Below, piece by piece: positions 1 through 61,835 of a DNA stretch of 61,835 nt. The stretch comes from Polaromonas sp. (lineage in GTDB: Bacteria; Pseudomonadota; Gammaproteobacteria; Burkholderiales; Burkholderiaceae_C), in assembly GCA_025352405.1 (NCBI GenBank), contig JANXTM010000234.1, forward strand, positions 1 through 61,835, in the 5' to 3' direction. Position numbers and translations under genes: made by a program. Each line of letters starts with the position of its first letter. Positions within the stretch are counted from its first letter, which is position 1. The notes beneath the pieces were generated by a model that was not told where the DNA came from, ran no database searches, and saw nothing but the letters and a program-made list of their open reading frames with translations.

Positions 1-905
1 CCGAAAAAGCGCTTGGGGCGCTGCAGGGCGTTGGCGTCGACACCGCCTGTCAACACTTTGCCTGATGAGGGCAACACGTTGTTGTAGGCCCTGGCCAGGC
101 GGGTGATCGAGTCCAGCAAAATCACGACATCTTTACCAAGTTCAACCAGACGCTTGGCGCGCTCGATCACCATTTCAGCCACGTGCACGTGGCGGGCGGC
201 CGGCTCGTCAAAGGTCGATGAAATCACTTCGCCGCGCACGCTGCGCTGCATTTCAGTGACCTCTTCAGGACGCTCATCGACCAGCAGCACCATCATCACC
301 ACTTCGGGGTAATTGGCGGTAATCGCGTGGGCAATGTGCTGCATCATCACGGTTTTACCGGATTTTGGCGGGGCGACCAGCAGGGCGCGCTGACCCTTGC
401 CAATAGGCGCAATGATGTCGATGATGCGGCTGGTCAGGTTTTCTTCACCTTTGATGTCGCGCTCGAGTTTGAATTGTTCGCGCGGGAACAGCGGCGTCAA
501 GTTCTCGAACATCACCTTGTGCTTGTTGTCTTCAGGCGCGCCGTCGTTGACCTTGTCAAGCTTGTTCAATGCAAAGTAGCGTTCGCCGTCTTTCGGGGTG
601 CGGACTTCACCTTCAATCATGTCGCCGGTGTGGAGATTGAAGCGGCGAATCTGGCTCGGGCTGATGTAGATGTCGTCGGTTGATGCTGTGTAGCTTGAAT
701 CAGGGGCGCGCAAAAAACCAAAACCGTCAGGCAGCACTTCCAGCACGCCGTCGGCAACAATGGTCTCACCCGTTTTAGAGCGCTTTTTTATAATGGCGAA
801 CATCAGCTCCTGCTTGCGCATACGGCCAACGTTTTCAATCTCAAGAGCTTCAGCCTGCTTGAGGACTTCAGACACGTGAAGTGCCTTGAGTTCGTTTAAG
901 TGCAT
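1..905 (-). CDS. rho: Transcription termination factor Rho (3' end cut by window edge)
   Basis: Hexameric RNA-dependent ATPase helicase that ends transcription at Rho-dependent sites. About 301 N-terminal residues are visible out of roughly 420. Translation from the ATG at 905 begins [18 protein letters not shown], typical of Rho. It continues through the RNA-binding cold-shock-like domain (DGFGFLRAP, then [12 protein letters not shown]) into the ATPase core. The Walker A motif is [11 protein letters not shown] and the Walker B region is [16 protein letters not shown], followed by [16 protein letters not shown] at the edge. trxA lies upstream on the same strand, a common betaproteobacterial order. 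No frame disruption is seen in the visible part. Confidence 0.97.
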
Positions 906-1132
906 GGATTTACCTGCTTAAAAAGGGAGTGAGGTGCAAGAATTGCGTAAGCTGCGGGAAAGGGACTCCTTGCGGAGTTCATTTACTAAAAACGGGGGAG
1001 GTTTGAACGGAAGCCAGACAAAAAGGGCTTCACAAACCGGGCTTTCGAACGAACTGGCGGTGACCAGTTGGCGAATTTGCCAGATTATGACAGGAAAAAA
1101 AGCGCTGGCGCGGCTTTCGGTGCGTGTGGCGG

Positions 1133-1157
1133 CTTGGGGACGCAGTGTCCCCAAGGC
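1133..1157. other. Perfect 9-bp stem-loop in the trxA-rho intergenic region
   Basis: CTTGGGGAC and GTCCCCAAG pair perfectly around a short loop, 9 nt beyond the trxA stop codon and about 230 nt before rho. No T-run follows on either strand, so it is not a classical intrinsic terminator. It could protect the trxA mRNA 3' end or act in the long rho leader. The rest of 906-1165 shows no gene. Confidence 0.5.
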
Positions 1158-1165
1158 TTAAAAAA

Positions 1166-1498
1166 TCAAACCAGTTGCTGGTCGATAAATGCCGTGAGTT
1201 GTGCCTTGCTCATGGCACCGACTTTGGTGGCAGCCAGCTGGCCGTCCTTGAACAACATCAACGTAGGGATGCCGCGGATGCCGAACTTGGCCGGAATGTC
1301 ACGGTTTTCATCAACATTCATTTTGGCAATTTGCAGTTTCCCGTCGTAGCTGGTGGCTACTTCGTCCAAAATAGGGGCAATCATTTTGCAGGGGCCGCAC
1401 CATTCGGCCCAGTAGTCCACCAGTACCGGTTTAGTTGATTGCAGCACATCGGCTTCAAACGTTGCATCGGTGGTGTGTTTAATCAGTTCGCTGGCCAT
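1166..1498 (-). CDS. trxA: Thioredoxin 1
   Basis: Small cytoplasmic dithiol-disulfide oxidoreductase of 110 residues, the usual thioredoxin length. The active site WCGPCK follows the conserved VLVDYWAEW strand, and the cis-proline loop appears as [11 protein letters not shown]. The start at 1498 ([14 protein letters not shown]) is chosen over longer in-frame extensions because an AAGGAG Shine-Dalgarno lies just upstream and homologs begin this way. It is transcribed toward rho, which lies about 260 nt downstream. Confidence 0.97.
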
Positions 1499-1602
1499 GG
1501 TGGCTCCTTTTAATGGGTTGCAAGATACGGCTCGATATCCCCACATTTTGTCAGAAACCAAGCGATCTTGTCGGTCATTGCGCGCTGGACCGAATCTGAT
1601 CA

Positions 1603-1651
1603 TCTATGACTTTAATAGCTAACACCCTTGACGATGCTCCCTTGAAGACGC
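1603..1651 (-). repeat. Candidate family B repeat overlapping the addB start
   Basis: The 17-bp sequence TCTATGACTTTAATAGC at 1603-1619 fits the family B palindrome (GCTAT-N7-ATAGC) with one mismatch in the left arm. The ATG of addB at 1606 and its first codons lie inside it. The adjoining 32 bp match other copies only weakly, about 10 of 32 against the moeA copy without gaps, so this copy is decayed or doubtful. Confidence 0.4.
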
Positions 1652-4155
1652 TGTCTGCAGCCCATCCTGTCGCGCTGAGCTGGCATCAGGTCATGGCGCA
1701 ACTGGCACTTGGCATGGCTGAGCGCAGCGTTCACCCATCACGCGTTGTGGTTCTGGTGCCGTACGCCCAGCTGATGCAGCAGGCGCGCAGCGCCTGGGCC
1801 ACCTACACCGCACATACCGGCGCAACGACTGCTTTCACACCGCGTTTTGAAACCACCATGAACTGGGCGACCAGCGAGGCCATGGCGCGTGGCGCGGCTG
1901 CACCCGCAGCCGACGACATTCAGCTCGACGCCGCGGTCGACATATTAACGGCGGCCAGTCTGCTTGAGCGCGCCGGGCTGGGAACCCAACAGCAGGCGCT
2001 GGCCGGTCGGCTTATGGAGGCCGCGTGGTCACTGGCGCGCGTCGCCGCCGCGCAGGCCCCCGACCAGCGTCTGGCGTGGGGTACGCAGCTGGCTGGTACG
2101 CTTGGCGTCGGGCTGGAATCCCCAGCGCTGGCGCTGGAACTGGCGGTGGGCCGTATTGCTCTGGTGTGGGCGGCGGCATCGGCTTATCCGTCCGATGTGC
2201 TGTTCACCGCAGCGACCGATCTGCTCGTTGTGATGGAAGGTTTTCAATCCGAGCCCTTGGTGGAGGCGCTCAAAAACCGTTTTTTCGAGCATACCCTGGC
2301 GCTTCAATTAAGCCCTGCAGAACTACCCGGCACACTGGCCCTGCACAGCGCGCGCGATGCCGAGGACGAAGCCCACCGCGCGGCAGCCTGCGTGCTGGCG
2401 CACCTGACTCAGGGCCGCAGCCCCGTTGCCTTGATTGCGCAAGACCGCGTACTCACGCGCCGCATTCGCGCCATGCTGGTCGAGCGCGGTGTGGCCTTGC
2501 GCGATGAAACCGGCTGGAAGCTTTCAACCACCCGCGCTGCGGCCACGCTGATGAGCTTGTTACGCGCACTGCCATGGGACGCGTCGACCGACGCCGTGCT
2601 GGACTGGCTTAAAAACGCGCCCGCCTTTGAGGCCAGTGCTGTGACCCGCGCCGAGGTGGCGCTCCGAAAAGCCGGCGTGCGTTTTTGGCGCTCCGTGCCT
2701 GCAGCGCAGCCAGATGTGCAACGGGTTGCCGCGCAGGTCCAGCCGCTGCGTGACGCCTTGCAGCGCACCCGCCCGTTGGTGCATTGGCTGCGTGATGTCC
2801 GCGCGGCACTGCAGTCTGCCGGTCAGTGGGCGCCGTGGGCGCGTGACACAGCCGGCGCGGCCGTGATCGACGCCTTGCGCTTGCAGGACGGCGAGGAGCT
2901 GGCGCTCCCCCCGGCTGTTCACATGAGCCTGCAAGCGTTCACCAGTTGGGTTAACCAGGCGCTGGAAGCTGCCAGTTTCTCACCGGTGCATCCAGACCAG
3001 GCGCAAGTGGTGATCTTGCCGCTCAGCCAGTTGCTGGGCCGCCCCATGCAGGCCGTGGTGATGCCGGGTTGCGATGAGGTCCGGCTCGCCGTGTCGCCCG
3101 AACCCCCCGGAATGTGGACGCCCGCGCAGCGCGAATTGTTGGGTTTGCCCGCCCGCGCTGCGCTGGCCGCTGCGCAGCGCAGCGCGTGGTTGTACGCATT
3201 GCATATGCCGCACATTGAGCTGCTCTGGCGCGTCAGTGAGGGCGGTGAACGCTTGATGCCAAGTGGTTTTGTGCAGGCGTTGCTGTTAACAAACGCGTTG
3301 CCGATGGCGCCCGACCCGCGCGTGCCGCGCCAGCTCACAGCGCAGCCCACGCCCCGGCCGTTACCCACAGGCCAGGCGCTGCCGGTGACCCGGCTGTCAG
3401 CCAGCGCATATGAAGATCTGCGCCGCTGCCCCTACCGCTTTTTTGCACTGCGCCAACTCAGGCTGCAGGAAGCGGACGAGCTTGAAAGCGCGCTCGACAA
3501 ACGCGATTTTGGCAACTGGCTGCACACCTTGCTGCACCACTTTCATGAGGCATTAAAACTGGCACCCAGCCAGCCTTTACTGGAGCGAGTAGCTATGATT
3601 AATATAGCGGCCGAACAGGCAAGCGAGGCGCTGGGTTTGAGCGCCAGCGAGTTTTTGCCGTTTGCCGCAATTTGGCCGCGTGTGCGAGCGGGTTACCTTG
3701 AGTGGCTGGCCGGGCACGAGGCCAGTGGCGCACAGTTTGCCGAAGGTGAAGTCTGGAAAGACATGCCGCTGGGCCCGATTACCCTGATCGGCAAGCTGGA
3801 CCGAATTGACCAGATGCCAGACGGCAGCCACGTCGTGATGGACTACAAAACCGAAGCCAGGCCCACCACGCAGGCCCGTATCAACGACGCCCGCGAAGAC
3901 ACCCAGCTGGCCTTTTACGCGGCGCTGCTGACAGACGACACGCTGGCCGCAGCCTATGTGAATCTGGGCGAGAAAGAGCCCACCAAAACGTACGGCCAGC
4001 CAGAAATTGTTGCGCTGCGCGACGCGCTGATTGACAGCATCCTCAGCGACATGGCGACCATTGCTGACGGTGCACCGCTGCCCGCACTGGGAGAAGGCAA
4101 GGCCTGCGACTATTGCGCTGCCCGCGGGCTCTGCAGGAAAGACTTTTGGACATGA
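1606..4155 (+). CDS. addB: AddB-like PD-(D/E)XK exonuclease subunit (RecB-family nuclease)
   Basis: Protein of 849 residues, probably the partner of the helicase encoded next in a double-strand-break end-processing complex (AddAB type, replacing RecBCD). The N-terminal two thirds is an inactivated-helicase-like region. The C-terminal nuclease shows GKLDRID then VMDYKTE near residue 746, the PD-(D/E)XK signature. Four cysteines, one in RRCPYRFF near 608 and three in CDYCAARGLC near 834-843, match the AddB iron-sulfur cluster pattern. The stop overlaps the addA start by 4 nt (ATGA). A family B repeat is inserted in frame near residues 652-668 (VAMINIAA). The start codon lies inside a second, doubtful copy, so the true N-terminus is uncertain. 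Confidence 0.85.
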   Translation: MTLIANTLDDAPLKTLSAAHPVALSWHQVMAQLALGMAERSVHPSRVVVLVPYAQLMQQARSAWATYTAHTGATTAFTPRFETTMNWATSEAMARGAAAPAADDIQLDAAVDILTAASLLERAGLGTQQQALAGRLMEAAWSLARVAAAQAPDQRLAWGTQLAGTLGVGLESPALALELAVGRIALVWAAASAYPSDVLFTAATDLLVVMEGFQSEPLVEALKNRFFEHTLALQLSPAELPGTLALHSARDAEDEAHRAAACVLAHLTQGRSPVALIAQDRVLTRRIRAMLVERGVALRDETGWKLSTTRAAATLMSLLRALPWDASTDAVLDWLKNAPAFEASAVTRAEVALRKAGVRFWRSVPAAQPDVQRVAAQVQPLRDALQRTRPLVHWLRDVRAALQSAGQWAPWARDTAGAAVIDALRLQDGEELALPPAVHMSLQAFTSWVNQALEAASFSPVHPDQAQVVILPLSQLLGRPMQAVVMPGCDEVRLAVSPEPPGMWTPAQRELLGLPARAALAAAQRSAWLYALHMPHIELLWRVSEGGERLMPSGFVQALLLTNALPMAPDPRVPRQLTAQPTPRPLPTGQALPVTRLSASAYEDLRRCPYRFFALRQLRLQEADELESALDKRDFGNWLHTLLHHFHEALKLAPSQPLLERVAMINIAAEQASEALGLSASEFLPFAAIWPRVRAGYLEWLAGHEASGAQFAEGEVWKDMPLGPITLIGKLDRIDQMPDGSHVVMDYKTEARPTTQARINDAREDTQLAFYAALLTDDTLAAAYVNLGEKEPTKTYGQPEIVALRDALIDSILSDMATIADGAPLPALGEGKACDYCAARGLCRKDFWT
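3560..3608 (+). repeat. Family B repeat inside addB (in frame)
   Basis: The palindrome GCTATGATTAATATAGC occupies 3592-3608. The preceding 32 bp keep the family spacing, with about 16 of 32 positions equal to the moeA copy, for example CAGC at 3572-3575 and TAC then GG at 3578-3583. It is translated in frame, between the nuclease cysteine region and the LGLSASEFLPFAAIWPRV block. Confidence 0.65.
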
Positions 4156-7100
4156 CCGCCGCTTACACCCACAACGGCCAGCCCACGTCAGCCGAGGCTT
4201 TCTACGCCATTGCCTGCGACCCGCGCCGCAGCGTTGCGGTTGAGGCTTGCGCCGGGGCAGGCAAAACCTGGATGTTGGTGTCACGCATGCTGCGGGCACT
4301 TTTGGAAGGCGACGGCGCGGGCGCTGAGGTGCAGCCGCACGAGATTCTGGCGATCACCTTCACCAAAAAGGCCGCGGGCGAAATGCGCGAACGCCTGTAT
4401 GAGTGGCTTGAGCAGTTTGCCCATGCAGACGACGAAACGCTGCGGCGGGAGCTGCTGGTACGCGGCGTTTCTCCCCGGGTACTGGACGAAAAGTTTGATA
4501 AAAACAGCCCCCACGGCAGCAAAGACGTGCGCGTACTGCTATCAAATTTATACCGGCGCGTGCTCGCCAGCGGCCGCCCGGTTCAGATCAGAACTTTTCA
4601 CAGCTGGTTTGCCGCCTTGTTGCGTAGCGCACCCATGGCGACCTTGCAGCAGCTTGGACTGCCTCTGAACTACGAGTTGCTGGAAGACGATGGTCCGGCC
4701 AAAGCGCTGGTCTGGCGGCGGTTTTATGCCGCGCTCGTTGCAAACCCCGCGCTGAAGACTGATTTTGAAGCCGTGGTTATGGCGCATGGCCGGTCTCAGG
4801 CCGACAAAGCGCTGCAGGGCGCGCTCGATAAGCGCACGGAGTTTGTGCTCGCCGATGCTGAAGGCATGGTCGACAGCTCGGTACAGCACTTCAGTGTCCA
4901 GTTTGCCGAGTTCGCGGGCTTGAGCCACCCAGACGAGTTGCTCAGCGCCAACCCGGCGGTGGCCCGATTGTTCATGGACGCCGCTGGCGCACTCGGCCGG
5001 GCTTCGGCCGTGACGTTTTCAGCCAAAGGCGTTGAGCTTGAGAAAGCCTTGAGCGAAGGCGATGCCGCCCGCGTCCTGACAGCCCTGTTGACCGACAAAG
5101 GCACGGCCCGCAAGTTTGGCGAAAAGATCGTCGGCATTGCTACCGTGCGCGAGGCACAAGACGTGGCGCTGCGCCTGCTCGAAGCGCGCCTGCAATCGGG
5201 CGCCTGGGACTACCAGCAGCGCATGGCCCGGCTGGCCCGCCTGCTGCTGGCCGAGTTCACGGGCTTGAAGCGAGAACGCGGCTGGGTCGACATGAACGAT
5301 GTGGAGCGCGCCGCCCAGATCATGCTCAGCGACGAGGTACTGTCGGGCTGGGTGCAGGAGCGGCTCGATGCGCGGATACGCCACCTGATGATTGACGAGT
5401 TTCAGGACACCAACCCGTTGCAATGGCAGGCGCTTTACGCCTGGTTAAGCGGCTATGGCGGTGCGGGCAGGGCACCGAGTGTGTTTATCGTTGGTGACCC
5501 GAAGCAAAGCATTTACCGCTTTCGCCGCGCCGAGCCGCAGGTGTTTATCGCCGCGCAGGCGTTCGTGCGCGACGGCTTGGGGGGCGACCTGCTGGCTTGC
5601 GACCACACCCGCCGCAACAGCGCAGCCGTGATCGGCACCGTCAATGCCGTTATGGAGGCCGCGCAGGCGAGCGACGGCTACGAAGGTTTTCGCCTGCACA
5701 GCAGCGCGTCGCAGGAAGAAGGCCGTGTGCTGCGGCTGCCGCCCGTGCCGCGTGAATCACGGGCCGACGAGGCGGTGGCCGATGCACCTTGGCGCGACAG
5801 CCTCACCACCCCCCGCGAATTGCCTGAAGAAACGCTGCGCACGCTTGAAGCGCGGCAGGCAGCGACGTGGATAGCTGGGCACTTGCAAACGGCGAGCGAA
5901 CGCAGCGCCGGGCCGCCCCAAGCAAGTTCAGCCCCCTCGGGGGGCAGCGCATTACACGGAGTGAAAAGCGTGGGGGCAAGGGACGTGATGGTGTTGTCGC
6001 GTAAACGCGCGGGATTGATGCCGCTGCAAGACGCGTTACGCGCCTTGAACATCCCTGCGCAAATTGGTGAAAAAACCGAGTTGATCGACTGCTGTGAAGT
6101 CCTCGATATCGTCGCGCTGCTCGATGTGCTGGTCTCGCCGCAGCACGATTTGTCGCTCGCCAGAGCGCTGCGCTCACCGCTGTTCAGCTTCAGTGACGAG
6201 GCACTGGTACAGCTTGCCCTGGCCAGAGAACGCCTGTCCGGCGATGTGCAGCCCTCATGGTTTGAAGTGCTACAAAAATCAGAGCCTGAAGCCCCCGTAT
6301 TTGCTGCCGCAGCAGCGTCTTTGAGTAAATACAAAGGCTGGGTAGACAGCCTGCCGCCGCATGACGCTCTGCAGGCGATCTACCACGACGGCGACGTGCT
6401 GGCGCGTTTTGCTGCGGCAGCACCGGCGGCATCCCGCAGCACGGTTCTGAGCAACTTGCGGGCCTTGTTGAGCGTGGCCTTGCAACTCGACGGCGGCCGC
6501 TACACCACTCCCTACGCCTTTGTGCGGGCGCTAAAAGCGGGGGGTCTGCAGGCCCCGGCGGCCGTCAACCCGGAGGCCGTTCGGCTGTTAACAATCCACG
6601 GCGCCAAGGGGTTGGAAGCGCACACGGTATTGCTGCTCGACACCGACACCGCAGAACGCTCGCTGGAGAGTATGAGCGTGCTGGTCGAATGGCCCGGCGA
6701 AGCCGCTGCGCCACAAAAATTCGTCTTTATGGTCAGCGAGAGCCGTCCGCCAGCCTGCGCGCAGCAAGCCCTTGCCACAGAGCAGCTGGCGCGCAAACGG
6801 GAAGAGCTTAACGCCCTGTATGTGGCTCTGACCCGCGCCCGCCACACCCTGGTCGTGTCGTCAATTGAGCCCTACAACGCAGCGCCGCAAAGTTGGTGGC
6901 AGCGTCTGCGGGCGTTGGCCCGCGAGGTACCTGTGCCCGGAGATTTTTCGCGTACTGCGCTGGCAGGCACCGAACCAGATACAGACGTGTTTGCCTTGCC
7001 TGATCTGCCAGCCTGGGTGCGGCCCCCCAACGATGCGCCAGCAAGCTCGGCACCCGTTGACGAAGATTCGCCTGCTGCCCGCATTGGCAAAGCCATGCAC

Positions 7101-7529
7101 CGCTTGCTTGAGTTAGGCGCTTTGGAAAATTTGGAGCCAGCTTTGGACAGGATGGTGACCCAGATTGCGCGCCAATTCAGTTTGACGAGCGCTCAGACCA
7201 GCGATGCCTGGGCCATGGCTAGCCGCATCCGGAGCGGTGAAGCAGCCTGGGCCTGGGACGACGCAGCCATTGCGTGGCAAGGCAACGAGGTCGAGCTGCA
7301 TCATCTTGGCCAGACCTTGCGGCTCGACCGACTGGTGCAGCGCAAAGACGCAGGCCATGTGGGTCACTGGTGGGTGCTCGACTACAAATCAGCCAGTCAG
7401 CCGCAGCAGGACGCGCTCAAATTGGCGCAATTGCAGGGCTACCGCAGCGCGCTGCAGACGCTGTACCCCGGCGAAACGATCAAGGCGGCCTTTCTTGCCG
7501 GGACGGGTGCGGTCATTGAGCTGACCTGA
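4152..7529 (+). CDS. addA: AddA-like UvrD/Rep-family helicase-nuclease subunit
   Basis: ATP-dependent DNA helicase with a C-terminal nuclease, 1125 residues. Superfamily 1 motifs appear in order: Walker A ACAGAGKTW (about 31-40), Q/Ia region LAITFTKKAAGEMRERL, motif II MIDEFQDTNPLQWQ (about 413), motif III VGDPKQSIYRFR (about 447), motif V LLTIHGAKGLEAH (about 812), motif VI LYVALTRARHTLVV (about 888). The nuclease motif LDYKS lies near 1075, followed by QLQGYRSAL. The start at 4152 gives a 4-nt ATGA overlap with addB. Two repeats sit in frame: family B at residues 119-134, just before the conserved QIRTFHSWFAALLR block, and family A at about 584-609. Both fall in linkers, so the helicase is probably still functional. 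Confidence 0.9.
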   Translation: MTAAYTHNGQPTSAEAFYAIACDPRRSVAVEACAGAGKTWMLVSRMLRALLEGDGAGAEVQPHEILAITFTKKAAGEMRERLYEWLEQFAHADDETLRRELLVRGVSPRVLDEKFDKNSPHGSKDVRVLLSNLYRRVLASGRPVQIRTFHSWFAALLRSAPMATLQQLGLPLNYELLEDDGPAKALVWRRFYAALVANPALKTDFEAVVMAHGRSQADKALQGALDKRTEFVLADAEGMVDSSVQHFSVQFAEFAGLSHPDELLSANPAVARLFMDAAGALGRASAVTFSAKGVELEKALSEGDAARVLTALLTDKGTARKFGEKIVGIATVREAQDVALRLLEARLQSGAWDYQQRMARLARLLLAEFTGLKRERGWVDMNDVERAAQIMLSDEVLSGWVQERLDARIRHLMIDEFQDTNPLQWQALYAWLSGYGGAGRAPSVFIVGDPKQSIYRFRRAEPQVFIAAQAFVRDGLGGDLLACDHTRRNSAAVIGTVNAVMEAAQASDGYEGFRLHSSASQEEGRVLRLPPVPRESRADEAVADAPWRDSLTTPRELPEETLRTLEARQAATWIAGHLQTASERSAGPPQASSAPSGGSALHGVKSVGARDVMVLSRKRAGLMPLQDALRALNIPAQIGEKTELIDCCEVLDIVALLDVLVSPQHDLSLARALRSPLFSFSDEALVQLALARERLSGDVQPSWFEVLQKSEPEAPVFAAAAASLSKYKGWVDSLPPHDALQAIYHDGDVLARFAAAAPAASRSTVLSNLRALLSVALQLDGGRYTTPYAFVRALKAGGLQAPAAVNPEAVRLLTIHGAKGLEAHTVLLLDTDTAERSLESMSVLVEWPGEAAAPQKFVFMVSESRPPACAQQALATEQLARKREELNALYVALTRARHTLVVSSIEPYNAAPQSWWQRLRALAREVPVPGDFSRTALAGTEPDTDVFALPDLPAWVRPPNDAPASSAPVDEDSPAARIGKAMHRLLELGALENLEPALDRMVTQIARQFSLTSAQTSDAWAMASRIRSGEAAWAWDDAAIAWQGNEVELHHLGQTLRLDRLVQRKDAGHVGHWWVLDYKSASQPQQDALKLAQLQGYRSALQTLYPGETIKAAFLAGTGAVIELT
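4506..4554 (+). repeat. Family B repeat inside addA (in frame)
   Basis: The palindrome arm GCTATCAAATTTATACC (4538-4554) is preceded at exact family spacing by CGGCAGCAAAGACG. That stretch differs by one or two bases from the moeA copy and is shared with the copies in dnaX and at 51741. It encodes a linker stretch SPHGSKDVRVLLSNLY before the conserved RTFHSWF motif. Confidence 0.75.
5901..5977 (+). repeat. Family A GC-rich repeat inside addA (in frame)
   Basis: A run of about 77 bp with an internal hairpin (GCCCCCTCGGGGGGC) ends in GCGTGGGGGC. The 3' part closely matches the inverted copy at 21036-21078, and the 5' part (GGGCCGCCCCAAGCAAG) matches the one at 21951-22115. It is translated in frame as a Ser/Gly/Pro-rich linker (SAGPPQASSAPSGGSALHG) between helicase motifs III and V. 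Confidence 0.8.
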
Positions 7530-7621
7530 ACTGCCGCCCTGGTTTTTCCAGGCAGCCGGCGCAAGGCGGGTCAATTTCTGGGAGACTGGGGCTTTTCATT
7601 TTGTAACTATTGAAAGACCCT

Positions 7622-8245
7622 ATGCTCAAACGCCTCGCTGTTTCCCTTGCCGTGCTGGCCGCCAGCACCACACTGTTGGCCCAGACCCCCGCGACCACGG
7701 TGCGTTTGCGCGCCACGATTGAAAAAGTCGAGCCTGGCAGTGTCACTGTCAAAGAGCGCAGTGGCGAGGTCATCACACTGGTGCGCTTGGCCGACATGGA
7801 AGTGTCTGAGGTCTACCCGCTGGCGCTGGCTGACATCAAGCCCGGCAGCTACATTGGAACGGCCGCCATGCCGCAGGCTGATGGCACGCAGGTGGCGCTT
7901 GAAGTGCTGGTGTTTCCCGAAGCCGCCCGTGGAACAGGCGAGGGCCATCGCCCGTGGGACCTGCGCCCCGACAGTACCATGACCAACGCCACCGTAGCTG
8001 ACCTGGCGGCTGCGCCCTCCAGCGTGCCGGGCGGCCAGAAGCTGACGCTCAAATACAAAGACGGTGAAAAAATCGTGATCGTGCCCGCCGGCGTGCCGGT
8101 CGTCAGCTTCAAACCCGGCAAGATGGACGAGCAAGCGCTGGTGGTGCCCGGTGCCAAAGTGCTGATCACCGCGCAGGAAAAAGATGGAAAACCCACCGCG
8201 CTTCGCATGGTCGTGGGCCGCAACGGGTTTGCACCGCCCATGTGA
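7622..8245 (+). CDS. Exported protein of unknown function
   Basis: Protein of 207 residues, not recognised. The start at 7622 (MLKRLAVSLAVLAASTTLLAQ) gives a clear Sec signal peptide, probably cleaved after LLAQ. The mature part is beta-rich. It begins TPATTVRLRATIEKVEPGSVTV, resembling the small 'influences how a metal or redox centre is buffered' OB-like exported domains often annotated as DUF5666-like, and holds repeated short segments on a V-x-V theme. No enzyme motif or metal-binding cluster is visible. It stands alone between addA and the flavoprotein gene. Confidence 0.7.
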   Translation: MLKRLAVSLAVLAASTTLLAQTPATTVRLRATIEKVEPGSVTVKERSGEVITLVRLADMEVSEVYPLALADIKPGSYIGTAAMPQADGTQVALEVLVFPEAARGTGEGHRPWDLRPDSTMTNATVADLAAAPSSVPGGQKLTLKYKDGEKIVIVPAGVPVVSFKPGKMDEQALVVPGAKVLITAQEKDGKPTALRMVVGRNGFAPPM

Positions 8246-8343
8246 TGTCTGCATTTGACCGGGTCTGATTCAGGTCTGGGATAATCGGAAATAACCACCG
8301 ATTGGCTTGAAGTCTGTTTATTTGGCAGATTGCAAGCCTTTTT

Positions 8344-8392
8344 GCTTTTTAGCGTACGAAAAATGTAGGCTGGCTGCTATTAAAAACAGAGC
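8344..8392 (+). repeat. Family B repeat upstream of the flavoprotein gene
   Basis: The palindrome GCTATTAAAAACAGAGC is at 8376-8392, preceded at family spacing by bases matching the moeA copy at about 16 of 32 positions. It ends 3 nt before the upstream TTG candidate start of the next gene, so it lies in that gene's leader. Confidence 0.6.
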
Positions 8393-8395
8393 ATA

Positions 8396-9811
8396 TTGGC
8401 TTCATCAACCCTGCTCGTACCGACGGAACTTCTTTTGACTACCACCTCTGCTTTGCCTCATGCCGCTTCAACCCCTCTACGTATCGCTGTCATAGGCGGT
8501 GGCCCGGCCGGCCTGATGGCGGCCGAGGTGTTGTCCAGTGCGGGCGCGGCCGTGTCGGTGCAGGTCTATGACGCCATGCCTTCGGTAGGGCGCAAGTTTT
8601 TGCTGGCGGGCAAGGGCGGGCTCAACCTCACGCATTCAGAGCCTGCCGAGCCGTTCATGTCGCGGTACGGCGAACGCCGCGCGCATGTTGAGCCGCTACT
8701 GGCCACTTTTGGTGCGCCCCAGCTGCGCGCCTGGGCCGAGGCGCTGGGCGTTGAAACCTTTGTGGGCAGCACCGGCCGGGTGTTTCCCAAAGACATGAAA
8801 GCCGCGCCGCTCCTCAGGGCGTGGTTGCACCGCCTGCGCGGCTCCGGTGTGCAGTTTTTCATGCGACATCGCTGGCTGGGTTGGTCGGATCAAGGCTTGT
8901 TGACGTTTTCAAGCCCGGCGGGCGAGGTACTTGTGCAGGCTGACGCTGTGGTGCTGGCGTTGGGCGGCGGCAGCTGGGCGCGTCTGGGCTCCGACGGTGC
9001 CTGGGTGGCGCTGCTGGAGGCACGCGGGGTAAGCGTGGCGCCACTTCAACCTTCGAACTGCGGCTTTGACGTTGCCACAACCCGGCCAGGTGCGCCGTCT
9101 TTAGAAACACGCCGCGAGTTTTTAAAAGAACTTGTTGGCGGGAGCGAGCCCCAAAAGCCGGGCTGGACGGCGCATTTCAGCAGCCGTTTCGCCGGTCAGC
9201 CCTTCAAGTCAGTCGGCCTCAGTTTCACCGATTCACAAGGCCGCAGCTTCAAACGCGTCGGTGAATTCATCGCGACCGCGACCGGTGTGGAAGGCAGCCT
9301 GATTTACGCGGCGTCCGGCTTGCTGCGGGGCGAGATATCAAACGAAGGCAACGCCACTTTGCTGCTTGACCTGCTGCCGCACAAATCGCTTGAAGAGGTG
9401 CTGGTCGAAGTGCGCCACCCGCGCGGCTCACGCTCGCTGTCAAGCCACCTTAAAAGCCGCCTGAGCCTGGACGGTATCAAGGCCGCCATACTGCACGAAA
9501 TGCTTGGCAAGGAAGCCATCAACGACCCGGTCAAACTCGCGCACGCTATCAAGGCACTGCCCTTGACGCTGGCAGCTACTCGCCCGATTGACGAGGCCAT
9601 CAGCAGCGCAGGCGGCGTGCCATTTGAAGCACTCAACGCCCAGCTGCAGCTGGCGTTGCCGAAAGGCAGCCCGGAACAGGCCGTGTTTTGTGCCGGTGAA
9701 ATGCTCGACTGGGAGGCTCCGACCGGTGGCTACCTGCTGACGGCCTGTTTTGCCAGCGGGCGTGCTGCAGGGCAGGGCGTTGTTAGTCATTTTGGCCTTT
9801 TGGTCAGGTAA
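8396..9811 (+). CDS. NAD(P)/FAD-dependent oxidoreductase, HI0933-like / TIGR03862 type
   Basis: Flavoprotein of up to 471 residues. The FAD-binding Rossmann motif VIGGGPAGLMAAEVL lies near residue 33. It is followed by KFLLAGKGGLNLTHS and VVLALGGGSWARLGSDG, characteristic of the HI0933 family (aminoacetone-oxidase-like proteins), and by the C-terminal CAGEMLDWEAPTGGYLLTACFASGRAAG block that closes the FAD site. No ATG fits the N-terminus. Both TTG at 8396 and TTG at 8435 are in frame, and the shorter form may be the real one. The substrate is unknown. The last codons and the stop lie inside a family B repeat. Confidence 0.85.
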   Translation: MASSTLLVPTELLLTTTSALPHAASTPLRIAVIGGGPAGLMAAEVLSSAGAAVSVQVYDAMPSVGRKFLLAGKGGLNLTHSEPAEPFMSRYGERRAHVEPLLATFGAPQLRAWAEALGVETFVGSTGRVFPKDMKAAPLLRAWLHRLRGSGVQFFMRHRWLGWSDQGLLTFSSPAGEVLVQADAVVLALGGGSWARLGSDGAWVALLEARGVSVAPLQPSNCGFDVATTRPGAPSLETRREFLKELVGGSEPQKPGWTAHFSSRFAGQPFKSVGLSFTDSQGRSFKRVGEFIATATGVEGSLIYAASGLLRGEISNEGNATLLLDLLPHKSLEEVLVEVRHPRGSRSLSSHLKSRLSLDGIKAAILHEMLGKEAINDPVKLAHAIKALPLTLAATRPIDEAISSAGGVPFEALNAQLQLALPKGSPEQAVFCAGEMLDWEAPTGGYLLTACFASGRAAGQGVVSHFGLLVR

Positions 9812-9842
9812 TACGGGCGCCATACGCTATTGATTTACTAGC
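9794..9842 (+). repeat. Family B repeat covering the flavoprotein stop codon
   Basis: Ungapped alignment to the dnaX copy gives 37 of 49 identical bases. The palindrome GCTATTGATTTACTAGC is at 9826-9842. The TAA stop of the flavoprotein gene (9809-9811) lies within the repeat, so its insertion probably reshaped the C-terminus (GLLVR). Confidence 0.8.
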
Positions 9843-9880
9843 ATTTCTTTACGCCGCTTATTTTTTAAAGAGAGTTCACC

Positions 9881-10162
9881 ATGATCGTCCGCTTCTGCAT
9901 TGACCCGATTGAGCAAGGCCAGTACGACTACCGGGTCACCAATGAAGGCGAAAACCTGTACGACGATTCTGGTCTGGACAGCATCGAGGCCTGTATCGTC
10001 GCCGCCACCGAGGGGCTGGGGCAGGACGCCATCGGGGCTGAAGTTGCTTACAAGGGCATCATTAGCGGCACCTATGCGCTGGCGTCCCTGGCTCTGGCAT
10101 CCGCGCAAATTGCGCAACATGCGCTGCAGACAACCGAGGCGATTGAAGAGGCCAGCCAATAG
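9881..10162 (+). CDS. Small acidic protein of unknown function
   Basis: Protein of 93 residues beginning MIVRFCIDPIEQGQYDYRV. It has an acidic N-terminal half and an Ala/Ile-rich amphipathic C-terminal half (ALASLALASAQIAQHALQ), but no recognised motif. AAAGAGAG lies about 8 nt upstream of the ATG and can serve as ribosome binding site. Codon use looks like that of its neighbours. It is flanked by the flavoprotein gene and a sensor kinase, neither suggesting a role. Confidence 0.6.
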   Translation: MIVRFCIDPIEQGQYDYRVTNEGENLYDDSGLDSIEACIVAATEGLGQDAIGAEVAYKGIISGTYALASLALASAQIAQHALQTTEAIEEASQ

Positions 10163-10314
10163 TCTGCCCGGCATGTAGTCCCGGGCCGCAAACTGCATGG
10201 TGGGGTACCGATAAGCGCATTTATGGCGTTGCGCAGTTGGGCATCGCAGCCTACTATCGTGCCGAAGCAGCCGACGTGGGTTTTTGAATCAATCACGGTG
10301 ATTTGATTCGTTCC

Positions 10315-12561
10315 ATGCCTTGCGAGCTAGACGAAAGCGGGCAGGGCGACTTGAAACCAAAACGAAGTATTTCCATACGATCCCACTTGGTTTGGCTGGT
10401 GATGGCCTGTTTGTTACCCGCCCTGGTCGCGATCGTTATGGTTTTGCACTACGAGTACTTGCGGGCACGCTCTGAATTTATCCGGGAAACGCTTTCAACC
10501 GCGCTGTTACTCAGGCATGGCGTGGACGAAATCTTTGCACGCACCGAGGCCTCACTGCAGGCGCTGGCGACATCGCCTCACCTCAAAAGCCAGGACTATG
10601 CGGCGTTTCATCAACAGGCGCAAACGCTGGTACGCGGCAACAAGTCCGGCCATATCCTGTTGATTGGAGCCAGCGGGCAAGTTGTCATGGACTCGGAAAA
10701 GTCTTTTGAGCAGCAGCAACCCAAAGCCATCAACCAGGCGCAACTTGAGCGAGTTCTGCGACTGGGCTACCCGGATATCTCCGAGATATTTACCGCCCCG
10801 CAGGCGGGCAAACCTTTGGTCAATGTCGCTGTACCGGTATATGGCGCCGGGTTTGGCGGTGTCATTACTCACGCGCTTGTGGGGCAAATTCCGGTAGAAC
10901 AGTTTCAGAAGTTCTTGCTCGAAAATCCGCTGCCGACTAAACAGACAACATCAATTTTTGACGGCGCTGGCACTGTCGCCGCAGCCACTGGAAGTTCTGG
11001 AAAATTTGCTGGTCAGAACGTCAATGCCGATTTGTTCAGGGCGCTGCAAAAGGCCGACCATGGTTCACTGGAACTGGTCAACCTGGCCGGCACGCCAATG
11101 TTGGGCGTGTTTAGCCGTTCGCCAACATCGCGCTGGGGTGTGACCATTGGCATACCGCGCGCTGCCTTTGCGGACGACTTCTGGCGTTCGTTCTGGCTGC
11201 TCGCTGGTGGCGCTGCGCTGTTGCTGGCCAGCAGCCTGGCGTTGGCCTGGACGCTGGGCGGGCGAATCGCTCACACCATATGCGCGCTGTTGGAGCCGGC
11301 CAAGGAACTGGGCCATGGTCGGACTGTGGTGGTGCCAGAGCTGCCGATTCGCGAGGTAGAAGAAGTAGGCCGGGCAATTACCAAGGCATCGGCCATGCTG
11401 GTCGATGCCCGCCAGACGCTGGCCACCACCGACGCGCGTTTGCGCAGTATTCTGGATGCAGCCCAGGATGCCATCATCACGGTAGATGAAAACCTGGTGA
11501 TTGTGATGTTCAACCAGGCCGCAGTGACAATGTTTGCCTGCCCGGCACCTGATGCGATGGGATCTGCGATCGGGCGTTTCATTCCCGAGCCCTTTTATTT
11601 TCCAGTTGAGGCCATGCAGCCGCAGGACGCCGATGACGCCAAGGCTTCAAGCCAAGACCGTACGAAAAATGCTTTGCATGTGGGCAGCGACCGAATCGCC
11701 AAAGGCGTGCGCACAAACGCGTATGAATTCCCGGTCGAAATTTCATATTCAAGCGTGTTTGAGTCGGGCACCGCGTTTTATACCCTGATTGTTCGGGACA
11801 TCACTCACCGCGTACTGGCCCAGGAGGCACTGGTGCGCAGCAACATTGATTTGCAGCATTTTGCTTTTGTGGCGTCTCATGACCTGAAAACCCCGCTGCG
11901 CTCTATCAGCGGGTTTGTGCAGTTGCTGGAGCGCAACTACGCTGACAAGCTCGACCAGAAAGGGTTACACCTGATTCAGCGCACCGGCGCTGCCGCTCAG
12001 CGGCTTGAGCAACTGACCGAAGACCTGCTGGCCTATGCACGGGTGAGTTGCGATGTCAGACCTTCCTTGCCAGTGGATTGCCAGCAGGTGGCGAATGAGC
12101 TGTTGTGCCTGCTGGAAGCGGCGATTATCGACTCTGGCGGTCTCGTCGAGGTGGTTGGGGCGCTACCCGTTGTGATGGGCGACCGGACCCAGCTGTTGCA
12201 GCTTTTTTTGAACTTGGTGGGCAATGGCCTTAAGTACTGCCGCGGCAGAACGCCGGTGGTTCGCCTGTCTGCCCAGCGCCGTGACCACGACTGGGTGTTC
12301 TCAGTGGCCGACAACGGTATCGGCATTGATGCCCAGCACCAGGAGAAGGTTTTTGAGGTCTTCAAGCGCCTGCATACCCAGCAGGAGTTTCCTGGCACCG
12401 GAATTGGCCTGGCTGTTTGCCGCCGCATTGTTGAAGGCCGCGGCGGAAAAATCTGGTTCACTTCAACCCTCGGTGAGGGTACGACCTTTTATTTCAGTCT
12501 ACCTGACGCCCCGAATGCCGCGCATACGTCCCAACTCACGTCAGAAAGGCCACCAACATGA
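10315..12561 (+). CDS. Membrane sensor histidine kinase with Cache-like and PAS domains
   Basis: Protein of about 748 residues. TM1 lies at about 23-47. A periplasmic sensor region of about 240 residues follows, probably dCache (VAVPVYGAGFGGVITHALVGQ), with TM2 at about 292-316. A short linker leads to a PAS domain starting near 376 (LRSILDAAQDAIITVDE). The HisKA dimerisation helix has phospho-acceptor His near 522 in FVASHDLKTPLRS. The HATPase domain shows LFLNLVGNGLKYC, VADNGIGID and GTGIGLAVCRRIVEGRGG. An alternative TTG start lies at 10303. The stop overlaps the response regulator start (ATGA), so the two form a translationally coupled pair. The signal sensed cannot be read from sequence. 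Confidence 0.9.
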   Translation: MPCELDESGQGDLKPKRSISIRSHLVWLVMACLLPALVAIVMVLHYEYLRARSEFIRETLSTALLLRHGVDEIFARTEASLQALATSPHLKSQDYAAFHQQAQTLVRGNKSGHILLIGASGQVVMDSEKSFEQQQPKAINQAQLERVLRLGYPDISEIFTAPQAGKPLVNVAVPVYGAGFGGVITHALVGQIPVEQFQKFLLENPLPTKQTTSIFDGAGTVAAATGSSGKFAGQNVNADLFRALQKADHGSLELVNLAGTPMLGVFSRSPTSRWGVTIGIPRAAFADDFWRSFWLLAGGAALLLASSLALAWTLGGRIAHTICALLEPAKELGHGRTVVVPELPIREVEEVGRAITKASAMLVDARQTLATTDARLRSILDAAQDAIITVDENLVIVMFNQAAVTMFACPAPDAMGSAIGRFIPEPFYFPVEAMQPQDADDAKASSQDRTKNALHVGSDRIAKGVRTNAYEFPVEISYSSVFESGTAFYTLIVRDITHRVLAQEALVRSNIDLQHFAFVASHDLKTPLRSISGFVQLLERNYADKLDQKGLHLIQRTGAAAQRLEQLTEDLLAYARVSCDVRPSLPVDCQQVANELLCLLEAAIIDSGGLVEVVGALPVVMGDRTQLLQLFLNLVGNGLKYCRGRTPVVRLSAQRRDHDWVFSVADNGIGIDAQHQEKVFEVFKRLHTQQEFPGTGIGLAVCRRIVEGRGGKIWFTSTLGEGTTFYFSLPDAPNAAHTSQLTSERPPT

Positions 12562-13013
12562 AGCTCAGCCCCATCACAGACAGCCGGATTGCCGAAATTT
12601 TGCTGGTTGAAGACAACGAGGATGATGTTTTTCTAACCCGTGAAGCCTTTGATGCCGCCGGTCTGAAAGTCAATTTGCACCATGTTGATAACGGCAAAAA
12701 ATGTCTGGAGTTTTTACGCAAGCAGGGTATTTATGCCGACGTTCCCACAGTGGACCTGGTCTTGCTGGACATGCACATGCCGGTGATGGACGGCCACCAG
12801 GTGCTGAGCGAAATTGTCAAGGACGAATATCTGCAGCATCTGCCGGTGGTGGTGTTGACAACGTCTTACGAAGCCGCTGACATTCACAAGATGTACAAGC
12901 TGCGTTGCAATTCCTTCATCACCAAGCCAGTTGATTTTGAGAGCTTCGTCAAAGTTATTGCCCAGATGACGGGCTACTGGCTGACGGTGGTGGTGATGCC
13001 GGGAAAAAATTGA
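12558..13013 (+). CDS. Single-domain response regulator (Rcp1-like)
   Basis: Receiver-only protein of 151 residues. EILLVEDNEDDVFLTREAF carries the acidic pocket, LLDMHMPVMDG contains the phospho-acceptor Asp71, VVLTTS supplies the switch Thr/Ser, and SFITKPVD supplies the conserved Lys. There is no output domain, as in Rcp1-type regulators that pair with PAS/phytochrome-like kinases. Overlap of 4 nt with the upstream kinase gene makes that kinase its likely phosphodonor. The downstream target is unknown. Confidence 0.92.
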   Translation: MKLSPITDSRIAEILLVEDNEDDVFLTREAFDAAGLKVNLHHVDNGKKCLEFLRKQGIYADVPTVDLVLLDMHMPVMDGHQVLSEIVKDEYLQHLPVVVLTTSYEAADIHKMYKLRCNSFITKPVDFESFVKVIAQMTGYWLTVVVMPGKN

Positions 13014-13076
13014 GCACCACAAAAATTTGCAGGGATGGATGACCCGTTTCACCAGGCTTCAGCAGATTTCAGCGTT

Positions 13077-14555
13077 TTATTTCTTTGCCGATGAATACAA
13101 ATCAAAGGCACCCGATTGCATCTCCAGCTTCAACCGGGCGTTGAGTTCTGGCGGCAATATAGTCACTTGCGGTTTGGTCAGGGCTAAAAAGGCACCGCCC
13201 TGGTCAAGGCGTTTGGCAAGCTCGTCAAACTCAGCTACCCGCTGGGCTTTGCCCTCGCTGTAAAACGAGGCCGAATACGGCCTGTCACTGACAAACAACA
13301 GGGGCCAGCCTGCGGTGTTGCGCACGCGGTATTCGGCGACCACGGTTTTGGCTGTTTTCCAGCTGTCGTTGCGCGCCTCCCTGACCAAATAGCTACATAC
13401 CAGCAATGCGATGGTGGTGACACCTGCGGCCAAAACCGTGTCTACCTTGCGTACCCTCACATCGCCCGCCAGCCAGTGCGCCGTGAGCATGGCCACGGCT
13501 GGCAGTGCGGGCAGCACATAGGTCCACAGGATATTGCCCGATGCGGTAAAGAACAGGCATGGTGTGATGCTCCACGCCAGCAGGTAAATATTCCAGCTAC
13601 GTTTTGCGGTCCTGGCTGTGGCTGCCAGGGCAGCGCTGGCTGGCAAGCCTGCTTTGAGTCGGGCAGCCTTGCGGCCAATGGCCAAAAACGGCAGCATGAT
13701 GGTCCAGGGCATGCAGGCGGCCAGCGCCAGCAGCCAGATCGCGCCGCGCTGGGTAGCATGGGCCGAGCCGTAGCGGTCGCCCGTCCAGCCAGCCACGGTG
13801 AAGCGTTGCCAGTGTTCGCCGATGAAGAAGTAATCAAGAAAGCCCGGCGTACGGATTTCGGCCATCCAGTACCAGGGCACCGCCATGGCCAGTGCCAGCA
13901 GCGTACCTTTGATCCACGGAATGCGCTTCCAGGTTTGCACCACGTTGCCGGTCAGCAGTGCCCACAGCACGATGGGCGTGCCCGCCAGGATCAAGGCGAT
14001 TGGGCCTTTGGCGAGCATGCCAATGCCAAGGCCAACGAACAACAGCCACTCCTCTTTGGGGCGTGGCGTGTCGGCACTTTCAAACTTCGCCCAGAAGCCG
14101 CGCATGGCCAGTGTGGTGCCGAGCGCCAGCGCCATATCGGTCATCACCGCGGCGGCAGCCACAAAGTACAGCATGGTGCCGCAGAGCAGGGCAATGGTCA
14201 GCAGGGCTTCGCGTTTTGACTTGCGGCCAGCCCAGTCCCACACCAGCCAGGCAATCACCAGAGCCAGCAAAAAATGCGGCAGGCGCGCTGCAAATTCATT
14301 GACCCCAAAGAGCTTGATGCTGGCCGCCGTGACCCAGTTCGACAACGGTGGCTTGGCCCAGAAGGGCACGCCGTATTCGTACCAGGGCGTGACCCAGTCG
14401 CCCAGCTCGGCCATTTTGCGGGCGACCTCTGCGTAGCGTGCCTCGGTCGTGTCGGTGAGCGGGTACAGACCCATGGTTGCCAGTCGCAAGAGCACCACGA
14501 TGGCGAGAATCCACTTCAGCATCTGGCTGCCAGAGGTGTCGGTTTTAAGGATCAT
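13077..14555 (-). CDS. ArnT-like lipid-linked sugar glycosyltransferase (GT83/PMT superfamily)
   Basis: Integral membrane protein of 492 residues with about 11-12 predicted TM segments. The N-terminus carries the GT-C acidic loop DTTEARYAEVARKM followed by GVPFWAKPPLSNW, the ArnT/PMT hallmark. Such enzymes move a sugar from undecaprenyl phosphate to lipid A or another acceptor at the periplasmic face. It is the last gene of a three-gene minus-strand operon after a GtrA-like flippase and an ArnC-like polyprenyl-phosphate glycosyltransferase, a 3-nt gap separating it from the latter. Without UgdH or ArnA nearby, the sugar need not be aminoarabinose. Confidence 0.85.
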   Translation of the reverse strand: MILKTDTSGSQMLKWILAIVVLLRLATMGLYPLTDTTEARYAEVARKMAELGDWVTPWYEYGVPFWAKPPLSNWVTAASIKLFGVNEFAARLPHFLLALVIAWLVWDWAGRKSKREALLTIALLCGTMLYFVAAAAVMTDMALALGTTLAMRGFWAKFESADTPRPKEEWLLFVGLGIGMLAKGPIALILAGTPIVLWALLTGNVVQTWKRIPWIKGTLLALAMAVPWYWMAEIRTPGFLDYFFIGEHWQRFTVAGWTGDRYGSAHATQRGAIWLLALAACMPWTIMLPFLAIGRKAARLKAGLPASAALAATARTAKRSWNIYLLAWSITPCLFFTASGNILWTYVLPALPAVAMLTAHWLAGDVRVRKVDTVLAAGVTTIALLVCSYLVREARNDSWKTAKTVVAEYRVRNTAGWPLLFVSDRPYSASFYSEGKAQRVAEFDELAKRLDQGGAFLALTKPQVTILPPELNARLKLEMQSGAFDLYSSAKK

Positions 14556-14558
14556 GGC

Positions 14559-15575
14559 TTAAGTTTGGGAAGGCTGCGCAGCCGAATCGAGCGTAGCGGG
14601 CTTGACTTCATCGAGCAGATACAGTGGCCTGCGTTTGCTCTCCATGAACAGACGCCCGAGATACTCGCCAATGATGCCCATGGCCATCAGTTGCAGCCCA
14701 CCCATCAGCAAAATCACGACAATCAGCGTCGGAAAACCCTTGACCGACTCGCCAATCGTGAGTGTTTTAACCATGAACATCAGCGCGTAAATAAAGGCCC
14801 CGAATGCCGTCAAAAAACCGGCGTAGCTAGCCAGCCGCAGCGGCACGACTGAAAAGCCGGTGATGCCCTCAATCGCAAAGTTGAGCAGCTTGAGGTAGGG
14901 CCATTTTGTCTCACCAGCAGCGCGGGCATGGCGGTCGTATTCAAGGGTGACTTGCGCGTAGCCGATCCAGGCAAACAGGCCCTTCATGAAGCGGTTGCGC
15001 TCGGGCAACTGGTTCAAGGCGGCCACTGCGCGGCGGCTCAGCAGCCTGAAGTCGCCCACGTCGGTCGGAATCGGCACCTCGGACAAACCATTGATGACCC
15101 GGTAAAACCAGTGTGCCGAGGCCTTTTTAAACCAGGTCTCGCCCTGGCGGCTGCGCCGTTTCATGTTCACCACGTCGGCGCCTTGCGACCAAGCCTTGAG
15201 CATGTTGGGGATCAGTTCGGGCGGGTCTTGCAAGTCGGCATCAATCACCACCACGGCCTGGCCACGCGCCAGCCGCAGGCCGGCGCTCATGGCGGCTTCC
15301 TTGCCGAAGTTGCGGCTCAGCGACGCGAAACCCACGGCCGGGTTGGCCAATTGCATGTCCTTAAGCATGCCCAGTGTGCCGTCCTTGCTCCCGTCATTGA
15401 CGTACACCACTTCCCAGCCGCCCTCCATGCCTGCCAACGCAGCCACCAGGCGGGCGTGAAAGATGGGCAGTACTTCTTCTTCATTGAAGCAGGGCACCAC
15501 CACCGACAGCACGCAGGCAGGCATCGGCAGATGCGCCAGATGGGACGTGTCAGAAGTTTCAATGTCCAGAGTCAT
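14559..15575 (-). CDS. Polyprenyl-phosphate glycosyltransferase (GT2, ArnC/DPM1-like)
   Basis: Protein of 338 residues that attaches a nucleotide-activated sugar to undecaprenyl phosphate at the cytoplasmic face. The GT2 fold starts with LSVVVPCFNEEEVLP. The metal-binding motif is VVVIDADLQDPPELI and the acceptor region is GDFRLLSRRAVAALNQLPERNRFMKGL. Two TM helices close the protein (IYALMFMVKTL and LIVVILLMGGLQLMAMGIIGEYLGR). The start at 15575 (MTLDIETSD) is preferred because it gives a 4-nt ATGA overlap with the upstream gtrA-like gene. An in-frame ATG at 15590 is also possible. Confidence 0.88.
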   Translation of the reverse strand: MTLDIETSDTSHLAHLPMPACVLSVVVPCFNEEEVLPIFHARLVAALAGMEGGWEVVYVNDGSKDGTLGMLKDMQLANPAVGFASLSRNFGKEAAMSAGLRLARGQAVVVIDADLQDPPELIPNMLKAWSQGADVVNMKRRSRQGETWFKKASAHWFYRVINGLSEVPIPTDVGDFRLLSRRAVAALNQLPERNRFMKGLFAWIGYAQVTLEYDRHARAAGETKWPYLKLLNFAIEGITGFSVVPLRLASYAGFLTAFGAFIYALMFMVKTLTIGESVKGFPTLIVVILLMGGLQLMAMGIIGEYLGRLFMESKRRPLYLLDEVKPATLDSAAQPSQT

Positions 15576-15940
15576 CGGGCAAAAGTCCATGAGCGGTTAA
15601 GACGAAAGGTCAAGCCAAGTACCAGCACCGTTGCCAGCGCTTGCGCCACCAGATAATGCCAGCCCAGCCAGTGCACGCCGCCCCACACCAGCGCGCCATT
15701 TAATGCCGCACCAGCAGCGGCAATCAGCATGAAGCGCGGCAGCGCCCGCTGGTGGGAGGCGGTGCTGGATGTGAAGGTAACAGATCGGTTGATGGCGTAG
15801 GCGGCGACAGCGCCACACAGTGCGCCCAAAACTGCCGCTGGTGCTGCAGGCACGCCGACGAGCTCGACGAGGGTCAGCAATACAGCGTAGTGCACCACCG
15901 TCGCCATGCCGCCAGCTAGGAAGTAACGTAGAAAGAGCAT
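15572..15940 (-). CDS. GtrA-like membrane protein (putative polyprenyl-phosphate-sugar flippase)
   Basis: Small membrane protein of 122 residues with four predicted TM helices, matching the GtrA family. It starts MLFLRYFLAGGMATVVHYAVLL and has the typical AYAINRSVTFTS loop between TM2 and TM3 and a C-terminal FRLNRSWTF motif. The reading frame stays open upstream to 16189, but that stretch overlaps the SRP RNA gene and lacks GtrA features, so the ATG at 15940 is chosen. It is probably co-transcribed with the GT2 and ArnT-like genes. Confidence 0.82.
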   Translation of the reverse strand: MLFLRYFLAGGMATVVHYAVLLTLVELVGVPAAPAAVLGALCGAVAAYAINRSVTFTSSTASHQRALPRFMLIAAAGAALNGALVWGGVHWLGWHYLVAQALATVLVLGLTFRLNRSWTFAR

Positions 15941-15973
15941 TGAACGATGTGGGCGCAGTGCCCAAAATGAAAG

Positions 15974-16071
15974 GTGACGAGCCTTGACCCCGGCACTGGC
16001 TTTACAGTTAGGGCTGCTTGGTTCCCCATCTGACCCGGTTGGCCGCTCCACCATGCGGGAAGGCTCGTCAT
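15974..16071 (-). ncRNA. ffs: Signal recognition particle RNA (small bacterial SRP, 4.5S type)
   Basis: RNA of about 98 nt on the minus strand. The outer ends TGACGAGCCTT and AAGGCTCGTCA pair perfectly over 11 bp. The apical part reads GGGTCAGATGGGGAACCAAG followed by CAGCC. This is the conserved SRP54/Ffh-binding helix: TCAG on one side of the symmetric loop, a GGAA tetraloop closed by TGG/CCA, and AGCAGCC on the other side. It lies between the gtrA-like start and dnaX, divergent from dnaX. A TACAAT box sits 5-6 nt upstream of the 5' end. Confidence 0.9.
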
Positions 16072-16076
16072 CACGG

Positions 16077-16082
16077 ATTGTA
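16077..16082 (-). promoter_or_regulatory. Probable -10 box of the SRP RNA gene
   Basis: TACAAT on the minus strand ends about 6 nt before the first base of the predicted SRP RNA helix, as expected for a sigma-70 -10 element. A good -35 hexamer at 16-18 nt spacing is not obvious. Confidence 0.5.
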
Positions 16083-16182
16083 AGGGACGCGGCAATGCCC
16101 TGATTCCAAACCCTCAACGTATAGGGTCTTCCCGTCGGCTGCGAGGGCAGCTGACGGTGCCGGGTCACTCTAGAATGAGTGC

Positions 16183-18105
16183 ATGTCATACCTTGTTCTT
16201 GCCCGCAAATATCGCCCTAAAAATTTCTCTGAAATGGTGGGACAGTCGCATGTGGTGCAGGCACTTGGCAATGCGCTCACCACGCAGCGTTTGCACCATG
16301 CCTACCTGTTCACCGGCACGCGGGGCGTGGGCAAGACCACTATTTCGCGGATTTTGGCCAAATCACTCAACTGCCTTGGCGCCGACGGGCGGGGCGGCAT
16401 CACCGCCACGCCGTGCGGCGTGTGTCAGGCCTGCGTTGACATCGACAGCGGCCGCTTTATAGATTACACCGAGTTGGACGCGGCCTCCAACCGGGGTGTG
16501 GACGAGATCGCGCAATTGCTGGAGCAAGCCGTCTACAAACCGGTGGTGGGCCGCTTCAAGGTCTTCATGATTGACGAGGTTCACATGCTGACGAACACGG
16601 CCTTCAACGCCATGCTCAAGACGCTGGAAGAGCCGCCCGAATACCTTAAGTTCGTGCTGGCCACGACAGACCCACAAAAAGTACCCGCCACTGTGCTGTC
16701 GCGCTGCCTGCAGTTCAACCTGCGGCCCATGGCCCCCGAGACGATTCTGGGGCATCTGGGCCATGTCCTGCGCATTGAAAACGTGCCTTCGGAGCTGCAG
16801 GCCTTGCGTTTGCTGGCGCGTGCGGCGCGTGGCTCGATGCGTGATGCGCTGTCGTTGACCGACCAGGCGATTGCCTTTGGCTCTGGCGAGTTGCAAGAAG
16901 CGAGCGTGCGCCTGATGCTGGGCAGTGTGGACCGCAGCTACGTGTTTCGCCTACTGAATGCACTGGCCCTGGGCGACGGTAAAACCGTGGTGGAAACTTC
17001 TGAGGCGCTGCGCCTGCATGGCCTGAGTGCTGCATCAACGCTTGAAGAAATGACCACCGTACTGCAACGCATGGCGGTGCTGCAAGCGGTGCCCGACATG
17101 ATGGCCAAGGCCCTGGGTACGGGTGGCACCGACGACGAAGACGCTGACCCTGAAGCCACCGAGACCGCCCGTCTGGCGCAAACCCTGCCGCCAGACGAAA
17201 CCCAGCTGCTGTACAGCCTGTGTCTGCACGGGCGCGCTGAGCTGGGTCTGGCACCAGACGAATACGCTGCGCTCACGATGGTGCTGCTGCGGCTGCCGGC
17301 CTTCAAGCCGCCAGTTGCGGCTTCGTCAGCCTTGCCTCCCGCCCCCGTAAGGAGTGCCGCCGAGCCCGGAAAAAAGCCGCCGCCTGAGCCTGCAGCCGTC
17401 GTGCAGCCACCAACTGCCCTTACCCCGCTACCATCGTCGCCAGTACCGCGGCTCCCGCCATGGTCTGAAAAAGCTACTTTCGAAGAACAAAAAAGACCTC
17501 TGCGGCAGGAAGTACGGACGCTAGACGCTATTGATTTAATAGTAAAACAGGAGCCGCCCGCGTTGCCACCGCCTGTGATGACATCGACTGCCCTGCCGAC
17601 TGCAGCCGCTGATGTGGTCAATGCACCATCCGCAGCGCCTGAAAGCCCCGGCGGTGCAGCGACTAGCGCGTTGGGCGATGCCTGGAGCGATCTGGTGGGG
17701 CGGCTCGTCGCCGCGGAAGCCATAGGCGCGCTGGTGCGCGAGCTGGCGCTGCAGTCAGAGCTGCAGTCGCAGCAACTGCTTCAGGGCGCCAGCGTGTGGG
17801 TGCTGCGGGTAGAGCGCCAGTCACTGAACCAGCCCGCCGCCTGTGAAAAACTGCAACTGGCGATGCAGACGCTGCTCAATCCCGAGCCGCCCATCAAACT
17901 CGTGGTGGACGTTGGCCCCGTGACCGACACGCCTGCCCGCCGCAACGCTGCTGCGCAGCTCGAGCGCCACCAGCAAGCCGAAGCGCTGATCCATACTGAT
18001 CCGTTTGTGCAGGACATGGTGCGCAACTGGGGTGGCAAGGTGGTACCCGGCAGCATCAAAATCACCATGCCGGGCAAACGGAATGTCAGCGTCAAGCCGA
18101 TATGA
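16183..18105 (+). CDS. dnaX: DNA polymerase III subunit tau/gamma (clamp loader)
   Basis: Protein of 640 residues. The AAA+ core starts MSYLVLARKYRPKNFSEMVGQ, with Walker A TGTRGVGKTT near residue 45. The zinc module lies around CLGADGRGG and CGVCQAC, the Walker B/DEAH-like motif is FMIDEVHML, and SRC sensor residues follow in VLSRCLQF. After about residue 375 comes a Pro/Ala-rich linker. The C-terminal tau domain (GDAWSDLVGRLVAAEA, DPFVQDMVRNWGGKVVPGSI) binds the polymerase. Linker residues about 434-454 come from an in-frame family B repeat. It heads the dnaX-ybaB-recR cluster. Confidence 0.97.
   Translation: MSYLVLARKYRPKNFSEMVGQSHVVQALGNALTTQRLHHAYLFTGTRGVGKTTISRILAKSLNCLGADGRGGITATPCGVCQACVDIDSGRFIDYTELDAASNRGVDEIAQLLEQAVYKPVVGRFKVFMIDEVHMLTNTAFNAMLKTLEEPPEYLKFVLATTDPQKVPATVLSRCLQFNLRPMAPETILGHLGHVLRIENVPSELQALRLLARAARGSMRDALSLTDQAIAFGSGELQEASVRLMLGSVDRSYVFRLLNALALGDGKTVVETSEALRLHGLSAASTLEEMTTVLQRMAVLQAVPDMMAKALGTGGTDDEDADPEATETARLAQTLPPDETQLLYSLCLHGRAELGLAPDEYAALTMVLLRLPAFKPPVAASSALPPAPVRSAAEPGKKPPPEPAAVVQPPTALTPLPSSPVPRLPPWSEKATFEEQKRPLRQEVRTLDAIDLIVKQEPPALPPPVMTSTALPTAAADVVNAPSAAPESPGGAATSALGDAWSDLVGRLVAAEAIGALVRELALQSELQSQQLLQGASVWVLRVERQSLNQPAACEKLQLAMQTLLNPEPPIKLVVDVGPVTDTPARRNAAAQLERHQQAEALIHTDPFVQDMVRNWGGKVVPGSIKITMPGKRNVSVKPI
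17495..17543 (+). repeat. Family B repeat inside dnaX (in frame)
   Basis: The palindrome GCTATTGATTTAATAGT is at 17527-17543, with the preceding 32 bp at family spacing. Ungapped identity is 37/49 with the copy at 9794. Its reverse complement matches the + strand of the moeA copy at 33 of 44 positions. Similarity probably extends upstream to about 17484 (AACAAAAAAGACC versus AACAAAAAAGTCC before the copy at 51741). It encodes PLRQEVRTLDAIDLIV in the tau linker. Confidence 0.85.
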
Positions 18106-18153
18106 TCTAGGCCATTTCAAGTCTCCGGATTTTCATTTTTAAAGGAAGAAATC

Positions 18154-18486
18154 ATGTTCAATAAAGGACAACTCGCCGGCCTCATGAAGCAGGCGCAAAA
18201 CATGCAGGACAACATGAAAAAGGCTCAGGATGAGCTGGCCTTCATTGAAGTCACGGCCGAAGCCGGTGCCGGTCTCGTCAAGGTCACCATGACCTGCAAG
18301 CACGATGTCAAGCGCGTCGAGATTGATCCCAGCCTGCTGGCGGAAGACAAAGACATGCTTGAGGACCTGGTGGCAGCGGCGTTCAATGCCGCCGTGCGCA
18401 AGGCCGAAGATCTGAGCAATGAAAAAATGGGCAAACTTACCGCCGGCATGCCAGCGCTGCCAGGCGGGATGAAGTTCCCATTCTAA
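18154..18486 (+). CDS. ybaB: YbaB/EbfC family nucleoid-associated protein
   Basis: DNA-binding homodimer of 110 residues. [21 protein letters not shown] is the typical N-terminal helix, then [21 protein letters not shown] and the C-terminal helix [22 protein letters not shown]. It lies 48 nt after dnaX with AAAGGAAG upstream of the ATG, and precedes recR, the classical dnaX-ybaB-recR order of recombination and replication genes. Confidence 0.95.
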
Positions 18487-18493
18487 AGCTGTG

Positions 18494-18575
18494 AGCCCCC
18501 ACGTTCGCTCGCTGCGCGTAGCTCTCTGCCCCCAGAGGGGGCCGCTGCGCCTGCGGTCTGGCAAAGCCAGTCCCG
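18494..18575 (-). repeat. Family A GC-rich repeat between ybaB and recR
   Basis: Read on the minus strand it aligns with the copy in the FemAB-like gene at 54651, with 34 of the first 37 bases identical (shared core GCAGGCGCAGCGGCCCC). It carries a hairpin around CCCCCTCTGGGGG and ends in AACGTGGGGGC. It occupies about half of the 182-nt ybaB-recR gap. Confidence 0.8.
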
Positions 18576-18668
18576 CGGCCCCTGCTGGAGTTGGGAAAAC
18601 AAACCTTGCGCCGCTAATATTTTCTATTTTTTGCAGGTTCATTCGTACATGTTCACGGCTGTTGAAGC

Positions 18669-19289
18669 ATGGCTAACGCCCTCGAAGGCCTGACCCAGGC
18701 CTTGCGCAAGCTGCCCGGTGTGGGTGCCAAGTCGGCTGCGCGCATGGCGTTTCACCTGTTGCAGCATGACAAGCCTGCCGCCCTGCAAATTGCCCGGGCA
18801 CTGGAACATGCCGTGAGCAGCATCCGCCACTGTGCGCTGTGCAACACGCTCACCGAGCTTGAAGTGTGCAGCACTTGCGCCAGCGCGCAGCGTGACCGCA
18901 GCAAACTGTGCGTGGTGGAAACGCCGGCTGACCAGGCCGCGCTGGAGCGCACGCTGGCCTACAAGGGCCTGTACTTTGTGTTGATGGGCAAACTCAGCCC
19001 GCTGGACGGCATCGGCCCGCACGACATTGGCCTGCAAAAACTCTTTGACCGCGTGGTCCCAAAAGACGCCGATGGCACGCCATTGCCTGTGGAGGGCAGG
19101 CAGGTGCAAGAGGTTATTTTGGCCACCAACTTCACGGCCGAAGGCGAAGCCACGGCGCATGTGATTGGGCAGGCCCTGAAAAGCCGCGGCGTGCGGGTCA
19201 CCCGCCTGGCTCGCGGGGTGCCGGTGGGCAGTGAGCTGGAGTACGTGGATCTGGGTACGATTGCACACGCGCTGGTGGACAGGCGATAG
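18669..19289 (+). CDS. recR: Recombination mediator protein RecR
   Basis: Protein of 206 residues acting with RecF and RecO to load RecA at gaps. The helix-hairpin-helix ([20 protein letters not shown]) is at residues 12-31. The four-cysteine zinc finger is [16 protein letters not shown], the Toprim domain starts [15 protein letters not shown], and the C-terminus [19 protein letters not shown] is typical. Start ATG at 18669. It follows ybaB after an intergenic family A repeat. Confidence 0.96.
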
Positions 19290-19319
19290 AAGGAAAGCGT
19301 GAAGGCTGGCTTCTCCATC

Positions 19320-19368
19320 GCTATAGTTTTGATAGCTGCTTGCGCAGTCATTGCTTGCTCGGATTCAA
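19320..19368 (-). repeat. Family B repeat between recR and the MAPEG gene
   Basis: On the plus strand GCTATAGTTTTGATAGC (19320-19336) is followed by TGCTTGCGC, the same extension (ATAGCTGCT-GC) seen on the plus strand at moeA. It lies in the leader of the MAPEG gene. Confidence 0.75.
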
Positions 19369-19396
19369 GGACAAAAGACTGAAAAAGGTTTTAAAA

Positions 19397-19810
19397 ATGA
19401 TATCTGCACACTTCACCATCGCTTACTGGTGCGTCCTGGTCGCAGCCATCTTGCCTATCGTTTGTGCCGGCATTGCGAAATACGGCATGTTCGGCAAATC
19501 TCTTAAACAAGGCGGGTACGACAACCACAACCCACGTGCCTGGCTGGCTCGGCAAACTGACTGGCGCGCCAGGTCAAATGCGGCGCAGGCCAACACCTTT
19601 GAAGCCTTGCCCTTTTTCTTTGTGGCGGTGGTCATTGCACACCAGCTTCAAGCCCGGCAGGCCGTGCTGGACATTCTGGCATTCATGTTCATCGTGCTGC
19701 GTATGGCTTACATCATGATGTATGTTGCCGATATGGCGAAGACCCGCACCAGCATTTGGGCGACAGCGCTAACGGTCAACATTGCGATTCTTTTCCTCGG
19801 TTACCGCTAA
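19397..19810 (+). CDS. MAPEG family membrane protein
   Basis: Protein of 137 residues with four predicted TM helices, fitting the membrane-associated eicosanoid/glutathione metabolism (MAPEG) family. It contains the conserved RANAAQANTFEALPFF-like block, here RSNAAQANTFEALPFFFVAVV, and FIVLRMAYIMMYVADM. The start at 19397 (MISAHFTIAYWCVL) is preferred over the upstream in-frame extension, which lies in a family B repeat. Substrate is unknown. An intrinsic terminator lies about 85 nt downstream. Confidence 0.88.
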   Translation: MISAHFTIAYWCVLVAAILPIVCAGIAKYGMFGKSLKQGGYDNHNPRAWLARQTDWRARSNAAQANTFEALPFFFVAVVIAHQLQARQAVLDILAFMFIVLRMAYIMMYVADMAKTRTSIWATALTVNIAILFLGYR

Positions 19811-19895
19811 TCCGGAGTGATGTTCGCGTTGAATCCGGGCGTTCATTTTGTAAATGCTCGCGAGTTTTCTTCAAAGTGGCGCCGCTGTTCGGTAC

Positions 19896-19930
19896 AAACC
19901 CGCACGGGATGATACCGATGCGGGTTTTTT
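19896..19930 (+). terminator. Intrinsic terminator after the MAPEG gene
   Basis: AAACCCGCA (19896-19904) pairs with TGCGGGTTT (19919-19927) and is followed by a T-run to 19930. It separates recR/MAPEG transcription from the ABC importer operon starting at 19981. Confidence 0.85.
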
Positions 19931-19980
19931 CGCGACTTGCTAAGCTCGAGTGGAAGCAAAAAATAGTGAGGACTTCCAAC

Positions 19981-21030
19981 ATGCGTACCCCGTCGATCAT
20001 CTCGCGCCGCACCTTTGCAGGTGGCACGGCTTTGGCAGTTGCGGCCCTGGCCCTGCCAGCCTTGCGTGCCGAGAGCAAACTCGAGAAAACCAAAATAGCG
20101 CTGGCCGTGGGTGGCAAGGCTGCATTTTATTATCTGCCTTTGACGATTTCCGAACAGCTTGGGTTTTTCAAGGCCGAAGGTCTGGAGCTTGAAATCAGCG
20201 ATTTTGCCGGTGGTGCGCGTGCGCTGCAGGCAGTTGTGGGTGGCTCCGCTGATGTTTGCTCGGGTGCGTTTGAGCACACCATCAACCTGCAGGCCAAAAA
20301 CCAGATGTACCGGGCGTTTGTCTTGCAGGGCAGGGCACCACAAATTGCGTTTGGCGTATCCACCAAGAATATGCCCAATTACAAAACCATTGCTGACCTC
20401 AAAGGTAAAAAAATTGGTGTGTCAGCTCCGGGCTCTTCCACCAACATGATGGCTAACCTGGTCTTGTCGCGCGGTGGTTTGCGGGCCAGTGACGTGAGTT
20501 TTATCGGTGTGGGCACAGCGGCTGGCGCCCTGACAGCGTTGCGCTCGGGCCAGATTGATGCCATGAGCAACACCGACCCGGTCATGACCATGCTGGAGCA
20601 AAAAGGCGAAGTCAAAATTATCAGCGACACGCGCACACTCAAAGGCACACAGGACGTGTTCGGTGGCGCCATGCCGGCAGCTTGCCTGTATGCGTCGGTA
20701 GACTTTATCCAGAAGCACCCGAACACCTGCCAGGCGCTGGCCAATGCTATCGTGCACGGGCTGAAGTGGTTGCAAACGGCTGGTCCTGGCGACATCATCA
20801 AAACAGTGCCCGAAAGTTACCTGCTGGGTGACCGCGCGCTGTACCTGGCATCGTTCAACAAGGTGCGAGAGTCGATTTCGCTCGACGGCATCATTCCTGA
20901 TGACGGCGCACGCACGGCGCTCAGAGCGCTGGCCAGTTTTGATCCCTCCATCAAGGCTGACAAGATTGACATCTCCAAAACCTACACCAACGAGTTTGCA
21001 CGCAGGGCCAAGGAACGTTTCAAGGCCTGA
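19981..21030 (+). CDS. ABC transporter substrate-binding protein (SsuA/TauA/NMT1-like)
   Basis: Protein of 349 residues. The N-terminus MRTPSIISRRTFAGGTALAV has a twin-arginine motif (SRRTFAG) and hydrophobic core, so export is probably by Tat. The NMT1-like fold is recognisable in LPLTISEQLGFFKAEGLELEI, ALQAVVGGSADVCSG, and DLKGKKIGVSAPGSSTNMMANLVL. This family delivers sulfonates, nitrate, cyanate, pyrimidine precursors or aromatic acids, and the exact ligand is not readable. The frame is open from 19756, but that extension runs through MAPEG and its terminator, so the ATG at 19981 is used. ATPase and permease genes follow. Confidence 0.87.
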   Translation: MRTPSIISRRTFAGGTALAVAALALPALRAESKLEKTKIALAVGGKAAFYYLPLTISEQLGFFKAEGLELEISDFAGGARALQAVVGGSADVCSGAFEHTINLQAKNQMYRAFVLQGRAPQIAFGVSTKNMPNYKTIADLKGKKIGVSAPGSSTNMMANLVLSRGGLRASDVSFIGVGTAAGALTALRSGQIDAMSNTDPVMTMLEQKGEVKIISDTRTLKGTQDVFGGAMPAACLYASVDFIQKHPNTCQALANAIVHGLKWLQTAGPGDIIKTVPESYLLGDRALYLASFNKVRESISLDGIIPDDGARTALRALASFDPSIKADKIDISKTYTNEFARRAKERFKA

Positions 21031-21035
21031 TATGT

Positions 21036-21078
21036 GGGCCCCCACGTTTGTCACTGCGTGTACTGCGCTGCCTCCCAA
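21036..21078 (-). repeat. Family A repeat fragment between ABC genes
   Basis: Read on the minus strand (GGCAGCGCAGTACACGCAGT, then GACAAACGTGGGGGC) it closely matches the 3' half of the addA-internal copy. It lies in the gap between substrate-binding protein and ATPase genes. Confidence 0.75.
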
Positions 21079-21140
21079 TGGGTCTAATTTTTCCAGGGGC
21101 GACCCGTCGAAAAATTGCTCCCTCAATTGTCAAATAAATC

Positions 21141-21950
21141 ATGGGTGAATTTGCTCTGGAGCTGCAGAATATTACCTGTACGTTCCGTTCCAAGGAAGAC
21201 CACAGCCAGCGTTACACGGCGGTGGGCAACACCACGCTGCGTATTCGTGCGGGCGAGTTTGTGTCGGTTGTCGGCCCGACCGGCTGTGGTAAATCCACCC
21301 TGTTGAACATAAGTGCTGGCCTGCTCGCGCCGTCCATGGGCACAGTCAGCGTGTTTGGCAAGCCGCTTGACGGCATCAACACCCGGGCTGGGTACATGTT
21401 TCAATCAGAAGCGTTGATGCCCTGGCGCAGCGCGCTGGACAACGTGATGGTGGGCCTGCAATATCGGGGGATAGCAGATGCACAAGCTCGTCAGCAGGCG
21501 CAGGCCTGGCTGGAGCGGGTGGGCTTGGGCGGCTTCGGTGACCGTTACCCCCATGAGCTGTCGGGTGGTATGCGCAAACGTACGGCGCTGGCGCAGGTGC
21601 TGGCGCTGGACCCGGATATTATTTTGATGGACGAACCCTTCAGCGCACTCGACATTCAAACGCGTCAGCTGATGGAAAACGAAGTGCTCGATTTGTGGGC
21701 CGCCAAAAAGAAAGCTGTGTTGTTTATAACCCATGATCTGGACGAGGCCATCGCCATGAGTGACCGCGTGGTGGTGCTGTCTGCAGGCCCTGCAACCCAC
21801 CCGATGGGCGAGTTTGTGATTGACCTGCCTAGGCCACGCAACGTGGCCGAGGTGCGCAGCAACCCGCGCTTTATAGAGCTTCATACGCAAATATGGAATG
21901 TGCTGCGCGACGAAGTTTTAAAAGGCTATGCACAACAACTGAAAATATGA
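21141..21950 (+). CDS. ABC transporter ATP-binding protein (nitrate/sulfonate type)
   Basis: ATPase of 269 residues. Walker A is VVGPTGCGKSTLLN, the Q-loop is MFQSEALMPWRSALDNV, the signature is LSGGMRKRTALAQVLALDPDII and Walker B is LMDEPFSALD, with the H-loop in FITHDLDEAIAM. The FQ-(S/D)-x-LMPW Q-loop is typical of the SsuB/TauB/NrtD subgroup. It energises uptake with the Tat-exported binding protein upstream and the permease downstream. Confidence 0.93.
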   Translation: MGEFALELQNITCTFRSKEDHSQRYTAVGNTTLRIRAGEFVSVVGPTGCGKSTLLNISAGLLAPSMGTVSVFGKPLDGINTRAGYMFQSEALMPWRSALDNVMVGLQYRGIADAQARQQAQAWLERVGLGGFGDRYPHELSGGMRKRTALAQVLALDPDIILMDEPFSALDIQTRQLMENEVLDLWAAKKKAVLFITHDLDEAIAMSDRVVVLSAGPATHPMGEFVIDLPRPRNVAEVRSNPRFIELHTQIWNVLRDEVLKGYAQQLKI

Positions 21951-22115
21951 GCCACCACGTCAATTCACTTTGTGTAATCTCCTGCACCTTGCTGGCCGCC
22001 GCTTGCCGGAGGCTTCGCTTCTGTCGCCTGTCCAAACCTGCTCAAGCAGGTTTGGAGCCGCAGGCTCCAGCCCCAAGGAGGCTGTGCTTGCTTGGGGCGG
22101 CCCTGCGCTGCGTAC
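21951..22115 (-). repeat. Composite family A repeat between ATPase and permease genes
   Basis: The 177-nt gap is filled by family A-like sequence. The left end (GCCACCACGTCAATTCAC) resembles an inverted 3' end of the element. The right end, read on the minus strand, has GGGCCGCCCCAAGCAAG, identical to the 5' part of the addA-internal copy. Between them is a perfect hairpin CCAAACCTGC/GCAGGTTTGG (about 22033-22056). It could weaken or adjust permease expression. Confidence 0.65.
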
Positions 22116-22127
22116 GAAAAGCCTGAC

Positions 22128-22967
22128 ATGTGGCGGCACATCAAACCATCTGAAAAAAACATGCGCCTCTGGCAGGCAGGCCTGCTGGTCGTGATTCTGC
22201 TAGCCTGGCAACTGGCTTCCCGCGACCAGCAGGTGGCTTTTTTCATGGGTGAACCGGTGCAGGTTGCCGGCCGGGTGTGGAGCTGGTTCATGCCTTTCGG
22301 GTTTGGCCCCAGCTTTTTGTTTCCTGATGGTTTGCCGGGCCGGGCTGATATTTATCTGCACCTGGGCACGACGCTGCTTGAGACGGTGCTGGCGTTTGTG
22401 ATCGGTACCGCGCTGGGGCTGGGTTGCGGGCTCTGGCTGGCACTGGCACCCACGGCAGGCGCGATTCTGGATCCCTACATCAAGGCTGCCAACTCCATGC
22501 CACGTGTGATCCTTGCACCTATTTTCGGGTTGTGGTTTGGCTTGGGCATCTGGAGCAAGGTGGCGCTGGCTGTAACGCTGGTGTTTTTCATTGTGTTCTT
22601 CAACGTCTACCAGGGCGTCAAGGAGGTCAGTCCGGTGGTGCTGGCCAATGCGCGCATGCTGGGTGCCAACCAGCGGCAGCTTCTGCGCACCGTGTATTTG
22701 CCCAGCGCCACCAGCTGGGTGTTTTCAAGCCTTCACACGTCAGTTGGCCTGGCCTTTGTCGGAGCAGTGGTAGGTGAATATCTGGGTTCCGCGCGCGGCG
22801 TCGGTTACTTGATCCTGCAGGCCGAAGGTACGTTCGATGTCAACACTGTGTTTGCCGGTATTGTGGTGCTGACCGCTTTCGCGCTGGTGCTGGACGGCAT
22901 GGTGGGCAAGCTTGAAAAGCGGCTCATGAAGTGGCAACCCCGCTTGGGTGAAACCGAAAAACTCTGA
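22128..22967 (+). CDS. ABC transporter permease (nitrate/sulfonate type)
   Basis: Membrane protein of 279 residues with about six TM helices and a BPD_transp_1 fold. The EAA-like cytoplasmic loop is ANARMLGANQRQLLRTVYLPSA, followed by GLAFVGAVVGEYLGSARGVGYLI. The start at 22128 (MWRHIKPSEKNMRLWQ) is chosen because the upstream in-frame ATG at 22092 lies within the family A repeat. It completes the importer with the two preceding genes. Confidence 0.9.
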   Translation: MWRHIKPSEKNMRLWQAGLLVVILLAWQLASRDQQVAFFMGEPVQVAGRVWSWFMPFGFGPSFLFPDGLPGRADIYLHLGTTLLETVLAFVIGTALGLGCGLWLALAPTAGAILDPYIKAANSMPRVILAPIFGLWFGLGIWSKVALAVTLVFFIVFFNVYQGVKEVSPVVLANARMLGANQRQLLRTVYLPSATSWVFSSLHTSVGLAFVGAVVGEYLGSARGVGYLILQAEGTFDVNTVFAGIVVLTAFALVLDGMVGKLEKRLMKWQPRLGETEKL

Positions 22968-23004
22968 TGCTTTCGCGGGCGCCTGAGGCACGCCTCACTA
23001 CAAA

Positions 23005-24561
23005 CTAGCGCTTCTTTTTCAACACGGTTTTGCTGGTGTTGCGTTTGACCGCATTGACTTTTCCGGTGCTCGCACTGGCCTGGCTTTTGATGGGCAGGAA
23101 CACCACCACCTGGTGGCCCAGCTTGAAAGCCGCCGCGGCGCTCACGCTGTTCCACTCTGCAACTTGGGCGGCACTCAGGCTGTAACGCCTCGCGATGGTG
23201 GCCACTGTTTCGCCTTTACGGGCCTTCACTGTGGTCCGGCGCGTGACAATTTCCGGCGACAAAGACACCTGTGCGTTGTCGGCAACATGGCTGGTAACGT
23301 CGCCTTCTGTTTTCGCCGAGCGCGGCACCAGCAGTGTTGAACCGGCCTTGATCAGCATGCGCGCGGGGATGTTGTTGACGGCACGCAAGTCGTTTTCGCT
23401 CATGCCTACTCGTTTGGCTGCGTCGCTGCTACTCAAGGTGGCAGGGGCAATCCAGGTGGTCCAGCTGGCATATTGACCCTGACCATAAGCTTCGAGGTTG
23501 CGCTGAAATACCGTCGCGTTATCCCATGGCAGCAGGATCTGGGGGGTACCTGATGCCAGGATGACAGGGCGGTGTGCCGACGGATTGAGCGCTTTGAAGT
23601 CGTCAATTTTGACGTCGGCCAGCCTAGCTGCCAGCGCAACGTCTATGTCTCGCGTGATGTCTACCTGCTGAAAATAGGGATGATTTTCAATCAGTGGCAA
23701 TTCAAAGCCAAAGGCCTGTGGATTGGCCACAATGTTTTTGATAGCCTGCAATTTGGGAATATATTGCCGTGTTTCATTGGGCATGTTCAAGTCGAGATAT
23801 CCCGTCGGCAAGCCAGCTTTCTGGTTGCGCGCGACGGCTCGACCGACGCTGCCTTCACCCCAGTTGTAAGCGGCCAATGCCAGGTGCCAGTCGCCAAACA
23901 TGCGGTGGAGTTTTTGCAGGTAGTCGAGGGCAGCCCGGGTTGAGGCCAGCACGTCGCGGCGGTCGTCGCGAAATGCGTTTTGCTTGAGGTCAAAATATTT
24001 GCCGGTAGACGGTGTGAACTGCCACATACCCGCTGCCTTGGCGCTCGACACGGCTTGCGGATTGAATGCGCTTTCAATAAACGGCAGCAATGCCAGCTCG
24101 GTAGGCATCTGGCGACGCTCCAGCTCTTCAACAATGTGAAAAAGATATTTACTAGAGCGCGCCGTCATGCGCTGGATGTATTCAGGTTTGCTTGCATACC
24201 ACTGCGCGCGTTCGGTGACGTCATCGGTTTGCAAATCAGGCATGGCAAAGCCGCGACGTATGCGGTCCCAGAGCTCTTTTGGGGGCTCCGTAGACAAAAT
24301 CGCACGCGCCCCAAGTCGCCCAGGGGTGATGTTTTGCAGCGGCCCCCCAGGAATAAGCGTTGGAATGATTCTGTTCGCTGCCGTCTGGCTTGTCAGTACT
24401 GGATCCGGAGGTAAGCCGGATTTTTCAGTCTGGCCGGGCTGGTTGGCGCAGCCCGCCAGCCCGGCCAGGGCCAGTAGGCAGATCAAGAAAAAACGAGGGC
24501 AAACTGAAGGAAGGGGTGTGATCAGGCTGAAAAAGCCCGGGTGTTGAGGATGAGATGTCAT
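23005..24561 (-). CDS. mltD: Membrane-bound lytic murein transglycosylase D-like lipoprotein
   Basis: Protein of 518 residues cleaving peptidoglycan to 1,6-anhydro products. The N-terminus has a lipoprotein signal (FFLICLLALAGLAGC, lipobox LAGC). The SLT domain shows the catalytic Glu in ALLPFIESAFNPQAVSSAKAAGMWQF and the AYNWGEGSV and YIPKLQAIKNIVANP blocks. Two LysM modules for glycan binding follow, around VGMSENDLRAVNNIP and GETVATIARRYSLSAAQVAEWN. The C-terminus is Lys/Arg-rich. It converges with the ABC operon; no clear terminator is visible in the 37-nt gap. Confidence 0.93.
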   Translation of the reverse strand: MTSHPQHPGFFSLITPLPSVCPRFFLICLLALAGLAGCANQPGQTEKSGLPPDPVLTSQTAANRIIPTLIPGGPLQNITPGRLGARAILSTEPPKELWDRIRRGFAMPDLQTDDVTERAQWYASKPEYIQRMTARSSKYLFHIVEELERRQMPTELALLPFIESAFNPQAVSSAKAAGMWQFTPSTGKYFDLKQNAFRDDRRDVLASTRAALDYLQKLHRMFGDWHLALAAYNWGEGSVGRAVARNQKAGLPTGYLDLNMPNETRQYIPKLQAIKNIVANPQAFGFELPLIENHPYFQQVDITRDIDVALAARLADVKIDDFKALNPSAHRPVILASGTPQILLPWDNATVFQRNLEAYGQGQYASWTTWIAPATLSSSDAAKRVGMSENDLRAVNNIPARMLIKAGSTLLVPRSAKTEGDVTSHVADNAQVSLSPEIVTRRTTVKARKGETVATIARRYSLSAAQVAEWNSVSAAAAFKLGHQVVVFLPIKSQASASTGKVNAVKRNTSKTVLKKKR

Positions 24562-24566
24562 TTAAA

Positions 24567-24860
24567 TTAGGTTTTCAATTGCCGACGGGCGGCAAATACG
24601 AAGAAGTCGGCATGGTTGCAGCGCGACCATGCGCAGCAATTTGAACCGTGGCTTGCTGGCTGCGCAAGAATGGGTTGGTCAACAGCTTTTGCGCGATGCA
24701 CATGAGCAAGTTGGTGGGCGAGGCGGCTGGTGCTGTTTCGCGCGAATTCTGGCATTGTGCATGGTAAATCTCTCTGTCGACGCCTTTTGACCGGTTCATT
24801 GAAACCACATAGCCGTTGCAATGCGGGTGTACCCTTGAATCTGCGCCCGGAATGACAGGC
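24567..24860 (-). pseudogene. Eroded C-terminal remnant of gloB (hydroxyacylglutathione hydrolase)
   Basis: The 444-nt gap between mltD and the methyltransferase gene, where related genomes carry gloB on this strand, holds no intact gene. One minus-strand frame reads AQKLLTNPFLRSQQATV, close to the GloB C-terminal motif E-x-x-x-NPFLR. A second frame just downstream ends FVFAARRQLKT, resembling the GloB terminus F-A-x-L-R-x-W-K. The frame change between the two blocks and the absence of the metallo-beta-lactamase HxHxDH part indicate a decayed fragment. No other gene is visible in 24562-25005. Confidence 0.5.
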
Positions 24861-25005
24861 GCAAGCGTCATGTTGCGTGACTAAAATAAAAGTCTGCACA
24901 GAAATCGGGAATGCAGTCAATGAGCATGGGTCCGCTAGATGCAGTCGAAGGAAATTGTCGGCAAAGGTCGATAAAGCGCGTAATCAGAATTAGTTTCAAC
25001 ATGCA

Positions 25006-25836
25006 ATGGCTTGGATGAACTCGAAAACTATAGATTTAACTGACTGGCTGAAAACCCCACCCGGCGAATACCTGCTGGCTTGGGAGCGTGCGCAATTCGA
25101 CGCTGCGGTTAGCGATATCTTCGGCTACCACGCCTTGCAACTCGGCTTGCCGGAACTTGACACGCTGCAGGCCAATCGCATGCCGCATCAATGGCTGGCC
25201 TTGCAATCCCCCACCGTGCCTTCTACGACCGGTGACGTTCAGACAGCACTCAATGCATCAAGTTCCCGGCCGCCTGCAACATTGTTGACCGACTCGCGTG
25301 CATTGCCTTTTGCTCAAAACAGTCTGGATCTGGTGGTGTTGCCGCACACCCTTGAGCAAAGCCATGACCCCCACGCCAGCCTGCGTGAGGTAGAGCGCGT
25401 GCTGGTGCCTGAAGGGCGCGTGGTGATCAGCGGCCTGAACCCAGCCAGCCTTTGGGGCATGCGGCAAAGCCGTGGACATCTTTACCAGCATCTGGGCTAT
25501 GACGATATGTTTTTGCCAGAGTCTGGCGAGTTTATTGGCTATTGGCGTCTGCGCGATTGGCTCAGGCTGCTCAGCTTTGAGGTAGAGTCCATACGCTTTG
25601 GTTGTTACCGACCAGCCCTGACCAATGACAAATGGCTGGCCCGGTTTGGCTGGATGGACCAGGCAGGCAAGCGGTGGTGGCCTATTTTCGGTGCGATATA
25701 TTTTATTGTTGCTGTCAAGCGGGTGCGCGGCATGCGCCTGCTCGAGCCTGCCTGGAAATCACGCATACCCGTAGCCGCTGCTCCGGCTGCGGTGGCCAAC
25801 AAGGAACCAGCCGTCAAAAGCAACCCCCACGCTTGA
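25006..25836 (+). CDS. Class I SAM-dependent methyltransferase
   Basis: Protein of 276 residues (or 273 from the second Met at 25015). It contains [52 protein letters not shown], the motif I-III part of a Methyltransf_11 domain. Conserved features specific to the betaproteobacterial gloB-neighbour methyltransferase are [29 protein letters not shown] and [11 protein letters not shown]. Substrate is unknown. It sits before rnhA with the stop and a candidate rnhA ATG overlapping (TGATG). The last codons contain CCCCCACGCTTG, resembling a family A end. Confidence 0.83.
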
Positions 25837-25886
25837 TGCTTGAAAAAATACGCGCTTGCATCAAGTCATCACCTCACCACGATTCC

Positions 25887-26387
25887 ATGACTGACCCTGT
25901 GACTATTCCCGCACCAGAAAAAACAGCTGACATCGCCCCACAACACGTTGTGATTTATACCGACGGCGCCTGCAAAGGCAACCCTGGCCCGGGTGGCTGG
26001 GGGGCGATTTTGAGCAGCAGTGGTCTTGAAAAAGAAATATTCGGCGGCGAGATGGGGACCACCAACAACCGTATGGAACTGTCGGCCGTGATCGAAGCAC
26101 TGACGGCTCTCAAGCGCCCCTGCAGCGTCACTTTGTATCTGGACAGCGAATACGTGCGCAAAGGCATCACTGAGTGGATTCACGGCTGGAAAGCCCGTGG
26201 CTGGCTTACAGCCGCCAAGGCACCCGTCAAAAACGTGGACTTGTGGCAGCGGCTGGACACGCTGGTAGCCACCGGCGGCCACGAAATCGACTGGCGCTGG
26301 GTCAAGGGTCATGCCGGTGACCCGGGCAATGAGCGTGCTGATGCGTTGGCCAACAAAGGCGTTGAGCGGGCGTTGGGCAGAATTTAA
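25887..26387 (+). CDS. rnhA: Ribonuclease HI
   Basis: Endonuclease cutting the RNA strand of RNA-DNA hybrids. Catalytic residues are visible as [16 protein letters not shown] (Asp), [20 protein letters not shown] (Glu), [12 protein letters not shown] (Asp) and [15 protein letters not shown] (His/Asp). Start at 25887 gives 166 residues. An in-frame ATG at 25836, coupled to the upstream stop, would add 17. dnaQ, a frequent downstream neighbour, is absent: 26388-26634 carries no visible gene, only AT-rich sequence that may contain the promoter of the efflux operon. Confidence 0.95.
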
Positions 26388-26634
26388 TCTGCTTGAATGC
26401 CATGCGCTATAAGCGTACGTAGGATCCCTGGGAAATTGTGATTTCCAATAATATTTACGCTTGCTTGTAAAGGCGTAGTAAAGGTGCCAAAGCATCCTAC
26501 CCGACCAAGCCGACAAAGCCTGGAAATGACGTGCCTTCCTGCTATATTAAAACGTTGTCTCGTTGTAACCTTTCATAACAAATGCTTCTGCATCAGGCTC
26601 CTGTAACGGGCTTTTATTTCAGGCTTATTTCCAC

Positions 26635-28059
26635 ATGGCTACAAAAGCAATTTACATAGCTGTCGCTGTAGCGGGCATTGCAGCAGCATCCGGTGTCGCC
26701 TGGTGGTACCAGCAACCCAAAGTCAATGACAGTGCTGCGCTGGCCTCGGCATCAATCGCAGGGTCTGTGCAAGGTGCTTCCAGCGTATCTGCAGGTACCG
26801 GCGCGGCTGCAGGTGGCAAGCCGCCATCGGTGGAGGTGGCCAGGGTAGAGGTCACTAAGCTGACGGACGACACCCAGGCCGTTGGCAGCTTGCGATCACG
26901 CCGGGGGGTGGTAATTCGTCCAGAAGTCAGCGGCCGTATCACGCAGCTCAATTTCAATGATGGTCAGCGTGTGCGCAAAGGGCAGTTGCTGGTGCAGTTT
27001 GACGACCAACTGCCCCTGGCACAAGTGCAGCAGAGTGTGGCCGAGCTGTCGATTGCCCAGGCCAACCAAAAACGCAACCAAGAGCTGGTGGCGCAAAACT
27101 TCATCAGCCAGCGCTCACTTGACGAAAGCGCTGCCAATTTGCAGGTAGCGCAGGCCAAGCTGGCGTTGTCGCAAGCCACTGCGGCTCGCTTGAAAATCCT
27201 CGCACCTTTTGACGGCATTGTCGGCATTCGTCAGGTCAATGTAGGTGACTACCTCAAGGACGGCGCAGACATTGTCAACATCGAAGACATCGAGGCGATC
27301 TTTGTTGACTTCCGGCTACCAGAGCGTTTCCAGAGCAAAGTCAAGCGGGGCCAGACGGCCATGCTGGACATCGACGCGTTGCCGGGCCGCAAATACACCG
27401 CGCAGGTACAGGCGATTGACCCGTTGATTGATGCGAATGGTCGCTCGGTCGGGGTGCGCGGCTGTATTGACAACCGCCAGCTGCAGTTGCGCCCCGGCAT
27501 GTTTGCCAGAGTCAACGCCGTGTTTGGTGAGCGTGAGAATGCGCGTGTGATTCCCGAGGAAGCCATCGTTCCACAAGGTGGCCGGCAATACGTGATCAAG
27601 TTGCTGGCAGGGGCGACTGCGCAAACCCGCACCACCCTGCGGGTGGAGGTCAAGGTTGGGTTGCGTCGCCCCGGCCAGGTTGAAATTCTTGATGGCCTGG
27701 AAGCCGGTGACACGGTGGTCACCACGGGCCAGCAGCGGGTGCAGCGCGATGGCACCACCGTCACCGTGGTGAGCCTGACCAGTGCACGCCCGGCTGCCAG
27801 TGGGCCAGCTAAAGATGGCCGGGGTACGGCGGCTGCCGCAACGCCCGCGTCGGCTTCGGCGCTTTCTCTGGCCGCCGCTCCGGCGTCAGCGCCTGCCGCT
27901 GTAAAAGCAGATCGTGCTTCCGCGAAGGGCACGCCGCTAACGGGCCCGAACCCTTGCGGCGACATAGCGCTTGACGGCCGCGCTGCCAACGGGGAAACCG
28001 CTTCAAAACCAAAACCGGCGCAGGGCAATACCCAGCCCGCCGCACGAAACCCTGCCTGA
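26635..28059 (+). CDS. RND efflux periplasmic adaptor (membrane fusion protein)
   Basis: Protein of 474 residues with an N-terminal membrane anchor (AIYIAVAVAGIAAASGVAWWY). The lipoyl/barrel-sandwich half appears in RRGVVIRPEVSGRITQLNFNDGQRVRKGQLLVQFDD, then an alpha-hairpin, and the second half in KILAPFDGIVGIRQVNVGDYL. Beta-barrel and membrane-proximal domains end near VVTTGQQRVQRDGTTVTVV. The last 90 or so residues are an Ala/Ser/Pro-rich tail without family counterpart. The RND pump gene follows after 63 nt; no outer-membrane factor is encoded nearby, so a TolC-like protein from elsewhere is needed. Confidence 0.93.
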   Translation: MATKAIYIAVAVAGIAAASGVAWWYQQPKVNDSAALASASIAGSVQGASSVSAGTGAAAGGKPPSVEVARVEVTKLTDDTQAVGSLRSRRGVVIRPEVSGRITQLNFNDGQRVRKGQLLVQFDDQLPLAQVQQSVAELSIAQANQKRNQELVAQNFISQRSLDESAANLQVAQAKLALSQATAARLKILAPFDGIVGIRQVNVGDYLKDGADIVNIEDIEAIFVDFRLPERFQSKVKRGQTAMLDIDALPGRKYTAQVQAIDPLIDANGRSVGVRGCIDNRQLQLRPGMFARVNAVFGERENARVIPEEAIVPQGGRQYVIKLLAGATAQTRTTLRVEVKVGLRRPGQVEILDGLEAGDTVVTTGQQRVQRDGTTVTVVSLTSARPAASGPAKDGRGTAAAATPASASALSLAAAPASAPAAVKADRASAKGTPLTGPNPCGDIALDGRAANGETASKPKPAQGNTQPAARNPA

Positions 28060-28122
28060 CAGTGCTGGTAAATCGCAACGCCATCGCTTATAAGTCAGCT
28101 CGATCGTCACAAAGCCTCTCTT

Positions 28123-31100
28123 ATGCAACTCGCTGAAATCTCCATACGCCGACCGGTTTTCGCCACGGTGCTGTCGCTGCTGATTTTGTTGGTCGGTGCT
28201 GTGAGCTTCAACCGCCTTGCGGTACGTGAGTACCCCAAAATTGACGAGCCGGTGGTGACCGTGAGCGTGCGGTATGCCGGCGCATCGGCCGAGGTGATTG
28301 AGTCGCAGGTCACCAAACCGCTGGAAGACTCGATTGCCGGGATTGACGGCGTGGATGTCATCACCTCTATCAGCCGTGCCGACCAGGGGCAGATCAGCGT
28401 GCGCTTCAGACTTGAAAAAGACGCCGATTCTGCCGCTGCCGAGGTACGTGACCGCACGTCGCGGGTGCGCAACAGGCTGCCGCAGGCGATTGAAGAGCCA
28501 GTTATTGCAAAGGTCGAGGCCGATGCGTTTCCAGTGATCCAAATTGCGTTTTCAAGTGAGTCGCTGACAGCGCTGCAAATCAACGATTTGGTCAATCGAA
28601 TCGTCAAACCGCGCTTTCAGACGGTGACGGGCGTGGCGGACGTGCGTATTTTTGGCGAGCGCAAATACGCCATGCGCGTCTGGCTGGACACCGACAAGCT
28701 GGCCGCTTACCGGCTCACCACACAGGATGTGGAAGATGCCATCAAGCGCAGCAACCTGGAGCTACCTGCCGGCCGCATCGAGTCCCAGCAGCGGGAGTTC
28801 AGCGTGACCTCGCAAACCGATCTGGTCAAGCCGGCCCAGTTTGGCGAGATTGTGATCAAAACTGTCAATGGGTTTTCGGTCAAGCTACGCGACGTGGCGC
28901 GCGTGCAGGAAGGCGCTGCAGACGAGCGCACAGCCGTCCGGCTCAATGGCCGTTCCGCAGTTGCCGTAGGCGTGATCCGGCAGGCAACAGCCAACCCGCT
29001 GGACCTGTCAAAAGGTGTGCTCGAGGCCATTCCCAAACTCAGAGCTGACTTGCCCGCCGACATGCTGATTGATGTGGCCAATGACAACTCGGTGTTCATT
29101 GACCGTTCCGTCAAAAACGTCTACCGCACCATCGTCGAGGCAGTGGTCCTGGTGGCGCTGGTGATTTTTGTATTTTTACGGACCTTTCGTGCCTCTCTGA
29201 TTCCCATCGTCACCATTCCCGTCAGCCTGGTGGGCACCTTTGCCTTGATGGCGCTGGCCGGTTTCACCATCAACACCCTGACGCTGCTGGCGCTGGTACT
29301 GGCGATCGGCTTGGTGGTGGACGATGCGATTGTGATGCTTGAAAACATCTTCAGGCACATTGAAGAGGGTATGGATCCGTTTTCGGCGGGCATCAAAGGT
29401 GCGCGTGAAATTGGTTTTGCAATCATCACCATGACGGCGACGCTGGTCGCGGTGTATGCGCCACTGGCCTTCACGCCGGGCCGAACCGGGCGCCTGTTTG
29501 TCGAATTTGCGCTGGCATTGGCCGGGGCGGTGGTGGTGTCGGGCTTTGTCGCGCTGACATTGACGCCAATGCTGTGCACGCAGTTGCTCAAGCACAACCC
29601 CAAACCGAACTGGTTTGACAGTGGCATGGAGCGCGTGTTGACCTCCCTGTCGGACCGTTACGGGGCGGCCCTGCGTTGGATTGTCACGGCACGTTTTCAG
29701 ACCCCGAAAAACGCGAGCTTCGGCCAGAAGATCAAAGGAGTGGTGTTACAGGCGCGCTGGATTGTAGTGGCCATCATGCTGCTCAGTGGTGTGGCTATTG
29801 CGCTGGTGTTTCCGACCATGAAGCAGGAACTTTCGCCGATCGAAGACCGCGGCGTGATTCTGGCGAACGTCACCGCCCCCGACGGTGCCACGCTGGACTA
29901 CACCGACCGCTACGCCCGAGCACTCGAGAAGATGGGCGAATCCTTCAAGGAATTTGACCGGATATTTGCCAGCGTGGGCAACCCTACCGTGGCGCAGGCC
30001 AGCGTTGTCTACCGCACGGTCGACTGGGATGACCGCACGCGCACGACCGTCGATATGGCGAAAGAGCTGCTGCCAAAATTCAATGCCTTGCCGGGCGTGA
30101 CAGCGTTTCCGATCACGCCGCCGTCGCTGGGCCAGGGCTTTCGTGAGCGGCCCCTTAATTTTGTCGTGCAAACGTCTGACAGCTACCAGAACCTGAACGT
30201 GGTGGTGCGCCAGTTGCTCGAAGAAATCGCCAAAAATCCGGGCATTGTGTCGCCTGACGTGGACTTGCGGCTGAACAAGCCCGAGCTGCGCATTGAGGTC
30301 GAACGCGACAAGGCCGCTGACTTGGGCGTGAGTGTTGAGGTGGTCGCCAAGGCGATTGAAACGCTGCTCGGTGGCCGTAACGTGACACGCTACAAGCGTG
30401 ATGGCGAGCAGTACGACGTGGTGGTGCAAACTGAAGACCGTGGCCGCACCACACCGGAAGACATTGACCGCATTTACGTGCGCGGCCGCAATGATGCCAT
30501 TATTCCGCTGTCGGCTTTGGTCAAGGTGCGTGAGAGCGTTTCGCCGCGTGAACTGAACCACTTTGGCCAGCGCCGCTCGGTGACGATCACGGCCAATCTG
30601 TCGAGCGACTATTCGCTCGGCGAGGCGCTCAAGTTCATGGATCAAACAGCTGCCAAGGTATTGAAAACCGGATACAGCACCGACCTCAACGGCACTTCGC
30701 GCGAGTTCAAAAACTCACAAGGTGCGTTGGTGATTGTGTTTGGGCTGGCGCTGCTGTTTATTTTCCTGGTGCTGGCAGCGCAGTTCGAAAGCTTTGTGGA
30801 CCCGCTGGTGATCATGCTGTCAGTGCCCCTGTCGATGATCGGCGCACTGCTGGCGCTCAAGTGGTCTGGGGGCTCCTTGAACGTGTATTCGCAGATCGGT
30901 CTGATCACACTGGTTGGTCTGATCACTAAACACGGCATTTTGATCGTCGAGTTCACCAACCAGCTGCGCGGGCAGGGCATGGAGATGGTGGACGCGCTTG
31001 TCAAAGCCTCGGCCCAGCGGCTGCGCCCAATTTTGATGACCACTGCTGCCATGGTGCTGGGCGCGATACCGCTTGCGTTGGCCCACGGTGCGGGCGCTGA

Positions 31101-31284
31101 AAGCCGTATTCAAATTGGCTGGGTTATTGTCGGCGGCATGTCGCTGGGGACCTTGCTCACGGTGTTTGTGGTGCCCACCATGTACACCCTGTTTGCGCGT
31201 AAAGCGATTCCTGGGGCGAACACGGCCGTTGCCAGAGAAGAGCCTGATGTTGCTGTTATCCACCCTGAGTATGTGGGCAAATAA
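28123..31284 (+). CDS. RND efflux pump inner-membrane transporter (HAE1 family)
   Basis: Proton-driven multidrug exporter of 1053 residues, the usual length, with 12 TM helices and two large periplasmic loops. It starts MQLAEISIRRPVFATVLSLL. TM4 carries the proton-relay acids in LALVLAIGLVVDDAIVMLENI, and TM10 carries its counterpart in IGLITLVGLITKHGILIVEFTNQLR, with the conserved Lys. Pair with the preceding adaptor. Substrates cannot be inferred. The C-terminus is followed directly by a family A repeat. Confidence 0.95.
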   Translation: MQLAEISIRRPVFATVLSLLILLVGAVSFNRLAVREYPKIDEPVVTVSVRYAGASAEVIESQVTKPLEDSIAGIDGVDVITSISRADQGQISVRFRLEKDADSAAAEVRDRTSRVRNRLPQAIEEPVIAKVEADAFPVIQIAFSSESLTALQINDLVNRIVKPRFQTVTGVADVRIFGERKYAMRVWLDTDKLAAYRLTTQDVEDAIKRSNLELPAGRIESQQREFSVTSQTDLVKPAQFGEIVIKTVNGFSVKLRDVARVQEGAADERTAVRLNGRSAVAVGVIRQATANPLDLSKGVLEAIPKLRADLPADMLIDVANDNSVFIDRSVKNVYRTIVEAVVLVALVIFVFLRTFRASLIPIVTIPVSLVGTFALMALAGFTINTLTLLALVLAIGLVVDDAIVMLENIFRHIEEGMDPFSAGIKGAREIGFAIITMTATLVAVYAPLAFTPGRTGRLFVEFALALAGAVVVSGFVALTLTPMLCTQLLKHNPKPNWFDSGMERVLTSLSDRYGAALRWIVTARFQTPKNASFGQKIKGVVLQARWIVVAIMLLSGVAIALVFPTMKQELSPIEDRGVILANVTAPDGATLDYTDRYARALEKMGESFKEFDRIFASVGNPTVAQASVVYRTVDWDDRTRTTVDMAKELLPKFNALPGVTAFPITPPSLGQGFRERPLNFVVQTSDSYQNLNVVVRQLLEEIAKNPGIVSPDVDLRLNKPELRIEVERDKAADLGVSVEVVAKAIETLLGGRNVTRYKRDGEQYDVVVQTEDRGRTTPEDIDRIYVRGRNDAIIPLSALVKVRESVSPRELNHFGQRRSVTITANLSSDYSLGEALKFMDQTAAKVLKTGYSTDLNGTSREFKNSQGALVIVFGLALLFIFLVLAAQFESFVDPLVIMLSVPLSMIGALLALKWSGGSLNVYSQIGLITLVGLITKHGILIVEFTNQLRGQGMEMVDALVKASAQRLRPILMTTAAMVLGAIPLALAHGAGAESRIQIGWVIVGGMSLGTLLTVFVVPTMYTLFARKAIPGANTAVAREEPDVAVIHPEYVGK

Positions 31285-31317
31285 CAGGCGGTGCAGTGTT
31301 TTCAAGTAGGGGTCGTG

Positions 31318-31395
31318 TAACCGGCTTGGCCGAGCCACCGGCGCAGCGGCCCCCTTTGGGGGCAGGGAGTTACACCAAGTGAGCGACCGTGGGGG
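31318..31395 (+). repeat. Family A repeat between the RND gene and moeA
   Basis: Contains the shared core GGCGCAGCGGCCCCCTTTGG and ends CGACCGTGGGGGTC, abutting the moeA stop codon (reverse TCA at 31396). RND and moeA are convergent, so its GC-rich hairpin may serve as a bidirectional transcription barrier. Confidence 0.75.
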
Positions 31396-32757
31396 TCATA
31401 TCACGCCATCAAACATCAGCACATCAACCGAGTCGCCAACCGCAAAATTGCCCTGCCCGTGGTGCAATACCAGCAGCCCATTGGCTTGAGCCATCGAGCT
31501 TAAAACACCAGAGCCCTGGTTGCCAGTGGTTTTAACTTGCAGCGAACCATCTGCAGCCGTTGACACCCAGCCACGCTGGTATTCGGTGCGGCCCGGTTTT
31601 TTGCGAATCGCCTCCATGCTGCGGGCTTTCAGCAAGGGTGGGGTCGGTGCAGTGGCGCCCATCATCTGCAGCAGTGCCGGGCGCACAAATGCCAGAAAAG
31701 TGACCATCACAGCCACCGGGTTGCCGGGTAGGCCAAACAAAATGGCGGTGTGTAGTTTGCTACTTTTTTTATAGCTGCTAGCCCCGGTATTTGCTGCCGA
31801 AGAAGTCGATTTTGCTTGTAATTTTGACGCTGCTTGGCTAGTCTGGATACGTCCCACAGCCATCGGGCGACCGGGCCGCATGGCGATGCGCCAAAAGGCC
31901 ACGTCGCCAAGTTTTTTCATCATCGTTTTGGTATGGTCGGCCTCGCCAACGCTGACCCCGCCCGATGTGATGATGGCGTCGGCTTGTGCGGCCGCCTGCA
32001 AGAAAGCGGCCTCCAGTGCCGCAGGCTCATCACGCACCACACCCATGTCTATCACCTGGCAGCCCATCCGGCTTAGCATGCCGAACACGGTGTAGCGGTT
32101 GCTGTCGTACACCGCGCCTTCACGCGGGGCTTCCCCAAGTGAAAGTATTTCGTCACCAGTTGAAAAGTACGCCACACGCAGGGGTCGCCAGCATTTCAGC
32201 GTGGCAAGGCCCAGCGACGCTGCCAGCCCAAGGCGGGCAGGCGTGACCAGTTCTCCCTTGTGCAGCGCAGACTTGCCGTGCGCCAAGTCTTCTCCGCGCA
32301 GGCGACGGTTGTCGCCAGGCTTGAGTACTTTGGCAGGGATGGTGATGAGGTCGGCCGTGTCAGAAACGAACTCCTGCGGCACCACGGTGTCCAGCCCTGG
32401 CGGCATGATGGCGCCGGTCATGATCTTGACGCACTGGCCAAGCGCAACCGTGCCTTGCCAGGCTTTGCCAGCCAGCGCTGTGCCTACCACCCGTAATTCA
32501 ATCGGCGCGACCGGATCGAGTTGATGCCCGGCAAGCGCATAACCATCCATGGCCGAGTTGTCATTTGGCGGCACGTCAAAAGGCGAAACCACATCTTCAG
32601 CCAGCACGCGTCCCAGAGCTTCAAATAGCGGCAGGTCCAGCGTTTCCACCACGGGCTGGACCAGCTTGCCTAAAAATACCAGCACATCGTTGGCTGACAG
32701 CGCCTGTGGGTCGTAGCCCTGCAGTTCGGCGGCGATCTGAGCAAGGTTTTTCATCAA
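31396..32757 (-). CDS. moeA: Molybdopterin molybdenumtransferase MoeA
   Basis: Enzyme inserting molybdate into adenylylated molybdopterin, 453 residues against roughly 400-420 usual. Features: DVPPNDNSAMDGYAL near residue 60, the MoCF-biosynthesis fold with TGAIMPPGLDTVVPQE, AYFSTGDEI and SGGVSVGEADHT, then FGLPGNPVAVMVTF and the C-terminal domain. An extra stretch of about 34 residues (QTSQAASKLQAKSTSSAA onward) splits AVGRI from ILFGLPGNPVAV and corresponds to an in-frame family B repeat. The active site is not interrupted. It is the last gene of the moaA-mobA-moeA cluster. Confidence 0.95.
   Translation of the reverse strand: MMKNLAQIAAELQGYDPQALSANDVLVFLGKLVQPVVETLDLPLFEALGRVLAEDVVSPFDVPPNDNSAMDGYALAGHQLDPVAPIELRVVGTALAGKAWQGTVALGQCVKIMTGAIMPPGLDTVVPQEFVSDTADLITIPAKVLKPGDNRRLRGEDLAHGKSALHKGELVTPARLGLAASLGLATLKCWRPLRVAYFSTGDEILSLGEAPREGAVYDSNRYTVFGMLSRMGCQVIDMGVVRDEPAALEAAFLQAAAQADAIITSGGVSVGEADHTKTMMKKLGDVAFWRIAMRPGRPMAVGRIQTSQAASKLQAKSTSSAANTGASSYKKSSKLHTAILFGLPGNPVAVMVTFLAFVRPALLQMMGATAPTPPLLKARSMEAIRKKPGRTEYQRGWVSTAADGSLQVKTTGNQGSGVLSSMAQANGLLVLHHGQGNFAVGDSVDVLMFDGVI
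31759..31807 (-). repeat. Family B repeat inside moeA (in frame)
   Basis: On the minus strand the palindrome reads GCTATAAAAAAAGTAGC. Ungapped identity with the intergenic copy at 51741-51789 is 37/49. Similarity to dnaX extends outward to about 31814. The reading frame differs by one base from the frame used across the dnaX copy, so the two encoded peptides are unrelated. Confidence 0.85.
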
Positions 32758-32762
32758 AGTTG

Positions 32763-33410
32763 TCAGGACAGGCGAGATTCCAGCCGGTGCAGTTCGGCCA
32801 GCGTGTTGGCATTGAAAAACGCATGAGCATCATCACTCGCCAGATTAAAAGACACGTGGACCACGGTGTGCTGCGCCGTCCAGGCGTCAATTTTTCTGCC
32901 GCCGCCCTGGGTGAAGCGATGCAGGCTTTCAAGCATGTGCGTGCCCATCAGGCAAAACACCGGCTGGGGCCTGGACTGCCCATCTTCTTCAGGCGCACTT
33001 GCCACGGCAAAGTCTGCACCGGCATGGGCCAATGCGTCGGCCAGCCGGCTCACCAGGTCCGGTGGAAAGAGGGGGGTGTCGCATGGCACCGTCAGCAGGT
33101 AAGGCGTTTCACAGTGTGCCAGTCCGGTCATGAAACCGGCCAGTGGCCCGGCGTAGTCACCCATGGCGGTTGCGTCAGGCCAGACCGGTACGCCAAATGA
33201 TTCATAGGCAGCAAGATTGCGGTTGGCATTGATGATGATGTCGCCCACCTGCGGGCTCAGGCGCAGCAGGGTGTGCAGCGCTAAAGGCACGCCGTTGAAG
33301 TTTTGCAGTCCCTTGTCAACACCGCCCATGCGCGAGCCGCGGCCACCAGCCAAAATAACGGCGGTGATGGCCTCTATGTGCAGTGGCGGATTGATGGTTT
33401 CGTTTGACAA
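32763..33410 (-). CDS. mobA: Molybdenum cofactor guanylyltransferase
   Basis: Protein of 215 residues converting Mo-molybdopterin to the guanine dinucleotide cofactor. The nucleotide-binding signature [19 protein letters not shown] lies near residue 16, followed by [15 protein letters not shown] and [16 protein letters not shown] (Mg-binding Asp) and RPQPVFCLM. It sits 2 nt after moaA and 5 nt before moeA on the same strand, so the three are one operon. It implies MGD-type molybdoenzymes elsewhere in the genome. Confidence 0.95.
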
Positions 33411-33412
33411 AT

Positions 33413-34537
33413 CTAGCCTCCGATATAACTCATTTCGACACGTTTTAAACCACTGCCCTGCAAGCTGGTGTCGGGTGGCAGGGCAGCGCGCTGCTCGGAG
33501 TAACGGTCATCGCGTTTTTGCCAGATATGCGCCACGGCGCCTGCAATCTGGTCATCGTCAAAACCCCCTCGCAGCAAGGCGCGCAGGTCATGCCCCTGGC
33601 TGGCAAACAGGCACAAAAACAGCTTGCCTTCGGTAGACAGCCTTGCCCGGTTGCAGTCACTGCAAAAGGCCTGTGTCACGCTGCTGATGACGCCGATCTC
33701 ACCCGCACCATCGGCGTAGCGCCAGCGCTCGGCGGTTTCACCCGTGTAGTTCGGGTTGATGGCGGTCACTGGAAACTCGGTGTTGATGCGTTCAATCACT
33801 TGGGCCGAAGGTAGCACCTCGTCCATGCGCCAGCCGTTGGTGGCACCTACATCCATGTACTCAATAAAGCGCAGCACTGTGCCGGAGTTTCTGAAGTGCC
33901 TGGCCATCGGCAAAATCTCCGCGTCGTTGGTACCGCGCTTAACCACCATGTTGATCTTGACAGGGGCCAGGCCAACTTTTTGCGCAGCTTCAATGCCCCG
34001 GAGCACGTCAGCAACGGGAAAATCCACATCGTTCATTCTTCGGAACGTGGCGTCGTCCAGTGCGTCCAGACTGACGGTGACCCGCTGCAGGCCAGCGTCT
34101 TTCAACGACTGCGCCTTTTTGGCGAGTAGTGACGCATTGGTAGTCAGTGTGATGTCGAGCGGCTTGCCCTCGGGGGTCTGAATTTTGGCGAGCATTTCAA
34201 TCAGCACTTCCAGGTGCTTTCGGAGCAAGGGCTCGCCACCCGTGAGCCTGATTTTTTCAACGCCATGCGTCACAAAAACGCGTGTGAGCCGGGTAATTTC
34301 TTCAAAACTCAGCAAGGACGTTTGCGGCAAAAACGCATAGTCCTTGTTAAAAACTTCGCTCGGCATGCAATAACTGCAGCGGAAATTGCAGCGATCTGTC
34401 ACGCTGATGCGTAAATCGCGCAGTGGCCGTGCTAACGTGTCACTGAGTAGGCCGGTGGGCGCAGTGCGTTGCGCGGGAATATGCGGCATCCGGCTTGCAT
34501 AGCGGATGTCCGCCAGGAGAATGGTCTTTTCAAGCAT
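33413..34537 (-). CDS. moaA: GTP 3',8-cyclase (radical SAM)
   Basis: First enzyme of molybdenum cofactor synthesis, 374 residues. The radical-SAM cluster motif is [13 protein letters not shown] near residue 46-58. The C-terminal second cluster is in [23 protein letters not shown], and the end EMSYIGG holds the GG tail needed for activity. The start at 34537 ([16 protein letters not shown]) is kept because related proteins share such an N-terminal stretch, but a Met at 34489 is possible. First gene of the moaA-mobA-moeA operon. Confidence 0.95.
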
Positions 34538-34627
34538 GTTCTATGAGTCTAGGTCCGTTTCCATTTCAATGCGAGATTGGGCGCGAAGCCGCAACATCTC
34601 GTTTTTAAATGGTGATGGAAAGCGGAA

Positions 34628-35389
34628 TCAAACGCAGCGTGCTCCATCCACCTCAATGCACACGCCGCTGATAAAATCGGCCTCATCGCTGGCCAGGTAC
34701 AGCGCTGCATTGGCCACGTCCAGGGCGGTTGAAAAACGCCCCAGCGGAATACTGCTTCTGAACTTGGCTTTGCGCGCTTCGTCCAGCGGTCCGCCTGCAA
34801 ATTCGGCTGACAGACCCGTGTCAGGGTTGAACACCGGGTTAATGCAGTTCACCCGGATGTTGTCTGGCCCCAGCTCGGCAGCCAAAGACTTTGACGTGGT
34901 GATGACTGCGCCTTTAGAGCCGTTGTACCAGGTCAGGCCTGGGCGAGGGCGCACGCCAGCGGTTGAGGCGATGTTGATAAAACTGCCGCCGCCCTGAGCG
35001 CGGAAAACCGGCGTGGTGTGGATCGTCGACAGGTAAATACTTTTGACGTTGATGGCGTAGCACTTGTCAAAGTCGTCCTCACTCACGTCCAGGGCAGGCT
35101 GGTTGCGGTGCGTCCAGCCTGCGTTGTTCACCACCACATCAAGCTTGCCGTAGCGCGCAACGGCGGCAGCGACCAGTGCTTTGACCTCATCAGATTTTGT
35201 AACATCCGCAGCAAAAAAAGATGCTGTGCCGCCGGCCTTGACGATGGCCGCCACGACTTGTTCACCCATCGCTACGTTGATGTCGTTGACGATGACCTGC
35301 GCGCCTTCTGCCGCCAGGCGCTTGGCAATGCCTTCGCCGATGCCGCCGCCCGAGCCGGTGACGATGATGGTTTTGTTTTTTACCCGCAT
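34628..35389 (-). CDS. SDR family oxidoreductase (classical short-chain dehydrogenase)
   Basis: NAD(P)-dependent dehydrogenase of 253 residues. It contains the cofactor motif TGSGGGIGEGIA, NNAGW, and the catalytic Ser/Tyr/Lys in IASTAGVRPRPGLTWYNGSKGA. The C-terminal FISGVCIEVDGARCV is typical. FabG-like fold; substrate unknown. Adjacent on the same strand to an aldehyde dehydrogenase (94 nt apart), which suggests an alcohol/aldehyde oxidation pair. Confidence 0.9.
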   Translation of the reverse strand: MRVKNKTIIVTGSGGGIGEGIAKRLAAEGAQVIVNDINVAMGEQVVAAIVKAGGTASFFAADVTKSDEVKALVAAAVARYGKLDVVVNNAGWTHRNQPALDVSEDDFDKCYAINVKSIYLSTIHTTPVFRAQGGGSFINIASTAGVRPRPGLTWYNGSKGAVITTSKSLAAELGPDNIRVNCINPVFNPDTGLSAEFAGGPLDEARKAKFRSSIPLGRFSTALDVANAALYLASDEADFISGVCIEVDGARCV

Positions 35390-35483
35390 GGGTTTGTCTC
35401 CAGGTGTTTATGAACGGGATGGGTGTGTTTCAGCGCGTGAGCAAATGGCATCTTATCGGTAGCCACTGCGCAAGGGAAGCAGC

Positions 35484-36917
35484 TTAACCATGGCGGATAG
35501 AAACGGTTTTCAAAGTGGTGAAGCCATACAAGGCCTCAAACCCCTTTTCACGACCGTAGCCAGATGATTTTACGCCACCAAACGGCAATTCAACCCCGCC
35601 GCCGGCGCCGTAGTTGTTGATGAAAACCTGGCCACTACGCAGTTTCTTTGCCATGCGGAACTGACGTGCGCCGTCTTGCGTCCACACGCCTGCGACTAGT
35701 CCAAATTGTGTTGCGTTGGCCAGCTCAATAGCGTGGGCTTCGTCTTTGAAGGACATGGCGCAGAGTACCGGGCCAAACACTTCTTCTTGCGCCAGCCGGT
35801 GCATCACGGGCACATCGCGCAGCAATGTGGGCGCCTGATAAAAGCCAGTATCGGGCGCGTCGTCGACAATCTGGCCTTGCGCCACCATGGGGATGCCTGC
35901 TACCTGCGCATCGCTCAGAAAATCCCACACACGTTGCTGCTGGCTTTGGCGGATCAGCGGGCCGACGTCCAGATCCATCGCGGCGGGGCCGACGCGCAGC
36001 TTCTCAAAAGCTTGCCCGAGTCGCTCCAGCAGCGGCTCGTAAATACTTTGCTCAACCAGCAAACGCGATCCGGCCGAGCAGGTTTGTCCTGCGTTTTGCA
36101 CGATGGCATTGATGATGGTGGGCAGGGCTGCGTCGAGGTCGGCATCGGCAAACACGATTTGTGGGCTCTTGCCACCCAGCTCAAGGGTGACCGGACAATG
36201 GCGAACAGCGGCTACCTGCTGGATCAGCGTGCCAACGCTTGGGCTGCCTGTAAAGCTGATGTGTTCTATGCCTTTGTGGCGCGCCAATGCATCGCCGACC
36301 TCATGCCCGTAGCCTGTGACGATGTTGATGGCACCGGCCGGAAAGCCGACCTCGGCTGCCAGCTGTGCCACCCGGATCAGTGACAGACAGGCGTCTTCGC
36401 TGGGCTTGACGACACACACATTGCCGGCGGCAAGTGCGCCACCCACGCTACGGCCAAAAATCTGCATCGGATAGTTCCACGGAATGATGTGACCCGTGAC
36501 GCCGTGGGGTTCACGCCAGGTCATGACGCTGTAGCCGTTCTGGTACGGAATCGTGTCGCCGTGCAGTTTGTCGCAGGCCCCTGCATAAAATTCAAAGTAG
36601 CGGGCCAGCGCGGCGGCGTCTGCCCTGGCTTGTTTGACGGGCTTGCCGCAGTCGCGCTGCTCTATCAGCGCCAGTTCATCGGCGTGATCGGCCACCTTGT
36701 TTGACAGCTTCATCAGCAGCCGGCCCCGCTCGGGCGCATTGATGTGTTGCCAGACCATGTCGAAGCCATCACGGGCAGCGCTGACGGCGGCGTCAATGTC
36801 ACCCGCATGGCTGCGCTGGATCTCGTCAAATACCTGGCCATCTGATGGGTCAATGACAGGAATGGTTTTGCCGGAGGAAGAGGGGACAGAAGTGTTGGCG
36901 ATGTAATTGAACTGCAT
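35484..36917 (-). CDS. NAD(P)-dependent aldehyde dehydrogenase
   Basis: ALDH superfamily enzyme of 477 residues. Catalytic residues are visible: Asn in VTGHIIPWNYPMQIF, Glu in VTLELGGKSPQIV, and nucleophile Cys in QNAGQTCSAGSRLL. The C-terminal FGGVKSSGYGREKG is typical of the betaine/gamma-aminobutyraldehyde/phenylacetaldehyde group. The specific substrate is unclear. Possible metabolic partner of the SDR encoded just downstream on the same strand. Confidence 0.92.
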   Translation of the reverse strand: MQFNYIANTSVPSSSGKTIPVIDPSDGQVFDEIQRSHAGDIDAAVSAARDGFDMVWQHINAPERGRLLMKLSNKVADHADELALIEQRDCGKPVKQARADAAALARYFEFYAGACDKLHGDTIPYQNGYSVMTWREPHGVTGHIIPWNYPMQIFGRSVGGALAAGNVCVVKPSEDACLSLIRVAQLAAEVGFPAGAINIVTGYGHEVGDALARHKGIEHISFTGSPSVGTLIQQVAAVRHCPVTLELGGKSPQIVFADADLDAALPTIINAIVQNAGQTCSAGSRLLVEQSIYEPLLERLGQAFEKLRVGPAAMDLDVGPLIRQSQQQRVWDFLSDAQVAGIPMVAQGQIVDDAPDTGFYQAPTLLRDVPVMHRLAQEEVFGPVLCAMSFKDEAHAIELANATQFGLVAGVWTQDGARQFRMAKKLRSGQVFINNYGAGGGVELPFGGVKSSGYGREKGFEALYGFTTLKTVSIRHG

Positions 36918-37022
36918 GACGCTATTGTGCTTAGTTGGTGGAGGTATGGATGCTGATCGCAGCGTTCGGGTTCTAAATTATGGATAAAAAAGTCTTTTCT
37001 TTATATTTTGCAGGGACATATA

Positions 37023-37071
37023 GCTATTTATTTGATAGCGTTTAAGTCCATAAAAAAGCCCGCCGAAGCGG
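37023..37071 (-). repeat. Family B repeat overlapping the hppA terminator
   Basis: GCTATTTATTTGATAGC at 37023-37039 is a near-perfect palindrome. The minus strand then reads GGACTTAAACGCTATC, matching GGACGCTAGACGCTATT of dnaX with a 1-nt gap. The hppA terminator hairpin occupies the rest of the element span. Confidence 0.7.
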
Positions 37072-37076
37072 GCTTG
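37052..37076 (-). terminator. Intrinsic terminator of hppA
   Basis: On the minus strand AAGCCCGC-TTCG-GCGGGCTTTTTT forms a strong stem with a TTCG-type loop and a T-run, about 20 nt after the hppA stop codon. Confidence 0.92.
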
Positions 37077-37094
37077 AAGGCGCGATTGATCAAT

Positions 37095-39326
37095 TTACTT
37101 GCTGGCCGATGCAGGCGCAGGTGTCGGCGTTGCAGCGGCGTCCGGTGCCTGCTTGGGCGCTGGTGCCGGCATGGCCGGTGCCATCACGGTGGCGGCGGGC
37201 GCTGTCATTGCCGCTGGTGCCATCATCGGTGCTGCCGGTGCAGCAACCGCCTCACCGCCATGAAACTTTACTACCAGCGGCACGATCAGCAACGCCACGA
37301 TGTTGATGATCTTGATCAACGGATTAATCGCCGGGCCCGCAGTGTCTTTGTAGGGGTCACCGACGGTATCGCCGGTGACGGCGGCTTTGTGGGCATCAGA
37401 GCCCTTGCCGCCGTGGTGGCCGTCTTCGATGTATTTTTTGGCGTTGTCCCAGGCGCCGCCGCCGGTACACATTGAAATTGCCAAAAAGATACCGGTGATG
37501 ATGGTGCCCATCAGCATGCCGCCCAGCGCTTTGGGACCTAGCAGCAGACCGACCAGAACCGGCACCACCACAGGCAGCAGTGACGGAATGATCATTTCCT
37601 TGATGGCCGATGTGGTCAGCATGTCAACGGCAGCGCTGTAGTCAGGCTTGCGCTTGCCAGCCATGATCAGGCCATCAGCGAACTGCCGACGCACTTCGAC
37701 GACCACCGAGCCGGCTGCGCGGCCCACGGCTTCCATGGCCATGGCACCAAACAGGTAGGGAATCAGGCCGCCAATAAACAGGCCGACGATGACCAGCGGG
37801 TCGCTCAGGTCAAAGCTGATCGCGCGGCCGTAGCTTTCAAGTTTGTGGGTGTAGTCGGCAAACAATACCAGTGACGCCAGGCCCGCAGAGCCGATTGCGT
37901 AGCCTTTGGTCACGGCTTTGGTGGTGTTACCCACGGCGTCGAGCGGGTCAGTGACTGCGCGCACTTCGGGCGGCATGTCGGCCATCTCGGCAATACCGCC
38001 GGCGTTGTCGGTGATGGGGCCGTAAGCGTCCAGCGCCACGACGATACCGGCCATGCTCAGCATCGACGTTGCGGCAATCGCAATGCCGAACAAACCCGCC
38101 AGCTTGTACGACACCAGAATGGCAATACACACAAACACCACAGGCCATGCAGTCGAACGCATCGACACCCCAAGGCCCGCAATGATGTTGGTGCCGTGGC
38201 CGGTGGTGGAGGCCTCTGCAATGTGCTTGACGGGCGCGTACTGCGTCCCGGTGTAGTACTCGGTCACCCACACCAGTGCAGCGGTCAGGACCAGGCCAAC
38301 GGCGCAGGCGCCGAACAGCTTCATCTGGCTGCCGGTGGCGGTGATCGCGTTGTCGGGCATCAGCCAGGTGGTGACAAAGTAAAAGGCGACCAGTGAAAGA
38401 ATGCCGGCAATGGCCAGGCCTTTGTACAAGGCCGGCATCACGTTTTTCATGCCCGGCGAGGCCTTGACAAAAAAGCAACCAATGATCGAGGCCACGATAG
38501 ACACTGCACCGAGTGCAAGTGGGTACAACACCGCATTCATGGGGCTTGACGCCACCAGCAGCGCGCCCAGCACCATGGTTGCAATCAGGGTGACCGCATA
38601 GGTTTCAAACAGGTCAGCCGCCATCCCGGCGCAGTCACCGACGTTGTCGCCGACGTTGTCGGCAATAACGGCAGGATTGCGTGGGTCATCTTCCGGAATA
38701 CCGGCTTCAACCTTACCTACCAGGTCGGCACCCACATCGGCACCCTTGGTGAAAATACCGCCGCCCAGCCGCGCAAAGATCGAGATCAATGAGGAGCCGA
38801 ATGCAAAGCCGATCAGCGGGTTGAGCAGGTCAGCGAGTTTTTTGTCGGGCGTCAGGTTGCCGTTGCCCACCAGAAACCAGAAAAAACCAGTCACGCCCAG
38901 CAGGCCCAGACCCACGACCAGCATGCCGGTGATGGCGCCGCCCCGGAAGGCAACGTCCAGTGCGGGGCCAATGCCTTTGGTGGCAGCCTGCGCAGTGCGT
39001 ACATTGGCGCGCACCGATACATTCATGCCGATAAAGCCGCAAGCGCCTGAAAGCACAGCACCGACAACAAAGCCGACGGCCGTTTTACCGTCAAGAAAAA
39101 AGCCGATCAGCACCGCCAAAATGACGCCGACCATGGCGATGGTTTTGTATTGCCGGGCGAGGTAGGCCGCCGCACCTGTTTGAATCGCCGCTGCGATTTC
39201 CTGCATGCGCGCATTGCCTGCGTTCTGGGAAAGAATCCAGCTGCGTGCCCAAAAGCCGTAAGCCACGGCGATCAGTCCGCACACTAGCGCCAAAATGAGC
39301 GCCGGGTTGCCTGTCATGGATGACAT
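37095..39326 (-). CDS. hppA: Membrane-bound proton-translocating pyrophosphatase, K+-independent type
   Basis: Ion pump of 743 residues with about 16 TM helices, coupling pyrophosphate hydrolysis to proton export. The catalytic segments are [56 protein letters not shown] (DxxxxxxxKxE and DNVGDN), near residues 190-245, and the C-terminal [26 protein letters not shown] carries Lys near residue 470 where K+-dependent enzymes have Ala, so it should be K+-independent. The final 45 residues form an Ala/Pro/Met-rich tail, unusual for the family. AGGAG precedes the ATG. Divergent from ppa, terminated by a hairpin. Confidence 0.95.
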
Positions 39327-39359
39327 ATTTAAAATCTCCTACGTTGTTTTTCGCTTGGA

Positions 39360-39395
39360 GGGGTTGCAACGCTAGCTTTTTGGAGTTGCAACCCC
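39360..39395. other. 11-bp perfect inverted repeat in the hppA-ppa divergent promoter region
   Basis: GGGGTTGCAAC (39360-39370) and GTTGCAACCCC (39385-39395) are exact inverted copies around a 14-nt loop. The position, 34 nt upstream of the hppA ATG, places it in the hppA leader or over its promoter. It could be an operator for a dimeric regulator or an RNA hairpin in the 5' UTR. Confidence 0.55.
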
Positions 39396-39588
39396 GCTGC
39401 GTTGCTTCCTCGTTGCTCTCACAAGGCGTGGAGACGATTGGCCAACTGTCGAAATTTAACGCCAAAACATGACAACTTGAGGCACCGTAAGGTCTGAATC
39501 AGTAAAATGAGGGTAAATCCTTAGCGAGCAATCGGCTGTCGATTCCTGCGGTTTCCGCGTTCCTTATTTTCCAAACAAAAAACCGACC

Positions 39589-40125
39589 ATGTCTTTAGAT
39601 AAAGTTTCCCCCGGCAAAAACGTCCCAGAATCTTTCAACGTGATCATCGAAATTCCGATGAATGCTGACCCGGTGAAGTACGAAGTGGACAAAGAATCCG
39701 GCGCGATTTTTGTGGACCGTTTCATGAGCACGTCCATGCACTACCCGACCAACTACGGCTATGTGCCCCGCACTATCAGCGGTGATGGCGATCCAGTCGA
39801 TGTGCTGGTGATCACGCCAGTGCCCCTGATTCCAGGCGTTGTGGTGACCTGCCGCGCTATCGGTATTTTGAAGATGACCGACGAAGCCGGTGAAGATGGC
39901 AAGGTGCTGGCGGTGCCGATTGATAAAAAATGTTCGCTCTACAGCCACTGGAAAAAACCTGAAGACATGAATCCGCTGCGGTTAAAAACCATTGCCCACT
40001 TTTTTGAGCACTACAAAGATCTGGAAGAAGGCAAGTGGGTCAAAATTGGCGGTTGGGAAGGCCCTGACGCTGCCAAAAAAGAAATCACTGACGGTATTGC
40101 AAACTACCAGAAAGCAAACAGCTAA
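39589..40125 (+). CDS. ppa: Soluble inorganic pyrophosphatase
   Basis: Cytoplasmic family I pyrophosphatase of 178 residues. It contains [25 protein letters not shown], the metal-binding signature [12 protein letters not shown] and the [12 protein letters not shown] and [18 protein letters not shown] blocks. It removes PPi without energy recovery, in contrast to the divergent HppA pump. The stop overlaps a decayed family B repeat. Confidence 0.97.
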
Positions 40126-40165
40126 GTTGTCGCTAGCTAGCCCCGGCTAGCTCGGCATCCACCGC
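40117..40165 (-). repeat. Decayed family B repeat at the ppa stop codon
   Basis: The minus strand carries CCGGGGCTAGC, identical over 11 bp to the moeA copy and one base out of register. The palindrome (AACAGCTAAGTTGTCGC) is badly decayed. The ppa TAA lies within it. Confidence 0.5.
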
Positions 40166-40429
40166 TCGTTCCGCAGGCGGTCTACACGGCTTGTAAAGGC
40201 CGCATAACCAGAATCTCTGTGGAGAAGTTGCCGGCTGTGGTGGCGGCTTGAGTGTGGTGCCGGTGGAGTCAAGGTTCACTGCCGCGACGGCCTGTCTCGG
40301 TTTGAGGGGATCGATCTGCTTTAAAACCAACGCAGCATGGTCAGGGTTCAGCCGCCAAGGCGAATCTAGCGGTACGGAACCCAGCGTCAAAGCCACAGCT
40401 GGCAGGTTGTAAAAATCAAGAAACCGCAT
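40133..40429 (-). CDS. Doubtful small hypothetical protein
   Basis: Open frame of 98 codons from an ATG at 40429 (MRFLDFYNLPAVALTLGS), extendable upstream to 40450. No known motif, no clear ribosome binding site, and its 3' end runs into a decayed repeat. Residue composition (Pro-rich second half) is not strongly protein-like. It may be a remnant of the same decayed locus that holds the broken membrane-protein gene and the IS element. Confidence 0.25.
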   Translation of the reverse strand: MRFLDFYNLPAVALTLGSVPLDSPWRLNPDHAALVLKQIDPLKPRQAVAAVNLDSTGTTLKPPPQPATSPQRFWLCGLYKPCRPPAERAVDAELAGAS

Positions 40430-40516
40430 GCTGGGCGTAATGGGTGGCACTGGTGTGTGCGTTGCATGTTACCTACCAGGGATGCCGTTTGGTTGGGCGA
40501 AGTCAAATCTGAAGTG

Positions 40517-40774
40517 CTACACCGCAAGCGTAAGTAACAGCAGGCATGCTGGAATTGTTCGAGTCCATTGTGTGGCCAGTATCAGCAAGCCCAGTAGAAG
40601 CGCAGCTGCCACTGGCACGGCCTGCTGTGCATAACGGCCCGCAGCTGCGAGTACGTAGTCGCCGCCCGCCTGCAAGAATACAAACCAGGCAGCAGCCACA
40701 CTGCCCATCAACATGGGTCGTCAGAGCGCAACGAGTACGAAAAAAGTCAGCTGTCCGCAAAATGCAAGGGCCAT
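40517..40774 (-). pseudogene. Broken small membrane-protein gene beside the IS element
   Basis: From ATG 40774, one frame of 86 codons encodes four hydrophobic segments: MALAFCGQLTFFVLVAL, MLMGSVAAAWFVFLQAG, VPVAAALLLGLLILATQW and IPACLLLLTLAV. A TGA at codon 18 (40721-40723), readable as a mutated CGA, separates TM1 from the rest. The layout suggests a 4-TM protein of about 85 residues (SMR/GtrA size), now inactive. The IS630 element ends 9 nt upstream of the ATG, so its promoter is also displaced. Family identity is not established. Confidence 0.45.
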
Positions 40775-40782
40775 GCTTACTA

Positions 40783-41894
40783 TAGACCCGGCACGATTTA
40801 TAAATGAATTTTTGATGATTATCGAAGTCAACAGTTCATGCAAAAAGAAGATGCCCGCAAGCAGTCGCGCGAAGTACTGCATGAACGCCGCAAGCAAGTC
40901 ATACGCATGCACCGCAAGGGTGTTGGTGTGACGCGGATCGTGGAACTGACGGAGTTGAGCTGGACGGCCGTCAACACCGCGTTACGCCTGCACGGTGCAG
41001 GCGCGAGTGCTACGCTAAAGCCCGGTGTACGCGGCAAGAAGCCGGGCAGCGGACGCAGCCTGAGCCCTGAACAAGAGTGGGGCATTGCCCAAACGATTTG
41101 CGACAAGCGCCCCGAGCAATTGAAGATGGACTTTGCCTTGTGGAGCAGACCCGCAGTGCGCCAGCACATCGAGCTGAGCCTAGGCATCAAACTGTCTATT
41201 CGGGCGGTAGGTAACTACCTGGCGCGTTGGGGATTTACACCACAAAAGCCGATCAAAAAGGCCTATGAGCAGCGCCCTGAGGCCGTCCAGGCGTGGCTCG
41301 ATAAGCACCCCGCCATTGAAGCCAAAGCCAAGGCAGAAGGAGCAGAGATTCACTGGGGCGATGAGACCGCACTGGTCAACACCGACGTCAGGGGCAGGAG
41401 CTACGCGCCAGTGGGCAAAACACCCGTGACGTTTGCTGTCGGCGGCACGCGCCACAAGCTGTCGATGATTGCGACTGTGACCAATCAAGGCAAGACGGGC
41501 TGGATGATCATTGATGAGTCGTTTAACTCAGACAAGTTCATTGAGTTTCTTGGGGCGTTGATCAAAGATACACAGCGCAAAGTGTTCCTGATACTGGACA
41601 ACTTGCGGGTTCATCACAGCAAGCCCGTTAAAGCCTGGGCGCTGGAAAACGCCCAGAAGATTGAGTTGTTCTATTTGCCCAGCTATGGCCCTGAGCTCAA
41701 TCCTGAAGAGAGGTTAAACGCAGACCTCAAGCATGCGATCACGTCCAAAGTGCCGGTACGAACGAAAGCAAAACTCAGGGCTGCTGCCACTGAACACATG
41801 ACAATGCTTGAGCAAACACCGAAGCGGGTGAAAAAGTACTTCGGCGACCCCAAAGTCGCTTACGCCGCTTCATGAATAAATCGTGCCGGATCAA
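40783..41894 (+). mobile_element. IS630-family insertion sequence, complete
   Basis: Element of 1112 bp bounded by imperfect 24-bp terminal inverted repeats (40783-40806 and 41871-41894; 20 of 24 bases match, shared core CCGGCACGATTTAT). It is flanked by TA on both sides (40781-40782 and 41895-41896), as expected for IS630-family TA target duplication. It carries one full-length transposase gene. It sits downstream of the glycosylation operon at 42.2-49.0 kb and next to a broken small membrane-protein gene. Confidence 0.92.
40838..41875 (+). CDS. IS630 family transposase
   Basis: DDE transposase of 345 residues. The N-terminal winged-helix part begins MQKEDARKQSREVLHERRKQ with HTH around VTRIVELTELSWTAVNTAL. 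The catalytic domain has IHWGDETAL (first Asp), KVFLILDNLRVHHSK (second Asp) and YLPSYGPELNPEERLNADLK (Glu), the IS630/Tc1 pattern. No frameshift or stop is present, so it may be active. The stop codon lies inside the right inverted repeat. Confidence 0.95.
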   Translation: MQKEDARKQSREVLHERRKQVIRMHRKGVGVTRIVELTELSWTAVNTALRLHGAGASATLKPGVRGKKPGSGRSLSPEQEWGIAQTICDKRPEQLKMDFALWSRPAVRQHIELSLGIKLSIRAVGNYLARWGFTPQKPIKKAYEQRPEAVQAWLDKHPAIEAKAKAEGAEIHWGDETALVNTDVRGRSYAPVGKTPVTFAVGGTRHKLSMIATVTNQGKTGWMIIDESFNSDKFIEFLGALIKDTQRKVFLILDNLRVHHSKPVKAWALENAQKIELFYLPSYGPELNPEERLNADLKHAITSKVPVRTKAKLRAAATEHMTMLEQTPKRVKKYFGDPKVAYAAS

Positions 41895-42157
41895 TAACTT
41901 GCCACCAGTGTCTGCGGCGCCGCGGGTCAATTTTGCCAGCGTTGTTTTGTCGCGCTGAGCGAATCAAACAAGCTCGACGTCTGCACCAAATTACCTCAGC
42001 GCCTCTGTAAAGCCTATTTTTAGCAGGACATTCAGTGTGACAGCACGGCCAAGCCCATTCACAAGCCACGGCAGTGCAGACATAGCAGGCGCCAGGGTTA
42101 GCCACTCAAACTGAAGTTGACAAAAATTTTATGGCTGAGGCGTCGCGGCCCGTCTGC

Positions 42158-42586
42158 TCAGTTACGCTTGACAAACACCAGACGCGCCATCAGGACATAC
42201 GACAGGACAGCCAATGGAACCAGCAAAATGGCTTGGGACACCAGTTTGTTGCTTATTGAAAGCGAAAGGGCTTCAAGCAACATCAGATTGACGCTATACA
42301 CCACCAGGTAGCAAGTCACAAAACGGGGGTAGCGTGCTTTTGACAATTGCCTGAATGCGTAGCCGCCAGTTGTAAAAAAATTAAAAATGGAACCCATCAG
42401 CATGCTGACCAGAAGGGCCAACCAGGCAGCCGCCCCAAAAATGATGGCCAGGCTGTAAAGCGCATAGCCTAACAGTGTGTTGACGCCGCCAGCGACAATG
42501 AATCGAAGTATTTCATTGTCGCGAAGCATCGCCGCGAAGCGGCTGGCATGCCATAGTGACCGAAAACGCCGCAAACTTTTAACCAT
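42158..42586 (-). CDS. GtrA-like membrane protein (second copy)
   Basis: Protein of 142 residues with four TM helices. ILRFIVAGGVNTLLGYALYSLAI is the classical GtrA start, GSIFNFFTTGGYAF the TM2-TM3 loop, and ARLVFVKRN the end. It probably flips a polyprenyl-phosphate-linked sugar. ATG at 42586 overlaps the end of the upstream methyltransferase gene by 8 nt. Last gene of the six-gene operon; a stretch of about 260 nt without a gene separates it from the IS630 element. Confidence 0.85.
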   Translation of the reverse strand: MVKSLRRFRSLWHASRFAAMLRDNEILRFIVAGGVNTLLGYALYSLAIIFGAAAWLALLVSMLMGSIFNFFTTGGYAFRQLSKARYPRFVTCYLVVYSVNLMLLEALSLSISNKLVSQAILLVPLAVLSYVLMARLVFVKRN

Positions 42587-43517
42587 GTTTAAAGCCGGCG
42601 ACAAACAGGTTGCCCACGTTCATTCCAAGCTTGATACTGTCCAGACCCAGTATGCGCAGCCCACGTGCGATGCTTGACTTGATACCCGCAGGCAGGGGTG
42701 CCAGACGCAACCAGTAACCCAACCGATACCGATTTACAAATGCGTTGACAGTGATCTTTTTATACCCGGCGTCTTCCAGCAATTTCCGCACGCTTGACGC
42801 TGAAAACAGTTGCATGTGTTCGATGTCAATGATGGGGGAGCGCTTGCCCAGGAAACGGTTGACCGGGCTGCGGTAGTCATGTGTCACGGCGACGAACACG
42901 CCACCCGGTCGTAACAGCCGCAGCGCGGCCTCGGCGATGACGCGAGGGTCACGCACATGCTCCAGCGTCATGAAACAGCAAACGAGGTCAAACGACTCTG
43001 ACTGAAAATCTGCCTCTTCAAACATGCCTTCCCTGATCCAGGCACGACGATGTTCTGGCGCGGCCTGTATCGCTGCGGAGGACGGTTCAACCCCAACCAG
43101 TTTAGTAAAACCTTCACTTTTCAGGCAGTCCAAAAAAATACCTGTTCCTGTGCCGATTTCCAGTGCGCAGCGATGTTGCTTCAACTGCGCGAGTGCTTGC
43201 CTGGCTGCAAGCGCATAGGCGGCTGCAGCGTCGTTGGCTTCTTCAGAACTGTCGTAGTCTGCCAAGTGGTAGGCGCGCGCAAGTTCATCCGTATCCGGTG
43301 GTTGGTCGGCGTAGACCAGATCACACACTGCGCATTGAACCAGCCGATGACTCATGTACTCGGGCGCCTTGCGCGATGAAAAGCTGAAGCCCGACAGTTT
43401 GGCCGGGTCGATACTGTTTTCAAGAAACAAGCTTGCCTGGTCCGCGCCAGCCCGGCATACCGGACAAGATCTTGGTATTTTTATCATGTGTTTCTCATCA
43501 ATGAGGCTGGACACCAT
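42579..43517 (-). CDS. SAM-dependent methyltransferase with zinc-binding N-terminus
   Basis: Protein of 312 residues (302 if Met at 43487 is used). An N-terminal zinc-ribbon-like module has CPVCRAG and, about 45 residues later, CAVCDLVYADQPP. Then comes a class I methyltransferase domain: ALEIGTGTGIFLDCL (motif I), GVEPSS, SFDLVCCFMTLEHVRDP and LLRPGGVFVAVTHD. This architecture is typical of methyltransferases acting on sugars or sugar-phospholipids in surface-polysaccharide clusters. It lies between the large membrane protein gene and gtrA in the same operon, so a sugar O- or C-methylation is likely. Confidence 0.88.
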   Translation of the reverse strand: MVSSLIDEKHMIKIPRSCPVCRAGADQASLFLENSIDPAKLSGFSFSSRKAPEYMSHRLVQCAVCDLVYADQPPDTDELARAYHLADYDSSEEANDAAAAYALAARQALAQLKQHRCALEIGTGTGIFLDCLKSEGFTKLVGVEPSSAAIQAAPEHRRAWIREGMFEEADFQSESFDLVCCFMTLEHVRDPRVIAEAALRLLRPGGVFVAVTHDYRSPVNRFLGKRSPIIDIEHMQLFSASSVRKLLEDAGYKKITVNAFVNRYRLGYWLRLAPLPAGIKSSIARGLRILGLDSIKLGMNVGNLFVAGFKHG

Positions 43518-43538
43518 GCTGTCAGCACGCTTTAAGAG

Positions 43539-45401
43539 TCAGCGCACTGCGTAATGGATAGCGAGATAGCCACTCATTTCAAAAGCCTGTGTCCTGACGT
43601 AGACACTATCAAAATCTTCAACCAGCAAACGGATATCTGGCTGGTTTACATCAACCACTAGCCAGCCACTGCGTTGAAGCGTGGCTGCACCTTGGTCTAA
43701 AAACTCCCGGCGTAACGCCGACGGAAATGCGTATAAATTGGCTGGTCCGTGGAAGACGCTCCATACTGCGTTTGATGCGGAAGAGGATGGGTTCAGGAAT
43801 GGACCCACCACAGTGACGGGCTCAGGCAACAAACTTTGTGTTTGTGCGATCACTGCCAGAGTCGCCTCTGGGAATAAGGCCTGTCCACCTGCTTCCGGGA
43901 GTGCCCAGCGTATCCACAGCGGGTCAAACCAGGTCTGCGGACTTGCTTTTGCACCAGTCTGCCAGGCGTTCCAGTTGAACACGCTTAACCAACCTAGCAA
44001 GCAAGCAAGCAAGCCGATGGCCAGTCCCCTTGCGAAACCTGCTGTCCGCGCCCATGCGTGAAGCAGCATCAGCAAAATGAATGGCAACAGGTTCAGGACA
44101 TTGTTGTCGTGGCTTCGGCCCAGAAAATAGGAAAACGTCGAGTAGGCCAGCAACGAAAGCAAAATGCCTTGGCGCAGCGCAGCAGTATTTCCGCTTTGCT
44201 GAAAGGTTTGCCAGTTGACCCAGGTGGACAACATTAAGGCGACAGCAAAAAACCAGATGGTTCCTTTGATGTTGATGGGCAAGGCGCCTGGTGGACTCAA
44301 TACATAGGCAAACAAACCGTGTGCTGTGGGTGTTGTGCGATATGCCAGCCAGTAAACCATCAGGAAACAGGCGGTCAGCAGGCCGAGATTAAAAACTAGG
44401 ATGCTGACACTGCGCAGCAGCGTTGGCAATACCGCGGCGCCTTTTTTTGCCTGCCGCACGAGCATAAAGTGAGGCCACCAGACACAGGTGGCATAAAACG
44501 CAGATTCAATCGACCAGAGCGCGGCGACAGCCCAGCACAGGTGACCTATCCAGTACGGAAAATTGTCGCTGTCGCTGTCAAAATAAAGCAGTAATGCGGT
44601 GAGCGTGAGCACTGGCAGGAAGCGCATGCCGTTGACGGATGGAAACGCTGTGGGTGAACCGCCCATGACCGGAAAACTGTTCCAGAAAAAACAGCAGGCC
44701 ACGCAAAGCAAGAGCACTGCAGCGCGCAACGTCAACTGCCTTGGCCGTGTGATGCGCAATGCCAATGCGGTCACGCTGAATGCAAACAGCAGCGTGAAAA
44801 TGCTGATCAGATAATAACTACCTACCCAGCAGTTTCGTCCGCAGACCGAGGCAATGAGCAGGGTGGGCCCAAGGCCATATTGCGGTGGAAAATCCCTAAA
44901 AATGCGTGCACCTGCCGAGAGCAATTCGCTGGGTCCTATATATGCTCCCCAATGGTGCCACGCTGAAAACAGGACATCTCCGCTGACATAAGTGAGGGTG
45001 CTGAAGCTCAGTATTACAACAGCTATGGCAAATAGGGAATTTTGCACTGCGCTTGCTTTTTGAGGTAGTGGAGCGGTCTCTTCTAGGTTGTTAGGCGCAC
45101 GAAAAAAGACTGCTGTAAATATCACTACGATGACGGCGAATACTGTCATTTCACCCACAGATACGGTGAACCCCCGGCCTCCTGTATGCCGCCACCACGG
45201 CAGCACTCTTGCAATCAGTAAACCGCACACAACCCCCAACGTTACAAGCAGCTTGATGGTTCGTAAGTCGTCGGTAACTGACGGCAGCTTGTGTGCAAAT
45301 CCGGCGGATCTTCTGGCCGCCAATGGCCATAGTGCCAGTAGCAATCCGATCAAGGCATAAGTGATGAGTATCGGCAGTTTTTCGGTCATCGAAGTGTGCA
45401 T
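43539..45401 (-). CDS. Large polytopic membrane protein, putative lipid-linked-sugar glycosyltransferase
   Basis: Protein of 620 residues (616 from Met at 45389) with about 12-13 predicted TM helices and a C-terminal periplasmic domain of about 130 residues. No strong family motif is seen. The arrangement of one extended loop after TM4-TM5 (SAWHHWGAYIGPSELLSAGARIFRDFPPQYG) followed by many TM helices recalls GT-C glycosyltransferases of the PMT/GT39 type. Its operon position, 2 nt after an epimerase-GT2 fusion gene and before methyltransferase and GtrA genes, supports a role in transferring a polyprenyl-linked sugar at the outer face of the inner membrane. Function inferred from context only. 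Confidence 0.7.
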   Translation of the reverse strand: MHTSMTEKLPILITYALIGLLLALWPLAARRSAGFAHKLPSVTDDLRTIKLLVTLGVVCGLLIARVLPWWRHTGGRGFTVSVGEMTVFAVIVVIFTAVFFRAPNNLEETAPLPQKASAVQNSLFAIAVVILSFSTLTYVSGDVLFSAWHHWGAYIGPSELLSAGARIFRDFPPQYGLGPTLLIASVCGRNCWVGSYYLISIFTLLFAFSVTALALRITRPRQLTLRAAVLLLCVACCFFWNSFPVMGGSPTAFPSVNGMRFLPVLTLTALLLYFDSDSDNFPYWIGHLCWAVAALWSIESAFYATCVWWPHFMLVRQAKKGAAVLPTLLRSVSILVFNLGLLTACFLMVYWLAYRTTPTAHGLFAYVLSPPGALPINIKGTIWFFAVALMLSTWVNWQTFQQSGNTAALRQGILLSLLAYSTFSYFLGRSHDNNVLNLLPFILLMLLHAWARTAGFARGLAIGLLACLLGWLSVFNWNAWQTGAKASPQTWFDPLWIRWALPEAGGQALFPEATLAVIAQTQSLLPEPVTVVGPFLNPSSSASNAVWSVFHGPANLYAFPSALRREFLDQGAATLQRSGWLVVDVNQPDIRLLVEDFDSVYVRTQAFEMSGYLAIHYAVR

Positions 45402-45403
45402 TT

Positions 45404-47365
45404 TCAGGCTTTGCCATCTGGCAGCAATTCTGTGACTTTGCCATGACGTATCAGTGCTGCGCGGATCAAGCGCGGGCGGCCTTTAACCTCCAGCATGATT
45501 TTGGCGACATATTCGCCCACCAGACCAATCGCAAAAAGATTGAAAGAGCCGAACATCAACACGGCGATCAGCAAGGTGGTGGTACCGCGTGGCGCGATGT
45601 CCGGGATCAGGATACGGAGCAATGCAACCACAGTGGCTGCCAGCGTAGAAAGCGCCAGCGACACCACGCCTGCTGTTGTCAGCATGGTCAGCGGCGTGTT
45701 GCTGAAGGAGAAAATACCTTTCTTGGCCCAGTCGATATTTTTAATCAGATTGTTGGTCGAGTGGCCAAACATGCGTTCTGGCCGGACATAGTCCACACCG
45801 GTTTGGCGAAAACCGACATAAGCGCGCAGTCCGCGCACAAAAAGATCTCGTTCCGGGCAATTGAGCAACCAGCCCACCACGCGGCGGTCCATCAGGGAAA
45901 AATCGCCAGCATCCAGCGGGATGGTGACGTAACTAAAACTGGCGAACACGCGGTAAAAAGCCTTGTACATCAAGCCCCAGTGCCAGGGCATGTCGCGCCT
46001 GATGCGCCTGCCGTAGACGACGTCCCAACCGTCTTTCCATTGGGCGTAAAACTGCTCGATCAATTCCGGCGGATCTTGCAGGTCACCGTCGAGCAGCACC
46101 ACGGCGTCTTTGGTCGACAGCTCCATGCCGCTGCGAAAGGCCATTTGCGATCCAAAATTGCGTGAATGCGAAATGCCGATCACGCGGGGGTCGGTGGCGC
46201 TGATATCAAGGATAACCTGGGCGCTGTCGTCCGGACTGGCATCGTTGACGAAGATGATTTCGTAATCAATACCCAACTTGCGAAAGGTCTCCGTGAGCCT
46301 GCGGTGCATCACCGGTATCGCCTCGCTGTCCTTGTAGCAGGCAATGATGGCGGAGACGCTGCGTTTACGGCTGCCAGCATCTTTCTTGCTGTTAGATGCA
46401 AAGTCTGCATCGCTTAGCTGTGCAACCCATGCGGCTGAGGAGCGTAGGCCGTCTCCGAGTGCGATGGTCGATTTCCAGCCCAGCGCTTGCTCTGCCTTGG
46501 CTGGGTTTGAGTACCAGTCTGCCAAGTCCCAGCTGCGACCTTCCATGCTGCCAAAGCGGGGTTCTTCGGGCACTGAAAAAACCAGTTTTGTCAACGCTGC
46601 CAGATCGGCAATCGTGGTTTTTATGCCGCTGCCGATGTTGAAGCTTTCACCATACAGCGGCGGATGCATTTGCGTAGCCGCCATGACGAATGCCGCACAT
46701 ACATCCTGAACGTGAACGAAATCGCGTGATGTGCGTGGGTCCACAAATGGTGGCAGTTTGCCGTTGACTGCTTGCCGCAGCAGGTTGGGAATCAGTCGGG
46801 ACGTGTCCTCTAGCGGACCGTAGACCGAGTACAAGCGCAGGTTAACGCAGGGAAAGCTGTGATGCTTGCCCATAAAGCGCAAGTAGTTTGTAACCGCTAC
46901 TTTTGACACTGCGTAGTGGCTGTTCGGCTCGCAGGCACTGTTCTCTGGCGGTGCAGTGCAGTTATCACCGTATTCGGAGGAGCTGCCGGCGTGAATGAAT
47001 GCCGAGAAAGGCCGCAGCATCAGCAAACTAACCAGATTGACGATTGATTGGTAATTGGTTTGATGAATCAGGCCAGCTTCTGCTTCAAACGAGTAGGCGC
47101 CATACGCCACACAATCGAACACTGTTTGCGGCCCAACGCTGTCGACCAGGTTTTTTGTGGCGGCGGCATCGTTCAGGTCAACAGCGATCACTTGCTCATC
47201 GCTAATTTCGACCAGACGCCAGTTTTTCTCCCGCATGACTACGGCATAAACGTCCTTTCGAACTCCTGCAATCAGTTTAAATAGGTTTGCGCCAATGAAA
47301 CCGGACGCACCAGTGACAAGAATGGGGCCGCGAAGTGCGCGGATAACGGCGGGGAGCGCTTGCAT
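45404..47365 (-). CDS. Fusion of NAD-dependent sugar epimerase/dehydratase and polyprenyl-phosphate GT2 glycosyltransferase
   Basis: Protein of 653 residues with two full enzymes. Residues 1-315 are an extended SDR: VTGASGFIGANLFKL at about 17-31, active-site HYAVSKVA (YxxxK), and substrate loop RFGSMEGRSWDLADWYSNPAKAEQALGW. Residues 335-653 are an ArnC/DPM1-like GT2: VSAIIACYKDSEAIPVM, VVLLDGDLQDPPELI, GDFSLMDRRVVGWLLNCPERD and two C-terminal TM helices. It would make a nucleotide sugar and load it onto undecaprenyl phosphate in one polypeptide. No stop or frameshift separates the halves. One nt separates it from the transketolase C gene. Confidence 0.9.
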   Translation of the reverse strand: MQALPAVIRALRGPILVTGASGFIGANLFKLIAGVRKDVYAVVMREKNWRLVEISDEQVIAVDLNDAAATKNLVDSVGPQTVFDCVAYGAYSFEAEAGLIHQTNYQSIVNLVSLLMLRPFSAFIHAGSSSEYGDNCTAPPENSACEPNSHYAVSKVAVTNYLRFMGKHHSFPCVNLRLYSVYGPLEDTSRLIPNLLRQAVNGKLPPFVDPRTSRDFVHVQDVCAAFVMAATQMHPPLYGESFNIGSGIKTTIADLAALTKLVFSVPEEPRFGSMEGRSWDLADWYSNPAKAEQALGWKSTIALGDGLRSSAAWVAQLSDADFASNSKKDAGSRKRSVSAIIACYKDSEAIPVMHRRLTETFRKLGIDYEIIFVNDASPDDSAQVILDISATDPRVIGISHSRNFGSQMAFRSGMELSTKDAVVLLDGDLQDPPELIEQFYAQWKDGWDVVYGRRIRRDMPWHWGLMYKAFYRVFASFSYVTIPLDAGDFSLMDRRVVGWLLNCPERDLFVRGLRAYVGFRQTGVDYVRPERMFGHSTNNLIKNIDWAKKGIFSFSNTPLTMLTTAGVVSLALSTLAATVVALLRILIPDIAPRGTTTLLIAVLMFGSFNLFAIGLVGEYVAKIMLEVKGRPRLIRAALIRHGKVTELLPDGKA

Positions 47366-47366
47366 A

Positions 47367-48275
47367 TCAGTGGTTTTGAAGCGCAGCCATCATGCTGGCT
47401 GGATCTAGTGCGCTTGATTTTCGCAAGAACCCCTGAGAGCCATAGCGCTCAAAATGGTGGGCGCGGGCGTGGTGATGGTAGAAGTGTTTGATGGCTGTGC
47501 CGCTCTCAAGAAAGTGAAGCGCCAGTTCGGCGCCAAAGCTGCCGCGGCGTACGTGCTCTTCGCCGACATGCAGCACACCGGATCGGCTAATTTGACTTAG
47601 CAGTTGTGCTGGCAAAGGGTTGTGTTCAAGCGGCAATTCGGTAACTGCCCATAGCTTAGGTCGGCGCGATGCCGGGAGTCTGTTGAAATCCTCGATATAC
47701 GTGCCAGCCAGCGGACCAACTGCAATCACCACAGGTCCCTCACCCAACGTCAGTTGCCGCCAGGGTGCGTAGGCAGGTACCGCGTAGCCTGCAGGCGGCT
47801 CACCGCGTCCCATACGAATGTAAGTCGGGTTCTGACTGTCACCGGCGCGCTCAATTACAGCGGCCATGTCTTCATCAAATACTGGCACGTAAGCGCGCAT
47901 GTGGGGCAGAGCCAGCATGACGCCGTAATCCTCAATGGCGTGGTGGGTGGGGCCCATCACGCCATAGCCATAACCGCCGCCGTTGCCTATCAATTTCACT
48001 GGCAAATTATGAAAACAGATGTCATTGCGGATTTGCTCAAATGGGCGGGCGTAACAAAATGGAGCAATGCTGTAAATCCAGGCCTCTAGACCCTGACGGG
48101 CTAGCCCGGCGGCTACAGACACCATGTTTTGCTCGGCAACACCGGCGTTGATAAAGCGCGGCCCCAGCGTTGCCTGAAGCGCTTCAAGAGCCATAAAACC
48201 AAGGTCACCCGTCAAAAAAACCAGGTCAGGTTTGGCTGCCCTCGCTACCAGGGCATCACACAGTTGCCTTCTCAC
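47367..48275 (-). CDS. Transketolase-like protein, C-terminal (pyrimidine-binding) subunit
   Basis: Protein of 302 residues. The pyrimidine domain has DLVFLTGDLGFMALEALQATLGPRFINAGVAEQNMVSVAAGLA (Glu for TPP activation in VAEQN). The C-terminal transketolase domain begins near PVVIAVGPLAGTYIEDF. GTG at 48275 is chosen as start because GTGA overlaps the stop of the N-subunit gene; an ATG extension to 48338 would overlap that gene by 67 nt. Together with the next gene it forms a split TPP enzyme, apparently dedicated to this cluster rather than to central metabolism. Confidence 0.88.
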   Translation of the reverse strand: MRRQLCDALVARAAKPDLVFLTGDLGFMALEALQATLGPRFINAGVAEQNMVSVAAGLARQGLEAWIYSIAPFCYARPFEQIRNDICFHNLPVKLIGNGGGYGYGVMGPTHHAIEDYGVMLALPHMRAYVPVFDEDMAAVIERAGDSQNPTYIRMGRGEPPAGYAVPAYAPWRQLTLGEGPVVIAVGPLAGTYIEDFNRLPASRRPKLWAVTELPLEHNPLPAQLLSQISRSGVLHVGEEHVRRGSFGAELALHFLESGTAIKHFYHHHARAHHFERYGSQGFLRKSSALDPASMMAALQNH

Positions 48276-49039
48276 GCAAACTCGATTTCTTTTATGGCTT
48301 GCGCAAACTGTGCTGCGCTCAGGGGCAAATAGTGCCATTCCATCCGGTTTTCCATGAATCGCACCCCGTGGCCTTTAACCGTTTTAAGAACAACGATCTT
48401 CAGGCGTTCACCGGTCACAGCCAGCGCCGCCTGGATGGCGTCAGTATCGTGACCGTCAATAATTTGCAGGTCAACATCAAAACCACGCAGTCGCTCCCAC
48501 AAGGGCGACATGGATGCGATGTCTGCGGTTGAACCAAAACCTTGCAGGTTGTTGTGATCTATCAGCACGGTGAGGTTGGCCAGACGGTGGTGGCTTGCGA
48601 AAATCAACGCCTCCCAGGTCGAGCCTTCCTGCCACTCGCCGTCTGATGTCAGGCAAACCACTTGTGACGCACTGCCTTTCAACCTGAAAGCCAGCGCTGT
48701 GCCTGCGGCCAGGGACAGGCCGTGTCCCAAACTTCCCGTGGCAAACGGAATATCGGCAATCCCTGAAATCGGTGGGTGACCAGCCAGCAGTGTGTTGTCC
48801 TGATGAAAAGTTTTCAAATCGTCATCACTGAGCCGACCGACGCTCCACAGAGCGGTGTAAAGCGCACCTGCCGAGTGACCTTTTGACAAAATAAACTGAT
48901 CGCTACCTTGAAGGTAATCGTGAAAAACAACGAGGATGACATCCAGCGCTGATAAGTTACCGCCGATGTGACCCACACCGCTTTCGAAATGCATCTGTAA
49001 AAGTCGCTTTCGGGCGCGATATAGAATTTGTGGCGACAT
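48272..49039 (-). CDS. Transketolase-like protein, N-terminal (TPP-binding) subunit
   Basis: Protein of 255 residues. It has the TPP/Mg motif LTSDGEWQEGSTWEALIFASHHRLANLTVLIDHNN (GDG-like plus N), FILSKGHSAGALYTAL and IPFATGSLGHGLSLAAG, all typical of the transketolase N-terminal half. First gene of the minus-strand operon. Transfers a two-carbon ketol unit; in sugar-biosynthetic clusters such split enzymes can make branched or chain-extended sugars, but the product is not known here. Confidence 0.92.
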   Translation of the reverse strand: MSPQILYRARKRLLQMHFESGVGHIGGNLSALDVILVVFHDYLQGSDQFILSKGHSAGALYTALWSVGRLSDDDLKTFHQDNTLLAGHPPISGIADIPFATGSLGHGLSLAAGTALAFRLKGSASQVVCLTSDGEWQEGSTWEALIFASHHRLANLTVLIDHNNLQGFGSTADIASMSPLWERLRGFDVDLQIIDGHDTDAIQAALAVTGERLKIVVLKTVKGHGVRFMENRMEWHYLPLSAAQFAQAIKEIEFA

Positions 49040-49108
49040 AAATCCGAATTTTAGACCGAGGAGCCCAGCAACTTTGAGTGCAATCGCACCTTTCTCCCGT
49101 ACAACCTT

Positions 49109-49885
49109 CTACACCTTGCCCTCCGGATCCCGGTAAATCAGCCCATGCAACCGGCTTTTATGCTGGTTGGCAAAAGGCCGCCACTGGCCTTCTGGCTGTG
49201 CCAGTCTGTTGGCTACAGCCCACCACACGCTGGGGTTGACGCCCAGACCAATGTGGCTGGCCAGTACCTCAATGTTTTCTGTTGACGGATTGGCAAGGCC
49301 AGGTGCCTGAATGCTGCCCTGCCAGGCCACAACACCATCGGTGCGCGAGTAAATGCTGGTGGTAGGCACCGGCGGTGCAGTGGGCAGGTCGTAATTTGCT
49401 GCCTCGCGTTCAATGTTACGGCCGCTCGTCAGTCGGTATACTCGCCAGGCGTTGGTCGCCTTGTGCGAGCCCGCAAACGGCGTGCCCAGTGTGATAACGC
49501 CCCGCACCATGTCAGGCAGTTCTTTGGCCAACTCACGTGCGTACACGCCACCCAAGCTCCAGCCAATCAGGCTTACCTTGCGGCCGGTGCTTTTAAAAGT
49601 ACGTACGAGCTTGCTTTTGGCTTCGTCCAGCACACCTGCACGCGGACCAAAGTTAAATCCTTGCTCCCAGCCCCAAGGGCTGTAGTGCAGTGACTGCAGG
49701 TACTTGCGCAGCGGTATGGTCGACGCGTCATTGGCCGAGAGACCGGGGAACACCATCACTGCGTGGCCGTCGCCCCGGGGTGCCCGGGCCAACAGCGGCC
49801 ATGCGGGCAGCAGCGCGCCAAACTCCCAGAACGCCCGTAGCTCAAGCGCTAGCAACCAGGCGCTGGGCGGTTGGTCATGAAGCAT
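49109..49885 (-). CDS. Alpha/beta hydrolase (lipase-like, PGAP1/LipA-like fold)
   Basis: Protein of 258 residues. It has AVMVFPGLSANDASTIPLR, nucleophile elbow SLIGWSLGGVYARELA (GxSxG), GVITLGTPFAGSH, a probable acid in TTSIYSRTDGVVAW and a His in LASHIGLGVNPSVWW. The start at 49885 (MLHDQPPSAWLL) overlaps the stop of the acyltransferase gene by 11 nt. A longer frame to 49978 would be low-complexity and overlap that gene by over 100 nt. Coupling to WS/DGAT suggests turnover of wax esters or triacylglycerol, or another neutral lipid step. Confidence 0.82.
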   Translation of the reverse strand: MLHDQPPSAWLLALELRAFWEFGALLPAWPLLARAPRGDGHAVMVFPGLSANDASTIPLRKYLQSLHYSPWGWEQGFNFGPRAGVLDEAKSKLVRTFKSTGRKVSLIGWSLGGVYARELAKELPDMVRGVITLGTPFAGSHKATNAWRVYRLTSGRNIEREAANYDLPTAPPVPTTSIYSRTDGVVAWQGSIQAPGLANPSTENIEVLASHIGLGVNPSVWWAVANRLAQPEGQWRPFANQHKSRLHGLIYRDPEGKV

Positions 49886-51642
49886 TGACGGCTGGCGCTT
49901 TGGGTTTTGCTTTGGCGGCGCCTTTGACTTGTTTGACTGGTTTGACGGGTTCAACTGTTTTTGCGACTGACTTGCCATGGATTGAAGAATTGGATGGAGT
50001 TTTGTTGTTTGAGGTTGTAACAGTATCCGTGCACCTGCCGGTTTTGACGGAGAGAGGCTTCTCTAACCTGGCTAATTTAGTCACTTGCGTGACAAGGGCC
50101 TGCGGTGTCGTTTTACGGGTTTTGACGGAGGTTTTAGCTGCCGGCACTGGCGCGGTAGCCATCAGGACCTGTGCTTCAGTGAAGGCGACTTCAATCGCTT
50201 TGGCCAGGTCTTTGGCATGTAGCAACGCCTTTTTGTCCGCAACGATGCCAAAGTCAACATGTCCTGCGTAGGTTTGAATGGTGATGTTCAGCGCCAGGCC
50301 ATGCATGATGATCGACAGTGGGTGAAAGCTCAAAAACTGCGCGCCCGCCAGATACAGGGGCACGGGCGGCCCGGGCACGTTGGAAATCGCCAAGTTGGCC
50401 ACCATGGGCAGGCGGCTGGCGATACCGCTTTTGCCATAGGCGTTGAGCGCCATTTTGGCCGCACCACCGACCAGCCATGGTGCCAGCAGGGAGGGGTAGT
50501 CGGTTGGCAGCAGGCCCTTCAGGCTTTGAATCGAGGTTTTGACCTTGGCGGTTGACGCCATGATGGCGTTCATGCGATTGGAAGGGTGCGCCAGATGCGT
50601 GCCAAGCTCGACCAGGCTCATACTGACCTGGTTGCCCAGGTTGGTGGCATCCGCCGCACCTGCTTCACGCAGCGACACCGGCATGACAGCGACCAGTGAT
50701 TTTTTCGGCAGGCTGTGGTGCTGCGTCAGGTAGTGGCGTAGGGCGGTTGAGCAAATCCACAGCACGATGTCATTGAACGAGCCCCCCACTGCCTTACCCA
50801 TGGCCTTGCACTCAGCCAGCGGAACCGTGGCCGTCACAAACACCCGGCCAGATGCAATGCCCGCGTTGAAAGGCGTCTTCGGTGCCAGCCGAATCGGCAT
50901 TTTGGTCTTGCTACCTGTGCCTGGGCCGATGGACTGACGGGCCAGGTTGCTCCCAAGGGTGCTTACCGCAGAAGGCAATGCTTTAGCGGCCTTGACGATT
51001 TGCCCGAGCGAGCTTGAAAACACTGAGCCAATCATCTTGTCCAGCTTGAGGTCTGACTCCAGTTTGCGTCGCCGTGCCGGGTCGGGCGGTGCCACGTCTC
51101 GCGGAACCGGGCTCAGGTCCCGCATGGCGTTGGCCAGCATGACCCCGCCTTTGCCATCCAGCGCTGCATGGTGGATTTTCGAGAAAAAGCCCGCTACTAC
51201 CTTGCCACCCTGCGCCTTACCTTGTAAGTCAGGCAGCTGGATGCGGTCAAAAACATAAAACTCCCAGAGCGGAAAGTTGCGGTCTATCAGCTCGCCATGC
51301 AACTCGGCGCACAACTTGCGGGCTGCAGCCAGCGTCATGGGTGCAGCGCTTTTTTTGGCGGCTTTATTTGCCGGGTCAGCCCGCCGGATGTGAAAGCTGA
51401 TGTCTACTTCATCGGCTTCCACCCAGAGCGGGTGGCCCAGGTCCAGCGGCATGAACACCAGCTTGCGGCTAAATACCGGTGCCAGGTGCATGCGTCTGGC
51501 GATATGCCTGGTCACCTCTTTGTGAAAGCTGCCCCTAAAGCCTGCGGGAAGTTCACATAAATTAAAGGAGCCCACATGCATGGGCATTTCAGGCGTTTCG
51601 AGGTTAGAGAAAAGTGGCGTCCAGGCCGGTGAGTGATTTCAT
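49875..51642 (-). CDS. Wax ester synthase/diacylglycerol acyltransferase (WS/DGAT) with a 1-nt frameshift near its start
   Basis: The main frame (49875-51587, 570 residues) starts MPMHVGSFNLCELPAGF, has the catalytic HHAALDGKGG (HHxxxDG) near residue 145, FNDIVLWICSTALRHYL and ISNVPGPPVPLYLAGA, all WS/DGAT hallmarks. The family normally begins about 18 residues earlier. Upstream, from ATG 51642, the frame reads MKSLTGLDATFL, then a TAA. Deleting one T at 51604/51605 restores GLDATFLYLETPEMPMHVGS. So the gene carries a +1 frameshift, or there is a sequencing error. Internal initiation at 51587 could still give a nearly complete enzyme. The last 85 residues are a Lys/Thr/Ala-rich basic tail. 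Makes storage neutral lipids from acyl-CoA. Confidence 0.85.
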
Positions 51643-51740
51643 GCAAGTCCCCTTGGGGAGACCTTAACCGACAGGCTGTGCTTGGTGGCTAAGGGTTTGC
51701 CGCCGATTCGTATCATTTATCCCTGAAAATAAACAAAAAA

Positions 51741-51789
51741 GTCCTATAAGGCAGCAAAAACGGGGGCAAGTAGCTATTAATAAAATAGC
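51741..51789 (+). repeat. Family B repeat upstream of the WS/DGAT gene
   Basis: The near-perfect palindrome GCTATTAATAAAATAGC is at 51773-51789. The preceding bases match the moeA-internal copy at 37/49 overall, including GGCAGCAAA. Similarity to the dnaX copy extends left to about 51731. The rest of the 317-nt gap 51643-51959 shows no gene. Confidence 0.85.
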
Positions 51790-51959
51790 ACCACGGTCAA
51801 GCTCCATGTCTGGTCTGCTGCGGTGCATCTGCTTGCCTGAAAAGGCCACACCGTTCAAGTTCGGCCATGGAGTTGCCGATTGCTGCGCCCCCGTGCGCCA
51901 GAAAACGCTGATCGCATCAACAAACGATATTGTCAACGTTGCAGCTAACGCCGTTTTCT

Positions 51960-52688
51960 TCAGGCGCTATTGTTCGGTGGCGTTCCATACGCGTTCAAGC
52001 CGGCAGGATTCACGACTTTTAGGCTTTTGAAATCAACCTCTAAATAGCCTGATTGCTCCAGGGTCTGGAGCGCTGCGTTGGTGCGCTGCCTGGACAAACC
52101 GCAAATCAATGCCAGCTCGTGCTGCGGAATGTGAATAATCATGTTCGCGGCGGTCGACATGTGGCGGCAGAGGGTGGATATGCATTTTGCGACCCGCTGC
52201 TCTGGCCCCAGCAGTCTGTCAGCCTCCAGCGTGGCGATGAAAGAACTCATGCGTGCATTCATGAGATCTTGCAGGTAGTGGTTGAAGGCTATGTTCACAT
52301 CGCGCAGGTGAAAGAAAGTTTCAAGCGGCACCATCGCAATACGGGTGGTGCGCAGCGCGATGGCGTCGTAGCGGCGGCGTTCGCGTTTGAGCAATGAGCC
52401 TTCGCCGCACCATTGACCTTCACCCACACAACTCAAGGTGGTTTCGCGCCCATCACTGGTTACGACCGTCATTTGGCGCAAGCCTTCAACCACACCGATC
52501 CAGTGTGTTGAAGGGTCACCAACGCGCACGATGAACCCATCAGCTGCAAATAGATTTTCCGACGATGTGCGCTGAACCAGCTCCTGGTCCTGCGTTTGCA
52601 GCGCACCGTACCACGGCGCTTTCTCCAGCACCTGTTGCAATGACAGTCGATGACTCACAAGGTACGCAGCAGCTCGTCCAGACTGCAA
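51960..52688 (-). CDS. Crp/Fnr family transcriptional regulator
   Basis: Protein of 242 residues (232 from GTG at 52658). The cyclic-nucleotide-binding-like N-terminus has GLRQMTVVTSDGRETTLSCVGEGQWCGEGSLLKRERRRYDAIAL, and the helix-turn-helix is HELALICGLSRQRTNAALQTLEQSGYLEV. No N-terminal Cys cluster for an Fe-S sensor is visible, so it is not a true FNR. It lies 12 nt after the crotonase gene, probably in the same transcript. Confidence 0.85.
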   Translation of the reverse strand: MQSGRAAAYLVSHRLSLQQVLEKAPWYGALQTQDQELVQRTSSENLFAADGFIVRVGDPSTHWIGVVEGLRQMTVVTSDGRETTLSCVGEGQWCGEGSLLKRERRRYDAIALRTTRIAMVPLETFFHLRDVNIAFNHYLQDLMNARMSSFIATLEADRLLGPEQRVAKCISTLCRHMSTAANMIIHIPQHELALICGLSRQRTNAALQTLEQSGYLEVDFKSLKVVNPAGLNAYGTPPNNSA

Positions 52689-52700
52689 TAGGTAGTCGGC

Positions 52701-53636
52701 CTAGAGCCTGGCTCGCGCCTGTTCAAGTTGTTTTTCAAGATCTGCAACAAGCGCACGTGCCTCGTCACCTTCAGGAATGCGGCGGCCGCTGTCACGCCAT
52801 TCGATGGCGCTTTTAAAGCCTTTAGCCTCCGCCTGTCGCCTGAACCACATGCCCTCGGGGTTGTGTCGGGTAATGCCGTCAAACACCGTGGCAAACATTT
52901 GCGATTGCTCCAGTCCCATCGACATCCAGACCTGATTGACTACCAGCTTTTGCATCATCAGATGGGACTTTGGAACACCTGATATGCGTTGGGCCAAAGC
53001 ATCTGTCGCGCTGTCTAGCGCATTGAGGGGTACAGACATATTGGCCAAGCCCCACTCGGCCGCCTTGACGCCCGTAATCGTGTCGCCAGTGAACATCATT
53101 TGCTTGGCACGGATGGCTCCGATGCGGTAAGTCCACATGGCGGTGGTAGGGCAACCCCAGACGCGGGTGGGCATGTAGCCGATTTTGGCGTCGTCAGCCA
53201 TGATCAGCATGTCGCAGCACAGCGCGATGTCGCTGCCGCCTGCAACCGCATAACCATGAACTTTGGCAATCGTGGGTTTGGAGCAGCGCCACAGGGACAT
53301 GAAGTCGTCCGTGTTGCGCTTCATCATGGTGTAGTCCACCATCGGATCCCAAGGCGTTTTTTCCTGCCTGCAGGGGTGATCAGAGGTGACGTTGCCCGGT
53401 ACAACCCCTTCGGCATATTCATTGAGGTCATAACCCGCGCAAAAAGCACGGCCTTCGCCTTCGACGATGATGACGTGGACATCATCATTGGCCTCTGCCC
53501 ATTCGACGGCCCGGCGAATATCCGCTGGCATGGAGCTGCTGATGGCGTTGAGCTTTTCCGGTCTGTTTAATTTAAGTCGGGCTATACGGGGTTCGGTTGC
53601 ATCTTGTGCCACTGTGATGGTGCTGAAGTCGGGCAT
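52701..53636 (-). CDS. Crotonase/enoyl-CoA hydratase family protein
   Basis: Protein of 311 residues. It has the CoA-binding block [23 protein letters not shown], the oxyanion-hole segment [15 protein letters not shown] and [25 protein letters not shown], plus a C-terminal extension. ATG at 53636 ([12 protein letters not shown]) is preceded by AGGAGA at ideal spacing; the open frame extends to 53783 but without homology. An Asp/Glu pair in [16 protein letters not shown] suggests a hydratase-type or retro-aldol activity not specified by sequence. Confidence 0.88.
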
Positions 53637-53812
53637 ATTTGTCTCCTGAAGAGCTAGGGTTCGAACGCTGGGCCAGCTTGCCTGCCAACTATAGAAACGA
53701 CGTGCATGCGATGTTGTCATTGCGATGACAAGTAAGGGGGGTATTTTCCCTTGAATGTTTTTTTGGTGGCTAAAAAATACCATCCCTCAACATCAACAGA
53801 TCGCTGATGAAG

Positions 53813-55285
53813 CTAGCGCGTCACACCTTTTCCCCCATTATCCGGACTCGCCTGTTTAAAAGGGTTGCGCTGCTCAAGGTCGTCCATATAGTTGCCAATC
53901 CCTGCGCCCTCACGCTCCAGAAAACGCCCCACTGCATCAGCAAACGACGGGTGGGCCAGCCAGTGGGCGCTGGTCGTCTTGACGGGCAGCAAGGCTCTGG
54001 CCATCTTGTGTTCACCTTGGGCACCGCCTTCAAAGCGCTGGTAGCCGTGCGCAATGCACCAGGCCAGAGGCTGGTAGTAGCAGGCTTCAAAGTGCAGGCA
54101 ATCGACTCTGGCGAGCGCGCCCCAGTAGCGGCCATAGGCTGTGAGGTTCTGCTCTGGGCGAGCTGGCGCTGCGGGCTGGTTTTGCACATCATTGAGGCTG
54201 TTCGGGCATATATTACGGGAGCCTAACGCTATTAAACTTGTAGCAATCGGTTGAGGTGCTCCGTTGCCGCTGTACTCGGCCACAAACATCAGCCAGTTTT
54301 CTGGCATGGTGTCCTGCATGCGCTGAAAAAAGTCACGGCTCAGGTAGGGCGCGTTGCCATGTTCGTAATAAGTGCGTTCGTAGCACCGGTAGAAAAAATC
54401 CCAGTCGGTATTGGAAATGTCTTTGCCAAGTGACCAGCGAAAGCCAATGCCTGCATCGGCCACCTTGCGCCGCTCCTGGCGGATTTTCTTGCGCTTTTCC
54501 TGGCTTAGTGACATCAGAAAGTCGTCGAAGCTGGCGAATCCCGCGTGCCCTGGAAAATCGCGGACACCGGGTTCTTCAACCGGCTCATGATGGACAAATG
54601 GCAACGAGGCAAGCAAAGAGACGCTCATTGCATTCTTCAACTCGGGGCTGCGGAACTGGCTTTGCCGGGCCGCAGGCGCAGCGGCCCCTTCGAGGGGCAG
54701 CGAATGACACGACGTGGCAAGCGTGGGGGCCGCATTTGTCCAATGAAACTGGACGGTGTGGCGCAGCATCAGCCCGGCTTCTTCACAGGCGGCCACATCT
54801 TCATCGCTCGCAAACAGCACATGCAGCGATGACAGGTTTTCTTCTTCACACCAGGCCGTTAGTGCCTTGACCAGCAAAGTGCGCTCTGCCGCATTGCGTG
54901 CAAGCAAACGGGCACCGGGCACGGGCGTGAAGGGCACTGCAACCAGTGCTTTGGGGTAGTAGTCCAGGCCGTGCTGCTGGTAGGCGTTTGCCCAGGCATG
55001 GTCAAAAACGTATTCACCGTAGGAATGGTCCTTGAGGTAAAGCGCGCAAGCCGCTGCCAGCGTTTTACCGCACCATAGCGTGACAAAACGCGGTGTCCAG
55101 CCGGTTGTGGGTGTGGCGCTGCCGCTTTGATGCATGGCGACCAGATATTCGTGGCGCATGAAGGGGTTGAGGGCTTCACCAGGGCTTTGCGCGGCGAGCA
55201 GCGTGTTCCAGGCATCGCAATGCACCTCCAGCGGCGAATTCAACACCCTGATGACATAATCTTTTTTCGCGTTGGTCACATTCAT
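53813..55285 (-). CDS. FemAB-like N-acyltransferase (DUF482/PF04339) with two inserted repeats
   Basis: Protein of 490 residues of the peptidogalycan biosynthesis/recognition-like family, a GNAT fold. Core blocks: NTLLAAQSPGEALNPFMRHEYLVAM, KDHSYGEYVFDHAWANAYQQHGLDYYPKALVAVPFTPVPGARLL, SLSQEKRKKIRQERRKV, and AYGRYWGALARVDCLHFEACYYQPLAWCI. The start at 55285 is the first ATG. A family A repeat is inserted after HWTNAAPTLA, coding SLPLEGAAAPAARQSQF. A family B repeat follows IATSLIA, coding LGSRNICPNS. Both lie between conserved blocks and keep frame. Substrate unknown. Confidence 0.85.
   Translation of the reverse strand: MNVTNAKKDYVIRVLNSPLEVHCDAWNTLLAAQSPGEALNPFMRHEYLVAMHQSGSATPTTGWTPRFVTLWCGKTLAAACALYLKDHSYGEYVFDHAWANAYQQHGLDYYPKALVAVPFTPVPGARLLARNAAERTLLVKALTAWCEEENLSSLHVLFASDEDVAACEEAGLMLRHTVQFHWTNAAPTLATSCHSLPLEGAAAPAARQSQFRSPELKNAMSVSLLASLPFVHHEPVEEPGVRDFPGHAGFASFDDFLMSLSQEKRKKIRQERRKVADAGIGFRWSLGKDISNTDWDFFYRCYERTYYEHGNAPYLSRDFFQRMQDTMPENWLMFVAEYSGNGAPQPIATSLIALGSRNICPNSLNDVQNQPAAPARPEQNLTAYGRYWGALARVDCLHFEACYYQPLAWCIAHGYQRFEGGAQGEHKMARALLPVKTTSAHWLAHPSFADAVGRFLEREGAGIGNYMDDLEQRNPFKQASPDNGGKGVTR
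54196..54244 (+). repeat. Family B repeat inside the FemAB-like gene (in frame)
   Basis: The palindrome GCTATTAAACTTGTAGC is at 54228-54244. The left part conserves TTACGG (54213-54218) and CTAACGCTATT before the palindrome. Identity with the dnaX copy is 28/49 without gaps. It lies antisense to the gene, opposite in gene-relative orientation to the dnaX and moeA copies. Confidence 0.7.
54651..54731 (+). repeat. Family A repeat inside the FemAB-like gene (in frame)
   Basis: GGAACTGGCTTTGCCGGGCC and the following bases share 34/37 positions with the ybaB-recR copy. It contains the hairpin GCCCCTTCGAGGGGC and ends AGCGTGGGGGC. Translated in frame on the minus strand. Confidence 0.8.
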
Positions 55286-55338
55286 TTCATCTTTTTTTTG
55301 AAGCTTTGACGGTGTTAGAAGCTTTGGGAGCGTTTTAG

Positions 55339-57422
<2,084 letters not shown>

Positions 57423-57459
57423 CAAGCCGCCGGACGTTTTGTCTATCCGGCGCAGCGCG

Positions 57460-58083
57460 CTAAATCTGGTCTAGCCTGTTTGCAACAGGCGCCATGCCCG
57501 CTGCCTGCACGAGCGCTTTGAGCAGGGGCTCGGCATGAGTATCAATACGCACTAAATCCATTAGCCAGGTGCTCATGAAACCTTCTTGTACCGCAGCGTT
57601 TAAAAAAGCAATCAGGCTGTCGTAGTAACCGTTCATGTTGAGCAGACCAATTGGTTTGTCGTGGTAGCCCAGTTGCCGCCAGGTCCAGACCTCAAACAGC
57701 TCCTCAAGGGTGCCGATACCGCCCGGCAGGGCTAAAAACGCATCTGCGTGTTCGGCCATGATGCGTTTACGGTCGTGCATGGTTTCCACAATGTGCAGTT
57801 CTGTGCAGCCATCGTGGGCCCATTCTTTTTCAACCAGCGCCTTGGGAATGACGCCAACGACCCGACCGCCTGCAGCGAGTGTGGCGTCGGCAAGAATGCC
57901 CATCAACCCGTTCCGGCCACCGCCATACACCAGCTGGCCTTTGTTTCGACCGATCCACGTACCGACTTCTGTAGCTACCGCTGTAAATGCAGGCTGGTTG
58001 CCAGCGCGGGAGCCGCAGTACACGCACACGGAAAAAGCCGCTGTAACATGGCCCGGCCTGATGAGGGCTTTATCTGCACTCAC
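57460..58083 (-). CDS. LOG-family protein (TIGR00730, cytokinin riboside phosphoribohydrolase-like)
   Basis: Rossmann-fold protein of 207 residues. VCVYCGSRAGNQPAF, LVYGGGRNGLMGILADATLAAGGRVVGVIP and the catalytic LPGGIGTLEELFEVWTWRQLGYHDKPIGLLN (PGGxGTxxE) are typical of the LOG family, which hydrolyses nucleoside 5'-monophosphates at the N-glycosidic bond. It overlaps the end of dgkA by 4 nt (ATGA). Role in bacteria is probably purine nucleotide salvage. Confidence 0.92.
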   Translation of the reverse strand: MSADKALIRPGHVTAAFSVCVYCGSRAGNQPAFTAVATEVGTWIGRNKGQLVYGGGRNGLMGILADATLAAGGRVVGVIPKALVEKEWAHDGCTELHIVETMHDRKRIMAEHADAFLALPGGIGTLEELFEVWTWRQLGYHDKPIGLLNMNGYYDSLIAFLNAAVQEGFMSTWLMDLVRIDTHAEPLLKALVQAAGMAPVANRLDQI

Positions 58084-58532
58084 GCTGAAAACCTTTGTAT
58101 CGTCGCCATGGCCCAGGTGCCGGCGCAGAGCAGCAGACTTAGCAAAACGGCGGCGCTGCCCATGTCTTTGGCGCGTTTGGAGAGGTCATGCCACTCGGGG
58201 CCTATACGATCGATTGCGGTCTCAATACCCGTGTTGAGCAGCTCCACAATCATGATGAGTACGACAGTACCTGCCAGCAATACAGTCTCAATCCAGGTGC
58301 GGCCAAGCCAGAATGCCGCAGGAATCAGAATGACGGAGGCCATAGCCTCTTGACGGAAAGCGGTTTCGTACCATCCTGCCTTCAGGCCTGCGAGGGAGTA
58401 ACCAAAGGCGTGCAACACGCGACTCAAGCCCTTACGGTATTTTTGTGCGTTGGCAGGTTCTTCGCCAGGGGCGTAAGCTTTGTTGATAGGGGATGAAGCC
58501 AAAAACGGAAGTTGTGAAGCGGGTTCAGACAT
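58080..58532 (-). CDS. dgkA: Diacylglycerol kinase (DgkA type)
   Basis: Integral membrane enzyme of 150 residues. GLSRVLHAFGYSLAGLKAGWYETAFRQEAMASVIL covers the amphipathic start and catalytic Glu, and VLIMIVELLNTGIETAIDRIGPEWHDLSKRAKDMGSAAVLLSL is the conserved TM2-TM3 block. It recycles diacylglycerol to phosphatidic acid. An N-terminal extension of about 30 residues precedes the family core. Overlaps the LOG-like gene. Confidence 0.94.
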   Translation of the reverse strand: MSEPASQLPFLASSPINKAYAPGEEPANAQKYRKGLSRVLHAFGYSLAGLKAGWYETAFRQEAMASVILIPAAFWLGRTWIETVLLAGTVVLIMIVELLNTGIETAIDRIGPEWHDLSKRAKDMGSAAVLLSLLLCAGTWAMATIQRFSA

Positions 58533-58553
58533 GCCTCACATTGTGAGCTAACT

Positions 58554-59162
58554 TCATGGCATCTTGGTGTTGGGGGCCTTGGTACTCGCAGCAGCGATTT
58601 TGGCCACCAGCCTGGCTGCGCGCTTGGGACTTTCAGGCGCTGTCCAGGTGATCAATTGGGTGCCGGCCCAGGCGTCATGCCAGAATTGCCTGTACAGGTG
58701 AAAACGCGCCAAAACCGCCCAAACAGCTACCCAGCCCAGTGTTAACACCGCCCCTTCTTTGGCTGGCAGGCCAAGTAGCCAACTGACGCCAAGTGGCGGC
58801 AAAAACCATAGCCAGCTCAACACGTAGCGCAACAAGGCGCGCTTTTGGGTAATGCGCTCGCCCTGCATATCAACCACGCGAATATCCCAAGTCTTCATGG
58901 CCAATGTCTGGCCTCTACCCCAGAACCAGACAAAGTAGATGCCAAAGATGACAAAGACAAAGGCTTGCAGTGCGTGGCGATTGTCAAGCGCGTTACGCGT
59001 CTGGCTCAGTGTGCCGAACAGGTAGCCTGCGATAAAGACCACGCCGAACATCAGCAGCCCCTCGTACATCCAGCAGGCCATGCGTCTGGGAATGGATGGA
59101 ACAGGGAGAATAATTCTATTTGCTATCAATTTTGTCGCTTCTGGCTGCTGTAAATATTGCAC
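58554..59162 (-). CDS. RDD family membrane protein
   Basis: Protein of 202 residues with four predicted TM helices. SIPRRMACWMYEGLLMFGVVFIAGY and GQTLAMKTWDIRVVDMQGERITQKRALLRYVLSW are the RDD blocks (with R-R-M/Y-E replacing the eponymous residues). Function unknown. The first 16 codons (MQYLQQPEATKLIANR) lie within a family B-like sequence, so the native start may have been altered. Confidence 0.88.
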   Translation of the reverse strand: MQYLQQPEATKLIANRIILPVPSIPRRMACWMYEGLLMFGVVFIAGYLFGTLSQTRNALDNRHALQAFVFVIFGIYFVWFWGRGQTLAMKTWDIRVVDMQGERITQKRALLRYVLSWLWFLPPLGVSWLLGLPAKEGAVLTLGWVAVWAVLARFHLYRQFWHDAWAGTQLITWTAPESPKRAARLVAKIAAASTKAPNTKMP

Positions 59163-59170
59163 GCCACAGC
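59122..59170 (-). repeat. Family B repeat covering the start of the RDD gene
   Basis: On the minus strand the palindrome is GCGACAAAATTGATAGC (two changes in the left arm). The preceding positions match the dnaX copy at 13 of 21 bases over the inner part (GCAATATTTAC versus GCAGGAAGTAC). The ATG at 59162 lies inside it. Confidence 0.55.
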
Positions 59171-59214
59171 GCCTATGGATGGCTGAAAATCTTTGACTTG
59201 CTAACCACTGGTGG

Positions 59215-59925
59215 TTAGTTTGAGGGGGTTATACCGAGAGTTCCAGGCACCGCTTCACCTGTGTGATGCGGGCTGGTTCCGGTTTGGGCAGGTATATTTT
59301 TTGATGCCGTCTTGGCGTCCAGCTTCGCCCCAGGAGGTAAAACTGCAGTCAACTTTGTAGGGGCTACCGGCTTGACGGCCAGAGCAGCGCCAACAGGTCT
59401 GGGCGGGGCTTTGGATGCGAGTTTTGTCTTTTCTTCAGGGCTCAAAGCTTGGTAAGTTTGCCACTTGGCTTTTTTCTCTTCAGGTGTCAGTTGCGTGGAC
59501 AACTCTTTGGTTTTCGCAAAATTAAGGCGAGCTTCTGCGCGTTGCTGCGGACTCAAGGCCACCCACTCGTTCATGCGACTATGAAGGGTCGTCTGGTCTA
59601 TAGGCAGCAGGCTAGGGTAATTCTTTGAGATCTCCAGCCACTTGCGTTTTTGAGCTTCGCTGATGGTGTTCCAGCTCGCTGCCAGCGGCTTGAGTGCCTG
59701 CTGCTGCATGGGTGTGAGCTCCGCCCACGATGGCTTTGATGTTGCCGGTTTTACTACCGATTTGGCCGACGCCGCCGCACTTGCTGGAACACCTGGCTTA
59801 GTCGTTTGCGCAAAACCAGGTGAGGCAAGCGCCAGTGTGCAGGCCATCATCAATATTGCAAACCCTGGTGGCATGCACTGGGTGCGTTCGTTCAGCAAAA
59901 CGGCTTGCGCGATCGTACTTGCCAT
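59215..59925 (-). CDS. DUF3106 domain-containing exported protein
   Basis: Protein of 236 residues (219 from Met at 59874, which is a better signal peptide start: MPPGFAILMMACTLALASPGFAQ). The DUF3106 domain shows repeated W-x-x-L-S/T-P-x-Q/E-R helices: WAELTPMQQQALKPLAASWN, RMNEWVALSPQQRAEARLNF, WQTYQALSPEEKTKL. Likely periplasmic, C-terminus Pro/Lys-rich. Its constant place after the sigma factor and DUF3619 genes in this family suggests a regulon or structural link, but the function is unknown. Confidence 0.85.
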   Translation of the reverse strand: MASTIAQAVLLNERTQCMPPGFAILMMACTLALASPGFAQTTKPGVPASAAASAKSVVKPATSKPSWAELTPMQQQALKPLAASWNTISEAQKRKWLEISKNYPSLLPIDQTTLHSRMNEWVALSPQQRAEARLNFAKTKELSTQLTPEEKKAKWQTYQALSPEEKTKLASKAPPRPVGAALAVKPVAPTKLTAVLPPGAKLDAKTASKNIPAQTGTSPHHTGEAVPGTLGITPSN

Positions 59926-59951
59926 TTGACAGCCGTGGGTTAATGCGTGAC

Positions 59952-60386
59952 TTAACGCGTTGTTTTAAGAAATTGAACAAATCCCGGATCGGCAAATGCA
60001 GCGGGTGGCAGTTCATCAATCAACAAGGCAGCATCCACTTCTGCAAGTTCCCGTGTCCGGTTGTCGCTCTGAATGGAGTTGATGGTCATCAATCCAACCA
60101 CAAGCGCAACAAGCGGCAGTACGGAACCAATGCGCGACCACCAATTGAGACCGTCATCAGTGCCCCAGGTCAGTGCTGCACTGCCGCCCGTATTCACAAG
60201 GCCGGCAGCAGTAGCGGTACGGGTAATCGCAATTTTGCGTTTGGAGACAGCCTGTACGCGGGCAGCACGCAACCGCTCCGAGATGTCGTAAGGCAGAACT
60301 GCAGTTCCCGCAGACAGGTAGGAAGTGGCTTTGAGTGCAAAGCGATCCTGAAGAATATCTGAGCGATTTTGTAGTGAATTGGTCAT
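59952..60386 (-). CDS. DUF3619 family protein, possible anti-sigma factor
   Basis: Protein of 144 residues. The cytoplasmic N-terminal half is basic (LQDRFALKATSYLSAGTAVLPYDISERLRAARVQAVSKRK). A single TM segment lies at about 93-112 (RIGSVLPLVALVVGLMTI) and is followed by a short periplasmic tail. Start ATG at 60386 overlaps the sigma-factor stop by 4 nt (ATGA), and topology fits a membrane anti-sigma factor. No zinc-binding HxxxCxxC motif is present, so it is not a ZAS-type anti-sigma. Confidence 0.8.
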   Translation of the reverse strand: MTNSLQNRSDILQDRFALKATSYLSAGTAVLPYDISERLRAARVQAVSKRKIAITRTATAAGLVNTGGSAALTWGTDDGLNWWSRIGSVLPLVALVVGLMTINSIQSDNRTRELAEVDAALLIDELPPAAFADPGFVQFLKTTR

Positions 60387-60949
60387 AGCTTTATACCTTT
60401 TGCGCTCAGGGCTTTGCTGAGTGCATGAACCGCTCGGGAACAATGTGTTTTGACGCTGCCTTCCGAGCAACCCATGGCCGCCGCCGTTTCGGCCACGTCC
60501 ATCTCCTCCCAATAACGCATCAGAAACGCTTCCCGTTGACGACCAGGGAGCTGTTTTATCTCTACCTCAATCTCCCGCAATATTTGAGCCCGCTCGGTAG
60601 CGTCCTGAGCGCTTTCCGTGCCTTCAGAGTCGTTCAGGCTCTCTAAAGTTTCAAGAATATCAAAATCGCCATCTTCCCCAGCCGATTCAAAGTCGCTCAT
60701 ATTGGAAAAAAGTGCAGACCTGGTTTTGCGACGCCTGAACCAGTCCAGCGTGGTGTTGGACAAAATCCTCTGGAAAAGCATCGGCAACTCCGCTACAGGC
60801 TTGTCGCCATAGCTGTGCGCCAGCTTCATCATGCTGTCCTGAACAATATCAAGGGCAGCTTCCTCGTCCCGCACGTGGTAAACGCTTCGCTTGAAAGCCC
60901 GTTTTTCAACGCTTTTAAGAAAGTCGGAGAGTTCTTGTTCAGTTGCCAA
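60383..60949 (-). CDS. ECF RNA polymerase sigma factor
   Basis: Protein of 188 residues. Sigma-70 region 2 is FKRSVYHVRDEEAALDIVQDSMMKLAHSY through ILSNTTLDWFRRRKTR (recognition of the -10 box). A long acidic linker (MSDFESAGEDGDFDILETLE) follows. Region 4 is LPGRQREAFLMRYWEEMDVAETAAAMGCSEGSVKTHCSRAVHALSKAL, the HTH for -35. It is divergent from ilvI and overlaps the DUF3619 gene. Conditions activating it are unknown. Confidence 0.92.
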   Translation of the reverse strand: MATEQELSDFLKSVEKRAFKRSVYHVRDEEAALDIVQDSMMKLAHSYGDKPVAELPMLFQRILSNTTLDWFRRRKTRSALFSNMSDFESAGEDGDFDILETLESLNDSEGTESAQDATERAQILREIEVEIKQLPGRQREAFLMRYWEEMDVAETAAAMGCSEGSVKTHCSRAVHALSKALSAKGIKL

Positions 60950-61229
60950 CGGTGTGGGTTTCCGGGTTGTCCAGCGATGTAATTATTGGATCCGCCAACC
61001 CAAAATTATCGCATCGTCGCCGGGGGTAACGACGGGCGGGCTGCGTTATGCAGTTATTGTGCAACACGAAATGCCATAATACGGCTTGCAATTCAAACAG
61101 CAAACGGGCTCTGATCTGTCGAAATATGCTTTCGCTTATGGTTTTAGCCTCAAGTCTTGACGCTGCTTCACAAGAGCCAGCCAAAAGGCACCCAAGGTAT
61201 TTCGTTAGAGAAATTCACAAAGGTTCATC

Positions 61230-61835
61230 ATGGAAATCTCCAAAGCGGAAATCGCTTCCGCATCAGCAGTGTTTGCAAACACCAATTCAGCGTCTAATCC
61301 ACAGGATTTGAGAGGCGCAGAAATTCTCGTCAAATCGCTTCAGGCCGAAGGTGTCAAGTACATCTGGGGCTATCCGGGCGGTGCTGTTCTGCATATTTAC
61401 GACGCGTTTTACAAACAAGATACGATCCAGCATGTGCTTGTACGTCACGAACAGGCTGCGGTGCATGCCGCTGATGGCTATGCGCGCGCCACGGGCGACG
61501 TAGGTGTTGCTTTGGTGACTTCAGGTCCTGGCGTAACGAATGCCATTACCGGTATTGCCACCGCTTACATGGACAGCATCCCGATGGTGATTATCACCGG
61601 CCAGGTGCCCACGCATGCAATTGGTCTGGACGCATTTCAGGAGTGCGATACGGTAGGCATCACCCGCCCGATTGTCAAACACAATTTTTTGGTCAAGGAT
61701 GTACGGCACATGGCCGACATCCTGAAAAAGGCGTTTCACATCGCCCGCAGCGGCCGGCCTGGCCCGGTCGTGGTGGATATTCCAAAAGACGTTTCATTTA
61801 ACAAGACGGCCTACACGGGGTATCCGCAAAGCGTT
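61230..61835 (+). CDS. ilvI: Acetolactate synthase large subunit (3' end cut by window edge)
   Basis: TPP enzyme of branched-chain amino acid synthesis; 202 residues visible. After a Ser/Asn-rich N-terminal leader the TPP pyrimidine domain reads [32 protein letters not shown], with [44 protein letters not shown] (catalytic Glu in RHEQAA) and [33 protein letters not shown] at 61230 with AGGTT upstream. The 280-nt leader from the sigma gene contains no obvious Ile/Val/Leu-rich leader peptide. Confidence 0.95.

Follow-up and report, generated by a model that had tools for sequence, protein, structure and literature searches.

A conserved operon of Polaromonas sp. that joins a split transketolase and an SDR-glycosyltransferase fusion to predicted envelope glycosylation genes

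Gene content and genomic context

The window, i.e., the whole stretch of 61,835 nucleotides that was analyzed, contains six packed genes on the minus strand (Table 1). According to the sequence, they code for the two halves of a split transketolase (tkN and tkC), an SDR::GT2 fusion, a polytopic membrane protein, a methyltransferase, and a GtrA protein. The initial annotation had described six minus-strand genes with short gaps or overlaps, and we recovered all six at the same coordinates. The junctions along the operon are a GTGA overlap, gaps of 1, 2, and 21 nt, and an 8-nt overlap, the last one between the methyltransferase and GtrA genes. The start codon of tkC is a GTG that overlaps the tkN stop (the first ATG would lengthen the gene to 48338), and that of GtrA is an ATG (the first TTG would put the start at 42604). 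A promoter scan returned 0 sites versus 4.1 expected, an uninformative result.

Table 1 Features of the operon and its surroundings (positions in the window)
Feature	Position	Strand	Description and basis
tkN	48272-49039	minus	Split transketolase, N-terminal half, ThDP-diphosphate binding
tkC	47367-48275	minus	Split transketolase, pyrimidine-binding/C-terminal half
SDR::GT2 fusion	45404-47365	minus	653 aa; Pfam, PDB relatives, and model
Polytopic membrane protein	43539-45401	minus	620 aa; predicted GT-C-like glycosyltransferase; AlphaFold2 model, fold comparison
SAM methyltransferase	42579-43517	minus	N-terminal CxxC...CxxC; Pfam
GtrA-type small membrane protein	42158-42586	minus	Putative flippase; Pfam
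Insertion sequence	40781-41896	plus	Adjoins operon; DDE transposase 40838-41875; 28-nt terminal inverted repeats
Island	40115-49124		Absent from same-genus one-contig genome L148, flanking genes adjoining there

The operon lies in a genomic island. In a blastn comparison of the window with genome L148, positions 40114 and 49125 mapped to 14476 and 14648, respectively. The transposase of the neighboring insertion sequence contains the Pfam domains DDE_3 and HTH_33, and the two arms of the element (40781-40808 and 41869-41896) are 86% complementary. The operon is probably a self-contained module that moves horizontally. As for carriage by phages, no relative turned up in a scan of viral_contigs, whose single-protein patterns would detect close relatives only.

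Split transketolase

Both halves have clear relatives, with Pfam matches to Transketolase_N for tkN (E 9e-26) and to Transket_pyr for tkC (E 4e-21). The best PDB relative of tkN is 6yak (E 4e-49), the N-terminal half of a split-chain transketolase, and that of tkC is 6yaj (E 7e-30). The ThDP/Mg site and the catalytic His and Glu residues of transketolase are present, with tkN retaining the equivalents of H26, H66, H100, D155, E160, N185, and H261 and tkC those of R358, E411, and H473.

S385, H461, and D469 are the sugar-phosphate/hydroxyl contacts of canonical transketolase, and all three are absent here. In tkC, H461 is replaced by G and D469 by M, and the same substitutions are found among the readable close tkC rows (H461 to G in 76/76; D469 to M in 74/77 and to Q in 3/77), where the S385 equivalent is also replaced (76/76). 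The loss of H461 and D469 is not a signature of the operon, as each is lost in 23 of the 26 other split transketolases sampled too and kept in only 3/26. R358 is kept in all 63 readable tkC rows and R520 in 58/77, so some phosphate recognition by the operon transketolase seems likely. The R358 figure comes from a first count that dropped 15 of the 84 matched rows, mostly for a stop under the longer query start. A recount from a shorter start kept all 84 rows, with X written for the stops in L067 and L109; the R358 column lies outside this second alignment.

SDR::GT2 fusion

This single protein matches both Epimerase (E 2e-41) and Glycos_transf_2 (E 2e-22) in Pfam. Residues 1 to ~325 form a sugar-nucleotide SDR, and residues ~335 to 653 form a glycosyltransferase of the polyprenyl-phosphate type whose C-terminal part has two long helices, spanning 557-586 and 595-627 in the model (pLDDT 82, pTM 0.59). 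The PDB matches were sll0501 (5ekp, E 9e-59) and ArnC (9hwj, E 2e-37). The sll0501 match and the modeled helices identify the second half as the polyprenyl-phosphate GT2 with C-terminal membrane helices that is a component of GtrABC. The fold-comparison list for the model was filled by matches to the SDR half, which is nearest to UDP-sugar epimerase folds (best Z 38).

The catalytic triad of the SDR is intact in the alignment, with Ser (79 rows) or Thr (3 rows) at position 128 and Y151 and K155 in 82/82. An RmlB-type 4,6-dehydratase has an Asp-Glu pair directly after the catalytic Thr/Ser. The operon SDR has S129-S130 instead, in 82/82 rows, versus D/E in RmlB and S/E in ArnA, and the dehydratase/decarboxylase acid is thus absent, as judged from the aligned residues. 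These active-site residues exclude the SDR as a dehydratase or as an ArnA-like decarboxylase. It could simply be a C4 epimerase.

Methyltransferase, GtrA, and polytopic membrane protein

The methyltransferase belongs to Pfam Methyltransf_23 (E 2e-29), and its N-terminal cysteines C18, C21, C62, and C65 are conserved across the aligned rows, with rows of too little coverage, of low identity, or with a stop left out of the alignment. Some loci have a second methyltransferase alongside. GtrA matches GtrA_DPMS_TM (E 3e-12; 47 bits versus a cut-off of 26), the small membrane protein expected in GtrABC.

The polytopic protein has no match in Pfam. In fold comparison, its AlphaFold2 model (pLDDT 71, pTM 0.77) gave ArnT at Z 12.4 along with a coherent list of GT-C proteins, a Z of ~12 being below the safe level of the tool for helical proteins. 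Foldseek returned nothing at an E of 0.001 or better, with BetP transporters first at low probability and ArnT fourth (E 0.009, probability 0.99, TM 0.32). A conserved loop acid accompanies the GT-C-like fold, and positions 170 and 432 carry Asp/Glu in 10/10 aligned sequences. From the model, we predict a GT-C-like glycosyltransferase. A large polytopic ORF is found nearby in 51 of the 72 loci examined, and these proteins form several unrelated clusters.

Conservation of the gene set

Among the best 80 relatives of the fusion in the genome scan, tkC lies at most 5 kb upstream in 79 loci, and in the only exception the sequence stops 321 bp upstream. In 70/80 loci, tkC is adjacent (same strand, gap of at most 150 nt, at least 45% identity). 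Seen from the transketolase side, a close tkC (E 1e-96 or better; next best, 1e-44) occurs in 6 of 398 sampled genomes, including the one of the window. The fusion adjoins tkC in five of these six (4/5 without the window's own), and the sixth has a separate GT2. Pairwise-distance correlations between tkN, tkC, SDR, and GT2 over 53 loci ranged from 0.875 to 0.915, versus at most 0.197 in 500 permutations. The linked loci come from many phyla, and the same six-gene arrangement occurs in many kinds of bacteria; carriers of the operon include Azorhizobium, Ramlibacter, and Caenimonas. The initial annotation would have been undermined by relatives carrying these genes unlinked, and what we found was conserved linkage, which rules out chance clustering. 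It also bears on a reading of the locus as a plain GtrABC-type operon beside unrelated genes, with the transketolase there incidentally. GtrA, the GtrB-like GT2, and the variable GT-C-like protein would fit that system, but a linkage that holds from both sides and across many phyla makes such a coincidence highly improbable.

A conserved nucleotidyltransferase was also looked for. Three queries (RmlA, GalF, and ManC) against ORFs of at least 90 aa in 81 loci of unequal length found similar ORFs in only four loci, which makes the use of an existing NDP-sugar probable. A free sugar phosphate is another potential substrate of the transketolase. Alternatively, the enzyme might supply, by a reaction of the central-metabolism type, a sugar-phosphate precursor for an otherwise ordinary lipid-linked sugar, rather than serve in sugar tailoring. 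The retained arginines, with the phosphate recognition that they make likely, speak for this explanation. Against it stand the scarcity of RmlA-, GalF-, or ManC-like nucleotidyltransferases that would activate a new sugar, the loss of the H461, D469, and S385 equivalents, and a second, separate frame of 731 aa in the same genome that matches a transketolase, which suggests that an ordinary transketolase is probably already present. We consider precursor supply improbable.

Four sister regions have tkN-tkC-methyltransferase-GT2 without the epimerase-type SDR, and in one of them (L180) a classical short-chain dehydrogenase ORF is immediately upstream. The gene content of these regions suggests that the epimerase-type SDR may not make the transketolase acceptor or that another enzyme does. 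This arrangement fits a version of the same module in which the transketolase extends an aldehyde (e.g., an NDP-hexodialdose or a free aldose), giving a chain-extended sugar, and the SDR is an epimerase or a reductase of the new carbonyl. The closeness of the SDR fold to epimerases agrees with such a role, and aldehydes are the normal acceptors of canonical transketolases. However, no aldehyde-making enzyme was seen in the operon or among ten annotated representative neighbor proteins of other loci, and we regard aldehyde extension as unlikely, if still worth considering.

Proposed pathway

We read the operon as a lipid-carrier glycosylation module of the GtrABC/Arn-like kind, headed by genes for making the sugar. 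The gene set, its linkage, the intact ThDP/catalytic and SDR residues, the GT2 and GtrA families, and the GT-C-like fold are read from sequence or model; the substrates, the order of steps, branching rather than chain extension, the methyl position, and the acceptor are what we infer. In the pathway that we favor, a special sugar would be built at the nucleotide-sugar level, with C2 branching by the transketolase, and mounted on an envelope acceptor via polyprenyl-phosphate, a proposal that we rate as evenly balanced. The SDR half of the fusion would oxidize a common NDP-sugar, probably a UDP-hexose and probably at C4. The split transketolase would then move a two-carbon ketol from a ketose phosphate to the carbonyl, giving a C2-branched (octose-type) sugar, to be methylated by the methyltransferase, in some loci with the second one. 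The fused GT2 would load the sugar onto undecaprenyl phosphate, the lipid-linked sugar would cross the membrane via GtrA, and the variable GT-C-like protein would pass it to the acceptor.

The initial annotation had proposed a complete pathway for a branched or chain-extended methylated sugar placed on an envelope component. Its make, load, flip, and transfer architecture is well supported by the linkage, the GT2 relatives sll0501 and ArnC, GtrA, and the predicted GT-C-like fold, and a branched or chain-extended methylated sugar is the presumed product. With confidence a little short of even, we propose a widespread, mobile, and undescribed type of envelope glycosylation. In it, C2-branched sugars would be made by a split transketolase in place of a YerE-type decarboxylase, the SDR would supply the keto-NDP-sugar on which the branch is placed, and the product would be consumed by the polyprenyl-phosphate glycosyltransferase to which this SDR is fused. 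If this is true, branched sugars made by transketolase would be no mere oddity of Streptomyces antibiotics; many bacteria would display them on the cell surface, thanks to a transferable operon.

Comparison with known systems

We found no description of this gene set among the matches listed in the open-licence PMC literature, as far as its available text goes. Bradyrhizose was considered as a product on account of a Bradyrhizobium locus (L064), but we make no such claim; the words "transketolase" and "epimerase" do not occur in the available main text of one bradyrhizose paper (PMC4743980).

Split transketolases have been proposed to put a hydroxyacetyl group on keto-sugars in miharamycin and amipurimycin, with ketone acceptance still unproven according to the available text of a review (PMC12247030). 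The many close homologues that the operon supplies, in which the partner SDR forms one protein with the enzyme of the following step, would be useful material for testing it. Those enzymes belong to Streptomyces nucleoside antibiotics, and their likeness to the operon is by description only. The split-chain transketolase of Carboxydothermus hydrogenoformans (6yak, 6yaj) is likewise a two-gene enzyme and the best PDB match for both halves, but it retains the His and the GEDG motif (THAGLTVGEDG) where the window has NGGGYGYGVMG. The wps-2 EPS cluster of Actinoplanes missouriensis (AMIS_56690-56780) combines a split transketolase and a methyltransferase in a polysaccharide cluster; unlike the operon, it has aminotransferases and Wzx/Wzy, and an SDR::GT2 fusion goes unmentioned in the available text (PMC13390465).

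In YerE-type pathways (yersiniose A and erwiniose, in LPS), ThDP chemistry also puts a branch on a keto-NDP-sugar destined for a polysaccharide of the envelope, as outlined in the available part of PMC12247030. YerE, a member of the decarboxylase superfamily, takes alpha-keto acids as substrates, whereas the operon has a split transketolase and an SDR fused to a GT2, with no acetolactate-synthase-like ThDP decarboxylase among its genes.

The operon shares with the Arn system (ArnA/ArnC/ArnT/ArnE/ArnF) an SDR-type NDP-sugar enzyme, a polyprenyl-phosphate GT2 (30% identical to Escherichia coli ArnC over 312 aligned columns), a flippase, and a GT-C transferase, predicted here from a polytopic membrane model that resembles ArnT. 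It differs in having no formyltransferase, aminotransferase, or deformylase and in GtrA replacing ArnEF; in its SDR, the Ser-Glu of ArnA is Ser-Ser, and the ArnA combination of decarboxylase and formyltransferase domain was not found. The O-antigen glucosylation system GtrABC of Salmonella and Shigella is horizontally acquired; GtrA is its flippase, GtrB its bactoprenol glycosyltransferase, and GtrC a variable transferase that is specific to the serotype, as described in the available text of PMC3688519. The operon likewise has GtrA, a GT2 resembling GtrB, and a variable protein with a predicted GT-C-like fold, but here the GT2 forms a single protein with an SDR and is accompanied by a split transketolase and one or more methyltransferases.

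Operon layout and a possible genomic island

An ORF listing bears out the six minus-strand genes (49039 to 42158) of the initial annotation. Its description of the junctions is exact: the first two genes overlap by GTGA, the next three junctions have gaps of 1, 2, and 21 nt, and the last two genes overlap by 8 nt. Pfam matches were obtained for tkN and tkC, the N-terminal and the pyrimidine-binding plus C-terminal halves of a split transketolase, for the SAM methyltransferase and GtrA, and for the epimerase and GT2 halves within one 653-aa protein (the SDR::GT2 fusion). The 620-aa polytopic protein had no match in Pfam or NCBIfam.

The pyrophosphatase and hydrolase genes that border a stretch of ~9 kb (40115 to 49124) adjoin each other in G099, a single-contig genome of the same genus, so the stretch is absent there; window positions 40114 and 49125 correspond to 14476 and 14648 of the G099 locus (L148). 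The neighboring insertion sequence (see the table) is missing from G099 along with the operon. The GC content of the stretch is 54.1%, with a minimum of 55.2% elsewhere, and none of the 391 same-length windows outside it, which overlap each other, is that low. Gain of this island by transfer would fit these data, the lower GC being in line with it; loss in G099 is the alternative.

Linkage of the fusion and the split transketolase

Scanning genome contigs with the fusion yielded 435 relatives among 459 candidate stretches, and we analyzed the best 80 of the 435, a sample that, as top matches, is skewed to close relatives. Matches span both halves of the fusion in all 80, with L067 and L072 ending early in GT2, and ORF picking recovered a single plus-strand ORF of >600 aa in 72 of them. 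Within 5 kb upstream of the fusion, tkC was found in 79 and tkN in 76 of these best 80 loci; in those without upstream tkC (one) or tkN (four), the upstream sequence does not exceed 1,087 bp. An adjacent close tkC (same strand, gap of ≤150 nt, identity of ≥45%) is present in 70 of the best 80. As for the ten exceptions, L044 and L085 end at contig borders, L095, L104, and L106 have gaps of 170 to 581 nt, the tkC of L100 reaches only 31%, L087, L089, and L091 have a more distant pair 0.9 to 2.8 kb off, and in L063 the opposite strand bears a distant pair.

Of the 58 loci having at least 6 kb downstream, at least 47 have a window-type methyltransferase match no more than 6 kb away to either side and at least 25 have GtrA nearby, both lower bounds because the queries were the window's own sequences alone. 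A second methyltransferase family, annotated via one representative, occurs in 30/81 loci. Record titles place the relatives in alpha-, beta-, and gammaproteobacteria and in cyanobacteria (Nostoc), and MAG relatives carry labels, which may be wrong, of Planctomycetota, Acidobacteria, Nitrospinae, Myxococcales, Magnetococcales, Verrucomicrobia, Lentisphaerae, and others. When distance matrices were compared between tkN, tkC, SDR, and GT2 over 53 loci, r was 0.875 to 0.915, versus a permutation maximum of 0.197; such agreement would be expected if the four travel together.

Some loci have peculiarities of their own. In L063, from a MAG labeled Eremiobacterota, a distant tkN/tkC/GT2 trio (5308 to 8148) is divergent from the SDR::GT2 fusion and the methyltransferases of the locus, so that two related modules may be neighbors there. 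In Betaproteobacteria bacterium UKL13-2, the match to tkN is spread over three reading frames (L007, 1221 to 1974; L036, 7003 to 7756, the same record as L051), and the gene looks frameshifted or mis-sequenced. A Methylobacterium aquaticum plasmid carries a tkC of 55% identity (H1, NZ_AP014705.1, 809769 to 810701) where the PLSDB table lists no gene.

In a 398-genome sample of the phylum, the fusion matched 22 genomes at an E value of 1e-60 or better, with both halves in the window's genome and four others and the GT2 half alone in the remaining 17; tkC and tkN lie beside the fusion in all four other genomes. Seen from the transketolase side, tkC matched 63 of 398 genomes sampled likewise at 1e-25 or better, six of them at 1e-96 or better and the next best at 1e-44. 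The fusion genomes, including that of the window, account for five of these six. The sixth, G516, has the order tkN-tkC-methyltransferase-GT2, and an epimerase-type SDR was unmatched within the 18 kb examined. Three further regions have this sister order; in L182 the GT2, missed by ORF picking, is known from the fusion search of genomes, and in L180 a classical short-chain dehydrogenase ORF lies directly upstream. The transketolase-GT2 pairing is therefore wider than the fusion.

Coordinates of the insertion sequence and of the regions with the sister arrangement
Feature	Location	Description	Position
Insertion sequence	40781-41896	DDE transposase gene, 28-nt terminal inverted repeats	downstream of operon
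Sister arrangement	L179 8352-12193 (region of G516)	close transketolase	
Sister arrangement	L180 6428-10092	more distant transketolase	
Sister arrangement	L181 7125-10778	more distant transketolase	
Sister arrangement	L182 5429-8441	more distant transketolase	

Other split-type transketolase halves (L008 to L035) are common in the order, with tkN matches at 1e-20 or better in 53/300 genomes, and several of them lie beside an SDR match (L017, L021, L022, and L032).

Residues of the transketolase, SDR, and GT2

The roles of the transketolase residues, numbered after Escherichia coli TktA, are those of the general transketolase literature. In readable close rows, tkN retains residues equivalent to H26, H66, H100 (with R in a single row), D155, E160, N185, and H261, and tkC retains E411 (76/76) and H473 (77/77); the R358 equivalent is present in 63/63 tkC rows. 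Substitutions in readable close rows of tkC affect H461 (G in 76/76), D469 (M in 74/77 and Q in 3/77), and S385 (76/76), and R520 is R in 58/77. Judged from these retained and substituted residues, the enzyme should be capable of catalysis, but its substrate pocket should be altered. Among other split transketolases of the order used as a control (28 loci, 26 compared, as two had no tkC match), H461 and D469 are each retained in 3/26. Pocket alteration is therefore widespread in such enzymes and is no private mark of the operon. L067 and L109 have an in-frame stop inside the tkC match.

The SDR has a GxxGxxG start, conserved R214/D215 and R277, Ser (79/82) or Thr (3/82) at position 128, and Y151 and K155 in 82/82. 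Its S129-S130 (82/82) stands where RmlB has D-E and ArnA has S-E, which rules out both a 4,6-dehydratase and an ArnA-type decarboxylase. In predicted fold, the SDR comes closest to UDP-sugar 4-epimerases and their relatives (Z of 38 to 34 among the 50 matches listed), and the chemistry of UDP-sugar 4-epimerases proceeds via a 4-keto sugar. The nearest relatives of GT2 are Synechocystis sll0501 and ArnC. The fusion suggests that the SDR acts on the same NDP-sugar line as GT2, and we infer channeling between them.

Polytopic membrane protein

A model built from ten sequences (pLDDT of 71, pTM of 0.77) has ArnT as its best fold match (Z of 12.4, 4.7 Å over 293 residues), followed by protein O-mannosyltransferases, a GPI mannosyltransferase, oligosaccharyltransferases, Emb, AftB, ALG6, and PimE; we take the first 33 rows to be of GT-C type or complexes containing a GT-C chain. 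Foldseek by itself gave weak scores, with BetP transporters on top at low probability. In 10/10 sequences, Asp or Glu is found both at position 170, which belongs to the first long loop, and at position 432. At least one large polytopic protein, by a simple hydropathy count, lies within 6 kb in 51/72 loci. These proteins differ between loci and in this resemble GtrC, variable among gtr operons according to an excerpt of PMC3688519.

Proposed pathway and comparison with known systems

RmlA-, GalF-, or ManC-like ORFs occur in 4/81 loci, and since a nucleotidyltransferase is not regularly present, a housekeeping NDP-sugar is the simplest reading of the substrate. The SDR would oxidize this sugar and the transketolase would branch it, after which it may be methylated and then loaded, flipped, and transferred. 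Branching is favored over chain extension by analogy, because it has been proposed for split transketolases near keto-sugar chemistry in miharamycin and amipurimycin; a 2025 review, in the excerpt available, stresses that none of these split transketolases has been characterized in vitro (PMC12247030). The main difficulty for the model is the sister regions without an epimerase-type SDR.

No description of this gene set was found among the matches listed from open-license PMC literature, as excerpted. The nearest of those listed is the split transketolase of an Actinoplanes EPS cluster, whose partners, in the excerpt, differ (PMC13390465). We file the operon under the GtrABC/Arn kind of lipid-carrier glycosylation, as a variant of it.
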